Below, piece by piece: positions 1-51,686 of a stretch of 51,686 nucleotides of DNA. The notes beneath the pieces are model-generated. The model was not told where the DNA came from, did no database searches, and was given only the letters and a program-made list of their open reading frames with translations. A program made the position numbers and the translations under genes. The stretch is taken from positions 1 through 51,686 of the forward strand of contig NZ_VDFV01000022.1 in NCBI RefSeq assembly GCF_006152145.1, in the 5' to 3' direction. Source of the DNA: Rubellimicrobium roseum. Lineage in GTDB: Bacteria > Pseudomonadota > Alphaproteobacteria > Rhodobacterales > Rhodobacteraceae. Position 1 is the stretch's first letter. Every line of letters begins with the position of its first letter.

Positions 1-69
1 AAAGGTGCGGTACCGCCCTTCCTGGTGGAGACGGTCGAGCGCTGCGTCGAGCTGGGCGGTGTAATCCAC
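1..69 (-). CDS. hemA: 5-aminolevulinate synthase, N-terminal fragment cut by window edge
   Basis: Read on the minus strand from a GTG at 69-67, the 23 codons to the window edge begin (M)DYTAQLDAALDRLHQEG and end RYRTF. This matches the start of Rhodobacter-type 5-aminolevulinate synthases, which begin MDYN.ALD.AL.RLH.EGRYRTF. The enzyme condenses glycine with succinyl-CoA using pyridoxal phosphate, the first step of tetrapyrrole synthesis in alphaproteobacteria. An AAGGA ribosome site (78-82 on the complement) sits 8 bases before the GTG and supports this start. The gene is divergent from the M20 peptidase, so both promoters must lie in 70-283. Only the first codons are visible, so the call rests on the distinctive N-terminus. 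Confidence 0.8.
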   Translation of the reverse strand, partial: MDYTAQLDAALDRLHQEGRYRTF

Positions 70-283
70 AGAACCATTCCTTGCCGAGGGCCTTCGGGAC
101 GGATGTAGGGCACCGTCCGGCTGCGGGCTTTGTCCTAGATCAAATGCACGGTCGAAGCCATGGCACAAAACGTCGCCCATCGGCAGGTCGGATTTCCATA
201 CCGACCTTGGTCCGAGGACCCTCCCCCCATTGCCGCCTTTCCGCCCCCGCCCTAGCCTCCCGGGCAGCCAACCGGAGACCCCC

Positions 284-1651
284 ATGCTCGACCCCGTCCT
301 CGCCCGCATCGACGCCGACCTGCCGCACGCGATCCAGCGGCTGCTCGCGCTCCTGCGGATCCCGTCCATCTCCACCGACCGCGTTCACGCCCCCGACTGC
401 GAGGTGGCCGCCGACTGGCTGGTGCAGGACCTCATCGACATGGGCTTCAAGGCCGCCAAGCACCCGACCTCGGGCCGCCCGATGGTCGTGGGCCAGGGCG
501 GCCAGGGCGACCGGCACCTCCTCTTCTACGGCCATTACGACGTGCAGCCGGTCGATCCCCTCAACCTCTGGGACAAACCCCCCTTCGTCCCCGAGGTGCA
601 GGACACGCCCCAGGGCCGCGTGATCCGCGGCCGCGGCGCCTCGGACGACAAGGGCCAGCTCATGACCTTCGTCGAGGCCTGCCGTGCCTGGATCGCCGTC
701 CACCACCGGCTCCCCGCCCGCGTCACGGTGTTCTTCGAGGGCGAAGAGGAGTCGGGCTCCCCCTCCCTCGTCCCCTTCATGGAGGCGAACAAGGACCTCC
801 TGACCGCCGACCTCGCGCTCATCTGCGACACCGACCTCTTCGACCGGGACACGCCCGCCATCACCACGATGCTGCGCGGCCTCGTGGGCGAGGAGGTCGT
901 CATCACCGGCCCCCGCATGGACCTCCATTCCGGCATGTACGGGGGCGCCGCGATCAATCCGATCCGGGTCCTCTCGCGCATCCTGTCCACGCTCCACGAC
1001 GAAAACGGCCGCGTCACCGTCCCCGGCTTCTACGACGGCGTCGAGGAGCTGACGCCCGAGCTTCGCGCCCAGTGGGACGCCCTGGGCTTCGACGAATCCC
1101 AGTTCCTGGGCGACGTGGGCCTGTCGGTCCCGGCGGGCGAACGGGGCCGGGGCGTCCTCGAATCCATCTGGGCCCGCCCCACCTGCGAGATCAACGGCAT
1201 CTCGGGCGGCTACGCGGGCGACGGCTTCAAGACGGTCCTCCCCTCCAAGGCCACCGCCAAGGTCAGCTTCCGCCTCGTGGGCCAGCAGGACCCGCTCAGG
1301 ATCCGCGAAAGCTTCCGCACGATGGTCCGCGCCATGGTGCCCGCCGACTGCACGGTGGAGTTCAGGGACCACGGCGCCTCGCGCGCCTCCGTCATGTCCA
1401 CGGCCAACCCCGCCTTCGAGAAGGCCCGCGCCGCGCTCTCGGACGAATGGCCCCGCCCCGCGGCCTTCACGGGCTCCGGCGGCTCAATCCCGGTCGCGGG
1501 CCACTTCAAGACGATCCTGGGGATGGACTCGATGCTGATCGGCTTCGCCCAGGAGGACGACCTGATCCACTCCCCCAACGAGAAGTACGACGTCCGCAGC
1601 TTCCACAAGGGCATTCGAAGCTGGGCCCGCATCCTCGCGGCCCTGTCCTGA
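284..1651 (+). CDS. M20 family metallopeptidase (dipeptidase-like)
   Basis: A 455-residue zinc peptidase of the M20/M28 clan, likely cytosolic and acting on dipeptides or related amide substrates. Visible motifs in order are GHYDVQP (first metal His/Asp), GRGASDDKG (bridging Asp), EGEEESGS (catalytic Glu pair), the lid/dimerisation segment starting DLHSGMYGG, and IHSPNEKY near the C-terminus (last metal His). The length fits the carnosinase/CNDP-like subgroup. The ATG at 284 is chosen because GGAG lies 6 bases upstream; the frame stays open to 230 but that extension is proline-rich and lacks a ribosome site. The gene is single, convergent with the dehydrogenase, and followed by a strong hairpin at 1659. 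The exact substrate cannot be told from sequence. Confidence 0.88.
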   Translation: MLDPVLARIDADLPHAIQRLLALLRIPSISTDRVHAPDCEVAADWLVQDLIDMGFKAAKHPTSGRPMVVGQGGQGDRHLLFYGHYDVQPVDPLNLWDKPPFVPEVQDTPQGRVIRGRGASDDKGQLMTFVEACRAWIAVHHRLPARVTVFFEGEEESGSPSLVPFMEANKDLLTADLALICDTDLFDRDTPAITTMLRGLVGEEVVITGPRMDLHSGMYGGAAINPIRVLSRILSTLHDENGRVTVPGFYDGVEELTPELRAQWDALGFDESQFLGDVGLSVPAGERGRGVLESIWARPTCEINGISGGYAGDGFKTVLPSKATAKVSFRLVGQQDPLRIRESFRTMVRAMVPADCTVEFRDHGASRASVMSTANPAFEKARAALSDEWPRPAAFTGSGGSIPVAGHFKTILGMDSMLIGFAQEDDLIHSPNEKYDVRSFHKGIRSWARILAALS

Positions 1652-1658
1652 CCCGAAC

Positions 1659-1688
1659 GGGCTCCGGAGCCCTCGCGCTCCGGAGCCC
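1659..1688. terminator. Perfect 12-bp stem between convergent genes, bidirectional terminator
   Basis: GGGCTCCGGAGC (1659-1670) and GCTCCGGAGCCC (1677-1688) form a perfect 12-bp stem with a 6-base loop, 7 bases after the peptidase stop and 7 bases from the stop of the convergent dehydrogenase. There is no T-run on either side, so it may stop polymerase by stem strength or simply protect both 3' ends. Confidence 0.7.
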
Positions 1689-1695
1689 GGCCCCT

Positions 1696-2574
1696 TCAGG
1701 CCTTCTTCGTCACCAGCGGCTTGCCGATCTCGCCGTCCCGCGCGTGCTGGATGGGCAGCGTGAATTCCGGCTCCTTCCGCAGGTCGCGCGGCACGTCCTC
1801 GCCCGGCATCCCCTTGGCGGGCGTCACGCCGCCGTCGGCCAGCCACAGCGCCCCCGTCACATAGCTCGCCTCGTCCGAGGCGAGGAACGCCACCACGTTC
1901 GCCATCTCCTCGGGCGTGCCGCGCCGGCCCATCATCGCGGCCATCACGGTCGTTTCCTCGGTCTTGGCGTCCATCACGCCCTCGCCCTTGTGCGTCCAGG
2001 CGGTGCTGATCGCGCCGGGGCAGATGCAGTTGGCCCGCACGCCATGCTGCGCGCCCTCGCCCGCCACGCCCTTGCAGAAGGCGTGGATGAAGCCCTTCGT
2101 GCCCCCGTAGGGCGAGAACTTGGGCGTCCCGTTGAACCCGGCCTCCGAGCCCGCGAAGACGATGTTGCCCCGCGTCTTCTGGAGATGCGGCATGGCGAAC
2201 TTCGTCATCAGGAAGGCCGACCGCACGTTCATCTTCACCGTGTAGTCGAACTGGAAGATGTCATAGTCCTCAACGGCGGCCAGCTCCACCAGCACGCCCG
2301 CGATGTTGGCTAGGATGTCGAGCTTGCCGAAGGCCCGCCCGCAGGCCTCGACGCACTCGCGCGCGTTCTCCTCCTCGGACACGTCGCCCAGGTGGACGGC
2401 CGCCTGCCCGCCCATCCGGCGGATCGCCTCGGCCACGTCCTCCACCGGATCGTCGGGCAACCCGTTGAGCAGGACCTGGGCCCCCTCGCGCGCGAACTTG
2501 AGCGCCACCGCCTCGCCGATCCCGGCGCCCGCGCCCGTCACGATCGCCACCTTGCCTTCCAGTCGTCCGGCCAT
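1696..2574 (-). CDS. Short-chain dehydrogenase/reductase (SDR)
   Basis: A 292-residue classical SDR. The Rossmann cofactor motif TGAGAGIG is near residue 16, the NIAG structural motif is near residue 91, and the catalytic Ser (in IVFAGSEAG) and YGGTK (Tyr and Lys) follow at the usual spacing. The C-terminus carries about 40 residues beyond the usual SDR core (GMPGEDVPRDLRKEPEFTLP region), which may be a substrate- or membrane-contacting tail. The ATG at 2574 has GGAGA 6 bases upstream. This ribosome site touches the base of an 11-bp stem in a highly structured leader (2575-2687), so translation may be conditional. The substrate is unknown; the sequence supports NAD(P)-dependent alcohol/ketone oxidoreduction and no more. 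Confidence 0.85.
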   Translation of the reverse strand: MAGRLEGKVAIVTGAGAGIGEAVALKFAREGAQVLLNGLPDDPVEDVAEAIRRMGGQAAVHLGDVSEEENARECVEACGRAFGKLDILANIAGVLVELAAVEDYDIFQFDYTVKMNVRSAFLMTKFAMPHLQKTRGNIVFAGSEAGFNGTPKFSPYGGTKGFIHAFCKGVAGEGAQHGVRANCICPGAISTAWTHKGEGVMDAKTEETTVMAAMMGRRGTPEEMANVVAFLASDEASYVTGALWLADGGVTPAKGMPGEDVPRDLRKEPEFTLPIQHARDGEIGKPLVTKKA

Positions 2575-2687
2575 GCCGTCTCTCCGTGGATCAGGGGGCG
2601 CCCGGCGCCCCGTCGCCCGCCCAACGCAAGCCGAGCCGAAGGGTTGCGTGATCCACGGACGCCCCGGCGCGTGGTCCCTCGCCGGGG
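2575..2687 (-). promoter_or_regulatory. Structured 5' leader of the SDR gene, riboswitch-like
   Basis: Read on the minus strand towards the SDR start, the leader can fold into four stems. P4 is an 8-bp perfect stem (2662-2669 with 2680-2687). P1 is an 11-bp perfect stem (2649-2659 with 2583-2593). P1 encloses P3 (CGCAA 2625-2629 with TTGCG 2644-2648) and P2 (7 bp, 2595-2601 with 2605-2611, 3-base loop), giving a three-way junction. The 3' strand of P1 overlaps the GGAGA ribosome site at 2581-2585. Nested stems ending on the Shine-Dalgarno are what cis-acting RNA switches look like, but I match no known class. Function is inference. Confidence 0.5.
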
Positions 2688-2738
2688 TGTTGCGCGAAGC
2701 GGGGGAGGACCGTTCGGTGCTGTCAGACCTCGTTAACC
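2683..2738 (-). repeat. 56-base dispersed repeat, copy A
   Basis: On the minus strand this segment starts GGTTAACG and contains ACAGCACCGAACGGTCCT. It matches the plus strand at 23814-23869 at 47 of 56 positions by hand alignment, without gaps. In this orientation it lies just upstream of the structured leader of the SDR gene and shares four bases with its first stem, so it may hold the promoter and transcription start. It also contains the small palindrome ACCGAACGGT. Confidence 0.6.
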
Positions 2739-2784
2739 TCTGACGCGCATCCTGGGGGCAAGTCACCGCTGCCCGGATGCCCCC

Positions 2785-3140
2785 ATGGACCCCGACGCCC
2801 TCCTGCGCGACCCCTCGCGCCTGTCCTTTGCCCGCCGCCAGCCGCTCCTGGCGCTGCACGCGCGCCTCGCCCCCCTGGCCCAGGGCCGCCCCGAGGCGCG
2901 CGCGCTCGCGGCCCGCGCCTTCCTCGCCGCGCTGGCGCTCGCCGCCTCGCCCGCCACCGACGAGGCGCTCGCGAACGGCGCCCGCCACGAGCTGTCGCGC
3001 TTCACGCACGACCTCCTGTCCCTCGACTGGAACAGCTACCGCATGGAGCCCGAGGCGCCCTTCCTGCCCGGCTGGGCCCGCCGCGCCGCGCTCGACGCCG
3101 CCCTCCCGCCCGAGCACCGCCGCGACCGCCCGCTGCCCCG
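2785..3140 (+). CDS. Hypothetical protein, 3' end unclear, possibly broken
   Basis: From the ATG at 2785 about 118 codons show the near-exclusive C/G third positions of real genes here, encoding an Ala/Leu/Arg-rich helical protein (begins MDPDALLRDPSRLSFARR and includes a HELSRFTHDLLSLDWNSYRM segment). Around 3136-3140 the codon pattern collapses. No stop follows in this frame: it runs on antisense through gph and is in frame with glmU more than 800 bases later. A frameshift or loss of the 3' end is likely; in the alternative frame a stop appears at 3263-3265. There is no good ribosome site. I do not recognise the family. Confidence 0.35.
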
Positions 3141-3204
3141 GCCAAGGGCGGACCAGCCGGCGCCTTTGCCGCCCGAGCAAGCCGGGGTGCATCGACGCAG
3201 CGGC

Positions 3205-3221
3205 GAGGGGCAGTGCCCCTC
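3205..3221. terminator. Short palindromic hairpin after gph
   Basis: GAGGGGCAGTGCCCCTC is a self-complementary 17-mer immediately after the gph stop codon (3223). It likely stops or protects the gph transcript. There is no T-run. Confidence 0.5.
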
Positions 3222-3222
3222 C

Positions 3223-3894
3223 CTACGCCACCAGCCGCGCCACGACGCCCGGCAGGTCGGCATAGCGCTCCAGCAGCACGTCCGGCCCCAGGGCCGCGAC
3301 GTCCTCCCCGCCCGGCCCGAAGGCCACGAGGATCGACGGCACCCCCGCCGCCCGCGCGGTGCGGTGGTCGGTGTCGGTGTCCCCCACCAGGCAGGCCCGA
3401 CGCGGATCGCCCCCCGCCCGCGTCACCGCCTCGACGAAGGGGCGCGGGTCGGGCTTGCGCACGGGCAGCGTGTCCGCCCCCACGAGGCTGTCGAACAGCC
3501 CGCGCACGCCCAGCTTCCCCAGCAGCAGCTCCGACAGACCCTGCGGCTTGTTGGTGCAGACTCCCGTCGCGTAGCCCAGGGCGCGCAGCCGCTCCACGGC
3601 CTCCGCCGCGCCGGGATACAGGACGGTGTGCTCGCAGATCGCCTCCTCGTAGCGTGTGAGAAGGCGGGGATACTGCCGCTCGATCTCCTCGGCGCCCCGG
3701 CCCCCCGCCCGCGCGAAGCCCAGCGACAGCATCGCCCGCCCACCCCGCAGCGCCACGCCCGCGTCGCCCGCGTCCAGCAGGTCCCCGAGCCCCAGGTCGC
3801 GAAAGCAGCCGTTCGCCGCGGCGAGCAGGTCCCCGCTCGTGTCCGCAAGCGTGCCGTCGAGGTCGAAGATCACCGTGCGCAGGCCTTGGGTCAT
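3223..3894 (-). CDS. gph: Phosphoglycolate phosphatase (HAD superfamily)
   Basis: A 223-residue HAD hydrolase that would convert 2-phosphoglycolate to glycolate. Motif I is DLDGTLADT near residue 11 (the first Asp is the nucleophile). Motif II/III residues appear as GVCTNKPQ and the conserved Lys in VRKPDPRPF, and motif IV is GDTDTDHRTA (Mg-binding Asp pair). The cap is the helical C1 type expected of Gph. The ATG at 3894 is preceded by AAGGAGG. The gene is divergent from glmU across 129 bases, a pairing often seen in Rhodobacterales. Broad HAD substrate ranges mean another sugar phosphate is possible. Confidence 0.87.
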   Translation of the reverse strand: MTQGLRTVIFDLDGTLADTSGDLLAAANGCFRDLGLGDLLDAGDAGVALRGGRAMLSLGFARAGGRGAEEIERQYPRLLTRYEEAICEHTVLYPGAAEAVERLRALGYATGVCTNKPQGLSELLLGKLGVRGLFDSLVGADTLPVRKPDPRPFVEAVTRAGGDPRRACLVGDTDTDHRTARAAGVPSILVAFGPGGEDVAALGPDVLLERYADLPGVVARLVA

Positions 3895-4023
3895 CGGGCC
3901 ACCTCCTTGGGCGGCTGTAACGGACCGACAAAGGTTGTGAACCCCCGCCCCGGCCCTCAGGCTTGGAAAGCCGGGGCCTGTTGCATAGAAGGCCATCAAT
4001 TGGAACGAGGGAACGAGGCGAAG

Positions 4024-5388
4024 ATGGGCGGGACCGGAGGCGTGGGCGTCGTGATCCTCGCGGCGGGCGCGGGCACGCGGATGAATTCCGAGCGGCCCAA
4101 GGTGCTGCACGAACTCGCGGGCGCGCCGCTGCTGCACCATGCGATGCGCGCCGCCGCCGCGCTCGCGCCCGAACGGATGGTCGTCGTGACCGGCGTCGGC
4201 GCCGCGCAGGTCGAAAAATCCGCCCGCGCCTTCGACCCCGAGGTGGTCACCGTCCATCAGGCCGAGCAGAAGGGCACCGCCCACGCGGTCCTTCAGGCGC
4301 GCGACCTGCTCGGGGACCACGACGGCGACGTGATCGTGCTCTTCGGCGACACCCCCTTCGTCGCCCCCGAGACGCTGGAGCGGATGCTGGAGGCGCGCGC
4401 GAGCGCCGACGTGGTCGTGCTGGGCTTCGAGACCGCGAACCCCGAGGCCCGCTACGGCCGCCTCGTCACCGAGGGCGACCGGCTCGACCGCATCGTGGAA
4501 TGGAAGGACGCCGACGCGGCCACCCGCGCGATCCGCCTGTGCAACTCGGGCGTCCTCTGCGCCGAAGGCACCTTCCTCTTCGACCTCCTGCGCGAGGTCG
4601 GCAACGCCAACGCCTCGGGCGAGTACTACCTGACCGACGTGATCGGACTCGCCCGCGCCCGCGGCATGACCGCTCGCGTCGTCCGCTGCGACGAGAGCGA
4701 GACGCTGGGCATCAACTCCCGGTCCGAGCTTCTGGCCGCCGAGTCCGCCTTCCAGGCCCGCGCCCGCGCCATCGCGCTTGACGACGGCGTCTCGATGCCC
4801 GCGCCCGAGACGGTGATCTTCGCCTATGACACGGTGGTGGGTCGCGACGCGACGGTCGAGCCCCACGTGGTCTTCGGCCCCGGCGTGACGGTGGAAAGCG
4901 AGGCCCGCATCCGCGCCTTCTCGCACCTGGAGGGCTGCCATGTCAGCCGCGGCGCGACCGTGGGCCCCTTCGCCCGCCTGCGCCCCGGCGCCGAGCTGGC
5001 CGAGGAGGTCCATGTCGGCAACTTCGTGGAGATCAAGGCCGCCCGGATCGACGAGGGCGCCAAGGTCAACCACCTGAGCTACATCGGCGACGCCGAGGTG
5101 GGCGAGCGCGCCAACATCGGCGCGGGCACGATCACCTGCAACTACGACGGCGTCTTCAAGCACCGCACCGTCATCGGCAAGGGCGCCTTCATCGGCTCCG
5201 ACACGATGCTGGTGGCTCCCGTCCGCATCGGCGACGGCGCCATGACGGCCTCGGGCTCGGTCATCACCCGCGACGTGGCGCCCGGCGCCCTGGCCGTCGC
5301 CCGCGCCCGGCAGGACGACAAGCCGGGCTTCGCCACCAAGTTCTTCGATAAACTGCGGGCCCTCAAGGCCGCCAAGACGAAAGCCTGA
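4024..5388 (+). CDS. glmU: Bifunctional UDP-N-acetylglucosamine pyrophosphorylase / glucosamine-1-phosphate acetyltransferase
   Basis: A 454-residue two-domain enzyme. It acetylates glucosamine-1-phosphate and then uridylates it, giving UDP-GlcNAc for peptidoglycan and lipopolysaccharide. The N-terminal domain (about 1-230) has the nucleotide motif LAAGAGTRMNSERPKVLH, the QAEQKGTAHAV segment and FGDTPFV. The C-terminal domain is a left-handed beta-helix of hexapeptide repeats ending in the acetyl-CoA segment with NHLSYIGDAEVGERANIGAG and the NYDG motif. The ATG at 4024 has a GAGG site; upstream sequence in the same frame is an unrelated open frame. glmS starts 4 bases after the stop, so the two are co-transcribed. 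Confidence 0.96.
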   Translation: MGGTGGVGVVILAAGAGTRMNSERPKVLHELAGAPLLHHAMRAAAALAPERMVVVTGVGAAQVEKSARAFDPEVVTVHQAEQKGTAHAVLQARDLLGDHDGDVIVLFGDTPFVAPETLERMLEARASADVVVLGFETANPEARYGRLVTEGDRLDRIVEWKDADAATRAIRLCNSGVLCAEGTFLFDLLREVGNANASGEYYLTDVIGLARARGMTARVVRCDESETLGINSRSELLAAESAFQARARAIALDDGVSMPAPETVIFAYDTVVGRDATVEPHVVFGPGVTVESEARIRAFSHLEGCHVSRGATVGPFARLRPGAELAEEVHVGNFVEIKAARIDEGAKVNHLSYIGDAEVGERANIGAGTITCNYDGVFKHRTVIGKGAFIGSDTMLVAPVRIGDGAMTASGSVITRDVAPGALAVARARQDDKPGFATKFFDKLRALKAAKTKA

Positions 5389-5392
5389 CCCC

Positions 5393-7213
5393 ATGTGCGG
5401 AATCATCGGAATCCTGGGCTCGCACGAGGTCGCCCCCCTTCTCGTCGAATCCCTCAAGCGCCTGGAGTATCGCGGCTACGACAGCGCGGGGATCGCCACG
5501 GTCAACGAGGGCCGGCTGGACCGCCGGCGCGCCGTGGGCAAGCTCGTGAACCTGTCGGACGTGCTGGTGCATGATCCCCTGCCCGGCCACGCCGGCATCG
5601 GCCACACCCGTTGGGCCACCCACGGCGTCCCGGCCGAGCGCAACGCCCACCCGCACCGGGCGGGCCGCGTCTCGGTTGTCCACAACGGCATCATCGAGAA
5701 CTTCCGCGAGCTGCGCGCCTGGCTGGCCGACCGCGGCCTCGTGCAGGAGTCCGACACCGACACCGAGACGGTGGCTCTTCTGGCCAACCTGTTCCTGTCC
5801 GAGGGCGCCAGCCCCGAGGAAGCGGTGGAGATGACGCTCCAGCGCCTTCACGGCGCCTATGCGCTCCTGTTCATCTTCGAGGGCGAGGAAGACCTGCTCA
5901 TCGCCGCCCGCAAGGGATCTCCCCTCGCCATCGGCCATGGCGACGGCGAGATGTTCGTGGGCTCCGACGCCATCGCGCTCGCGCCCTTCACCTCCCGGAT
6001 CACCTATCTCGAGGAAGGCGACTGGGCCGTCGTGACCCGCGCCGGCGCCCGGATCAAGGACGGCGCCGGCCGGCTCGCCAACCGTCCGGCCAAGACGATC
6101 CAGATCGAGTCGGCTCAGGTCGACAAGGCCGGACACCGCCATTTCATGGCCAAGGAGATCGCCGAGCAGCCCTCTCGCCTCACCACCGCGCTGAACCATT
6201 ATCTCGCCGAGGACGGCACGTTCCGCCTGCCCGGCCAGGGCCTTGACTTCCGCGCCATGGACCGGCTCACGATGGTCGCCTGCGGGACCGCTTCCTACGC
6301 CTGCCTTGTGGCCAAGTATTGGTTCGAGCAGATCGCGGGCCTGCCTGTCGACGTCGACGTGGCCTCGGAGTTCCGCTACCGAGAGCCGCCCATCCCGCCC
6401 CGCACGGCCGCGCTGTTCGTGAGCCAGTCGGGCGAGACCGCCGACACCCTGGCCGCGCTCCGCTATTGCCGCGACAAGGCGGCCACCATCCTGTCGGTCG
6501 TGAACGTGGCCGAAAGCTCGATCGCCCGGGAATCCGACCTCGCCCTGCCCATCCTCGCCGGGCCTGAGATCGGCGTGGCCTCCACCAAGGCCTTCTCCTG
6601 CCAGCTCGTCGTGCTGGCGCTCCTGGCGCTGGAGGCCGGACGGCAGCGTGGTCACATGGATGAAGCGACCCATGCCGAACGCCTCGCTGCCCTGCGCTCG
6701 ATCCCTGGCCTCGTGAACCATGCACTGGGGCTTTCGGAGGCCTCGGACCGAGTGGCGGCCAAGCTTGCCGAAGCTCGTGACATCCTGTTCCTGGGGCGCG
6801 GCCGCATGTACCCGCTCGCGTTGGAGGGTGCGCTGAAGCTCAAGGAGATCAGCTACATACATGCCGAAGCTTACGCGTCAGGCGAGCTTAAGCACGGCCC
6901 CATCGCGCTGGTGGACAAGTCCGTTCCGGTCATCGTCATGGCTCCGCATGACGAACTCTTCGACAAGACCGTCTCTAACATGCAGGAGGTCATGGCCCGA
7001 GGCGGTCAGGTACTCCTCGTGACGGACCGCGAGGGCGCGAACGTGGCGGCCCATGGCGTGTGGGAGATGCTGGTGCTGCCGGATGTGGCCGCGCTCTGGG
7101 CGCCGATCCTCTATGCCGTTCCGGCTCAGCTTCTCGCCTACCATACGGCCATCGCCAAGGGCACCGATGTCGACCAGCCGCGCAACCTCGCCAAATCGGT
7201 TACGGTGGAGTGA
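5393..7213 (+). CDS. glmS: Glutamine--fructose-6-phosphate aminotransferase (isomerising)
   Basis: A 606-residue enzyme making glucosamine-6-phosphate from fructose-6-phosphate and glutamine. It starts MCGIIGILG, so Cys2 is the glutaminase nucleophile after Met removal. The glutaminase domain shows THGVPAERNAHPH and HNGIIENF. Two SIS domains follow (CGTASYA, SQSGETADT, and a second around RGRMYPLALEGALKLKEISY), and the tail is LAKSVTVE, the usual end. It lies 4 bases after glmU and 1 base before the next gene. From about 6640 the codons become noticeably richer in A/T third positions than the first two thirds of the gene, which hints at a recombination boundary inside the gene. Confidence 0.97.
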   Translation: MCGIIGILGSHEVAPLLVESLKRLEYRGYDSAGIATVNEGRLDRRRAVGKLVNLSDVLVHDPLPGHAGIGHTRWATHGVPAERNAHPHRAGRVSVVHNGIIENFRELRAWLADRGLVQESDTDTETVALLANLFLSEGASPEEAVEMTLQRLHGAYALLFIFEGEEDLLIAARKGSPLAIGHGDGEMFVGSDAIALAPFTSRITYLEEGDWAVVTRAGARIKDGAGRLANRPAKTIQIESAQVDKAGHRHFMAKEIAEQPSRLTTALNHYLAEDGTFRLPGQGLDFRAMDRLTMVACGTASYACLVAKYWFEQIAGLPVDVDVASEFRYREPPIPPRTAALFVSQSGETADTLAALRYCRDKAATILSVVNVAESSIARESDLALPILAGPEIGVASTKAFSCQLVVLALLALEAGRQRGHMDEATHAERLAALRSIPGLVNHALGLSEASDRVAAKLAEARDILFLGRGRMYPLALEGALKLKEISYIHAEAYASGELKHGPIALVDKSVPVIVMAPHDELFDKTVSNMQEVMARGGQVLLVTDREGANVAAHGVWEMLVLPDVAALWAPILYAVPAQLLAYHTAIAKGTDVDQPRNLAKSVTVE

Positions 7214-7214
7214 G

Positions 7215-7757
7215 ATGGCCAAACAGTTCTCCTGCTTCGAGCCGGCGCACCAAGCCTTTATCCAAGAGCAGCCCATCTACTTCGTGGGAACCGCCGCCCC
7301 CGAAGGCCGGGTGAACGTGTCTCCCAAGGGCCGGGACTCGCTTCGAGTAATAGGTCCGAACCGTCTGGTCTGGCGCAATCTCACCGGCTCGGGCAACGAG
7401 ACGGCGGCTCATCTGCTACAGGCTGACCGGATGACAGTCATGTGGTGCTCGTTCACCACCCGGCCGCTGATCCTCCGGGCCTACGGGACGGCCACCGTCA
7501 TTCATCATGGCGAGCCTGGGTGGGACGAGCTGGACAGGCATTTTCCGTCCGAGCTTGGTGCGCGTCAGATCTTCGACATGACCGTGGATCTTGTGCAGAC
7601 CTCCTGCGGCTATGCGGTCCCGTTCATGGATTATCGGTCGGAACGCGACACGCTGGTCAAGTGGGCCGAGGACCGAGGCGAGGACGGAGTCGAGCGCTAC
7701 TGGCAGGAGAAGAACCGTCGGAGCATCGACGGTTTTCCGACGGGGATGCCAGAGTGA
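7215..7757 (+). CDS. Pyridoxamine 5'-phosphate oxidase-family FMN-binding protein
   Basis: A 180-residue protein of the PNPOx-like split-barrel fold. The N-terminal strand pair FVGTAAPEGRVNVSPKGRDS and the LTGSGNETAAHL segment are typical of the subgroup that binds FMN or F420-type flavins. This subgroup is not the true vitamin B6 oxidase (PdxH), whose C-terminal motif is absent, so the substrate is unknown. The ATG at 7215 follows the glmS stop by one base. The stop overlaps the GTG of the next gene by 4 bases, so glmS, this gene and the AlkD-like gene look like one transcript. Codon usage is less biased than in glmU. Confidence 0.8.
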   Translation: MAKQFSCFEPAHQAFIQEQPIYFVGTAAPEGRVNVSPKGRDSLRVIGPNRLVWRNLTGSGNETAAHLLQADRMTVMWCSFTTRPLILRAYGTATVIHHGEPGWDELDRHFPSELGARQIFDMTVDLVQTSCGYAVPFMDYRSERDTLVKWAEDRGEDGVERYWQEKNRRSIDGFPTGMPE

Positions 7758-8440
7758 CCGACCCCGAAGTGCTGACCGCGCTGGAAGCCCTTAGCGACCC
7801 CGAGCGCGCCATCCGGATGGCCGAGTACCACAAGGTCCCGCGCCGATATCTGGGTGTGCCGGTACCCGAGATCGAGTCGCTCGTCGACGACTGGCGCGCG
7901 GGTGCATCCCTGGAGCACCGGCTTGCACTTGCCTCGTCGCTTTGGGAAACGAACGTCCACGAGGCCCGCATCGCCGCAGCCAAGCTTCTGACCCAGGCTC
8001 GCATCCGTCCGGAAGACGAGGCCGTCTGGCGCTTGATCGCGTCCTGGGTACCCAGTTTCGACGGTTGGGCCATTGCTGACCATGCCTCCAAGGCCGGCGA
8101 GCGACGCCTTGTCGCCGACCCCCGCCGTCTCGACGAAGTCGAGACCTGGGTCGGCACCGACCACATGTGGACCCGTCGCGCCGCGTTGGTCATGACCCTG
8201 CCCTGGACCAAGGATCGGTTTCCGAAGCCGTCCGACCTAGCGGTGCGCGAGCGAGTCCTGGGTTGGTGCGAAGCGTTGGCCTCCGACCGGGACTGGTTCA
8301 TCCAGAAGGCGATCGCCTGGTGGCTGCGCGACTTGTCCAAGAAGGACCCCGACCGGGTCCGCACATGGCTTCAAGCCCATGGGGCGGGCCTCGCTCCCTT
8401 CGCCCAAAGGGAGGCCGCGCGCCACCTTGATTTGGCATAG
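7754..8440 (+). CDS. AlkD-like DNA alkylation repair protein (HEAT-repeat)
   Basis: A 228-residue all-helical protein resembling the AlkD/AlkC family of DNA glycosylases, which use HEAT-like repeats to bind DNA and remove alkylated purines. Family-like features are the helix-rich ALEALSDPERAIRMAEYHKV start, the LGVPVPEIESLVDDW segment, tryptophan-rich helices (SSLWETNVHEAR, WTRRAALVM) and the late DWFIQKAIAWWLRDLSKKDP stretch with its WxxRxxxK-type helix. It starts with GTG at 7754, overlapping the upstream stop by 4 bases. Why a DNA repair gene follows glmS is unclear; translational coupling is visible. Confidence 0.82.
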   Translation: MTDPEVLTALEALSDPERAIRMAEYHKVPRRYLGVPVPEIESLVDDWRAGASLEHRLALASSLWETNVHEARIAAAKLLTQARIRPEDEAVWRLIASWVPSFDGWAIADHASKAGERRLVADPRRLDEVETWVGTDHMWTRRAALVMTLPWTKDRFPKPSDLAVRERVLGWCEALASDRDWFIQKAIAWWLRDLSKKDPDRVRTWLQAHGAGLAPFAQREAARHLDLA

Positions 8441-8672
8441 AACCGCTGACGACCCGGCCCGGATCGGTCTTCTTAGCCGTCGCAATATGCTTCTGAATTG
8501 AGCCCTTCGACCGAGCAGCAGATGACCGTCTGTATTGGATGGGAAGCAGCCATGCTTTTCAAGGCATCATGCCAAGGTGCCTGCTCACTGGCAGAAGCAA
8601 CATGGGGGACGGCGCTCACGCCTCGGCGTAATGCAGGCGATCGGCGGACCGGCAATCGACATGGCCCAGACC

Positions 8673-9548
8673 CTACTTGAGCTTGGTCTTGATCGCTGGG
8701 AAGTCCCGCCAATGGACGCCGCTGCCACGGCGGATCACCACGTCCTCGGGCGCAATCTGAAAGGGCGAAAGCGTTGGTGTCGTGCCCAAACGATCAAAGA
8801 GCGCCGGGAAGTCGGTCGTGAGCAGCCCATCGAACAGATCCTCGAACCGCTCGATCACGAAGTAGGAGGCTTGGAAGTCATCAATGTAATAACCTGTCCT
8901 CAGCACCCGCTCCAATTGGAAGCCCAGCCAGTTGGCCGAGGAGTCCTCGGCGACATAGCGGGCCTCGCCGAACGAGGAACAGATCCCCGCACCGTAGATC
9001 TGAATGCCCTCCGGCTTGCGGATCAGGCCGAACTCGATAGTGTACCAGTTCAATCGGGCCAGGAACTTGACGCCCTTCCGTTCGATCGCCTCCAAGCCGA
9101 TCCGACCGTATTCGGTCATGTAATCGGCATACGCGGCGTTTGTGAGCAGAGGGACATGGCCGAAGACGTCGTGGAAGATGTCGGGCTCCTCCAGATAGTC
9201 GAGTTGTTCGCGCGTGCGGATGAAGGTGCCGGCTGGAAAACGCCGCGCCGCCAACATCTCAAAGAAGGGCCGAGAGGGGATGAGGCCTGGCACCGCCACC
9301 ACTTCCCAACCGGTAGCCTTGCGCAGGCTTCGGTTCATGCGTTCAAAATCGGGCACCCCACCGGCATCGATGCCGAGCACCCGCAGACCGTCCAGATACT
9401 CTCGGCAAACATGGCCGTCGAGGGTTCGAAGCTGCCGCTCGAACAGCGCACCCCAGACCGCATGGTCGTCGGGAGTGTATCTCGCCCAGTCCTGATCGAC
9501 GGCGCAATCCTCGGCATGGGTGGCGGTCAGTACGGCATGTTCGGCCAT
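8673..9548 (-). CDS. phhA: Phenylalanine 4-monooxygenase
   Basis: A 291-residue pterin-dependent aromatic amino acid hydroxylase converting phenylalanine to tyrosine. The non-haem iron ligands are visible: His126 and His131 in DIFHDVFGHVPLL and Glu172 in WYTIEFGL. The substrate/pterin loop GLIPSRPFFEMLAARRFP precedes them, as in other bacterial PhhA proteins (about 260-300 residues, catalytic domain only). The ATG at 9548 has GGGAG upstream. It appears monocistronic: 124 bases or less of linked DNA and no pterin dehydratase gene nearby. It lies in the lower-GC part of the window, and its codons carry more A/T third positions than the glycogen genes. Confidence 0.95.
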   Translation of the reverse strand: MAEHAVLTATHAEDCAVDQDWARYTPDDHAVWGALFERQLRTLDGHVCREYLDGLRVLGIDAGGVPDFERMNRSLRKATGWEVVAVPGLIPSRPFFEMLAARRFPAGTFIRTREQLDYLEEPDIFHDVFGHVPLLTNAAYADYMTEYGRIGLEAIERKGVKFLARLNWYTIEFGLIRKPEGIQIYGAGICSSFGEARYVAEDSSANWLGFQLERVLRTGYYIDDFQASYFVIERFEDLFDGLLTTDFPALFDRLGTTPTLSPFQIAPEDVVIRRGSGVHWRDFPAIKTKLK

Positions 9549-9628
9549 GGTCGTTCGCTCCCGTCATAAAGGGGCACCCGATCTTCACCCAATTCAACGT
9601 AGGCGGTGAAAGGCCTGTTCCGCGATAC

Positions 9629-10828
9629 TCAGACCGATGTCATGCCGCCATGCGTATTAAGGAAGTACCGCGAAAAGATGGGAGAGCAGGCCGCGCCCAA
9701 AGCGCGGGCGTTACCGCCAACCTGTCCCTCCTCCATGCGAATAGGACTCAAGCCGCGGGTGTCGAGCTTCCCGACCTCTTCCCGCGTGGCGTCCACGAGC
9801 CGCGAGCGGACATCGGGCGGGAATGCACCATCCACCAGCACCGCCTCGAAATCGATCACGGCGCAGACCGTGACTGCCGCACGGGCGAGCTGCCGCGCGG
9901 TGCCGGCGATCCATTGGTCCAAGGGTTCCGCGAACTCGGTCCAGTCCTGGGGTTGATGCCAGAGCCGGTCCGATGATCGACCGGCCCGGACCAGCGCCTC
10001 CTCGAGCAGAAACAGCGAAGCCAGATCGATGAGCTGACGGTCGGCGCCGTCCGAGCCGCGCACCGGAAGCGACCCGAAGGCACCGGCATTGCCGAAGGCG
10101 CCTTCGAAGACCGAGTGGTTCAGCACCACGCCACCGCCGATGAAGCTGCCGATGAAGAAATAGGCGAAATCACGAAACTCGCGCCCTCGCCCATGGACCT
10201 GCTCGGCGCGGCAGGCCGCGGTGCCGTCATTCTCGAGGAACACGGGCAAAGGCGAGAAGACCCCTACGGCTGCCGCGTAGTCCACTTCGCGCCAAGCGTC
10301 CAGAGAACCTCGGGGCGCCCCGATAGCCTCGTCCCAGTCCCAGATCTCGTAGGGCTTGGCGATGCCGATGCCGGCGATCCGACTCGTCTCTTCAGGCTTC
10401 ATGTTCTCGATGAAGACATCGAGGCCCCGTTGCAGGAAACCGAACACCTCCTCGGGCATGGGCCACCGATAGGTCGTATGAAGTTGACGCCGAACGCCGC
10501 CCAGCAGATCCACGAGCAGGAGGTCGGCGCTGCGCCTCCCGATCTTCAGGCCCACCGAAAAGGCCCCGTCGGGCGACAAGCTCATGGGGATGCGCGGCTT
10601 TCCCACGCGACCGCGCTGGGGAGCGCCTCGCCGGATGAGGCCTTCGCCTTCGAGCCCCCGGAGGATGACCGAGACCGTCTGCGCCGACAGGCCGGCCGTC
10701 CGTGCAAGGTCGCTGCCCGGCAGCGGGCCATGCCGCTGCAGCGTCGACAGGATCAGCCGTTCGTTGTGGTCCCTGAGCCCCTGCTGGTTCACGCCAGCGC
10801 TCAAGCTTCGGACCAAGCCCGTCTCCAT
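9629..10828 (-). CDS. frcR: ROK-family transcriptional regulator of the fructose operon
   Basis: A 399-residue repressor-type protein. An N-terminal winged helix-turn-helix (about residues 20-75, with GSDLARTAGLSAQTVSVILRGLE as recognition region) is followed by a ROK sugar-kinase-like domain (FLENDGTAACRAE and GAFGNAGAFGSLPV). The usual ROK zinc motif CxCGxxGCxE is not present. The ATG at 10828 has GGGAGGA at the proper distance; longer starts lack one. It is divergent from the fructose ABC genes across 172 bases, the same arrangement as frcR next to frcBCAK in Sinorhizobium meliloti. The target sugar is inferred from that order. Confidence 0.85.
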   Translation of the reverse strand: METGLVRSLSAGVNQQGLRDHNERLILSTLQRHGPLPGSDLARTAGLSAQTVSVILRGLEGEGLIRRGAPQRGRVGKPRIPMSLSPDGAFSVGLKIGRRSADLLLVDLLGGVRRQLHTTYRWPMPEEVFGFLQRGLDVFIENMKPEETSRIAGIGIAKPYEIWDWDEAIGAPRGSLDAWREVDYAAAVGVFSPLPVFLENDGTAACRAEQVHGRGREFRDFAYFFIGSFIGGGVVLNHSVFEGAFGNAGAFGSLPVRGSDGADRQLIDLASLFLLEEALVRAGRSSDRLWHQPQDWTEFAEPLDQWIAGTARQLARAAVTVCAVIDFEAVLVDGAFPPDVRSRLVDATREEVGKLDTRGLSPIRMEEGQVGGNARALGAACSPIFSRYFLNTHGGMTSV

Positions 10829-11000
10829 CCATCTTCCTCCCTTGTGAAAGGAGATACTCCACACGATTCATAAATCAACAAGACTTACATATTGACGAGA
10901 CGACCTGGATCGTTGTTTGGTGTGGCCGTTCCATCGTCACCACGATGGGGGAGGACCGCGGGCCACCAAGCCCGCGCTAGATGTCTGGGAGGACATATCC
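10829..11000. promoter_or_regulatory. Divergent promoter region frcR / frcB
   Basis: This 172-base region separates the regulator from the transporter genes and must hold both promoters and the FrcR operator. The segment 10860-10895 is unusually A/T-rich (ATTCATAAATCAACAAGACT, then TTACATATTGACG), and TTGACG at 10892-10897 could be a -35 box for frcB. No clear inverted repeat was found, so the operator is not assigned. GGGAGGA at 10987-10993 is the frcB ribosome site. Confidence 0.5.
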
Positions 11001-12017
11001 ATGAAGAAGCTTCTTGCCGGCTCGGCGCTGGCCCTTGTCGCCATGTCCGGTGCTGCCTTCGCGCAGGACGAGGTCTCCGCCTGCCTCATCACCAAGACGG
11101 AAACCAACCCGTTCTTCGTGAAGATGCGCGAAGGTGCCGAGGCCAAGGCCGCCGAGCTCGGGATCACGCTCAACGCCTATGCCGGCCGCGAGGACGGGGA
11201 TCATGAATCCCAGGTGCAGGCGATCGAGACCTGCATCGCCAATGGCGTTTCGGGCATCCTGATCGCCGCCTCGGACACCGCCGCCATTGTGGACTCGGTC
11301 CAGCAGGCCCGTGACGCCGGCATCCTCGTAATCGCTCTCGACACGCCGCTGAACCCGATCGACGCCGCCGACGCGACCTTCGCCACCGACAACTTCCTGG
11401 CCGGCGAGTTGATCGGTCGCTGGGCCGCCGCCACGATGGGCGACGCCGCCGCGGATGCGAAGATCGCCTTCCTCAACCTCGACGTGAGCCAGCCGACCGT
11501 GGACGTCCTGCGCAACCAGGGCTTCATGACCGGCTTCGGCATCGACACCGCCGACGTCGCCGTCATCGGGGACGAAAGCGATCCCCGGATCGTCGGGCAC
11601 GACGTGACGCAGGGCAACGAGGAAGGCGGGCGCCGCGCGATGGAAAACCTCCTCGCGACCGATCCCGAGATCAACGTGGTCCACACCATCAACGAGCCCT
11701 CGGCCGCCGGCGCCTACCAGGCGCTTCAGGCCGTGGGCCGCGAGAACGACGTGCTGATCGTTTCGGTCGACGGCGGCTGCCCCGGCGTCCAGAACGTTCA
11801 GGACGGCGTCATCGGCGCGACCTCGCAGCAGTACCCTCTCCAGATGGCGGCGCTCGGCGTCGAGGCCATCGCCCAGTACGCGGCCGACGGCACCCTGCCC
11901 CAGCCCACCGAAGGCAAGGACTTCTTCGACACCGGCGTGGCGCTCGTGACCGGCACCCCGGTCGAAGGCGTGGAGTCGATCTCGGTCGAGGAAGGCCTGG
12001 AGCTCTGCTGGGGCTGA
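11001..12017 (+). CDS. frcB: Fructose ABC transporter, periplasmic binding protein
   Basis: A 338-residue precursor. The N-terminus [21 protein letters not shown] is a clear Sec signal peptide with cleavage before QDE. The mature part is a Periplasmic binding protein type 1 (ribose-binding-like) with the opening [20 protein letters not shown], the hinge region TNPFF, and the [14 protein letters not shown] and [15 protein letters not shown] elements. It delivers the sugar to FrcC. The ATG at 11001 is 7 bases after GGGAGGA. The hairpin at 12072-12097 probably keeps its transcript more abundant than those of frcC and frcA. Fructose is assigned from gene order; ribose or another hexose cannot be excluded. 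Confidence 0.86.
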
Positions 12018-12071
12018 CGGCCCCGCTTGAGGCTTGATCGCTCGGGCGGTCTCGCATCACACTGATCGGAA

Positions 12072-12097
12072 CTGGGGCGGGCTTCGGTCCGCCCCAG
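12072..12097 (+). terminator. Intercistronic hairpin between frcB and frcC
   Basis: CTGGGGCGG (12072-12080) pairs perfectly with CCGCCCCAG (12089-12097) across an 8-base loop GCTTCGGT. There is no T-run, so it may act as a partial terminator or as an RNA-stabilising stem that raises binding-protein output, which is common in ABC sugar operons. Confidence 0.55.
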
Positions 12098-12139
12098 GCA
12101 CATGAGGGGCAGCGGCCCCCGCCCCGGAGGAGATCCCGC

Positions 12140-13222
12140 ATGAGCGGCACCGACAACTTCGAAGCCGTGGTCAAGGAGCGCCGCACCGAAGCGGTGGCCG
12201 AGTTCCACGAGGACAAGACCCTCATCAAACGATTCCAGCATGCCCTGCACGTGTCGCCCGCGCTGGTGCCGCTCCTTGTGCTGCTGGTGTCAATCGTGCT
12301 CTTCGCGGGGCTGGTGGGCTCGCGCTTCTTCTCGGCGGCGACGCTGACGCTGATCCTCCAGCAGGTGCAACTCGTGGGCATCGTGGCCGCGGCGCAGACG
12401 CTGGTGATCCTGACCGCCGGGATCGACCTGTCGGTGGGCGCGATCGCGGTGCTCTCGTCGGTCGTGATGGGTCAGTTCGCCTTCCGCTACGGCCTTCCCG
12501 TGCCGCTGGCGATCCTGTGCGGCTTGGGGGTCGGGACGATCCTGGGCTACCTCAACGGCTGGCTCGTTGCGGTGATGAAGCTGCCGCCGTTCATCGTCAC
12601 GCTGGGGACCTGGCAGATCATCCTGGCCTCCAACTTCCTGTACTCGAAGAACGAGACGATCCGCGCGCAGGACATCGAGGCCAACGCGCCGTTGCTGCAG
12701 TTCTTTGCTAACACCTTCAAGATTGGCGCGGACGAGTCGGGCCGCGGCGGCGCGACCTTCACCTTCGGCGTGATCTTCATGCTGCTGCTGATCGCGGTTT
12801 TGGCCTATGCCCTGCGCTCGACCGCCTGGGGCCGGCACGTCTATGCCGTGGGCGACGATCCCGACGCAGCCCAGCTTTCGGGCGTGAACGTCAAGCGCAC
12901 GCTCATCTCGGTCTATGCGCTCTCGGGACTCATCTGCGCCTTCGCGGGCTGGGCTCTCATCGGCCGTATCGGCTCGGTGTCGCCCACCTCGGGGGCCGAG
13001 CTCAACATCCAGTCCATCACCGCCGTGGTGATTGGGGGCATCTCGCTCTTCGGCGGGCGCGGGTCGATCTGGGGAGCGCTCTTCGGGGCGCTGATCGTGG
13101 GCGTGTTCTCGCTCGGCCTGCGGCTTCTGGGCGTGGACCCGCAATGGACCTTCTTCTTCATCGGCGTGCTCATCATCGTGGCCGTCGCCGTGGACCAATG
13201 GATCAGAAAGGTCGCCGCCTGA
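12140..13222 (+). CDS. frcC: Fructose ABC transporter, permease
   Basis: A 360-residue inner-membrane permease of the RbsC/branched-chain permease fold. A hydrophilic N-terminal leader of about 40 residues precedes roughly ten hydrophobic segments starting at LVPLLVLLVSIVLFAGL. The family signature around ILTAGIDLSVGAIAVLSSVV and the later GGISLFGGRGSIWGALFGAL loop that contacts the ATPase are both clear. The ribosome site GGAGGAGA is just before the ATG at 12140. The stop overlaps the frcA start (TGATG-type junction at 13220-13224), indicating coupled translation. Confidence 0.9.
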   Translation: MSGTDNFEAVVKERRTEAVAEFHEDKTLIKRFQHALHVSPALVPLLVLLVSIVLFAGLVGSRFFSAATLTLILQQVQLVGIVAAAQTLVILTAGIDLSVGAIAVLSSVVMGQFAFRYGLPVPLAILCGLGVGTILGYLNGWLVAVMKLPPFIVTLGTWQIILASNFLYSKNETIRAQDIEANAPLLQFFANTFKIGADESGRGGATFTFGVIFMLLLIAVLAYALRSTAWGRHVYAVGDDPDAAQLSGVNVKRTLISVYALSGLICAFAGWALIGRIGSVSPTSGAELNIQSITAVVIGGISLFGGRGSIWGALFGALIVGVFSLGLRLLGVDPQWTFFFIGVLIIVAVAVDQWIRKVAA

Positions 13223-14046
13223 TGCAGACCCAGACGCAGCACCAAGTGCAGGACCCCACCATGGCCGGGCAGCAGCCGATCCTCGTCGGGCGCGGCCTCG
13301 TGAAGCGCTACGGCAAGGTCGTGGCGCTAGATCACTGCGACTTCGACCTTTACCCGGGCGAGATCCTGGCGGTGATCGGCGACAACGGCGCGGGCAAGTC
13401 CACCCTGATCAAGGCGATCTCGGGCGCGGTCATTCCCGACGAAGGCGACATCTTCCTTGAAGGGCAAAGGATCGCCTTCCGCAATCCGACCGAGGCCCGG
13501 GACGCGGGCATCGAGACCGTGTACCAGACGCTTGCCATGTCGCCGGCGCTGTCCATCGCCGACAATATGTTCATGGGGCGCGAGCTGCGAAAGCCCGGCT
13601 TCATGGGCCAGTGGCTGCGCCAGCTGGACCGGCCGCGCATGGAGAAGTTCGCCCGGGAGAAGCTGAGCGAACTCGGGCTCATGACGATTCAGAACATCAA
13701 CCAAGCCGTGGAGACGCTCTCGGGCGGGCAACGGCAAGGCGTGGCGGTGGCACGGGCGGCAGCCTTTGGCTCCAAGGTCATCATTCTGGACGAGCCCACG
13801 GCGGCGCTGGGGGTGAAGGAGTCGCGCCGGGTGCTGGAGCTGATCCTCGACGTGAAGTCGCGGGGCATCCCGATCATCCTGATCTCGCACAACATGCCCC
13901 ACGTCTTCGAGGTCGCCGACCGCATCCATGTCCACCGGCTGGGCAAGCGGCTTTGCGTGATCCGGCCGCAGAACCACACGATGTCGGATGCGGTGGCCTA
14001 CATGACCGGGGCCCGCGTCCCCGACACCGAGTTCGAGTCCGCCTGA
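13222..14046 (+). CDS. frcA: Fructose ABC transporter, ATP-binding protein
   Basis: A 274-residue single-cassette sugar ABC ATPase. Walker A is GDNGAGKST, the signature is LSGGQRQGVAVARA, Walker B is VIILDEPTAALG and the switch His lies in LISHNMPHV. Most ribose-type importers use a double-cassette ATPase of about 500 residues; the single cassette is typical of FrcA and of the inositol ATPase later in this window. About 20 Gln-rich residues precede the core (MQTQTQHQVQDPTMAG), and an inner ATG at the second Met is also possible. It overlaps frcC by 1 base and precedes frcK by 1 base. Confidence 0.9.
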   Translation: MQTQTQHQVQDPTMAGQQPILVGRGLVKRYGKVVALDHCDFDLYPGEILAVIGDNGAGKSTLIKAISGAVIPDEGDIFLEGQRIAFRNPTEARDAGIETVYQTLAMSPALSIADNMFMGRELRKPGFMGQWLRQLDRPRMEKFAREKLSELGLMTIQNINQAVETLSGGQRQGVAVARAAAFGSKVIILDEPTAALGVKESRRVLELILDVKSRGIPIILISHNMPHVFEVADRIHVHRLGKRLCVIRPQNHTMSDAVAYMTGARVPDTEFESA

Positions 14047-14047
14047 C

Positions 14048-14683
14048 GTGCTCGACATCTCGGCGCAGGTGACGGCGCTCGCCGAGCGGGCGACCGAGCT
14101 GACCGAGACGCGCCCCCGCGTCCTCGTGGCTCTCGCGGGGGCGCCGGCGGCGGGCAAGTCGACGCTGGCCGCCGCCGTCCATCGCCGCCTGCGGGACCAG
14201 CGCGTTCCGGCCGAGGTGGTCCCGCTGGACGGTTTCCTTCTGGATACGGCGGTGCTCGACGCGCGGGGGCTGCGGCAGCGAAAGGGGGCGCCCGAGACCT
14301 TCGACTCCCAGGGCTTCCTGCACCTCGTGCGCCGCCTCAAGACGGGGGGCGAGGTCGTCGCCCCGATCTTCGACCGCGCCCGCGACATCGCCATCGCTGG
14401 GGCGCAGGTCGTTCCGGCCGACTGCCGGGTGGTCATCTGCGAGGGCGGCTACCTCCTTTTCGACGAGGCGCCCTGGCGCGAGCTCCTTCCGCTCTGGGAT
14501 CTGACCGCGCGGGTGGACGTACCCCTTCGGGAGCTGCGGGCGCGGCTGATCCAGCGCTGGCTGAGCCACGGCCTGTCGCGCGCGGCCGCGACGCGGCGTG
14601 CCGAGAGCAACGACGTGCCCAACGCCGAACGCATTATCGGGCGGGAGTTGCCGGCGCAGTTCCTGCTCGCCATGCGCCACTAG
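14048..14683 (+). CDS. frcK: P-loop kinase of the fructose operon (uridine/pantothenate kinase-like)
   Basis: A 211-residue P-loop kinase of the phosphoribulokinase/uridine kinase group. The Walker A motif GAPAAGKST is near residue 33, PLDGFLLDTAVLDARGL follows as in nucleoside-kinase-like enzymes, and ICEGGYLLFDE is the Walker B-type strand. It starts with GTG one base after frcA. Position and family match FrcK, the last gene of frcBCAK in Sinorhizobium meliloti. It presumably phosphorylates the incoming sugar or a related metabolite, but the substrate cannot be read from the sequence. Confidence 0.83.
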   Translation: MLDISAQVTALAERATELTETRPRVLVALAGAPAAGKSTLAAAVHRRLRDQRVPAEVVPLDGFLLDTAVLDARGLRQRKGAPETFDSQGFLHLVRRLKTGGEVVAPIFDRARDIAIAGAQVVPADCRVVICEGGYLLFDEAPWRELLPLWDLTARVDVPLRELRARLIQRWLSHGLSRAAATRRAESNDVPNAERIIGRELPAQFLLAMRH

Positions 14684-14767
14684 AAGGACGATGCCCCGCC
14701 GCTGCGCCTGGAAGGGAGAGATCACGATCCCTTGCAGGCCTTCCGAGCGGTCCTATGATCCACCCAT

Positions 14768-16957
14768 ATGACGACGACCGCGCCCCACCCGCTCGACGCC
14801 GCGACCATCTCGCGCCTCCTGGCCGGACGGCATGATGATCCGTTCTCGGTGCTGGGTCCCCATTCGCATGAGGGGTCCACCTGGGTCACGGCCCTGGACC
14901 CCGGAGCCGAGGACCTGGCGGCGGTCGTCGACGGGACCGAGCACCCCCTGCCCCGGATCGAGGGGGCTCTCTTTGGCGGTCGGGTTCCGGATGGACGGCC
15001 CTACCGGCTGCGCGGGCGCGGCTTCGGGACGCAATGGGAGTACGAGGACGCCTTCCGCTTCGGCCCGGTCCTCGGGTCGCTCGACGAGTACCTTCTGGGC
15101 GAAGGCACGCATAGCCGGCTCTGGGAGGCGCTCGGGGCCCATGTGAGGACACATGAGGGGGTGCCCGGCACCCATTTCGCGGTCTGGGCCCCCAACGCCC
15201 GGCGCGTCTCGGTGGTGGGCGACTTCAATGCCTGGGACGGACGGCGCCATCCGATGCGCCGGCGCGGCGCAACTGGCGTGTGGGAGATCTTCGTTCCCCA
15301 TGTGGGCGAGCGGCACTGCTACAAGTACGAAATCGTCGGACCCCATGGCGAGATGCTTCCGCTCAAGGCCGATCCCGTGGGGTTCGGCTCGCAGCACCCG
15401 CCCGAGACGGCGAGCGTGGTCCGCGACATCCACGGCTATGGCTGGAGCGATGCCGAATGGATGGGTGCGCGGGCCGCCCGGCACCGCCGCGACGCGCCGA
15501 TCTCGATCTATGAGGTGCACCTGGGCTCGTGGAAGCGGGTCTGGGCCGAAGGTGGGCGCCCGCTGTCCTACCGCGAAGCGGCCCGGGAGCTCGTGACCTA
15601 TGCCAAGGACATGGGCTTCACGCATCTCGAGTTCCTGCCGCTGTCGGAGTATCCCTTCGACGGGTCCTGGGGCTACCAGCCCATCGGGCTCTACGCCCCT
15701 TCGATCCGCTTCGGGCCGCCGCACGAGTTCCGCGACCTCGTGCAGGCCGCGCACGAGGCGGGACTTGGGGTGCTGCTCGACTGGGTGCCGGCGCATTTCC
15801 CGTCGGATGCCCATGGGCTGGCACGCTTCGACGGCACCGCGCTCTACGAGCACGCGGACCCGCGCGAAGGGTTCCATCAAGACTGGAACACGCTGATCTA
15901 CAACTACGGTCGGCGCGAGGTCACGAATTTCCTCGTGGCCAATGCGCTCTACTGGCTCGACGAGTACCACGTCGACGGGCTGCGCGTGGATGCGGTGGCC
16001 TCGATGCTCTATCGCGACTACTCGCGAAAGGCCGGCGAATGGGTGCCCAACATCCATGGCGGGCGCGAGAACCTGGAGGCGATCGACCTGCTGCGCCGCA
16101 TGAACGTCGCCGCCTACGGCCAGAGTCCGGGCATCATGACCGTGGCCGAGGAGTCGACCGCCTTTCCGGGCGTCTCGGCGCCGGTCCATGCCGGGGGTCT
16201 GGGCTTCGGCTTCAAGTGGAACATGGGGTGGATGAACGACACCCTGTCCTACATGCACAAGGAACCTCTCTACCGGAAGTATCATCACCACCAGATGACC
16301 TTCGGCCTGCACTATGCCTTCAGCGAAAATTTCATCCTGCCGATCAGCCACGACGAGGTGGTGCACGGGAAGGGCTCGATGATCGGCAAGATGCCCGGGA
16401 ACTGGGAAGAGAAGTGCGGCAACCTCCGGGCCTATTACGGCTTCATGTGGGGCCACCCGGGCAAGAAGCTCCTGTTCATGGGATGCGAGTTCGGGCAGCG
16501 CGGCGAATGGAACCATCAGGCCGAGCTGGACTGGGCGGCGGTCCAGCACGGGCCCGAGCACAGGGGGCTCCAGCGGCTCGTGCGCGATCTCAACCTGCTT
16601 TACCGGGAGACGCCGGCTCTCCATGCCCGCGACGGCGATCCCGAGGGATTCCAGTGGATCGAAGGCGGCGACGCCGAGCATTCGATCTTCGCCTGGACCC
16701 GGCGGGGGTTCGGGCCGGACGAGCTTTGCGTGGTCGTCTGCAACTTCACGCCGGTCGAGCGCCGGGGCCACCGCATCGGCCTGCCGGCACCGGGCCGCTG
16801 GGTCGAGGCGCTCAACACCGATGCGGCCGCCTATCACGGCGGCAACCGGCTCAACCGGAGCGTCCTGGCCGAAGAGCGGGGCTGGATGGGCCAGCCGTTC
16901 TCGGCCGAGATGACGCTGCCGCCGCTCTCGACGCTGATCTTCAAGCTCGACCGCTGA
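14768..16957 (+). CDS. glgB: 1,4-alpha-glucan branching enzyme
   Basis: A 729-residue GH13 enzyme, the usual length for GlgB, creating alpha-1,6 branches in glycogen. An N-terminal CBM48-type domain ([21 protein letters not shown]) precedes the (beta/alpha)8 barrel. Barrel motifs include the nucleophile Asp in [17 protein letters not shown], the acid Glu in [12 protein letters not shown] and the transition-state Asp in [13 protein letters not shown]. It is the first gene of a plus-strand glycogen cluster 84 bases after frcK. No strong Shine-Dalgarno precedes the ATG at 14768, and no obvious terminator separates it from frcK, so read-through from the fructose operon is possible. Confidence 0.96.
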
Positions 16958-16978
16958 CGGGTGGGGAGGCCCGACGCC

Positions 16979-18241
16979 ATGCCGCAAAACCGACGACTCA
17001 CCCAGAGATCCATGGCCTTCGTCCTTGCGGGCGGGCGGGGCTCGCGCCTGCGGGAACTGACCGACCGCCGCGTGAAGCCCGCCGTCTACTTCGGCGGCAA
17101 GTCCCGGATCATCGACTTCGCTCTGTCGAACGCGATGAACTCGGGCATCCGCAAGATCGCCATCGCCACCCAGTACAAGGCGCATTCGCTGATCCGGCAC
17201 CTCCAGCGCGGCTGGACTTTCTTCCGGGCCGAGCGGAACGAGTTCCTGGACATCCTGCCCGCGTCCCAGCGGATGGACAACGAGAACTGGTATCGCGGCA
17301 CGGCCGACGCCGTGACGCAGAACATCGACATCGTGGACAGCTACGACGTCGACTACATCATCATCCTGGCGGGCGACCACATCTACAAGATGGACTACGA
17401 GGTCATGATCCGCGAGCACGCCGAGAGCGGCGCGGACGTGACCGTGGGCTGCCTGACCGTTCCTCGGGAGGAGGCCTCGGCCTTCGGCGTCATGGCCACG
17501 GACGCATCGGGCAAGATCACGAGCTTCCTCGAAAAGCCCAAGGACCCTCCGTCGACGCCAGAGGACCCGAACCTCGCGCTGGCCTCGATGGGGATCTACG
17601 TCTTCTCCTGGCCCTTCCTGCGTGACCTGCTGCGTCGCGACGCCGAGGACCCGAACTCGTCGCACGACTTCGGGCACGACCTCATCCCGGCCATCGTGGC
17701 GCGCGGTGGCGCGCGGGCGCACCGCTTCGACGAGTCCTGCGTGCGGGCGCCGGGCGCGCCGTCCTACTGGCGCGACGTAGGGACCGTGGACGCCTACTGG
17801 CAGGCCAACATCGACCTCACGAACTTCACGCCGGAACTGAACCTCTGGGATCAGGACTGGCCCATCTGGACCTATTCCGAGATGACGCCGCCCGCGAAGT
17901 TCATCCATGACGAGGAGGGACGCCGGGGAAGCGCGGTGTCGTCCATGGTCTCGGGCGGGTGCATCATCTCGGGGACGGAGGTGCGGAACTCGCTCCTGTT
18001 CACCCAGGTGCACACCAACTCCTTCGCCACGCTCGATCATGCGGTCGTGCTGCCCTATGTCGTCGTGAACCGCCATGCGCGGCTTCACCGCGCGGTCATC
18101 GACCGGGGCGTCGTCATCCCCGAAGGTCTCGTGGTCGGAGAGGACCCGGAGGACGACGCCAAGTGGTTCCGGGTGAGCGAGAAGGGCATCACGCTCATCA
18201 CCCAGGAGATGCTCGACAAGCGGGCAGCGTCGCTCGGATGA
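16979..18241 (+). CDS. glgC: Glucose-1-phosphate adenylyltransferase
   Basis: A 420-residue ADP-glucose pyrophosphorylase that makes ADP-glucose from ATP and glucose-1-phosphate, the committed step of glycogen synthesis. The N-terminal nucleotidyltransferase motif [18 protein letters not shown] is followed by [18 protein letters not shown] and the substrate loop [11 protein letters not shown]. The C-terminal part is a beta-helix. The start is set at the ATG 16979 because GGGGAGG lies 9 bases upstream; a GTG at 16961 is in frame but overlaps that site. Its stop overlaps the glgA start by 4 bases. Bacterial homologues are usually activated by glycolytic intermediates such as fructose-6-phosphate (family knowledge). 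Confidence 0.96.
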
Positions 18242-19660
18242 AGGTCCTGTCGGTCGCCTCGGAATGCGCGCCCCTGGTCAAGACCGGGGGCCTCGCCGAC
18301 GTGGTGGGGGCGCTGCCCGGGGCGCTCGCGCCCGAGGGCGTGGAGATGCGGGTGCTGCTGCCGGGCTATCCGCAGGTCCTGAACGCGATCGCCCGCGACG
18401 GCATCGCCCTGGAGGAATGGAACCTCTTCGGCGGGCACGCCAACCTGATCGCGGCCACGGCGGCCGGTATCGAGCTACTGGTGGTCGAGGCGCCGCATCT
18501 CTACGACCGGGCGGGGAACATCTACCTGGGGCCTGACGGGCAGGACTGGCCGGACAACCCCGAGCGTTTCGCGGGCCTGTGCTGGATGGCCGCGCGCATC
18601 GCCGCCGAGGGCGTGAACGGCTGGGTGCCTGACGTGATACACTGCCACGACTGGCAGGCGGGATTGGTGCCGGAATACCTCCGCGCCTCGGGCGGACGGC
18701 GCAGGCCCGGCACCGTCCTGACTGTCCACAACATGGCCTTCCATGGCCTCGCGCCCTACGCCCGGCTGGGATCGCTGCGGCTCGACCCGGAGCGATTCAC
18801 GCCGGAGGGCTTCGAGTTCTACGGCCAGATTTCGGCGCTGAAGGCGGGGCTCGTGGGGGTGGACCGGCTGTCGACCGTGTCGCCCACCTATGCCACCGAG
18901 CTGATGCGGCCCGAGTTCGGGATGGGGCTGGACGGCGTGATGCGGGCGCGGCGGTCGGAGCTGTGCGGCATCCTCAACGGCATCGACGAGGAGGTCTGGA
19001 ACCCGGCCACGGACCCGGCCATTACGCCCTATACCGAGACCGGCGGCAAGGAGGCCAACCGCGCCGCGCTGCGCCAGGAATTCGGGTTGCCCGAAGCGCG
19101 GGGGCCGCTCTGCGTCGTCGTCTCGCGGCTGACCGAGCAGAAGGGGCTCGACCTGCTGATCGAGGCGCTGCCGGCGCTCCTGGAGCGGGGCGGCCAGCTT
19201 GCGGTGCTGGGCTCGGGCGAGGGCTGGATGGAGCAGGCGTTCCGCGACGCCGCCCGTGGCGGTCAGGTGGGGGTGCGCATCGGCTACGACGAGGCGCTGT
19301 CCCACCGGATGATGGCAGGCGGCGACGCGATCCTCGTGCCGTCCCGGTTCGAGCCCTGCGGGCTCACGCAGCTCTATGGGCTGCGCTACGGGACGATTCC
19401 GGTCGTGGCCCTGACCGGGGGCCTCGCGGACACGGTCATCAACGCCTCGCCGGCGGCGCTGGCGGCGGGCGTGGCGACGGGCCTGCAGTTCCACCCGGTC
19501 ACGGCCGACGCCTTGCGCGGTGCGATCGTGCAACTTTGCGACCTCTATGCGGATCGCGACATCTGGACGCGGATGCAGGCCAATGCCATGGCGCAACCCG
19601 TGGGCTGGAACCGATCGGCCAAGGCCTACGCCCGACTGTATCGAGACGTCGCACCCCTGA

Positions 19661-19671
<11 letters not shown>
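18238..19671 (+). CDS. glgA: Glycogen synthase (ADP-glucose dependent)
   Basis: A 477-residue GT5 enzyme, the same length as Escherichia coli GlgA, elongating glycogen from ADP-glucose. The N-terminal ADP-glucose loop [16 protein letters not shown] is at residues 15-30. HCHDWQAGL and the C-terminal [20 protein letters not shown] (catalytic Glu region) are both present. The ATG at 18238 overlaps the glgC stop as ATGA. The 3' end overlaps glgX by 11 bases, so all three are translationally linked. Confidence 0.96.
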
Positions 19672-23446
<3,775 letters not shown>

Positions 23447-24165
23447 ACGGGCGCGCCGTTCGGCGGGGCGCGTCCACGACGCGCGGCGGCTGGGTCTTTG
23501 CGGCCCCGCCCCCGGCGTTGTCCGACGCGAGGGGGAGTCCTCCCAGGGGGACGGGGGCCCGCGCCGTCCCTTTAAAGAGCCTCGGTCCGTGAAGCCTCTC
23601 TCCCGCAGGAGCCCCGGACAGGGACGGATCGCGGGGCCATCGCCTGAGGCGCGGCCGTCCATCCACGCGGCCACGCCGGGCGAGCGCGCCGCCGGTCCTC
23701 GGGCCCATCCCGCCAGCCGGGTCCCCTTTCGGTGGAACTGTCCGGGCAGGCACGGGGGACGGATCGTGGCGGGGCGCGCTCGGGTCCCCTTGGGGTTCAG
23801 CCTGACCCAAGCGGGTTAACGGTTTCCTACAGCACCGAACGGTCCTACCCCGATCCGCGCAACACCCTGCCCGGAGCGCAGAACGCCCGTCGAGCGGGTG
23901 AGGCGCACCACGGGCGCGAGGCGAGGCGTCCGAAGCGGGGCTCGGGCCGGCTTGCGGGGGCGTGAGGCGGCCGGGGCGCGGCAAGCCGTTGGCCGGGACC
24001 GGCGGGGGCGCGACGGCGATGATGGCGACGCCACCGATGGCAGGCGATGGTGTCGCGGGGAACCACAGGAGATCGCCTCTTGGCGGGACCTCCCGGCTTC
24101 CGACATGGTCGGCCGTGTCGCGGAGGGCCCGACCCGCCTCGTGGCGGAACCGGGCCTAGCCTGCC
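23447..24165. other. 719-base gene-free region between convergent pgm and iolB
   Basis: No open frame here has convincing codon usage or a ribosome site. The region holds repeat copy B (23814-23869). Downstream of it on the plus strand are a 7-bp stem (CGCCCGT 23884-23890 with ACGGGCG 23910-23916) and an 8-bp stem (CGGCTTGC 23948-23955 with GCAAGCCG 23981-23988). Immediately upstream CTTGGG and CCCAAG can pair (in 23790-23812). A small RNA starting near copy B is conceivable; terminators for the two convergent operons must also lie here. Confidence 0.45.
23814..23869 (+). repeat. 56-base dispersed repeat, copy B
   Basis: The plus strand begins GGTTAACGGTTTCCTACAGC and continues ACCGAACGGTCCTACCCCGA. 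It agrees with the complement of 2683-2738 at 47 of 56 positions. Unlike copy A it is not upstream of a protein gene: it lies between two convergent operons and points towards stem-forming sequence. Confidence 0.6.
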
Positions 24166-24972
24166 TCAGGCGTCCCGTTGCGCGATCCAGTCGTGGTCGG
24201 GGTCGTTCTGGAAGCGCCACTTGCGGATCGGGCCGGCCATGACGTTGAGGTAGTACATCTCGTAGCCGTAGGGCGCGCCGCAGGGGTGGTGGCCCTTGGG
24301 GACGAGCGTCACGTCGTGGTTCTTGACCGCCATGGTCTCGTCGAGCGAGCCGTCCTCGGTGTAGACCCGCTGGATGCCGAAGCCCTGCGCGGGGTTCAGG
24401 CGCATGTAGTAGGTTTCTTCGAGGTAGGTCATGCGGGGGAAGTCGTCCTCGTCATGACGGTGGCTCGGGTAGCTGGACCAGTGGCCGGCGGGGGTGAAGA
24501 CCTCGGTCACGAGGAGCGAGTCGGCCACGTCGCGCCCTTCCATGGCGATGTTGTTGACGTGGCGGGTGTTGGTGCCCTTGCCGCGTGGCGTGAGGGTGAT
24601 CCCCTCGGGGCCGAGGCGCTGGGCCTCGTGGCCACCCTGCCCCGGCGCGGTGCAGACGGCGAGCGTGCAGTCGGTGGTGGCCGTGGCCTCCCAGTCCGTG
24701 CCGTTGGGGAGGTAAAGGCAGTGGGGCGGCGTCTTCTCGAAGACGTCCATGCGGTCGCCCATCTCGCCCCAGTCCTTCCCTGCGCCCTGGATGCGGGCCT
24801 TGCCCTCGACCAGGACAAGGATGACCTCGGTGTCGCCCGTGGCTTCCCGGGCCGTCTCGCCGGCCTTGAGGCGGTAAAGGCCGAAGCCCACGTAGCCCCA
24901 GCCGGCGGAGGCGGGGGTGATGTCGTGGACCTTGCCGGTCTCCCCGGCGGGGTGGATCAGGAGGCGGCTCAT
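24166..24972 (-). CDS. iolB: 5-deoxy-glucuronate isomerase
   Basis: A 268-residue double-cupin isomerase converting 5-deoxy-D-glucuronate to 2-deoxy-5-keto-D-gluconate in inositol breakdown. Family-specific stretches are the cupin metal segment YPSHRHDEDDFPRMTYLEET (His and Glu ligands) and the late PKGHHPCGAPYGYEMYYLN segment with a second His pair. The ATG at 24972 has GAGGAA 5 bases upstream and overlaps the stop of the small membrane protein gene by 4 bases. It is the last gene of the minus-strand inositol block. Confidence 0.95.
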   Translation of the reverse strand: MSRLLIHPAGETGKVHDITPASAGWGYVGFGLYRLKAGETAREATGDTEVILVLVEGKARIQGAGKDWGEMGDRMDVFEKTPPHCLYLPNGTDWEATATTDCTLAVCTAPGQGGHEAQRLGPEGITLTPRGKGTNTRHVNNIAMEGRDVADSLLVTEVFTPAGHWSSYPSHRHDEDDFPRMTYLEETYYMRLNPAQGFGIQRVYTEDGSLDETMAVKNHDVTLVPKGHHPCGAPYGYEMYYLNVMAGPIRKWRFQNDPDHDWIAQRDA

Positions 24973-25172
24973 TTTTCCTCGGGCGGACGGGGGTGGAAGT
25001 TGAAGAAGAAGTGCCAGCCGCAATAGAGCCCGATCGAGGCGAAAAGCGCCGACCACATGATGCTGCCCGTGGCGGCCTCGACCATCGCCCAGAGCACGCA
25101 GGCCACGACGATGGCGACGCGCCGCCAGAGCGGGATGAAAAAGGGGTGGTTGAGGTCGAAGAGGCGGTCCAT
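24969..25172 (-). CDS. Small two-helix membrane protein in the iol operon
   Basis: A 67-residue protein with a short charged N-terminus (MDRLFDLNHPFFIPLWRR), a hydrophobic helix at about residues 18-35, a second at about 38-56, and a polar PRPPEEK tail. It overlaps iolB by 4 bases and follows iolD after 54 bases, so it is co-translated with catabolic enzymes. I do not recognise the family. Possible roles are a membrane partner for the importer or an accessory transporter subunit, but nothing in the sequence decides. Good codon usage and coupling argue it is real. Confidence 0.75.
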   Translation of the reverse strand: MDRLFDLNHPFFIPLWRRVAIVVACVLWAMVEAATGSIMWSALFASIGLYCGWHFFFNFHPRPPEEK

Positions 25173-25226
25173 AAGGCGGCTCCCTTGGCGGCTGGCGGCC
25201 CCGGGCGGTGCCGGGGCCGTGGGGGA

Positions 25227-27056
25227 TCAGGTTCGGATCTGCTCCTTCAGGCGGTCTTCGTAGGCCTGGCGGCTGGCCCGCACCTGCGCGCGGGCCGAGA
25301 CCTCGGGCACGGCCACGTCCCACCAGTGGCCACCATGCGGCGTGGAGGGATAGGGGTCGGTGTCGATGACGACGACGTAGGGGCCGCGGGCCTCGTGACG
25401 CTTCGCGAGCGCGGCTTCCAGTTCGGCGATGGAGCCCGCCTTGATGGCGGTGGCGCCCATGCTGGCCGCGTGGGCCACGAAGTCGATGGCGCTGTTGGAG
25501 CCGCCGTGGGCGTCCTTGAGGAGGTTGTTAAACTCCGCGCCCCCGGTCGACATCTGGAGGCGGTTGATGCAGCCGTAGCCCCGGTTGTCGGTGATGACGA
25601 CGGTGAAGGGCACCTGCATCATCGCGGCGGTGGCCATCTCGCTGTTCATCATCATGTAGCTGCCGTCGCCCACCATGCAGACCACGTCGCGGTCGGGCTC
25701 GGCCATCTTGATGCCGAGCGCGCCCGCCACCTCGTAACCCATGGTCGAGAAGCCGTACTCCATGTGGTAGGACATGGGGCGCGTGGCCTTCCAGAGCTTG
25801 TGCAGCTCGCCCGGCATGGTGCCGGCGGCGCACATGACCACCGTGTCGGGGCCCGCCGCGCGCTGGACGGCGCCGATCACCTGCTGGTCGGTGGGCAGGC
25901 CCGCGTTGCCCTCGGGCGCGGCGGTGAGCGGGTCGACGTCGGCGAACCAGTCGGCCTTGAGGCTGGCGGGGATCGGCCTGACCTTGTGGCCGTCAAGCTG
26001 TGCGAGGAGCGCCGCAAGGCCGGCCTCGGCGTCGCAGCACAAGGGCTCGGCCCCGTGCTTCACCGCGTCGTAGGCCTGGACGTTGAGGCTGACGAGCCGG
26101 CGGTTCGGGCGGGAGAAGAGCGACCAGGAGCCGGTGGTGAAGTCCTGGAAGCGCGTGCCGACGCCGAGGACGAGGTCGGCCTGCGCCGCAACGGCGTTGG
26201 CGCTCGCGGTGCCGGTGACGCCCACGGCGCCGAGGTTCAAGGGATGGTCCCAGGGGAGCGAGGACTTGCCGGCCTGCGTCTCGATCACGGGAATGCCGGT
26301 GGCTTCCGCGAAGCGGCGCAGCGCCTCGGTCGCCTGCCCGTAGTGGACGCCGCCGCCGGCGATGATCACAGGGGCCTCCGCGCCCTTGATGAGGTCCACG
26401 ACGGCCTGCACTTCGACCGGGTCGGGCTGCGGGCGGCGGCGGCGCCAAGTGCGGGGTTCGAAGAACGAGGCCGGGTAGTCGTAGGCCTCGGCCTGCACGT
26501 CCTGGCAGAAAGCGAGCGTCGCCGGGCCGCAGTCGGCGGGGTCGGTGAGCGTCCGCATGGCGCGGGGCAGCGCGGTCAGGAGCTGCTCGGGCCGCTCGAT
26601 CCGGTCGTAGTAGCGCGAGACGGGGCGGAAGCAGTCGTTGACCGAGACGGTGCCGTCGTTGAAGTCCTCAAGCTGCTGGAGCACCGGGTCGGGGCCGCGG
26701 TTGGCGAAGACGTCGCCGGCGACGAACAGGACCGGCAGGCGGTTGACATGGGCGAGGCCCGCGGCCGTGACCATGTTGAGCGCGCCCGGCCCGATGGAGG
26801 AGGTCACCATCATCGCGTGCTGCCGGCCAAGCTGCTTGGCGTAGGCGATGGCGGCGTGGGCCATGCCCTGCTCGTTGTGGCCGCGGTAGGTCGGAAAGGT
26901 CTCGCGCGCCCCGTGCAGCGCCTCGCCGATCCCGGCGACGTTGCCGTGGCCGAAGATGGCCCAGCAGCCGGAGATGAAGGGGGTGCCATCCTCGGCGAGT
27001 TGGTTCTGGAGCCAGCGCACCATGGCCTGCGCGGCGGTGAGGCGGATCGTGGTCAT
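25227..27056 (-). CDS. iolD: 3D-(3,5/4)-trihydroxycyclohexane-1,2-dione acylhydrolase
   Basis: A 609-residue thiamine-diphosphate enzyme that hydrolyses the diketone ring to 5-deoxy-glucuronate. The N-terminal pyrimidine domain has the cofactor Glu in the segment YRGHNEQGMAHAAIAYAKQ. The central domain carries GVTGTASANAVAAQADLVLG. The C-terminal domain has the ThDP/Mg motif MVGDGSYMMMNSEM ending near DNRGYGC. Length and motifs fit IolD rather than acetolactate synthase. The ATG at 27056 overlaps the iolC stop by 4 bases. Confidence 0.96.
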   Translation of the reverse strand: MTTIRLTAAQAMVRWLQNQLAEDGTPFISGCWAIFGHGNVAGIGEALHGARETFPTYRGHNEQGMAHAAIAYAKQLGRQHAMMVTSSIGPGALNMVTAAGLAHVNRLPVLFVAGDVFANRGPDPVLQQLEDFNDGTVSVNDCFRPVSRYYDRIERPEQLLTALPRAMRTLTDPADCGPATLAFCQDVQAEAYDYPASFFEPRTWRRRRPQPDPVEVQAVVDLIKGAEAPVIIAGGGVHYGQATEALRRFAEATGIPVIETQAGKSSLPWDHPLNLGAVGVTGTASANAVAAQADLVLGVGTRFQDFTTGSWSLFSRPNRRLVSLNVQAYDAVKHGAEPLCCDAEAGLAALLAQLDGHKVRPIPASLKADWFADVDPLTAAPEGNAGLPTDQQVIGAVQRAAGPDTVVMCAAGTMPGELHKLWKATRPMSYHMEYGFSTMGYEVAGALGIKMAEPDRDVVCMVGDGSYMMMNSEMATAAMMQVPFTVVITDNRGYGCINRLQMSTGGAEFNNLLKDAHGGSNSAIDFVAHAASMGATAIKAGSIAELEAALAKRHEARGPYVVVIDTDPYPSTPHGGHWWDVAVPEVSARAQVRASRQAYEDRLKEQIRT

Positions 27057-28975
27057 GCGGCGTGTCCTTGGGCAGCGGGGGCGCCCGCGCGGGCGCGGTC
27101 CCAGGTCTCGGCGAGGGCGCGGAATCGGGCGGCCATCTGCTCGATGGCTTCGGCGTCGGTCATCCGGCCCGTGAGCCAGGCACGGGCGGCGTCGGCGAAG
27201 ATCGTGCGGCCGACGGCGAAGCCCTTCACGAGAGGCTGGGCGGCGGCGAGCGCGAAGCTCGCGGCCAGCTCCTCGGCGAGGGCGTCGAGGCCCAGGACCA
27301 CGACGCCGCGCACGTGCGGGTCATGGGCGGTGATGGCGCCGCAGGCCTTGGCCCAAGCCGCTTGCGTCTTGAAGGGTTCGAGCTTCCACCAGTCGGGGTA
27401 GAGGCCGAGGGCGTAAATGCGGTCGATGATGCGGGCGGTGGTGTCGTCGTCCACCAGGCCCACCTTGGAGGGGATCACCTCCAGGAGGACCTCCAGTCGG
27501 TTGCGGCGGGCAGCCGCGAAGAGGCGGATCAGCGTCGCCTCCTGCTCCGCCCACATCGCCGCGTCGTCGTCGGGGTGGCAGAAGCAGAGGACCTTGACGA
27601 CATGCTCCAGCGGCCATTCCGAGAGGCCGCCGAAGTCGGGGCCGATCTCGGGCTCCAGCGTCAGAGGGCGGGAGCCGGGCCATTCGACCGGGCGGCCGAT
27701 CCAGAGGCCGGTGCCGGCCGCCTTGTAGAGGGCGTCGCGGCCGAGGCGGCCGTCGCAGAGGATGCCGTAGCCGTGCTGGCCGTTCGCGACGGCCTGGGCG
27801 GCCTCCAGGCAGAGGGTCTTGAAGGCTCCGATCCTCTCGGGCGTCGCACCCTCCATCTCCTCCAATTGCTTGCGGTGGTCGAAGGCGAAGACGCGCATCC
27901 GGTCCCAGGTGCCATGGCGGTTCGTGGACCAGTGGATCTGTTCAAGTTGGGCGTCCTTGCGGAGCGCGGGCGTCTGGACGCCGCGGGCCAGGAAGAACTC
28001 CATCTCCTCCAGCGACGGATAGGCGGGCGTGCAGCCGTGGCGCGAGACGGCGAAGGCGCCGCAGGCGTTGGCGTATTTGAGCGCCGTGGGCCAGTCCTCG
28101 CCGTCGAGCCAGCCCTTGAGCAGGCCGGACATGAAGCCGTCGCCCGCGCCCAGCACGTTGAACACCTCGATGGGGAAACCGGGGCCGGTCTCGCCGTCGT
28201 CGAGGCTGTCGGGGATCGCGCCGGTGAAGGCCACCGCGCCCTTGGCCCCGCGCTTGCAGATCAGGTGAGCCTTGGAGACGGCGCGGACGGCGCGGAGCGC
28301 CTCGACGGTGTCGGTCGAGCCGCCCGCGATGTGGAACTCCTCCTCGGTGCCCACGATCAGGTCGAAGAGGTGCAGGTGCGTCTGAAGCTTCGCCGTGACG
28401 GCCGCGCTCTCGATGAAGCGCGACTCCCCGGCCCCGTGGCCGGCGAGGCCCCAGAGGTTCGGGCGGTAGTCGATGTCGAGCGCGGTCTGCGCGCCGCTCT
28501 CGCGGGCGAGGCGCAGCGCCTTGAGGACGGCGGCCTCGGTGCGGGAGTGCGAGAGGTGCGTGCCGGTGGCGACCACCGCGCGGGCCTCGCTGATGAAGGA
28601 CGGGTCGATGTCGTCCTCGCAGAGCGCCATGTCGGCGCAGTCGGCGCGGTAGAAGATGAGCGGGAAGCTCTCCTGGTCGCGGATGCCCAGGATCACGAGA
28701 GCGGTCAGGCGCTCGGGGTCGGTGACGACGCCGCGGACGTCCACGCCCTCCTTGGCCAGCTCCTCGCGGATGAAGCGGCCCATGTGCTCGTCGCCGACCC
28801 TCGTGATGAGGGCCGACTTGAGGCCGAGCCGCGCGGTGCCCGCCGCCATGTTGGTAGGGCTGCCGCCGATGTACTTCTGGAAGGACCCCATGTCCTCGAG
28901 CCGCCCGCCCACCTGGGCGCCGTAAAGGTCCACCGAGGACCGGCCGATGGTGATGACGTCCAGCGTCTTGGTCAT
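27053..28975 (-). CDS. iolC: 5-dehydro-2-deoxygluconokinase fused to a DUF2090 domain
   Basis: A 640-residue two-domain protein. Residues about 1-325 are a PfkB-family sugar kinase: opening VITIGRSSVDLYG, the GGSPTNMAAGTARLG sugar-binding loop, and the ATP/anion-hole motif NVLGAGDGFMSGLLKGWLDG. It would phosphorylate 2-deoxy-5-keto-gluconate. From about 340 a TIM-barrel-like DUF2090 domain begins (RMRVFAFDHRKQLEEM) and continues to the end. This fusion is common in proteobacterial inositol loci. No separate iolJ aldolase is in the window, so the second domain may perform the following aldol cleavage (inference). iolG lies 13 bases upstream. Confidence 0.94.
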   Translation of the reverse strand: MTKTLDVITIGRSSVDLYGAQVGGRLEDMGSFQKYIGGSPTNMAAGTARLGLKSALITRVGDEHMGRFIREELAKEGVDVRGVVTDPERLTALVILGIRDQESFPLIFYRADCADMALCEDDIDPSFISEARAVVATGTHLSHSRTEAAVLKALRLARESGAQTALDIDYRPNLWGLAGHGAGESRFIESAAVTAKLQTHLHLFDLIVGTEEEFHIAGGSTDTVEALRAVRAVSKAHLICKRGAKGAVAFTGAIPDSLDDGETGPGFPIEVFNVLGAGDGFMSGLLKGWLDGEDWPTALKYANACGAFAVSRHGCTPAYPSLEEMEFFLARGVQTPALRKDAQLEQIHWSTNRHGTWDRMRVFAFDHRKQLEEMEGATPERIGAFKTLCLEAAQAVANGQHGYGILCDGRLGRDALYKAAGTGLWIGRPVEWPGSRPLTLEPEIGPDFGGLSEWPLEHVVKVLCFCHPDDDAAMWAEQEATLIRLFAAARRNRLEVLLEVIPSKVGLVDDDTTARIIDRIYALGLYPDWWKLEPFKTQAAWAKACGAITAHDPHVRGVVVLGLDALAEELAASFALAAAQPLVKGFAVGRTIFADAARAWLTGRMTDAEAIEQMAARFRALAETWDRARAGAPAAQGHAA

Positions 28976-28988
28976 GGGGTTCCCTCCC

Positions 28989-29993
28989 TTAGCCGAGGAT
29001 CTCGGACACCTTCACGGCGCGGCCCTGCTGCGCCGAGAGAAGGGCGGCATCGGCGAGCGCCAGGGCCTTGAGCCCGTCCTCGCCGGTGGTGGGGGTCTGG
29101 CCCCCGCCGTTGACCGCCTTGATGAAGCCCGCGATCTCGTTGGCATAGGCCGCGATGTACCGCGTCATGAAGAAGTTGAGAAGCGGCGGGCGCGTGAAGC
29201 CGTTCGCCGTCGCGATCTCGATGTTGGCCTCGCGCATGTTCTCGGCCGCGACCGAGCCGTTGGAGCCCAGCACCTCGATGCGCTGGTCGTAGCCGTAGGT
29301 GGCGCGGCGCGAGTTGGTGATGATCGCCTGCCTGCCGCTCGCGGTGCGCAGGATGACGTTAACCGAGTCGTAGTCGCCGAGCTCGCCGATGGCGGGGTCC
29401 GTCAGGACGGAAGCCGAGGCCATCACCGTCTCGGGCTCCTCGCCCAGGAGCCAGCGCGCCATGTCGAAGTCGTGGATGGTCATGTCGCGGAAGATGCCGC
29501 CCGAGCGCTTGATGTAGTCGGCCGGGGGGGCGCCGGGGTCGCGCGAGGAGATGGTGACCATCTCCACGTCCCCGACGGTGCCCGCGTCGATGGCGGCCTT
29601 GACGGCCATGAAGTCGGGGTCGAAGCGGCGGTTGAAGCCCACCATCAGCGTGGCGCCGGTCTCCTCGACGACCTTGAGGCAGTCCTGGACGCGGGCGACC
29701 GAGAGGTCCACCGGCTTCTCGCAGAAGACCGCCTTGCCGGCGCGGGCGAAGCGCTCGATCAGGTCGGCGTGGGTGTCGGTGGGCGTGCAGATCACCACCG
29801 CGTCTATGTCCGAGGAGGCCTCGATCTCCTCGATCGTGCGGATGGCGCAGCCGTATTCGTTGGCGATGGCCTCGGCGGCGGCGGGGAAGGCGTCGGCGAC
29901 GGCCACCAGCTCGGCGTTGGCGTCGGAGCGGATCGCGCGCGCGTGCACCTTGCCGATGCGGCCCGCGCCGAGAAGCCCGAATTTCACAGTCAT
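28989..29993 (-). CDS. iolG: Inositol 2-dehydrogenase (Gfo/Idh/MocA family)
   Basis: A 334-residue NAD-dependent dehydrogenase oxidising myo-inositol to 2-keto-myo-inositol. The Rossmann motif GLLGAGRIGKVHARAI is at residues 6-21, the catalytic Lys is in CEKPVDLS near residue 96, and the Asp/His pair appears in GGIFRDMTIHDFDMARWLLG. It is the first catabolic enzyme gene after the importer. MocA, the rhizopine dehydrogenase, is in the same family, so activity on a scyllo-inosamine or methyl-inositol is possible given the neighbouring MocDE-like genes. Confidence 0.92.
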   Translation of the reverse strand: MTVKFGLLGAGRIGKVHARAIRSDANAELVAVADAFPAAAEAIANEYGCAIRTIEEIEASSDIDAVVICTPTDTHADLIERFARAGKAVFCEKPVDLSVARVQDCLKVVEETGATLMVGFNRRFDPDFMAVKAAIDAGTVGDVEMVTISSRDPGAPPADYIKRSGGIFRDMTIHDFDMARWLLGEEPETVMASASVLTDPAIGELGDYDSVNVILRTASGRQAIITNSRRATYGYDQRIEVLGSNGSVAAENMREANIEIATANGFTRPPLLNFFMTRYIAAYANEIAGFIKAVNGGGQTPTTGEDGLKALALADAALLSAQQGRAVKVSEILG

Positions 29994-30016
29994 GGAGATA
30001 GGTCCCTGCTAAAGCC

Positions 30017-30038
30017 GACCCCCGCCGAAGCGGGGGTC
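30017..30038 (-). terminator. Hairpin after the inositol importer genes
   Basis: GACCCCCGC (30017-30025) and GCGGGGGTC (30030-30038) form a perfect 9-bp stem with a 4-base loop, between the ATPase gene stop and the iolG start. On the minus strand it is followed by GGCTTTAG, only weakly U-rich. It may reduce read-through from the transporter into iolG rather than block it. Confidence 0.55.
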
Positions 30039-30125
30039 CTTGTCGTCCTGATACTGCGGCCGGGGGTCCGGGCTCCAGCAGATCGCATCATTCCTGATGC
30101 GTCTGAGGTCGAACCCATCAGCGGA

Positions 30126-30896
30126 TCACATCATCGCCGCGGCGGTGTTCTGCGTCTTCACGCCGGTGATGTAGGCCACGATGTCGGAGCCGTCGGTTTC
30201 CTCCTTGCGGAGGTTGGCGACGATGTGCCCGCGCCGGAACACCACGATCCGGTCGGCGAGGTCGAAGACCTGGCGCAGGTTGTGGCTGATGAGGATCAGC
30301 GAGATGCCCTGGGCCTTGAGGGTCCGGATGATGTTCTCGACCTGCGCGGTCTCCTGCACGCCCAGCGCCGCCGTCGGCTCGTCCATGATGATGAGCTTGG
30401 AGGCGAAGGTGGCCGAGCGTGCGATCGCGACGCCCTGACGCTGGCCGCCCGACATCCGGCGGATCGGGAAGTCGAGCCGCGGGATGCGCACGCCGGTCCG
30501 CTTGAGGCCTTCCTCGGTCGCCTTGCGCATCGCGCGCTTGTCGAGGATCGAGAAGGGCCCGAGGTTCACGAGGGTCTTCTCGCGCCCCAGGAACAGGTTG
30601 GCGGGCACGTCCAGGTCGTCGGCGAGCGCGAGGTTCTGGAACACGCATTCCATGCCGGCTTCACGGGCGTCGAGGGGGCCCTTGAAGGCCACTTCCCTGC
30701 CGTCGAAGAAGATCCGGCCGCCGGTGCGCTGCTCCACGCCGGTGATCTGACGCACGAAGGTGGACTTGCCGGCGCCGTTGTCGCCCACGATGGCGACGTG
30801 CTCGCCTTCCCTGACCTCGAAGTCCGCGTCCACGAGGGCATGGATGCCCCCGTAGTGCTTGGTGAGGCCTTCCGTCTTGAGAACGGTCTTTGCCAT
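30126..30896 (-). CDS. iatA: Inositol ABC transporter, ATP-binding protein
   Basis: A 256-residue single-cassette sugar ABC ATPase. Walker A is GDNGAGKST, the signature is MSGGQRQGVAIARS, Walker B is LIIMDEPTAALG and the switch His is in LISHNLRQV. It is paired with the permease 12 bases upstream and the binding protein beyond it. The set resembles Caulobacter ibpA-iatA-iatP. It is similar in design to frcA in this window, so the two importers are paralogous. The final residues (VKTQNTAAAMM) lie outside the core. Confidence 0.9.
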   Translation of the reverse strand: MAKTVLKTEGLTKHYGGIHALVDADFEVREGEHVAIVGDNGAGKSTFVRQITGVEQRTGGRIFFDGREVAFKGPLDAREAGMECVFQNLALADDLDVPANLFLGREKTLVNLGPFSILDKRAMRKATEEGLKRTGVRIPRLDFPIRRMSGGQRQGVAIARSATFASKLIIMDEPTAALGVQETAQVENIIRTLKAQGISLILISHNLRQVFDLADRIVVFRRGHIVANLRKEETDGSDIVAYITGVKTQNTAAAMM

Positions 30897-30908
30897 GTTC
30901 TGTTATCC

Positions 30909-31955
30909 TCAGTCCACGATGCCGCGGCGCTTCTGCCGGTAGATGTCGGCCACGACGGCGGCCACGATGATCGCGCCCTTGATCATCTCCTGGTAGTAGG
31001 CGTCGACGCGAAGGAAGGTGAAGCCGGAGATGATGACCCCGAAGATCAGCATCCCGATGAAGGTCCCGATGATGGAGCCCCGGCCGCCGATCAGCGACAC
31101 GCCGCCGATCACCGCCATGGCGATGGCGTCGAGCTCGTACATCTGGCCCATGCCGGCCTGCGCGGTCAGCGCGCGCGAGGCGGCCACCAGGCCCGCGACG
31201 GCCGAGAGCATCCCGGCGATCGAGTAGACCAGGACGAGGTGCTTCTCGACGCTGATGCCGGCCATGCGCGCGGCGGCGGGGTTCGAGCCGATGGCGTAGG
31301 TGTGCCGGCCGTAGAGCGTGTGGCTCAGGATCAGGTGGAACAGGATGGCCACGAGCGCGAAGATGACCACGGGCATCATGCCCGAGCCCAGCGCGGTGAA
31401 GGACTCGGTCGGGTTCGACACGGCCTGGCCTTCGGTCCACCACTTGGCCACGCCGCGCGCGGTCACCATCATGCCGAGCGTGGCGATGAAGGGCGGGATC
31501 TTGGTGTAGGCGATGACCGCGCCGTTGACGAAGCCCGCGAGCAGGCCCATCGCCAGGCCCACCAGGATCGGCACCATCACGGGCAGGTCGACCCAGCCTT
31601 GGGCCCAGAACACGGCGTCGGTGAACTCCTGGCCGTTGCGCTCGCCGGCCTGCGCGAAGCTCATGGCGATGATGGCCGTGGCGCCGACGATGGAGCCCGA
31701 GCTGAGGTCGATGCCGCCGGTGATGATGACCTGCGTCACGCCCACGGCGATGATGCCGATGACCGACACCTGGAGAATCATGATCGACAGGCGCGACCAG
31801 TTCATGAGGAAGCTGTCGCCCCGGATGAACCATCCCGCGAGTTCGAAGATGAGCGCGAGGGCCACGAGGCCGAAGAGGGCGTTGAGCTCCATGGGCCAGT
31901 TCCGGCGTTTCGCCGGCCCGGCGGCCCTCCCGGTGTTGATTGCGAGTTCGGCCAT
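30909..31955 (-). CDS. iatP: Inositol ABC transporter, permease
   Basis: A 348-residue inner-membrane permease of the RbsC fold with about ten hydrophobic segments, starting at ALFGLVALALIFELAGWFI. Family marks are VTQVIITGGIDLSSGSIVGA and the ATPase-contact loop GGVSLIGGRGSIIGTFIGML. The ATG at 31955 has AGGAGA 7 bases upstream; the longer open frame to 32294 is GC-rich leader without coding character. It precedes the ATPase gene by 12 bases. The substrate is inferred from the iol neighbourhood. Confidence 0.92.
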   Translation of the reverse strand: MAELAINTGRAAGPAKRRNWPMELNALFGLVALALIFELAGWFIRGDSFLMNWSRLSIMILQVSVIGIIAVGVTQVIITGGIDLSSGSIVGATAIIAMSFAQAGERNGQEFTDAVFWAQGWVDLPVMVPILVGLAMGLLAGFVNGAVIAYTKIPPFIATLGMMVTARGVAKWWTEGQAVSNPTESFTALGSGMMPVVIFALVAILFHLILSHTLYGRHTYAIGSNPAAARMAGISVEKHLVLVYSIAGMLSAVAGLVAASRALTAQAGMGQMYELDAIAMAVIGGVSLIGGRGSIIGTFIGMLIFGVIISGFTFLRVDAYYQEMIKGAIIVAAVVADIYRQKRRGIVD

Positions 31956-32238
31956 GGGTGATCTTCTCCTGCCGGTTTGGGGTTGAGAAGCGGGCCGGCA
32001 CCTGGGGCGCCGTCCCGCGAAACCGGATGCCTGAAGGCCCCGGGCATTCTCCCGACGCCTCAGGCGGCCGTCAGGCAATTCCGCATGCTGGCCGGCGCCG
32101 CGCGCCGGGCCGGAACCTGGGGTGGCCGCTCGGCCGTCCTCGCGGCGTCCGGACCCGCGCCGGCCCCGTCCCCTATGGGACGTCCGGCGGCCCTGGACGA
32201 CCGGGACGGGTCGACGGCCCTCCCCTCGCGGCGGGCGG

Positions 32239-32331
32239 TCACGCCGCCGCCTCGGGGACCCGCGCCGCGACCGAGAGGCGTCCGGTCGCGGCACCGGGAT
32301 CGGCGGCGGCCTGGAGATGCGTCGTGCTCAT
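32239..32331 (-). CDS. Possible 30-residue small ORF
   Basis: ATG at 32331 to TGA at 32239, begins MSTTHLQAAADPGAATGRLS and ends ARVPEAAA. AAAGGA lies 8 bases before the ATG, and third positions are mostly C/G. It sits between the hairpin and the permease gene. It could be a leader peptide, the remnant of an older permease N-terminus, or chance. No homologue comes to mind. Confidence 0.25.
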   Translation of the reverse strand: MSTTHLQAAADPGAATGRLSVAARVPEAAA

Positions 32332-32356
32332 CGGGGGGTCCTTTCTGGGCCTTGTT

Positions 32357-32382
32357 CCCCGGCCGCCCTCGGGCGGCCGGGG
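32357..32382 (-). terminator. 12-bp GC-rich hairpin after the inositol binding-protein gene
   Basis: CCCCGGCCGCCC (32357-32368) and GGGCGGCCGGGG (32371-32382) are perfectly complementary, with the innermost pair probably open to form the loop. On the minus strand it lies about 20 bases after the ibpA stop and is followed by AACAAGG, without a U-run. A partial terminator or 3' stabiliser is likely. Confidence 0.65.
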
Positions 32383-32402
32383 TCGCACGTCCGGGGACGC
32401 GA

Positions 32403-33368
32403 TCAGTTCGCGGTCAGGTAGTCCTGGATGTTGGCGGGCGTGACGAGCTCGAAGGGGATGTAGACCTTCTGCTCGACGGCCTGGCCTTCGGCCAGCGCCA
32501 GCGCCGCGTCGAGCGCGCCCCGGCCCTGGCCGGCGGCGTTCTGGAACACGGTCACGTCGAGGTCGCCCGCCTGCATGGCCGCCAGCGCGTCCTGCGTGGC
32601 GTCGATGCCGGCGACGATCACGTCATCCATGGAGACGCCCGAGGACTTGAGCGCCTGGATCGCGCCGATGGCCATCTCGTCGTTGTTCGAGATCACGGCG
32701 TCGAACTTGATGCCGGCCGTGATCCAGTTGGTCATGAGGTCGGCGCCCTGCTGGCGCTGCCAGTTGCCGGTCTGCTCCTCGACCACCGTCATGAACGAGC
32801 AGTCGGGCGTGGCGATGACGTCGTGGACGTCCTTGGTGCGTACCACGGCGGCCTGGTTGCTGAGCTCGCCCTGCATGACGATGATGTTCGCAGCGGTCGC
32901 GCCCTGCTCCTTGAGGAGGCGGCAGACTTCCTTGGTCTGAAGCGTGCCCGAGTCGACCTCGTTGGAGGCGACGAAGGCCTGGTTGTCGGGAAGGGCGTCG
33001 ACGTTGATCGGCTCGCGGTTCACGTAGACCAGCGGGATGCCCGCGGCGGCGGCGGCGTCCGTGATGGCCTGGGTGGCCGAGGTGTCCACGGCGTTGACGA
33101 TGATGGCGTCCACGCCCGCGGCGATGAAGTTCTCGACTTGGTTGAGCTGCTTGCCGACGTCGTTGGTGGCATCCTCGACCGCCAGTTCGAGGCCTTCCTT
33201 CGTTCCGGCATATTCGGTCATGCCGTTGCGCAGGACGGTCAGGAAGTTGTCGTCGAAGGCCGCCATCGAGACGCCGACGGTCTTGGAGCCGCCCGCCGAC
33301 GACATGACGGCGATGCCGCCCGCGGCGGCGGCGATGACGGCCGCGCCAAGAAGAAGCTTCGTGTTCAA
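32403..33368 (-). CDS. ibpA: Inositol ABC transporter, periplasmic binding protein
   Basis: A 321-residue type 1 periplasmic binding protein. I place the start at the TTG 33368 because GGGAGGG lies 6 bases upstream. This gives a basic, then hydrophobic signal sequence (NTKLLLGAAVIAAAAGGIAV) with likely cleavage near SSAGG. No ATG fits. The mature domain begins KTVGVSMAAFDDNFLTVLRN, with ligand-site elements such as NAVDTSATQAITDAAAAAG, VNREPI and SNNDEMAIGAIQALK, as in ribose/inositol-binding proteins. It is the first importer gene downstream of the isomerase. Inositol is inferred from the operon. Confidence 0.88.
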   Translation of the reverse strand: MNTKLLLGAAVIAAAAGGIAVMSSAGGSKTVGVSMAAFDDNFLTVLRNGMTEYAGTKEGLELAVEDATNDVGKQLNQVENFIAAGVDAIIVNAVDTSATQAITDAAAAAGIPLVYVNREPINVDALPDNQAFVASNEVDSGTLQTKEVCRLLKEQGATAANIIVMQGELSNQAAVVRTKDVHDVIATPDCSFMTVVEEQTGNWQRQQGADLMTNWITAGIKFDAVISNNDEMAIGAIQALKSSGVSMDDVIVAGIDATQDALAAMQAGDLDVTVFQNAAGQGRGALDAALALAEGQAVEQKVYIPFELVTPANIQDYLTAN

Positions 33369-33461
33369 GGTAATCCCTCCCAATCAAGCGGCGTCCGGTC
33401 CGCCGCGCCCTGTGCCGGAAGGCCCCCTGTCCCTAGGAGGCCCGATCCCTGGCGGCCCTGG

Positions 33462-34280
33462 TCATGCCGCCTTCGCCGCGAGCTGCGCGGCGATGAAGTC
33501 GATGGACTTGCGGAGGCCGCCGACGGGGTCGGCCAGCCCGTGAACCTCGGGCGCGAAGCATTCGAAGCTGATCGCGCCCCGGTAGCCCGCCGCCTCGAGC
33601 GCGGCGATCTGGGCCACGTTGCCCAGGCGGTCAGCGCCATCCACGAGCACGCGGTGCTGGTCGCCCATCTCGCTCACGGCGAGCGCCGGGTCGACGACGC
33701 CGGAGATGTGGACGATGCCCGTGTGCGCGGGGAACAGCGGCCCGCCATGGGCGAGGTGGTGGTGGAAGGTGTCGTGCACGACCTTAAAGCGGCCGACGGC
33801 ATCCAGAGCCTCGATGGCCTCGACGGCCTCGGCCTTGTGGCGCAGCGCGCAGATCTCGAAGCCCAGGGGCTCCACGAGGCCTGTGAGGCCGTGGTCCTCC
33901 AGCATGGGCTTGAGCTCGCGCAGGGCGACGCGGAGGTTGGCCTGCCGCTCGCCGTTGCCCATGCCGCCGTTGTCGTTGCGCGGGATGAGGGCCACGGCCT
34001 CGGCGCCGCAGGCCTGCGCGGTCTTCATCAGCGCCAGCGCCTCGTCGCGCTTGGCGTCGGACCAGTCGTTGAAGCGCTTGACCTCGGCCAGCGCGAGGAT
34101 GCGCAGGCCCTTCTCTCGCGCCAACTCGCCGGCTGCCTCGGGGGCCAGGCCGTCGAACAGGGGCTGCGGCAGGTCGTTGCGGACCTCGACGCCGACGCAT
34201 CCCAACGCCTGCGCGGTGTCCAGGAGGCCGGCATAGGTCATGCGGGCCACGGTCATGTGGTTCAATGCAAAGGGCAGCAT
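33462..34280 (-). CDS. IolI/MocC-like TIM-barrel isomerase
   Basis: A 272-residue xylose-isomerase-like TIM barrel. It resembles Bacillus IolI (2-keto-myo-inositol isomerase): metal/active-site strands are LTGLVEPLGFEIC (Glu), FKVVHDTFHHHLA (Asp and His), IVHISGVVDP (His) and the final GAISFECFAPEVHG (Glu). Rhizobial MocC of rhizopine catabolism belongs to the same superfamily. The ATG at 34280 has GGAGGAAG upstream; a longer frame lacks one. It is shorter than, and unlike, a typical IolE dehydratase. Since iolE is absent from the window, a dehydratase role cannot be excluded. Confidence 0.8.
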   Translation of the reverse strand: MLPFALNHMTVARMTYAGLLDTAQALGCVGVEVRNDLPQPLFDGLAPEAAGELAREKGLRILALAEVKRFNDWSDAKRDEALALMKTAQACGAEAVALIPRNDNGGMGNGERQANLRVALRELKPMLEDHGLTGLVEPLGFEICALRHKAEAVEAIEALDAVGRFKVVHDTFHHHLAHGGPLFPAHTGIVHISGVVDPALAVSEMGDQHRVLVDGADRLGNVAQIAALEAAGYRGAISFECFAPEVHGLADPVGGLRKSIDFIAAQLAAKAA

Positions 34281-34443
34281 TTCAGGGTCTTCCTCCCGCG
34301 TGGCCGGCCGCGTTGATCGCCGCTCGCACTCCCGCGTCTGACGAGGTGCTGCTTGCGGCCGTGAGGGCCCGTCCGTCAATCCGAGGCCTTAACGAATTCT
34401 TCATCTTTGACGCCTAGAACCTCAGACCCATGACGGGTTTTCG
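34281..34443 (-). promoter_or_regulatory. Probable promoter region of the inositol operon
   Basis: This 163-base gap separates the regulator stop from the isomerase gene. The regulator-proximal half (34385-34430) is markedly A/T-rich for this genome (includes TTAACGAATTCTTCATCTTT on the plus strand), which suggests promoter or operator DNA. No convincing -10/-35 pair or palindrome could be fixed by eye. Alternatively the operon reads through from the regulator. Confidence 0.4.
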
Positions 34444-35475
34444 TCAGACCGACTCGGGCAGAATCAGTTCCGGTCGGAGGAAGTGCTGCCCCGCCACCTC
34501 CGAGGGTCCGCTCCGCACCGCTTCGGCCATGAGACGCACGAGATCGTCGCAAAGCTGAGAAAGCGGGGTGGCGATCACCATGGTGGCGAACCCGTCCACC
34601 AATGCACCACGGGATTGGGGCGTCAGTTCGTTCACAACTAGGCAAACCTCGTGAGGTTTGCGGATTTCCCGCAGCGCAGCGATGGCGCCTTCCATCCCGC
34701 CGCCGGCGCAGTAGATGCCCCGCAGCTCCTTCTGACGCGACAGGAGATCGAGCGTGGCCTCGTAGGTGAGCTGGCGCGTCTCGAGGTTCACCAGCGTGTC
34801 GAGCACCTGGAACTGGGGGGCGAACTCACGGAACCAGCTACGGAATCCGGCCTCGCGCAGCTCGTGGCCGTGCCAGCGGTAGCCGCCCACGAAGACGGCG
34901 ACCTTGCCGGGCCGGTGCGCCGCGAGGCCGATCATGGACGCAGCGATGCGCCCGACCTTGAGGTTGTTGAGACCCAGGTAGCTTTGCCGCACGCCGGGCG
35001 CAAAGTCGTTGAGGAGCGCGAAACAGGGAATCCCGGCCGACTTGAGGGATGTCACCGCGTCGGTCACGTCGGGATGGGTGACTGCGCTGGCCGCGACCGC
35101 GTCGGCCCGGCCACGCATCCCCAGCATCAGAGTGGCGAAATCCGAGGGCGCCTGGGAGGCGGCGAATTCGAGCACGAGTCGCACCCGGACGCCCGTGGCC
35201 CGGCGCGCGGCGGCCTCCAGCTCGGCGGCGAAAGCCTGATAGAAGGCCTGCTTCTCCTTGTGGAGCACGACGCCCATGCGCAGCACGGGGATCTCGGCCT
35301 GGAGCCGTTGCGCGATGAGCGGCGTGGCGTGGTAGCCGATGCGCCGCGCCGCCTCGTAGACGCGGCGCGCCGTTTCCTCGCGCACGTTCTCGCGGCCGTT
35401 GAGCACGCGGTCCACGGTGGCCTGGCTCACGCCCGCGGCCTTGGCGACGTCCTGGATGGTCGGGCGGCGTGCCAT
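34444..35475 (-). CDS. LacI-family regulator of the inositol block
   Basis: A 343-residue LacI/GalR regulator. The N-terminal HTH is TIQDVAKAAGVSQATVDRVL, followed by the hinge helix segment ETARRVYEAARRIGYHATPL. Residues 65-343 are a sugar-binding core like periplasmic binding proteins (YLGLNNLKVGRIAASMIGLA, GGYRWHGHELREAGF, GIYCAGGGMEGAIAAL). It lies directly upstream of the inositol genes on the same strand and is divergent from the desaturase cassette, so it can plausibly control both. The effector is presumably inositol or an early intermediate. Confidence 0.9.
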   Translation of the reverse strand: MARRPTIQDVAKAAGVSQATVDRVLNGRENVREETARRVYEAARRIGYHATPLIAQRLQAEIPVLRMGVVLHKEKQAFYQAFAAELEAAARRATGVRVRLVLEFAASQAPSDFATLMLGMRGRADAVAASAVTHPDVTDAVTSLKSAGIPCFALLNDFAPGVRQSYLGLNNLKVGRIAASMIGLAAHRPGKVAVFVGGYRWHGHELREAGFRSWFREFAPQFQVLDTLVNLETRQLTYEATLDLLSRQKELRGIYCAGGGMEGAIAALREIRKPHEVCLVVNELTPQSRGALVDGFATMVIATPLSQLCDDLVRLMAEAVRSGPSEVAGQHFLRPELILPESV

Positions 35476-35629
35476 GGTTTCGACACCTTTGATGGTTTCG
35501 CCTCAATGTTCCCTCCCATCTCTGATGGGCGGTGACGGAATGTCCAGCAGGGTTAGTGGGAGAGTTTGTCGCCTTCCGGTAAGGACCGGGGCCACATCCT
35601 GACATCGCGACACGCTCGGGGAGGAGCAT
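35476..35629. promoter_or_regulatory. Divergent control region, lacI-type gene / desaturase cassette
   Basis: This 154-base region serves both directions. It contains a perfect inverted repeat CCCATC-TCT-GATGGG (35515-35529). Next to the regulator start is a direct repeat GGTTTCG (35477-35483 and 35495-35501, period 18) around ACACCTTTGAT. Either could bind the LacI-type protein. GGGGAGGAGC before 35630 is the desaturase ribosome site. Confidence 0.5.
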
Positions 35630-36724
35630 ATGGGGACGAGAGACTACAGCCTGCTGGGCCCTGACGGCCGCCGCGCCGTGGAGACGGGGCTGGCCGCCGC
35701 CGAGTGGTACCACACGGAGGTGCCGCGGAAGGTCATGAAGGAGCTGATGCAGCGCAAGGACGGCCCGGCCATCCGGGACACCATCCTATGGCTGGGGCTC
35801 ATGGCCGTCTTCGCGGGGATCGCCATCGCTCTGATGCTGACGGGGCATCCCTGGCTGTCGGTGCCCTTCTGGCTGTCCTACGGCGTGCTCTACGGCTCGG
35901 CCTCGGATTCGCGCTGGCATGAATCGTCGCACGGCACGGCCTTCAAGACGCCGTGGATGAACGACGTCGTTTACCAGATCGCCTGCTTCATGATCGTGCG
36001 GAACCCGCACACCTGGCGCTGGAGCCACGCGCGCCACCACACCGACACCTACATCGTCGGCCGCGACCCCGAGATCGCGATCATGCGGCCGCCAGCGTTC
36101 TTCAAGCTGGTGCTGAACTTCTTCGGCATCCTCGACGGTTGGAGCGGCTGGACCCGGATGCTGCTCAACGCGAGCGGAAAGCTGCACCCGGAGGAGCAGA
36201 CCTTCGTGCCGGAAAGCGAATGGCCCAAGGTCGTGCGCGTCGCCCGCCTCTGGACGCTGATCTACGCCGCCACGATCACGGTCGCGGTTGCCACCGGCTC
36301 GATCATCCCGCTGCTGCTGATCGGCGGCCCGCGCCTTTACGGCGCCTGGCACCATATCATGACGGGGCTGCTGCAGCATGGCGGGCTGGCCGACAACGTC
36401 ATCGACCACCGGCTGAATTCGCGCACCGTCCACATGAATCCGGTGTCGCGCTTCATCTACTGGAACATGAACTACCACGTGGAGCACCACATGTTCCCCA
36501 TGGTGCCCTACCACGCGCTGCCGAGGCTGCACGAGCTGATCAAGCACGACCTGCCCGCGCCCAACGCCTCGATCGCCGAAGGCTTCCGCGAGATGTGGCC
36601 CGCGCTGAAAAGTCAGCTCCGGCACGAGGACTACTTCCTGCGGCGCGAATTGCCCGCCACGGCAAAACCCTACCGCGAGGACTTCCACGTCGAGGCGCTG
36701 GGTGGGGCCGTGGCGGCCGAATAG
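35630..36724 (+). CDS. MocD-like membrane fatty-acid-desaturase-family oxygenase
   Basis: A 364-residue integral membrane di-iron protein. The three His boxes are HESSH (97-101), HARHH (133-137) and HVEHH (283-287), with an extra HH at 241-242. Membrane segments are visible at about 51-90 and 205-235. Such proteins desaturate lipids, but the family also includes hydroxylases/demethylases such as MocD of rhizobial rhizopine (3-O-methyl-scyllo-inosamine) breakdown. The next gene encodes a Rieske ferredoxin that could feed it electrons, and the inositol operon lies on the other side. This context favours a small oxygenated substrate over a lipid, by inference. No ferredoxin reductase is in the window. 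Confidence 0.85.
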   Translation: MGTRDYSLLGPDGRRAVETGLAAAEWYHTEVPRKVMKELMQRKDGPAIRDTILWLGLMAVFAGIAIALMLTGHPWLSVPFWLSYGVLYGSASDSRWHESSHGTAFKTPWMNDVVYQIACFMIVRNPHTWRWSHARHHTDTYIVGRDPEIAIMRPPAFFKLVLNFFGILDGWSGWTRMLLNASGKLHPEEQTFVPESEWPKVVRVARLWTLIYAATITVAVATGSIIPLLLIGGPRLYGAWHHIMTGLLQHGGLADNVIDHRLNSRTVHMNPVSRFIYWNMNYHVEHHMFPMVPYHALPRLHELIKHDLPAPNASIAEGFREMWPALKSQLRHEDYFLRRELPATAKPYREDFHVEALGGAVAAE

Positions 36725-36805
36725 GCGGACCATCAGGGACGACCGACAACCGGCCGGGCCGTAACGCCTAGCCGAACAACAAGCTTACGAGGGAAGGAAC
36801 CACCA

Positions 36806-37120
36806 ATGCCCCAATGGGTCGATGCCTGCGCGGCGGACGAGATCGACGAAGAGGACGTGATGCGCTGGGATCATGGCGGGCGCACCTACGCCATCTACCA
36901 CAGCCCGGACGGCGAGTTCTTCTGCACCGACGGGATCTGCACGCACGAGAACGTTCACCTCGCGGGAGGCCTGGTGATGGACTACGTGATCGAGTGCCCC
37001 AAGCATAACGGCCAGTTCGACTACCGGACGGGTCAGGCCAAGCGCGCGCCGGTCTGCGTGAACCTGAAGACCTACCCGGCCAGGTCCGAAGGCGGGCGCG
37101 TGCTCGTGCAGGTGGAGTGA
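36806..37120 (+). CDS. MocE-like Rieske [2Fe-2S] ferredoxin
   Basis: A 104-residue soluble Rieske ferredoxin. Cluster ligands are C45 and H47 in GICTHENVHL and C64 and H67 in ECPKHNGQF, the CxH-(16)-CxxH pattern of oxygenase ferredoxins. It resembles MocE, the partner of MocD in rhizopine catabolism. The ATG at 36806 has AAGGAA upstream. The stop overlaps the start of the PanB-like gene (TGATG junction), so these two are coupled; the desaturase gene is 81 bases upstream. Confidence 0.92.
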   Translation: MPQWVDACAADEIDEEDVMRWDHGGRTYAIYHSPDGEFFCTDGICTHENVHLAGGLVMDYVIECPKHNGQFDYRTGQAKRAPVCVNLKTYPARSEGGRVLVQVE

Positions 37121-37926
37121 TGGGACCATCGCAACGCTGGACCGTCGCGGACCTGCGCGCCGCGCGCGGCAGGCACCGGTTCGCCATGCTCCGCGTCGAG
37201 ACGCTGGAGGAGGCCGAGGCCGCCGAGAAGGCAGGGGTCGAGATGCTCTCGGTGCCGCCGGCGATGATCCTGGACCGCCGCTTTCGCGAGGTCGCGCCCA
37301 ACGCCTTCGCCTGTCCGGGCGACAACTTCTACGAGATCGGGGACACGTCCGATTTCCTGAGATGGGCCTTCCCGCTTTACAAGCACGGCGCGGACGCGGT
37401 CTACTGCTCGGGGTCGCTCAAGACCGTGCGGGCGCTCGCGGAGCATGGCATCCCGGTCTGCGGGCACGTGGGCCTGATCCCGTCGAAGCGCACCTGGACC
37501 GGCGGCTTCAAGGCCGTGGGCAAGACGCTCGACAGCGCCAAGCTCGTCTGGGACATGTGCAGGGCGCAGGAGGAGGCCGGGGCCTTCGCCGTCGAGATCG
37601 AGGTCGTGCCGCAGGAGATCACGGCTGCCATCGCCGAGCGGACCTCGCTGTTCCTGATCTCGATGGGTGGTGGCGCGCAGGGGCATGCGCAGTACCTCTT
37701 CACCGATGACGTGCTGGGGCAGAATGCGGGCAAGGTGCCGCGCCACGCTAAGGTCTATGCCGACTTCCGCAGCGAATACGCCGCGCTGCAGGCGAAGCGG
37801 ATCGCCGCGATGCGGGCCTTCGCCGACGACGTGCATGGCGGCGCCTATCCCTCGTCCGATTACGTGGTGAGCGCCAGGGCCGAGGTCGTGGCCGAGTTCC
37901 GCGACTGGCTGGTCGCGCAAGGCTGA
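37120..37926 (+). CDS. PanB-like (ketopantoate hydroxymethyltransferase family) protein, atypical active site
   Basis: A 268-residue protein of the PEP mutase/PanB TIM-barrel superfamily. The PanB-like core is clear: PVCGHVGLIPS (His116), FAVEIEVVPQEIT (Glu161, matching the E. coli catalytic Glu181), ISMGGGAQGHAQYLFTDDVLG and VPRHAKVYADF. However, where E. coli PanB has Mg ligands Asp45 (VGDSLG) and Glu114 (KIEGG), this protein has SVPPA (44-48) and YCSGS (95-99). It is therefore unlikely to be the pantothenate enzyme. Coupled to the Rieske gene, it may handle a one-carbon unit or cleave/condense an inositol-derived keto acid. The ATG at 37120 follows a GGTGGAG site. Confidence 0.78.
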   Translation: MGPSQRWTVADLRAARGRHRFAMLRVETLEEAEAAEKAGVEMLSVPPAMILDRRFREVAPNAFACPGDNFYEIGDTSDFLRWAFPLYKHGADAVYCSGSLKTVRALAEHGIPVCGHVGLIPSKRTWTGGFKAVGKTLDSAKLVWDMCRAQEEAGAFAVEIEVVPQEITAAIAERTSLFLISMGGGAQGHAQYLFTDDVLGQNAGKVPRHAKVYADFRSEYAALQAKRIAAMRAFADDVHGGAYPSSDYVVSARAEVVAEFRDWLVAQG

Positions 37927-37948
37927 GCCCCCTCCCCCGGCCGGCGCG

Positions 37949-38035
37949 CGGGCGTCCGGCCAGGGCTGCGTATTTGGGGCCAAGTTGACAGGACGATGCT
38001 CATCAACTTGGCCTCAAATACGCCTGCGACGCCCG
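37949..38035. terminator. Long nested inverted repeat after the PanB-like gene
   Basis: An inner stem of 21 bp (37968-37988 with 38003-38023, one G-T pair, 14-base loop) is enclosed by an 8-bp outer stem CGGGCGTC (37949-37956) with GACGCCCG (38028-38035). The inner arm GCGTATTTGGGGCCAAGTTG is much more A/T-rich than its surroundings. It lies between two plus-strand genes. It could be a terminator for the cassette, a REP-like element, or a small mobile remnant. Confidence 0.6.
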
Positions 38036-38118
38036 AACCTGTCGATCCCACCCTACGGGATGCCCTCCGCTCGTCCGGCGATGTATGAAAGTCCCGACGG
38101 ACGACGGGAGGGGAATCC

Positions 38119-39471
38119 ATGGCGGTGATCTGGGCCGAGCGGGCGCTTTTGCCCGAGGGCTGGGCCAGCGGCGTGCGGATCGAGGTCGAGGACGGGCGCA
38201 TCGGGGGGGTGACGCCCGGCGCTGCGCCCGAGGGCGAGCGGCGGGCGATCCTTCTGCCCGCGCCGGTGAACCTCCATTCCCACGCCTTCCAGCGCGCGAT
38301 GGCGGGCCTGACCGAGCGGCGCGGGACCGAGCCCGACAGCTTCTGGACCTGGCGGCGGCTGATGTTCCGCTTCCTCGATCGGCTCGACCCCGATCAGGTC
38401 GAGGCCATCGCCGCCTTCGTGCAGATGGAGATGCTTGAGGCGGGCTATGCCGGGGTCTGCGAGTTCCACTATCTCCACCACCAGCCGGACGGGCGCCCCT
38501 ATGCGCGGCTGGCCGAGATGGCCGAACGGATCGCGGCGGCGGCGGCCAACTCGGGGATCGGCCTCACGCTGCTGCCGGTGCACTACCAGTATGGCGGGCT
38601 CGACCGGCGGCCGCTGTCGCCCGGGCAGGTGCGCTTCGGGACGGACCCGGCGCAGTTCCTGCGGCTGATCGCCGACAGCGCGGCCGCGCTGCGGGAACTG
38701 CCCGACTCCGATCTGGGGGCTGCGCCGCATTCGCTGCGGGCGGTCTCGCTGGACGGCCTCAGGGAGGTGCTGGCCGAGGGGGTCGGGCCGATTCACATGC
38801 ACCTGGCCGAGACGGTGGAGGAGGTCGCGGAGGTGCGTGCCGCGACCGGAGCGCGGCCGGTCGAATGGCTTCTGGGCAACGCGGGCGTGGACGCCGGCTG
38901 GTGCCTGATCCACTGCACGCAGATGGAACCGCGCGAGACGCTGGCGCTGGCCGTGACCGGGGCCGTGGCCGGGGTCTGCCCGCTGACCGAGGCGAACTTG
39001 GGCGACGGCATTTTCGACGGGGTGCGATGGCTGGGCGCGGGCGGGCGGATCGGGGTCGGCTCCGACAGCAACATCCGCATCGCGCTGGCCGAGGAGTTGC
39101 GGCAACTCGAGACGACGCAGCGGCTGCGCGACCATGGGCGGGCCATGCTGGCGACGACCGAGCTGTCCACGGGACGGCGGGTCTACGAGGCGGCCTGCCG
39201 GGGCGGCGCGCAGGCGGGCGGGCGGGCCTCGGGCGCGATCGCGCCGGGGCTCTGGGCGGACCTGCTGGCGCTGGACTCGGGCCATGTCGACCTGGAGGGA
39301 CTGGCGGGCGACGCGGTGCTGGACGCCTGGATCATGGCCGGGGACGACCGGCTGGTGACGGATGTCTGGTCCGCCGGCCGGCACCGGGTCCAGGACGGCC
39401 GCCACGTCGCGCGCGAGCGGATCGAGGCGGCCTATCGGCGGGCGGTGCGAGGGCTCCGGGGAGCGCTCTAG
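38119..39471 (+). CDS. hutF: Formimidoylglutamate deiminase
   Basis: A 450-residue amidohydrolase-superfamily enzyme converting N-formimidoyl-glutamate to N-formyl-glutamate in histidine breakdown. The metal-binding opening PVNLHSHAFQRAMAGLTER is diagnostic of HutF. EFHYLHHQPDGRPY, MHLAETVEEVAE (His), LIHCTQMEP (His) and the final metal Asp in GVGSDSNIRIALAEEL follow in order. An AGGGGAATCC site precedes the ATG at 38119. No other hut gene is in the window. The stop overlaps the stop of the convergent esterase gene. Confidence 0.93.
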   Translation: MAVIWAERALLPEGWASGVRIEVEDGRIGGVTPGAAPEGERRAILLPAPVNLHSHAFQRAMAGLTERRGTEPDSFWTWRRLMFRFLDRLDPDQVEAIAAFVQMEMLEAGYAGVCEFHYLHHQPDGRPYARLAEMAERIAAAAANSGIGLTLLPVHYQYGGLDRRPLSPGQVRFGTDPAQFLRLIADSAAALRELPDSDLGAAPHSLRAVSLDGLREVLAEGVGPIHMHLAETVEEVAEVRAATGARPVEWLLGNAGVDAGWCLIHCTQMEPRETLALAVTGAVAGVCPLTEANLGDGIFDGVRWLGAGGRIGVGSDSNIRIALAEELRQLETTQRLRDHGRAMLATTELSTGRRVYEAACRGGAQAGGRASGAIAPGLWADLLALDSGHVDLEGLAGDAVLDAWIMAGDDRLVTDVWSAGRHRVQDGRHVARERIEAAYRRAVRGLRGAL

Positions 39472-40442
39472 GCCACGCGGCGGCGGCCCAGGGCCAGGAG
39501 CGCCAGGAGCGCCGTGCCGGTCATGGCCAGCGCGGGCGGCAGGGGCACGGGCGCGATCTCCTCGCGCGCGAGGTCGGCCACGGCGGCATGGACCTTGGCG
39601 GTCGGATGGACGGTGTCGATGAAGGCCTTGCCGGCGAGCTGCTCCGGCGTGCAGATCGGCTCCATCGGCTGGCCGGGGCTGACCGTTGCGAAGCAGGGCA
39701 GGACCGGATCGGTGAGGCCGTAGGCGGCGGGGTTGGCGATCAGGTCGCGCAGGGCGGCGTCGATGTCGACGATGGCCACGTCGGACTCGGCTCCAGCGGC
39801 GAGCACGGCGTTGAAGGTCTGGGCCCCGAGCTGGGCCAGGGGCGCGGCCGCCGTCTGGAACACGTTGAACGCGGGGGTCAGCTCCAGGGGCGCCATGTTG
39901 AGGAGCACCACGTCGTCCACGCCTCGCGCGGCGAGCTGGGCCACGCCGCCCAGCACGGCCTGGGCCGCCTGAGTGGCGGTGGCGATCACCGCTTGGGCGC
40001 TGCCGGTGCCGATGGCGGCGAAGAGGTCGTTGGCGCCGATCCAGATGGCCGCCACCGGACGGTCGCCCAGCCGCCCGGCCGAGGCCGCGTCGAAGAGCGC
40101 GATCTGCTGGTCGAGGTCGGGGATCTGGAACGGCAACCCCTCGGCCCCGTCATCGTTCGTGACGGCGCGGGCGAGGCCATAGGCGAAGTTGCCGGTGGCG
40201 AGGCCCTTCGCCGCGAAGTCCTGCGCGATGTATTCGGCCCAGACGGGGCCGTCGGAGAAGCGGCCGGCATAGGGCGGCGAGACGGGCACCTGCCCGCCCG
40301 TCGCGGCGAAGATGTTGCCGGGGTCCGACAGGCTGTCGCCGAAGGTCCAGAAGCTGGTGAAGGTGCCCGCGTCGGCCCCGAGGGGAACGCCGGTCACGAG
40401 GGCGAACGACAGGAGAGCGGCCTTGAGACGGGTCGGCTTCAT
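39468..40442 (-). CDS. Secreted SGNH/GDSL esterase with VPLP-type sorting tail
   Basis: A 324-residue secreted hydrolase. The signal peptide is MKPTRLKAALLSFALVTGV with cleavage near GADAG. The GDSL block is FGDSLSDPGNIF (nucleophile Ser), the GxND block is IGANDLF, and the C-terminal block is FIDTVHPTAKVHAA (Asp and His). The tail APVPLPPALAMTGTALLALL, then ALGRRRVA, has the proline motif, single helix and Arg cluster of VPLPA/PEP-CTERM proteins, which are handled by an exosortase. That implies surface anchoring or processing. The gene is monocistronic and convergent with hutF (3-base stop overlap). Confidence 0.88.
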   Translation of the reverse strand: MKPTRLKAALLSFALVTGVPLGADAGTFTSFWTFGDSLSDPGNIFAATGGQVPVSPPYAGRFSDGPVWAEYIAQDFAAKGLATGNFAYGLARAVTNDDGAEGLPFQIPDLDQQIALFDAASAGRLGDRPVAAIWIGANDLFAAIGTGSAQAVIATATQAAQAVLGGVAQLAARGVDDVVLLNMAPLELTPAFNVFQTAAAPLAQLGAQTFNAVLAAGAESDVAIVDIDAALRDLIANPAAYGLTDPVLPCFATVSPGQPMEPICTPEQLAGKAFIDTVHPTAKVHAAVADLAREEIAPVPLPPALAMTGTALLALLALGRRRVA

Positions 40443-40517
40443 GGACGATACCTCGGGACTGGGGGCTCTGACCCCGAGGCTAGCAACAATCCCTTGAAGC
40501 GAGCAAGCGCGCTCGGA

Positions 40518-41087
40518 TCAGCGCAGCCCCTCGGCCGCGATCTGCCGGGCGAGCGTCAGGGTGGCTTGCGCGCGGGCGGCCGCGATGGCGGCGGGGCCGG
40601 GCTCGGGCGGGAGTGGCGCGGTCACGAGGAACTCGGCCGCGCGGTCGCGGCCCGAGCCGTCCTGGGACGCCACGAAGTACTGGCCGCGCAAGACGAAGGC
40701 GCCCCGCGTCAGGTCCGGCGCGAACTCGGCCAGGCGGACGTCGACCTGCGCCTCGGGACCGTCGTCGAAGGGCCAGGGGTCGGGCGCGGTTTGGGCCCCG
40801 GTCAGCTCGCCCAAGGCGCGCGACAGGTCGAGCGTCAGGGCGCGGGAGGGATCGTCGGCCCAGACGGCGCCGCCGGCTTCGGTCAGCGCGCCGCCCTGCC
40901 CCTGAAGGAAGATCTCCTCCCCGTCCGCATAGGCCGGAAGCGAGACCTCCAGAACCTCCACCGAAGCGAAGCCGATTCCGACGCGCCCCTCGGCCGGTGC
41001 GGGAGGGACGGCGATCAGGAGCGGCCCCGGCCCGCCGCAGGCGGCGAGGAGCGCGAGGGCTGAAAGCGCCAAGGGGCGGAGCGTCAT
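40518..41087 (-). CDS. pqiC: PqiC-like outer-membrane lipoprotein
   Basis: A 189-residue lipoprotein precursor. LALSALALLAACGG is a clear lipobox signal with Cys17 as the lipid-modified residue. The rest fits the ABC-type transport auxiliary lipoprotein (PqiC/DUF330) family: a conserved IGFASVEVLEVSLPAYADG strand, the WADDPSRALTLDLSRALGEL segment and the VDVRLAEFAPD strand. It would sit on the inner face of the outer membrane and receive the PqiB tube. The ATG at 41087 is 1 base after the pqiB stop, so they are co-expressed. Confidence 0.85.
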   Translation of the reverse strand: MTLRPLALSALALLAACGGPGPLLIAVPPAPAEGRVGIGFASVEVLEVSLPAYADGEEIFLQGQGGALTEAGGAVWADDPSRALTLDLSRALGELTGAQTAPDPWPFDDGPEAQVDVRLAEFAPDLTRGAFVLRGQYFVASQDGSGRDRAAEFLVTAPLPPEPGPAAIAAARAQATLTLARQIAAEGLR

Positions 41088-41088
41088 G

Positions 41089-43467
41089 TCAGTCTCCGAA
41101 GATGAGCGAGTTGGGGTCGCGCTCGATGGCGCGGGCGAGGTCGGCCACGGCGTTGGCGGCGTCCGACACCTCGCGGATGGCGGCCTGCGCCTCGCGCACG
41201 ACGCCGGAGGTGTCGAGGCCACCGATGGCCGTCCCCGCCTGGTCGAGAAGCGCCCCGGCGCGCTCCACCAGCGCGGGGAGAGACTCGGCGGCGGCGGCGG
41301 CCGAGGCCAGCGCGGCGTTGGCGTTGGCGACCACCCCGCCCTCGCGTGCCTCGCGCAGAAGGGCCTCGACCTCGGTGAGCGCGGCCGACAGATCGGCGGG
41401 CAGAGCCTGGGTGCTTTCGGCCGAGACGAGCGCGTTGGCGCTGGCGGACAGCGTGGTCAGCTCGACCACCAGTTGCTCGACGGGGAGACCGTTGGCCTTG
41501 GCCACGAGGGCGTTGATCCGCTCCACGATCTGCGGGAGCCGGTCGGCGCCGGCCTGGATGGAACGGGCCGCGTCCTCGCCCGCCGCGATGGCGGAGGACA
41601 GGCGGGTGGCGAGCTGGCCGTCGTCCAGGTCGGTCAGGATGGCCCGCGCCTCGGCCAGCGTGGCGGACGCCTCCTGCGAGAGGGTGCCGATCTGGGCGGG
41701 AAGCCCTTGCAGGCCGGGCTGGGCGAGGAGCGTGCGGGCCTCGGTCGAGAGGCCCGTGACCTCGGCCAGGAGGGCCTCGACGGGAAGCCCCTCCGCCTTG
41801 GCGGCCACCGCGTCGAGGCGGGCGATGAGCTGGGGCACGCCTTCGGTCGCTTCGCCGAAGCGCTGGATCGTCGTGTTGGCCGAGTCGACGGCGGCGAGGA
41901 TGCGGCCGGCGGCGTTCTGCTCGCGCAGGTCGGCGAGGGAGCCGCGGATCTCGGCCACGGCAGCGTCGATTTCGGCGATGGTGGCGGAGATCTGCTCGGG
42001 CAGCGCCTGCACTTCGGGCGAGGCGGTGACGCCGCGGATGTCGCCCAGGAGCGCGCTGACCTCGGCCGGGATGGCCCGCGTCGCCTCGCTGCCCACGAGA
42101 ACGGACGCGTTGTCGAGGAAGGAGATGGCCGAATCGAGAAGCTGCTCGACGGGAAGGTTGTCCACCCGCTCCAGCAGGCCCTCGGCGGTGCCGGCGATGT
42201 CGGTGATCTCGCTCGTGGCGACGGGCAGCGCCGGGAAGGGCAGCGCGGCGAGGTCGATGGCGGCGGGACCGGTCTCGGGGACCTCCACCAGCTCGACCTT
42301 GAGCCCGCCCAGAAGGCTGCCGGTGGCGAGCCGGGCGCGGAGCCCCTCCTCGGCCACGCGCTCCTGGAGGATGGCGAAGATCTCGTCCCGGCCCTCCTCG
42401 CCCTCAAGGCCCAGGCGAGCGGGCTGGAGGGCGAGGACCGCCTGGAGATGCACCTCGTTGTCGCCGAAGCGGGCGGGGTCCAGCAGGCCGTCCACGTCCG
42501 TCACCTCGCCCACGCGCAGGCCGTTCAGCTCCACCGGCGCGCCGACCGCGAGCCCCGCGATGTTGCCGGAAAAGACGGCGGACAGGTTCAGGATGGGCGA
42601 GTTGGGGTCGGTGAAGATCGAGTCGCGGGCGTCGGCTTCGTAGAGGAAGGCCTGGAACACGTCCCCGTCCTCGGCGGGCTGCGCGCCCGAGACGAAGGTG
42701 TCGAAGGCGAGGCCGCCGACGATCAGCGAGGACAGCGAGTCGAAGCTGACCTCGGCCCCGGCGGCGCCCACCGAGAGCGCGAAGCCCGAGGCGTCCCAGA
42801 ACACCGTGGCTTCGGTCACGAGGCGGTCGTAGGGCGCGAAGACCACGGCCGGGGCGATGATGGAAACGCCGTCCTCGCCCACGCGCGGCTCGCCCACCTG
42901 GCCCACGGTCACGCCCTGGTAGAGGATGGGGACCTCGGAGGTCAGGGTTCCGTCGACGGAGCGCAGCGTGAACTCCAGCCCCTCCTGCCCCGCGCGCAGG
43001 AGCGGCGTCGTTGCACGGCCGACGTATTCGTCCTGGATCTCGCCGGGGGTGGTGTCCCAGCTTCCCTCGATGAAGACGCCCGAGAGCACGGTTTCGAGGC
43101 CGGTGATGCGCTGGGTGGTGATCTCGGGGCGGACGACCCAGAACTGGGCGTCCTCGTCCACGTAGGGCGCCACGTCCGGGTCGACGCGGACCGAGACCAC
43201 GACATGGTCCAGCCCCTCGGTGAAGCGGACGCGCTCCACGAGGCCCACGGTCACGTTGCGGAAGCGCAGCTCGGTCTCTCGGGCCACGACGCCGGCCGCG
43301 TCCTCGAAGACGATGTCGATGAGAGGGCCCTGGTCGCGGAGCTGCTGCCAGGCCACCCCCACGGCGATGACCGTGGCGGCAAGCGGGATCAGCCAGACGA
43401 TCGAGGCGCGCTCCCACAGGCTCCGGCGGGTGGAGGTCACGGGGATCTGGGGAACGGGATCGGTCAT
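41089..43467 (-). CDS. pqiB: PqiB/MlaD-type MCE protein with long helical repeat extension
   Basis: A 792-residue periplasm-spanning MCE protein, anchored by one N-terminal helix (ASIVWLIPLAATVIAVGVAW). Three MCE-type domains are visible (about 45-140, 160-265 and 285-390), with recurring patterns such as FRNVTVGLVERV, YQGVTVGQVGEP and LNGLRVGEVTDV. Beyond 430 it carries a long Ala/Leu/Glu-rich helical part with repeats marked by LPVE at about residues 438, 561 and 661. Escherichia coli PqiB is about 546 residues, so this one is considerably longer. It should form a lipid-conducting tube between membranes. It overlaps pqiA2 by 4 bases. Confidence 0.9.
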   Translation of the reverse strand: MTDPVPQIPVTSTRRSLWERASIVWLIPLAATVIAVGVAWQQLRDQGPLIDIVFEDAAGVVARETELRFRNVTVGLVERVRFTEGLDHVVVSVRVDPDVAPYVDEDAQFWVVRPEITTQRITGLETVLSGVFIEGSWDTTPGEIQDEYVGRATTPLLRAGQEGLEFTLRSVDGTLTSEVPILYQGVTVGQVGEPRVGEDGVSIIAPAVVFAPYDRLVTEATVFWDASGFALSVGAAGAEVSFDSLSSLIVGGLAFDTFVSGAQPAEDGDVFQAFLYEADARDSIFTDPNSPILNLSAVFSGNIAGLAVGAPVELNGLRVGEVTDVDGLLDPARFGDNEVHLQAVLALQPARLGLEGEEGRDEIFAILQERVAEEGLRARLATGSLLGGLKVELVEVPETGPAAIDLAALPFPALPVATSEITDIAGTAEGLLERVDNLPVEQLLDSAISFLDNASVLVGSEATRAIPAEVSALLGDIRGVTASPEVQALPEQISATIAEIDAAVAEIRGSLADLREQNAAGRILAAVDSANTTIQRFGEATEGVPQLIARLDAVAAKAEGLPVEALLAEVTGLSTEARTLLAQPGLQGLPAQIGTLSQEASATLAEARAILTDLDDGQLATRLSSAIAAGEDAARSIQAGADRLPQIVERINALVAKANGLPVEQLVVELTTLSASANALVSAESTQALPADLSAALTEVEALLREAREGGVVANANAALASAAAAAESLPALVERAGALLDQAGTAIGGLDTSGVVREAQAAIREVSDAANAVADLARAIERDPNSLIFGD

Positions 43468-44108
43468 GCGGGATCGCGGGCCCGGTCCTCGATGCCGTCC
43501 CAGATCGTGCGGGGGTCGAAGGCCTGGGCCGAGAGCATCGTGAAGATCACCGAAAGCGCGAAGGCGAGCGAGGCGGGGCCGGGGTCGATCCGGGCGACCA
43601 CGTTGAGTTGCACCAGCGAAGCGAGGATCGCAACCACGAACACGTCGATCATCGACCAGCGGCCGATGTATTCGACGATCTCGTAGAGTTGCATCCGCCG
43701 CGCGGGCGAGGTGCGCGAGCCGCGCCGGGACGAGAGCGCGAGGAAGGCGATGGCCAGGAACTTGGCGATCGGGATGCCCACGGAGGCCACGAGGATGATG
43801 AGCGCGATGCCGGGATTTCCGTACTGCCACAGCTCGACCGCGCCGCCGATGATCGTGGCCTCCTCGGTCGAGAAGAGCGTGCGGGTGGAGAGCATGGGCC
43901 AGAGGTTGGCGGGGATGTAGGCCAGCACCCCGGCCGCCCACCAGGCCCAGACGCGCGACAGCGCGCGCGGGTCGCGCGACACGAGCTGGCCGCCGCAGCG
44001 GGCGCAGCGGGCGGTGCCCAGCGGCCAGACGCGCGTGCAGCGGCGGCAGGCCACCAGCCCCGCCTCGCGCGCGGTGAGGTGGATCAGCTCGGGTCGATCG
44101 AGCGCCAC
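43464..44108 (-). CDS. pqiA: PqiA-like inner-membrane protein (second half)
   Basis: A 214-residue membrane protein. A zinc-ribbon-like start (CRRCTRVWPLGTARCARCGG) is followed by four hydrophobic segments, with the PqiA-type loop ANLWPMLSTRTLFSTEEATI and a late YIGRWSMIDVFVVAILASLV signature. Escherichia coli PqiA is one chain with two such units; here they are separate, overlapping genes. The start is uncertain: a GTG at 44108 overlaps the first-half gene by 25 bases, and another GTG lies three codons upstream. It ends 4 bases inside pqiB. Confidence 0.85.
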   Translation of the reverse strand: MALDRPELIHLTAREAGLVACRRCTRVWPLGTARCARCGGQLVSRDPRALSRVWAWWAAGVLAYIPANLWPMLSTRTLFSTEEATIIGGAVELWQYGNPGIALIILVASVGIPIAKFLAIAFLALSSRRGSRTSPARRMQLYEIVEYIGRWSMIDVFVVAILASLVQLNVVARIDPGPASLAFALSVIFTMLSAQAFDPRTIWDGIEDRARDPA

Positions 44109-44722
44109 ACCGACCACCGGTCGACGAGCCGGTCCTGCGCGATGGTCACCACCACGAGCCCCGCGAACATCCAGAAGGCGGGGCCGAGCGAGACCTGCGC
44201 GAGGTCGGCGATCTTCACGAGACTGACCGCGCAGCCGATGGCGAAGATCTCGGCCATGGACCAGGGGCGCAGCGACTCCGACAGGCGGAAGGCGCGCGCC
44301 GCCTGCCGCGCGGGGGGGCGGTCGAAGACGATCGGCCCCAGCGTATAGAGGAGCAGCATGGCCCGCACGAGCGGCAGGACTAGGATCGCCGCCGTGACCG
44401 CCACCGACACCGCGAGGAGCGGGCCTCCCACGAAGCTGGTGGCGACCTGCCAGAGCGACGCCTCCTGCGAGAAGCCCAGCCGGTCGATGCGCAGGAAGGG
44501 AAACCAGAGCGCCCCCAGGACGAGCACCACCGCCGCGAGCGCGAGCGAGATGATCGCCATCCCGGCGTGGCGGCGGGGCGAGATCAGGACGGTGTGGCAG
44601 CGCGCGCAGATGGCGCGCTGGCCGTGCGCGACCTCGGCGGCGCGGTAGAGCGCGTCGCATTCCGGGCAGGCGATGAGCCCGTCCAGCGCCGTGTCCGCGA
44701 AGTTGCCCGTCCCGTCCGCCAC
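44084..44722 (-). CDS. pqiA: PqiA-like inner-membrane protein (first half)
   Basis: A 212-residue membrane protein with the N-terminal metal-ribbon pattern ACPECDALYRAAEVAHGQ and CARCHTVLI, then four hydrophobic segments beginning GMAIISLALAAVVLVLGALW. FLRIDRLGFSQEASLW and LRPWSMAEIFAIGCAVSLVK are PqiA-type loops. I choose GTG at 44722, with a purine-rich site upstream; a TTG at 44776 is in frame but lacks one. It is the first gene of pqiA1-pqiA2-pqiB-pqiC. The complex moves lipids between membranes (family knowledge). Confidence 0.85.
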   Translation of the reverse strand: MADGTGNFADTALDGLIACPECDALYRAAEVAHGQRAICARCHTVLISPRRHAGMAIISLALAAVVLVLGALWFPFLRIDRLGFSQEASLWQVATSFVGGPLLAVSVAVTAAILVLPLVRAMLLLYTLGPIVFDRPPARQAARAFRLSESLRPWSMAEIFAIGCAVSLVKIADLAQVSLGPAFWMFAGLVVVTIAQDRLVDRWSVWRSIDPS

Positions 44723-44788
44723 GGCCCCTGCCCCTCTGTCCCCCCGTGACTTAGGCCCGCGACTGCCGAAGGCCAAGGCGGGCCCGCG

Positions 44789-45715
44789 TCACGGCAGGGG
44801 GAGCGCCTCGCGCCGGTGGCGGCGGGGGCCGAGCCGGGCGGCGAGCGCGAGGCCCAGGCCCGAGACGACGGCGATCATGCCCGCCGCGCTGACGGAATGC
44901 TCTCCGCCCAGCCAGAGCGGCCCGTAGCCCGCGAGAATGTAGCCCAGCGCGGCCGAAAGGGCGGCCAGGCCCGCGCTGAGCCAGACCTGCGTCCAGAGCC
45001 GGTCGGTCAGCAGCCGCGCGGTGGCGGGCGGGACGACGAACATGGCGATGACGATGATGGCGCCCACGGCCTCGAAGGCCGTGACGGCGGCGGCGGCGGC
45101 CAGCGCGACGAGCCCCAGCCCCACCGCCGCCGGGCGCTGGCCGGTCGCGCGGGCGAAGCCCTCGTCGAAGGTGGCGGCGACCAGCGGGCGGCGCAGGACC
45201 GCGATGTAGAGGACGGCCGCCACCAGCACGAGCGCGAGGCGTCCAAGCTCGGGCGGCAGGCCCGCGAGCGCGGCGGGATCGAGGAGCGAGCCCCAGTCGC
45301 TGGCCGCGAACCAGATGAGCGATTCGAGGTTGCCCATCAGCGCGTGCTCCACGTCGAGGTGGACGCCCGAGGCGCCCGTCGTTTCCAAGAGCAGAACCCC
45401 AACCGCGAAGAGTGTTGTGAAGACGGTGCCCATGGCGGCGCCGGGCTCGACGTTGCCCCAGCGGCGCACCGCCTCGATCAGCACGACCGCGAGGAGCGCG
45501 GCGACCAGAGCCCCCAGCATCATCGCAATGGGCGCGAGCGCGCCGGTCAGCAGGAAGGCCACGACCATGCCGGGCAGCACCACGTGGGACACCGCGTCCC
45601 CCAGGAGAGCCTGGCGGCGCAGGAGCAGGAAGTTTCCCGGCAGCGCGCAGGCCACGGCTGCGCATATGCCGATCATGATGGGCGGCAGCGAGAGCTGGAC
45701 GAACTCGGCCCCCAT
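44789..45715 (-). CDS. sitD: Mn/Zn-type ABC transporter, second permease
   Basis: A 308-residue ABC-3 family permease with about eight hydrophobic segments. Family marks are LLRRQALLGDAVSHVVLPGMVVAFL, FTTLFAVGVLLLE, ATFDEGFARATGQRP and AVGAIIVIAMFVVPPATARLL. It begins with ATG at 45715, which overlaps the stop of the first permease by one base. Two unequal permeases plus one ATPase is the SitABCD arrangement. The C-terminus is basic (RLGPRRHRREALP). Confidence 0.9.
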   Translation of the reverse strand: MGAEFVQLSLPPIMIGICAAVACALPGNFLLLRRQALLGDAVSHVVLPGMVVAFLLTGALAPIAMMLGALVAALLAVVLIEAVRRWGNVEPGAAMGTVFTTLFAVGVLLLETTGASGVHLDVEHALMGNLESLIWFAASDWGSLLDPAALAGLPPELGRLALVLVAAVLYIAVLRRPLVAATFDEGFARATGQRPAAVGLGLVALAAAAAVTAFEAVGAIIVIAMFVVPPATARLLTDRLWTQVWLSAGLAALSAALGYILAGYGPLWLGGEHSVSAAGMIAVVSGLGLALAARLGPRRHRREALPLP

Positions 45716-46767
45716 CAGCCGATCCTCCGGTCGAGACCCGCGATCTGCTCGACGGGCAACAGGGCCGAGAGCGGCGTGCGGCCGTCGTCCTGCGCGATGA
45801 GCGGCGAGGACGGGTCGGCATGGCGCAGCGCGATCCAGCGGAGCGACTCCTCGCGGCTCAGGATCGGCGCGGCCCGGCGGGCGGCGCGGGCGCGGGCGAC
45901 GGCCCCCCGGCCAGGGGCGAAGAGGAGCGAGGCCGCGAAGATCCCGGCGGCCACCAGCACCACGAGCGGCCCCGCGGGGAGGGACGGCGCCGTGGCCGAA
46001 AGCGCGGTGCCCACCCAACCCGAGACGCCGCCGATACCGGCCGCAACCGCGAGCAGCACCCCGGCCCGGTCGGTCCAGAAGCGCGCGGCGACGGCCGGGA
46101 TGATGAGGAGCGCCACGATGAGCACGAGGCCCACGATCCGCAGCCCCGCCACCGTCACGAAGAGCACGAGGAGCATTCCGGCGAGGTCGGTGCGGCGCAC
46201 GTCGATCCCGGCAGTGGCGGCGTAGCCTTCGTCGAAGGCCACGATGGCCATGGGCCGGCGCAGCGCCCAGATGACAAGACCCGCGATCGCGCCCCCGGCC
46301 GCCACCGTGAGCGCATCGGCCTGGAGCATCCCGGCCGTCGAGCCCAGAAGGAAGCCTTCGAGCCCGGCCTGCTGCCCTGCCGACATGGCCTGGATCACCG
46401 TGAGGAGCACGAGCCCGGCCCCGAAGGTCACGGACAGGACCGCTCCGATGGATGCGTCCTCGGGCAGTCGGGTGCGGGAGGTGAGGCATTCGACCGCCCA
46501 GAGCCCGAGCGCGGCCGTGGCCGCCGCCCCGAGGAGGAGCCCTAGAAGCGAGCGCCCCTCGCCGCCGAAGGCCACCATGACCAGGAAGGCCAGCGCCACG
46601 CCGGGCAGCGTCGCATGCGCCATGGCGTCGGCCACGAGCGCGCGCTTCCTGAGCACCATGAAGGTCCCGGCCGCTCCGGCCGAGAGGCCGAGGAGCGCCG
46701 CGCCCACGGACACGAGCGCAGCGTTGCGGCCCGCCTGGAGCAGCAGCGCTTCGAGGAAGAGCATCAT
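45715..46767 (-). CDS. sitC: Mn/Zn-type ABC transporter, first permease
   Basis: A 350-residue ABC-3 family permease, about 60 residues longer than usual because of a charged cytoplasmic tail (ILSREESLRWIALRHADPSS to the end). Core marks are FMVLRKRALVADAMAHATLPGVALAFL, VTFGAGLVLLTVIQAMSAGQ, AFDEGYAATAGID and GLVLIVALLIIPAVAARF. It overlaps the ATPase gene by one base and the second permease by three. The tail resembles the DNA-binding-like end seen in some SitC/MntC proteins, but its role is unknown. Confidence 0.9.
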   Translation of the reverse strand: MMLFLEALLLQAGRNAALVSVGAALLGLSAGAAGTFMVLRKRALVADAMAHATLPGVALAFLVMVAFGGEGRSLLGLLLGAAATAALGLWAVECLTSRTRLPEDASIGAVLSVTFGAGLVLLTVIQAMSAGQQAGLEGFLLGSTAGMLQADALTVAAGGAIAGLVIWALRRPMAIVAFDEGYAATAGIDVRRTDLAGMLLVLFVTVAGLRIVGLVLIVALLIIPAVAARFWTDRAGVLLAVAAGIGGVSGWVGTALSATAPSLPAGPLVVLVAAGIFAASLLFAPGRGAVARARAARRAAPILSREESLRWIALRHADPSSPLIAQDDGRTPLSALLPVEQIAGLDRRIG

Positions 46768-47549
46768 CAGCGCACCAGCGCGAGATGGCGGGCCGACAAG
46801 CGGCCGCCATAGGTGGCCTGGAGGTTGCGGTCGGTCAGGACGAGGTCGGTCGGGCCCTCGTCGATCGGCCGGCGGTTCAGGAGGAGCACGCGGTCGAAGT
46901 ACTCGGCCACGGTGCCCAGGTCATGGTGGACGCAGACGACCGACCTGCCCTCGGTGCGCAGCGACTTGAGCACGCGGACGATGGCGGCCTCGGTCGCGGC
47001 GTCCACGCCTGCGAAGGGCTCGTCGAGGAGGACGAGATCGGCGCCCTGCGCCAGCGCGCGCGCCAGGAACACGCGCTGCTGCTGGCCACCCGAAAGCTGG
47101 CCAATCTGGCGGTCCGCGAGCTCCAGCGTGCCGGTGCGTTCGAGCGCGGCCTCGGCGCGGGCGCGGTGGTGGGGCCGGATGCGACCCAGGAGCCCCAGTT
47201 CGCGGTGGAGGCCCATCAGCGCCACGTCGATGACGCGCACCGGGAAGTCCCAATCCACCGAGGCGCGCTGGGGCACGTAGGCCACGCGGTGGCGCGCGCG
47301 GGCGAAAGGCTCGCCGAAGACGGCAACCTCGCCCGCCAGGCGCGGCACCAGGCCCAGCACGGCCTTGAGGAGCGTGGACTTGCCCGCGCCGTTGGGCCCC
47401 ACGATGGCCATCAGCGTTCCGGGGATGACCGTCATGTCGACATCCATCACGGCCGGCTTGCCGCCATAGCCTGCCGAGAGGCCATGAACGGCCAGGGGGC
47501 TCTCGTCGAGCGGGATCAGCGTCTCGGGGAAGCGTCCCAGGGCGTTCAT
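46767..47549 (-). CDS. sitB: Mn/Zn-type ABC transporter, ATP-binding protein
   Basis: A 260-residue ABC ATPase. Walker A is GPNGAGKSTLLKAV, the Q-loop is AYVPQRASVDWDFPV (a very typical metal-ABC motif), the signature is LSGGQQQRVFLARA, Walker B is LVLLDEPFAGVD and the switch His lies in VCVHHDLGTV. It overlaps the binding-protein gene by 4 bases and the first permease by 1 base. Confidence 0.93.
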   Translation of the reverse strand: MNALGRFPETLIPLDESPLAVHGLSAGYGGKPAVMDVDMTVIPGTLMAIVGPNGAGKSTLLKAVLGLVPRLAGEVAVFGEPFARARHRVAYVPQRASVDWDFPVRVIDVALMGLHRELGLLGRIRPHHRARAEAALERTGTLELADRQIGQLSGGQQQRVFLARALAQGADLVLLDEPFAGVDAATEAAIVRVLKSLRTEGRSVVCVHHDLGTVAEYFDRVLLLNRRPIDEGPTDLVLTDRNLQATYGGRLSARHLALVR

Positions 47550-48508
47550 GCGGGCCTCCAGAGCCGGCCAAGCCGCCCGCCCTCGGGGGTGGTGCCCCCG
47601 AGTTCGCGGGCGACCAGCGTCACGTTGTGGTCGATCATGCCGAGATAGGTGCCCTCGTAGGTGCCCTCCTCGCCCATGGCGTCGGAGAAGAGCACGCCGC
47701 CGATGCGCACCGTGTGGCCACGGGCGGCCGTGCCTTCGATCAGGGCGCGCAGGCCGCGGTCCGAGACGGAGCTTTCGACGAAGACGGCGCGGACCTGCCT
47801 CTCCACGAGAAGGCTCACCAGTTCCTCGATGCGAGCGACGCCGGCCTCGGACTCGGTCGAGACTCCCTGGATGCCTTGCACGTCGAACCCCCAGGCGCGG
47901 CCGAAATAGGCGAAGGCGTCATGGGCGGTGACCAGGACGCGCGACTCGGGCGGGACGGAGCCCAGCACCTCGTCGGCATAGGCGCGCAGCGAGGCGAGCT
48001 CGGCCTGGTAGGGGCCGAGCGCCGCCTCCACGGGCAGGTCGGGCGCGACCGAGAGCAGCGCCCCGCCGATGGCGTCGCTGACGCCCGACCAGAGCGCCGG
48101 GTCCATCCAGACATGCGGGTCGAAGCGGTCGGCGTAGCGGTCGTGCCCCAGAAGCCGATCGCGCGGTAGGCTTTCGGCCACGGCCGCCACGGGCTTGTGC
48201 GCGGCGAGGTCGTGGAGGAAGTCCTCCATCTGCGCCTCGAGGAAGAGGCCGTGCCAGAGCGTGAGGTCGGCGTTAACCATGGCGGCGATGTCGCTACGGG
48301 TCTGCCGGTAGGCGTGGGGGTCGACGCCCGGCCCCATCAGGCCCTGCACAGCCACCCCCTCACCCCCGAGGGCCCGGGCGGTGTCGGCGATCATGCTCAT
48401 GGTCGCGACGACCCGAAGCGGCCCGGCGGCACGGGCCGCCCCCGTCAGCCAAGGCGCGGCCGCGAGGCCCAGGATCACGGAGCGTCGGCAGAGCGGCGTG
48501 GGCGGCAT
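47546..48508 (-). CDS. sitA: Mn/Zn-type ABC transporter, substrate-binding protein
   Basis: A 320-residue cluster A-I metal-binding protein. The leader CRRSVILGLAAAPWLTGAARA has a twin-Arg pair and cleaves near ARAAG, so Tat or Sec export is possible. Metal ligands expected for the TroA/MntA group are visible: His65 (GVDPHAYRQT), His132 (FDPHVWMDP), His196 (TAHDAFAYF) and Asp293 (YLGMIDHNV). There is no His-rich loop as in ZnuA, which leans towards manganese. It is the first gene of sitABCD and has a Fur-type box in its promoter. Confidence 0.92.
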   Translation of the reverse strand: MPPTPLCRRSVILGLAAAPWLTGAARAAGPLRVVATMSMIADTARALGGEGVAVQGLMGPGVDPHAYRQTRSDIAAMVNADLTLWHGLFLEAQMEDFLHDLAAHKPVAAVAESLPRDRLLGHDRYADRFDPHVWMDPALWSGVSDAIGGALLSVAPDLPVEAALGPYQAELASLRAYADEVLGSVPPESRVLVTAHDAFAYFGRAWGFDVQGIQGVSTESEAGVARIEELVSLLVERQVRAVFVESSVSDRGLRALIEGTAARGHTVRIGGVLFSDAMGEEGTYEGTYLGMIDHNVTLVARELGGTTPEGGRLGRLWRPA

Positions 48509-48540
48509 GCGGTCCCCCTCGTGTTATCCACAGGATGATA

Positions 48541-48586
48541 TTGAGAGGCATTCGCAATACGTCAAGTCAAATGCGAGTAATTCGCA
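48541..48586 (-). promoter_or_regulatory. Metal-ABC promoter with Fur/Mur-like boxes
   Basis: TTGAGAGGCATTCGCAA (48541-48557) is an imperfect palindrome of the form TTGnGA-N5-TCnCAA, as bound by Fur-superfamily regulators. A second palindrome, TGCGA-N5-TCGCA, is at 48572-48586. On the minus strand TTGACG followed after 17 bases by AATATC may be the -35 and -10, and the first box lies in the spacer. Repression under metal sufficiency is inferred. Confidence 0.6.
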
Positions 48587-48596
48587 GCAGTGGCGC

Positions 48597-49787
48597 TCAG
48601 GCCGGCTGCGGCACGGGACGCGGCGCGAGCCGGTCGACGAGCTTGAACATCAGGGGATTCAGGGCGATGGACAGGAGCGCCGCCGCCAGCACGAGGTCGT
48701 GCGTCCGGGATGCCATCACCCCCAGCGACACGCCCAGGCCCGCCAGGATGAAGGTGAATTCCCCGGCCTGCGCGAGGCTTGCGGCGACGGTGAGGCCGGT
48801 GCGTCGGTCCTGGCCGAAGGCCGAGGTGATGGCGAGCGCGGCCAGGGACTTGCCCAGCATGATGATCGCCAGAAGGCTCAGGACCTTGACCGGCTGCTCG
48901 ACAAGGATCCTGGGATCGAAGAGCATTCCCACCGACACGAAGAACAGCACCGAGAAGGCATCGCGCAGCGGCAGCGAGCGTTCGGCCGCGCTGTGGCCCA
49001 GGGGCGAGGCGGCCAGCACGAGGCCCGCCACGAAGGCCCCCAGCGCGAAGGAGGCGTCGAAGACGGCGTAGGCCAGCCAGGCGATGCCCATGGCGATGGC
49101 CAGGACGCCCAGCGTGAAGAGCTCGCGCGAGCGTTCGTGGGCGATGGCGATGAGGGCGCTGGGCAGGACCCGCGTCCCCACCGCTGCCATGAGGAGAACA
49201 AAGGTCGCGACCTTGAACAGAACCCAGCCCACCTGGGCCGCGGCGCCGGCGGCCGAAGTTTCCTCGCCCGAGCCCGCCATCAGCGGCAGGAGCACGAGCG
49301 CCAGCACCATCACGAGGTCCTCGACGATGAGCCAGCCGACGGCGAGGCGGCCCGTGGGACTGCGGACTTGGGCGCGCTCCTCGAGCGCGCGGATCAGGAC
49401 GACCGTGGAGGCCACCGACACCGAGAAGCCCATCAGCAGCGCCTCGGCATGGCTCAGGCCATAGATCTCGCCTAGGAGCCAGCCCAGGCCAGTGGCGGCG
49501 GCGATCTGCGCCACTGCCCCCGGCAGTGCCACGCGGCGCACTGACATGAGATCCTTGGGCGAGAAGTGCAGCCCCACCCCGAACATCAGCAGGATCACCC
49601 CGATCTCGGCGAGTTGGGGAGCAAGCTCGGTGTCGGCCACGAATCCCGGCGTGAAGGGACCCACCGCAACCCCCGCCAGGATGTAGCCCACCAAGGGCGA
49701 CAGCCGGAGCCGGTTAGCCACGAGGCCGAACAGGAAGGCCATGACGAAGCCGGCGACGAGCGTGGTGATGAGGCTGTGGCCCTCCAT
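48597..49787 (-). CDS. CPA2-family cation:proton antiporter (KefB/YbaL-like)
   Basis: A 396-residue membrane antiporter with about 12 hydrophobic segments. Family marks are LSPLVGYILAGVAVGPFTPG, EIGVILLMFGVGLHFSPKDL, SVSVASTVVLIRALEE, GRLAVGWLIVEDLVMVLALV (the conserved Asp) and FFVSVGMLFDPRIL. It lacks the cytosolic TrkA-N/RCK domain of full-length KefB or YbaL, ending soon after the last helix. The ATG at 49787 has AAGGAGA upstream. It exchanges K+ or Na+ for protons by family; the ion is unknown. It lies upstream of the sit operon on the same strand but has its own context. Confidence 0.9.
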   Translation of the reverse strand: MEGHSLITTLVAGFVMAFLFGLVANRLRLSPLVGYILAGVAVGPFTPGFVADTELAPQLAEIGVILLMFGVGLHFSPKDLMSVRRVALPGAVAQIAAATGLGWLLGEIYGLSHAEALLMGFSVSVASTVVLIRALEERAQVRSPTGRLAVGWLIVEDLVMVLALVLLPLMAGSGEETSAAGAAAQVGWVLFKVATFVLLMAAVGTRVLPSALIAIAHERSRELFTLGVLAIAMGIAWLAYAVFDASFALGAFVAGLVLAASPLGHSAAERSLPLRDAFSVLFFVSVGMLFDPRILVEQPVKVLSLLAIIMLGKSLAALAITSAFGQDRRTGLTVAASLAQAGEFTFILAGLGVSLGVMASRTHDLVLAAALLSIALNPLMFKLVDRLAPRPVPQPA

Positions 49788-50132
49788 CGGGTCTCCTTCA
49801 GCGAGCGGTTCGGGATGGTGCGGATCTGGGGCCTCGGATCCGAGATGCGCAAGGGCCTCGGCTTGGGAACAGTTCCGACCAGAATCGTGTAGAGCGCTTT
49901 TTCGGCGTGGCCGCCCCTCACGCGGGGACCACCCGCACCAGGACCATCGTGAACCGTGCTGCGTGGCGGAAGCGGATCTCCGGGCAAGGTCGGACCGGTC
50001 CGGCGCCATCCCTCTTCACCCTTGAAGGATCGGATCACGCCGTTCGCCACGCCCAGAGCCGCTCGTGCGAACACGTCTCCGGTCAGGGCGCGACACGCCC
50101 GATCACTGGACCGCCGATCGCGCCCGGGGCGC
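49788..50132. other. 345-base gap without gene
   Basis: No frame shows the codon bias of real genes. The palindrome CTCGGATCCGAG (49833-49844) lies upstream of the antiporter gene. The rest must hold the antiporter promoter and the 3' end of the FucU-like transcript. Nothing else is recognised. Confidence 0.4.
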
Positions 50133-50585
50133 TCAGCCCTCGGGCGGGATTACGCCCTTGCGCAACGTGAAGCAGCCATAGAACCGCCGCTCGCCGGTCT
50201 GGATCACCGCGTAGGCTTGGCGCGCCGTGTCATAGAAGGTGAAGCGTTCGATGCCGACGAGGCGCGCCTCGCGACCATCGACCCGGTCGATGACCTCCTG
50301 CACCTCCTTCTGCACCGCCGGAACCGTCGCGGGCTCGCCCACCACCTCCATCCGGCCGGCGAAGTCGGGCACGAAGGTGTCGAGCGGCAGCACCGAGAGG
50401 ATTGCCTCGATGGCCTGCGCGGCCGTGAGATTGTCCATGTGCAGCAGCTCGCCCAGCACCGTCTCGCGCGCGATGCTGTCGGCGGGGAAGTTGGTGTCGC
50501 AGACCACCAGGAGGTCCCCGTGCCCCATCGCGCGAAGAGCATAGAGCACGTCTGCGCTCAGCCGGTTGTCGATTCCTTTCAACAT
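50133..50585 (-). CDS. fucU: RbsD/FucU-family sugar mutarotase
   Basis: A 150-residue FucU-type protein catalysing interconversion of sugar anomers, probably L-fucose. It starts MLKGIDNRLSADVLYALRAM, then GHGDLLVVCDTNFPADS with the conserved His and Asp, and ends YGCFTLRKGVIPPEG. Tyr/Phe and Arg in VGIERFTFYDTARQAYAVIQ match the family active site. The ATG at 50585 has GAGGGA upstream; a longer frame is open but unsupported. It is alone, with no fucose or ribose pathway gene adjacent, so its sugar is uncertain. Confidence 0.88.
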   Translation of the reverse strand: MLKGIDNRLSADVLYALRAMGHGDLLVVCDTNFPADSIARETVLGELLHMDNLTAAQAIEAILSVLPLDTFVPDFAGRMEVVGEPATVPAVQKEVQEVIDRVDGREARLVGIERFTFYDTARQAYAVIQTGERRFYGCFTLRKGVIPPEG

Positions 50586-51629
50586 GTTCCGTCCCTCTAT
50601 TGATGAATTTTCCTGTGCCTGCACCGAAGAGATGCGCCCAAGGCCAACCGATCAAGCATCGAAAGCGGTCGGGGTGAAAAGGATGGTGGGGCCTTGGGCC
50701 ATTTCCGGTTGCATATGCCCCACGCCCTCGCGAGGCGCTCGACCGAAAAGACCTGTTGTGCTGCATGGTTCCAAGTCATGCTTCATGCAGCGCCCGAACT
50801 TCTCTCGCCAGATTGCCGGTCTCGGCTTCACAATCGTGACTCTTGCGACCGAGTCGTGCCCACTGCTCACCCAGGGCTCGCGCACCATATCGCCGTCATG
50901 ATGATAGACGCCGCAGTCTGCAACCGGAGTAGGTCCCAAGATAAGAGCGTTCGTGGAGCCTGAGGCGCAGGCGAGCATGTCAGGGCCGACCGGACTACAA
51001 TAGGTCGGCCGGCGTGCCCATGGGATGGTCCGACTGGTCAAGGTCGGCCCGGCAACGATCTGGCCACGATGTCGGCAGCCCTGTGCGGGTTTCGTCTTGC
51101 GACTTCGGCCATCACCCCTCCCCGATGCAGTCCAGAAAACCGTAGCTGTGGGTGTTCGGCCTGTCCATGTAGGCATGTCGGACCCATCTTGGATGGGCAG
51201 TGACGGATCGAACTTTGCACCGGCGGCGCAAGTCTTGGTCAGCCTCCGGGCCAGAGCGTCTATCTCTTCCGAGGTTGCCCCTGTTGGGTGAGTTTGGACA
51301 CCTCGATCGGACGGGGGCCGATGTCCGACCCTGAGTGGTCAGGCAATTCCATGTGCCGGCAAGTCAGTTCATCGTGGACCGGGTACCTGAACTCGGCGTT
51401 TCATCTAAGAAGAACTCGCAGCCTAGGGCCCGTGCCAGTCGTTGGGCTGGCGTCTGAGTTCCGCTTCGACCAGCCGTGGGTAGACTTGGCTTGGCATCGG
51501 GCCGCCTGTCGGGTCCACGGTCGGGCGATGCCTCTAGCCGTCGCCAACGTCGAAAGAGTGAACAAGCAGTCCATTTGGCAAGGCGATAAAGGTGTTCTGG
51601 AGGTTGGGAGTCGTGGCTACGCTCAGGAC
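50586..51629. other. About 1 kb of lower-GC, gene-poor sequence
   Basis: Several short frames exist but none has codon bias, a ribosome site or recognisable motifs, so I call no gene. An 8-bp perfect hairpin (GGCCGACC 50984-50991 with GGTCGGCC 51003-51010) is present. Base composition is clearly less GC-rich than elsewhere. The stretch borders a probable insertion sequence, so it may be decayed accessory DNA. Confidence 0.45.
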
Positions 51630-51686
51630 TCATAGCCAGAACATGACGGTTGCGGCCAAGGCGATGGCCGAGAGAAAGACCTTGGG
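51630..51686 (-). mobile_element. C-terminal tail of a probable IS5-type transposase, cut by window edge
   Basis: The last 18 minus-strand codons read PKVFLSAIALAATVMFWL followed by TGA at 51632-51630. This hydrophobic ending is characteristic of IS5-group transposases (pattern FLSAI.LAA.V.FWL). The bases after the stop (GTCCTGAGCGTAGCC on the minus strand) would then belong to the terminal inverted repeat. The partner end lies outside the window, so the element cannot be confirmed here. Confidence 0.6.

Follow-up and report, generated by a model that had tools for sequence, protein, structure and literature searches.

What a membrane oxygenase, a Rieske ferredoxin and a PanB-family protein accomplish together, in a cassette placed back to back with an inositol operon, is the question raised by a 51,686-nucleotide stretch of Rubellimicrobium roseum DNA (the window). 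A preliminary description had proposed that the cassette demethylates an O-methyl-inositol and feeds the product to the iol genes.

Layout and conservation of the divergent locus

The features of the locus are the following:

24166..24975, minus strand: iolB, start uncertain (TIGR04378, 343 bits, cut-off 205)
25227..27056, minus strand: iolD (TIGR04377, 904 bits, cut-off 715)
27053..28975, minus strand: iolC, a kinase fused to an aldolase-type domain (NF047869, 704 bits, cut-off 600)
28989..29993, minus strand: iolG, inositol 2-dehydrogenase (TIGR04380, 423 bits, cut-off 355)
30126..30896, minus strand: importer ATPase (PF00005)
30909..31952, minus strand: importer permease, assigned by eye from its translation, without a family search (the open frame reaches 32294; the start near 31950 is a by-eye estimate)
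32403..33383, minus strand: importer sugar-binding protein (PF13407, 173 bits)
33462..34379, minus strand: TIM-barrel sugar isomerase/epimerase-like protein, not MocC, start uncertain (PF01261)
34444..35475, minus strand: LacI-type regulator, kin of rhizobial regulators divergent from mocD (PF00356 and PF13407)
35476..35629, no strand: divergent control region of 154 bp between the LacI and mocD-like genes
35630..36724, plus strand: MocD-like membrane di-iron oxygenase of the FA_desaturase family (PF00487, His boxes, identity to the rhizopine-locus MocD)
36806..37120, plus strand: MocE-family Rieske [2Fe-2S] ferredoxin (TIGR02377)
37117..37926, plus strand: PanB-like protein, a non-canonical PanB with a proposed role in C1 transfer to tetrahydrofolate (PF02548; residue losses)

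The three open reading frames of the cassette lie where the preliminary description had placed them, with the PanB-like gene overlapping the MocE gene by 4 bp, and the divergent LacI gene shares the 154-bp gap with them. The importer and iol block that this regulator was said to head was likewise confirmed, since iolG, iolC, iolD and iolB all exceed their NCBIfam cut-offs; the sole gene of the genome above the iolE cut-off is found outside the block, on contig C11. No match to a MocF-type ferredoxin reductase was found beside the trio. HutF, encoded 193 bp downstream, was considered as a fourth cassette member and rejected, with a HutF match in just one of the 37 loci counted.

Conservation was assessed in 55 related loci (L009-L063) out of 61, six distant loci being left out, and the complete trio was present in 51 of them. 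Counts of flanking genes were restricted to the 37 related loci with at least 9 kb upstream, in which the LacI gene and the TIM-barrel gene were each found in 36 and the sugar-binding protein and importer ATPase each in 35. The arrangement of the trio is conserved beyond chance. A survey of this kind had been suggested earlier for co-occurrence with inositol genes, and iolG at 60% identity or more accompanies the trio in 22 of these 37 close relatives, so that the trio does not occur mostly without them. The remaining 15 loci showed no iolG, iolC, iolD or iolB at the thresholds used, and one of these (L038) has an IolG of 51% identity. In R. etli and R. johnstonii, the copies have cobalamin and NAD genes as neighbors.

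The regulator of the window is 57% and 53% identical to the LacI proteins encoded divergently from mocD in Mesorhizobium huakuii and R. etli, respectively, and these values concern the two rhizobial proteins and not FixV of M. loti R7A itself. The TIM-barrel gene, earlier labelled IolI/MocC-like, shares 52% identity with the TIM gene that neighbors the mocD regulator in R. etli and gave no BLAST match (E ≤ 1e-3) to MocC of a true moc locus; its identification as MocC was consequently abandoned. IolG is 30% identical to MocA, yet it scores above the iolG cut-off. A shared LacI operator was also sought and rejected: the 8-mer TGACGAAA occurs in 34 of 50 divergent regions, a count that carries no chance level, the window has only one-mismatch matches to it, and it was not found in the divergent regions of contig C69, R. 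etli, M. huakuii and Peteryoungia.

The oxygenase pair and its candidate substrate

The MocD-like protein matches PF00487 with 121 bits, carries three His boxes (HESSH at residue 97, HARHH at 133 and HVEHH at 283) and is 70.5% identical to MocD of a rhizopine locus. The ferredoxin is 63% identical to the corresponding MocE, contains a Rieske motif reading CTH...CPKH and belongs to the MocE family by TIGR02377 (175.2 bits, cut-off 136.15), so that family matches and motifs agree with the earlier reading of a MocD/MocE-like pair. In the MocD tree, the window protein falls inside a 23-row clade (support 99/95) together with MocDs from rhizopine and iol-linked loci. Searching solved structures by profile returned no relative of MocD at E ≤ 1.

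This kinship and context suggest, with a probability of roughly 55%, that the cassette works as a module for oxidatively O-demethylating a cyclitol methyl ether such as pinitol or ononitol, in which the PanB-like protein would pass the one-carbon unit to tetrahydrofolate (THF). The ABC importer would take up the methylated cyclitol, and the LacI-type regulator may sense it or its product and control both sides of the divergent region. MocD would hydroxylate the O-methyl group with electrons delivered through MocE and a reductase encoded elsewhere; the PanB-like protein would then load the C1 unit, as formaldehyde or a hydroxymethyl ether, onto THF to give methylene-THF, which FolD followed by PurU (in rhizobia) or Fhs (in the window's genome) could carry to formate, while the freed inositol would enter the iol enzymes. 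The initial proposal of methyl-inositol demethylation feeding the iol genes is thus favored by the MocD/MocE kinship, the MocD clade and the LacI/importer linkage; its inclusion of a rhizopine is not, since a LacI-type regulator, with no MocC-like gene detected next to it, makes rhizopine itself an unlikely substrate for this cassette.

Alternatively, MocD/E could have a lipid, a betaine-like amine, or the ring of an unmethylated sugar or cyclitol as their substrate. Many relatives in the FA_desaturase family act on lipids. Additionally, contig C69 carries a paralogous MocD-PanB pair, without MocE, in a setting of sugar importers, which indicates that the substrates are not only cyclitols, the G161 copies also have sugar contexts, and the pair in L095/L096 is near a Rieske-type ring-hydroxylase gene. 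Against these observations stand the close kinship with the rhizopine MocD/E, the iol linkage and the C1-folate neighbors described below, and a substrate of another kind is judged quite improbable.

The PanB-like protein and its proposed role in one-carbon transfer

The third protein matches PF02548 with 126 bits, while its score with the panB equivalog TIGR00222, 94.6 bits, is below the cut-off of 207.55. PanB uses folate C1 chemistry; its residues D45, D84, K112 and E114 are those we take to hold Mg and the keto acid, and E181 is presumably catalytic. All 96 aligned PanB-like proteins lack D84, K112 and E114 but retain H136 and E181, and position 45, in a gappy stretch, is proline in the window and in 66 of the 96 and aspartate in three. 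Conserved segments of the PanB-like protein include TWTGG, GKT and PRHAK. These 96 are what remained of 108 PanB-family frames after 12 short or stop-containing ones were dropped (among them two canonical-type PanBs, L064 and L107, and three Acetobacterium frames), and they are non-independent, with the 108 frames collapsing into 48 clusters at 80% identity and 26 at 70%. Public records, in their names and GO terms, present the protein as a second PanB for pantothenate synthesis, and we give this reading almost no credence given the score under the panB cut-off, the lost key residues and the canonical panB elsewhere in the genome; the protein was also rejected as the genome's PanB, since that canonical gene (296 bits) sits on contig C95.

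The protein could also remove formaldehyde by folate-free aldol addition to a 2-oxo acid. In the profile search of solved structures, only PanB entries fell below E 1e-20 (the next, IMP dehydrogenase, at 0.012), so that the sole solved relatives are ketopantoate hydroxymethyltransferases, and the partners of the PanB-like proteins are likely formaldehyde-producing oxygenases. On the other hand, the three residues missing from all 96 proteins are the presumed holders of Mg and the 2-oxo acid, and the neighbors purU and folD act on THF-bound C1, which leaves aldol disposal very unlikely.

Folate genes are found close to PanB-like genes in several settings. One MocR matched NF052281 (756 bits, cut-off 650), and in 14 of 14 plasmid moc records with a MocR at least 86% identical to it, a PanB-like gene follows mocDEF, about 2.9 kb from MocR; the records represent few lineages (eight S. 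meliloti/kummerowiae, five Rhizobium and one Phyllobacterium). The preliminary view that the moc system has no PanB-like member is therefore not supported. PurU is encoded next to the PanB-like gene in all 14, as computed for eight records, taken from annotation for five and found by tblastn for one. In M. huakuii, the order is mocD-mocE-reductase-PanB-like-purU-folD, with PurU and FolD confirmed. Among 30 genomes selected solely for carrying a PanB-like gene, two of the nine PurU genes have such a gene within 3.5 kb (expected 0.021, Poisson P 2e-4), and purU is near only two of the 41 PanB-like genes. In L062, a formate dehydrogenase alpha subunit (TIGR01591) is encoded in a gene group divergent from MocE-PanB-purU, and L063 shows the same layout as read by eye; neither locus has a MocD nearby. 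A Pfam tally of 220 neighbor proteins gave five Formyl_trans_N matches, one of them (L115) hand-picked. This tally comprised 213 of 266 distinct mechanically listed ORFs plus seven hand-picked from L115, L116, L128 and L131, and 53 ORFs were left out by eye for length or as likely shadow frames, which ORF calling produces in GC-rich loci. The window's genome has no PurU, and its FolD and Fhs are encoded together on one contig away from the cassette.

The oxygenase adjoining the PanB-like relatives varies (MocD, PF04116 and PhyH types), and in a PanB tree of 35 of 37 wanted rows (L125 and L126 left out) the partner switches along the tree, even within the window's own subclade (L046). PanB-like genes without a recognized oxygenase nearby were found in L103, L109 and L111, and relatives also occur in anaerobes (L065-L069), where oxygen-dependent demethylation is impossible. 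In a further alternative, MocD/E demethylate a methyl-cyclitol whose formaldehyde is cleared by general pathways, and the PanB-like TIM barrel acts as a lyase or aldolase on a ring-opened or keto-inositol skeleton. PF02548 proteins are C-C bond enzymes, a retro-aldol reaction would suit the kept H136 and E181, and purU is missing from the vicinity of most PanB-like loci. However, the family spans sugar and cyclitol contexts and differing oxygenases, making a shared skeleton unlikely, and the purU, folD and formate dehydrogenase linkage points to C1; skeleton cleavage is accordingly regarded as unlikely.

The PanB-like protein is proposed to hand the C1 unit released by oxidative demethylation over to THF. 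More tentatively, from comparison of sequences and gene orders, the PanB-like proteins may form a widespread misannotated family, a folate-dependent C1 acceptor free of the metal site that operates behind unrelated oxygenases and is the unnamed fourth rhizopine enzyme (mocD-E-F-PanB-purU). LacI regulators beside them, perhaps including the M. loti nifA2 activator FixV, would then respond to pinitol and other O-methyl-inositols.

Points counted against the demethylation module comprise the 15 of 37 loci without iol genes, the R. etli and R. johnstonii context, the C69 pair and the lack of PurU in the genome. Further points are the few PanB-like genes near purU, the oxygenase-less loci, the anaerobes and the rhizopine interpretations in the consulted parts of PMC5789663 and PMC6668481.

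If true, the module would explain what becomes of the methyl carbon when rhizopines and methyl-inositols are degraded, assign a role to a large family currently labelled as a pantothenate enzyme, extend to Rhodobacteraceae a methyl-cyclitol route so far known from rhizobia, and suggest a specific candidate ligand for FixV. Pinitol and other methyl-inositols rank among the main solutes of plants, and the route would thus bear on how plants feed microbes.

Comparison with known systems

The rhizopine mocCABRDEF system of Sinorhizobium and Rhizobium shares with the window a related MocD/MocE, a downstream inositol pathway and the PanB-like gene. It differs by its MocR, whereas the regulator of the window is of the LacI type, and the window cluster is without a MocC-like gene, MocA and a linked ferredoxin reductase (MocF). 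In the parts of the literature consulted, the named moc genes include neither a PanB-like gene nor purU, and no publication connects mocDEF with a PanB-like protein; Figure S1 of PMC10107442, Figure 2 of PMC3538637 and Bahar et al. 1998 may show the genes. The mocD promoter is rhizopine-inducible (PMC10107442, in part), and a MocR biosensor tried with ononitol and pinitol was reported to be activated by rhizopines (PMC6668481, in part). According to the portions consulted of PMC5789663, root exudate induces mocDEF homologs 1.5-2.1x, together with iol genes, in R. mesoamericanum, and pinitol is the most concentrated component of Mimosa exudate (145 uM); its authors interpret the induction as rhizopine catabolism.

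The rhizobial LacI (FixV-type)-TIM-mocDEF clusters share the divergent LacI/mocD layout and the TIM-barrel neighbor with the window; they include a ferredoxin reductase, whereas the window has none and has the importer and iol genes attached. Their inducer, the FixV signal, was proposed to be "an inositol derivative", and the terms "hydroxymethyltransferase" and "panB" are absent from the main text, from which Figure 2 may differ (PMC3538637, in part).

Canonical PanB shares PF02548 and H136/E181 with the window protein and differs by possessing D84, K112 and E114. The marine demethylation of 6-O-methyl-D-galactose is likewise an oxidative O-demethylation of a sugar that releases formaldehyde, but it uses a cytochrome P450 and not MocD, and the opening of the abstract does not mention a PanB-like protein (PMC10033563). 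The purU-mabO-folD operon of nicotine catabolism on pAO1 has the same logic, with the demethylation C1 passing to THF, FolD and PurU; MabO, however, oxidizes an N-methyl group and itself forms methylene-THF (PMC6214936 and PMC3891541, both in part), whereas in the window a separate PanB-like protein would do so.

Locus and conserved unit

The preliminary description had an oxygenase, a ferredoxin and a PanB-like gene divergent from a LacI regulator, an importer and iolG/C/D/B, and locating the genes and matching them to families confirmed this arrangement on contig C66 of the 4.85-Mb genome, where 154 bp separates the LacI side (- strand) from the trio side (+ strand):

35630-36724, + strand: MocD-like FA_desaturase oxygenase
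36806-37120, + strand: MocE-family ferredoxin
37117-37926, + strand: PanB-like protein
downstream of the trio: HutF gene
minus strand: LacI regulator, TIM-barrel protein, sugar importer, iolG, iolC, iolD, iolB

The nearest named relatives of the cassette are in Rubellimicrobium (88% for the PanB-like protein). Scanning genome contigs with the PanB-like protein as query gave 61 loci, and the trio was present in 51 of the 55 close ones (L009-L063). Locus genes were counted at set identity thresholds, neighbours in those 37 trio loci whose upstream flank spans 9 kb or more. LacI was present in 36/37, each time on the strand opposite the trio; the counts for the TIM gene (36/37) and for the importer binding protein and ATPase (35/37 each) contrast with those for iolG (22/37), iolC (7/37) and HutF (1/37). 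What stays constant is thus the trio facing the regulator, the TIM gene and the importer, to which iol genes are often, though not always, added. Co-occurrence of the trio with iol genes was only partial, 15 of the 37 loci having none at the set thresholds (L038 among them has a 51% IolG). The 8-mer TGACGAAA was found in 34 of 50 LacI-mocD intergenic regions (49 related loci plus window positions 35476-35629), the window's divergent region holding only one-mismatch copies.

Kinship with moc loci

Rhizopine catabolism is described as including mocDEF (PMC6668481, PMC10107442), with a mocD promoter induced by rhizopine (PMC10107442), and LacI-type FixV homologs are reported in rhizobia beside, or divergent from, mocDEF (PMC3538637). 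The window's MocD and MocE are 70.5% and 63% identical to their Rhizobium indicum homologues; the genes at that locus are arranged as published for moc (iolE-like MocC, MocA, MocB, MocR, mocDEF). On a midpoint-rooted MocD tree of 38 rows, the window's MocD lies inside a 23-row clade (99/95) with rhizopine MocDs (L072, L133, L135, L144) and iol-linked MocDs; the MocD of contig C69 of the same genome falls outside it.

A PanB-like member had been thought foreign to moc, which was not borne out. With 756 bits, MocR from S. meliloti RCAM1115 exceeds the cut-off of the rhizopine MocR model (650). Proteins sharing 86% identity or more with this MocR are encoded in 14 plasmid records; for the next record identity drops to 47%. 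In 14/14 the PanB-like gene follows mocDEF, about 2.9 kb from MocR, which is the length of mocDEF (in two pieces in three records), and is adjoined by purU, as established by tblastn in eight (45 bp on), annotation in five and tblastn in one; MocR and PanB look broken in one record, where purU was found by tblastn. This places the PanB-like protein with moc. The same adjacency of purU occurs in Sinorhizobium fredii NGR234 and relatives, and M. huakuii pMHb has a LacI-type regulator and the gene order mocD, mocE, ferredoxin reductase, PanB-like gene, purU, folD, its PurU and FolD both satisfying their models. In a Rhizobiaceae-like genome (L115, 4110-6649), genes upstream of the PanB-like gene, neighbours of the purU-PanB pair, resemble by eye ornithine cyclodeaminase and histidine ammonia-lyase.

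A PanB-like protein with changing oxygenases

Relative to E. coli PanB, D84, K112 and E114 are missing and H136 and E181 kept in 96/96 aligned PanB-like proteins, the alignment omitting 12 of the 108 PanB-family frames, among which are two canonical PanBs; we take these residues to have Mg, keto-acid and base roles. A canonical panB (296 bits) sits on contig C95 of the window's genome, which also carries three PanB-like genes, two of them outside the window:

L008:8800-10919 (contig C69): second MocD-PanB pair; it lacks MocE and is divergent from a different LacI
L108:4886-7747 (contig C94): third PanB-like gene, with a LacI-like gene on one side and an oxygenase of the PF04116 fatty-acid-hydroxylase type on the other

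In annotated records including L070, L133 and L144 the PanB-like gene is called 3-methyl-2-oxobutanoate hydroxymethyltransferase and carries a pantothenate GO term; this is probably a misannotation, and a widespread one.

Partners of PanB-like genes include FA_desaturase oxygenases, PF04116 hydroxylases (L108; L046, L129 and L130 by similarity), PhyH oxygenases (L098, L106) and, nearby, a Rieske oxygenase (L095/L096). Among the matches listed for 220 neighbouring proteins (213 taken from a list of 266, and 7 chosen by hand) were FA_desaturase (24), Peripla_BP_4 (18), Rieske (17), TIM barrel (12), LacI (10), ferredoxin reductase type (7), Formyl_trans_N (5) and PhyH (4). A PanB tree with 35 rows requires 10 changes of partner type, against a shuffled mean of 15.3, and the PF04116-linked L046 groups with L012 within the window's own PanB subclade (100/95). 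Because the protein is kept while the oxygenase is exchanged, its target, judged from gene context, should be a released C1 unit common to the different oxygenases.

In L095:5815-10624 and L096, from two 1.4-Mb genomes, the surroundings of the MocD-PanB pair include a Rieske-type ring hydroxylase and a gene resembling glutamine synthetase. A 1.6-Mb alphaproteobacterial genome (L097, L098, L099) has six MocD-like and four PanB-like matches, with copies near sugar importer, glycosidase family 4 and IlvD-like genes, and is perhaps a methyl-sugar specialist.

One-carbon link and proposed pathway

Thirty genomes, picked by two surveys solely for a PanB-like gene so that purU played no part in the choice, hold 41 PanB-like genes and nine PurU genes, the latter in eight genomes. 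Of the nine PurU genes, two are no more than 3.5 kb from a PanB-like gene (93 bp and 2.2 kb), against 0.021 expected (Poisson P 2e-4); 39 of the 41 PanB-like genes have no PurU within that distance. Among the genome contigs, purU is also near a PanB-like gene in L047 and L062. In L062 a formate dehydrogenase (TIGR01591, 953 bits) belongs to a group divergent from MocE-PanB-purU, past a LysR-type gene; L063 resembles it by eye, and neither has a MocD nearby. PurU was not found in the window's genome at E<=1e-40; FolD and Fhs, separated by about 0.8 kb on contig C59, could replace it.

The simplest reading would be that the oxygenase O-demethylates a methyl-cyclitol, that the C1 unit passes to folate through the PanB-like protein, and that FolD and then PurU would convert the folate-bound C1 to formate. 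The proposed demethylation of a methyl-inositol feeding the iol genes gains from moc kinship and the conserved regulator and importer linkage, and loses from the inconstancy of the iol genes. In Rhizobium mesoamericanum exposed to Mimosa exudate, mocDEF homologs rose 1.5-2.1x and iol genes were also up, which the authors ascribe to rhizopine catabolism; pinitol is given there as the most concentrated component of the exudate (PMC5789663), and the induction fits pinitol at least equally well. Several observations speak against the reading: in R. etli and R. johnstonii the copies are surrounded by cob and nad genes; the C69 pair lacks MocE and is flanked by two importers of the ribose type, along with SDR, Gfo/Idh and RpiR genes; and PanB-like relatives occur in anaerobes without oxygenases, from which it follows that the family's chemistry cannot depend on oxygen. 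Folate binding by the PanB-like protein is a proposal, and the interpretation of the cassette as a demethylation module feeding the iol genes is partly supported. In the anaerobes Sporosalibacterium and Acetobacterium (L065:9821-10723, L067, L069) PanB-like proteins stand beside SDR genes; the L065 protein is without PanB's metal residues, and FolD and cyclohydrolase look-alikes (by eye) lie about 2-4 kb from its gene.

The cassette is a variant of the known moc kind. For the logic of the proposed pathway, the purU-mabO-folD operon of pAO1, as described in PMC6214936 and PMC3891541, offers a precedent, but one of N-demethylation.
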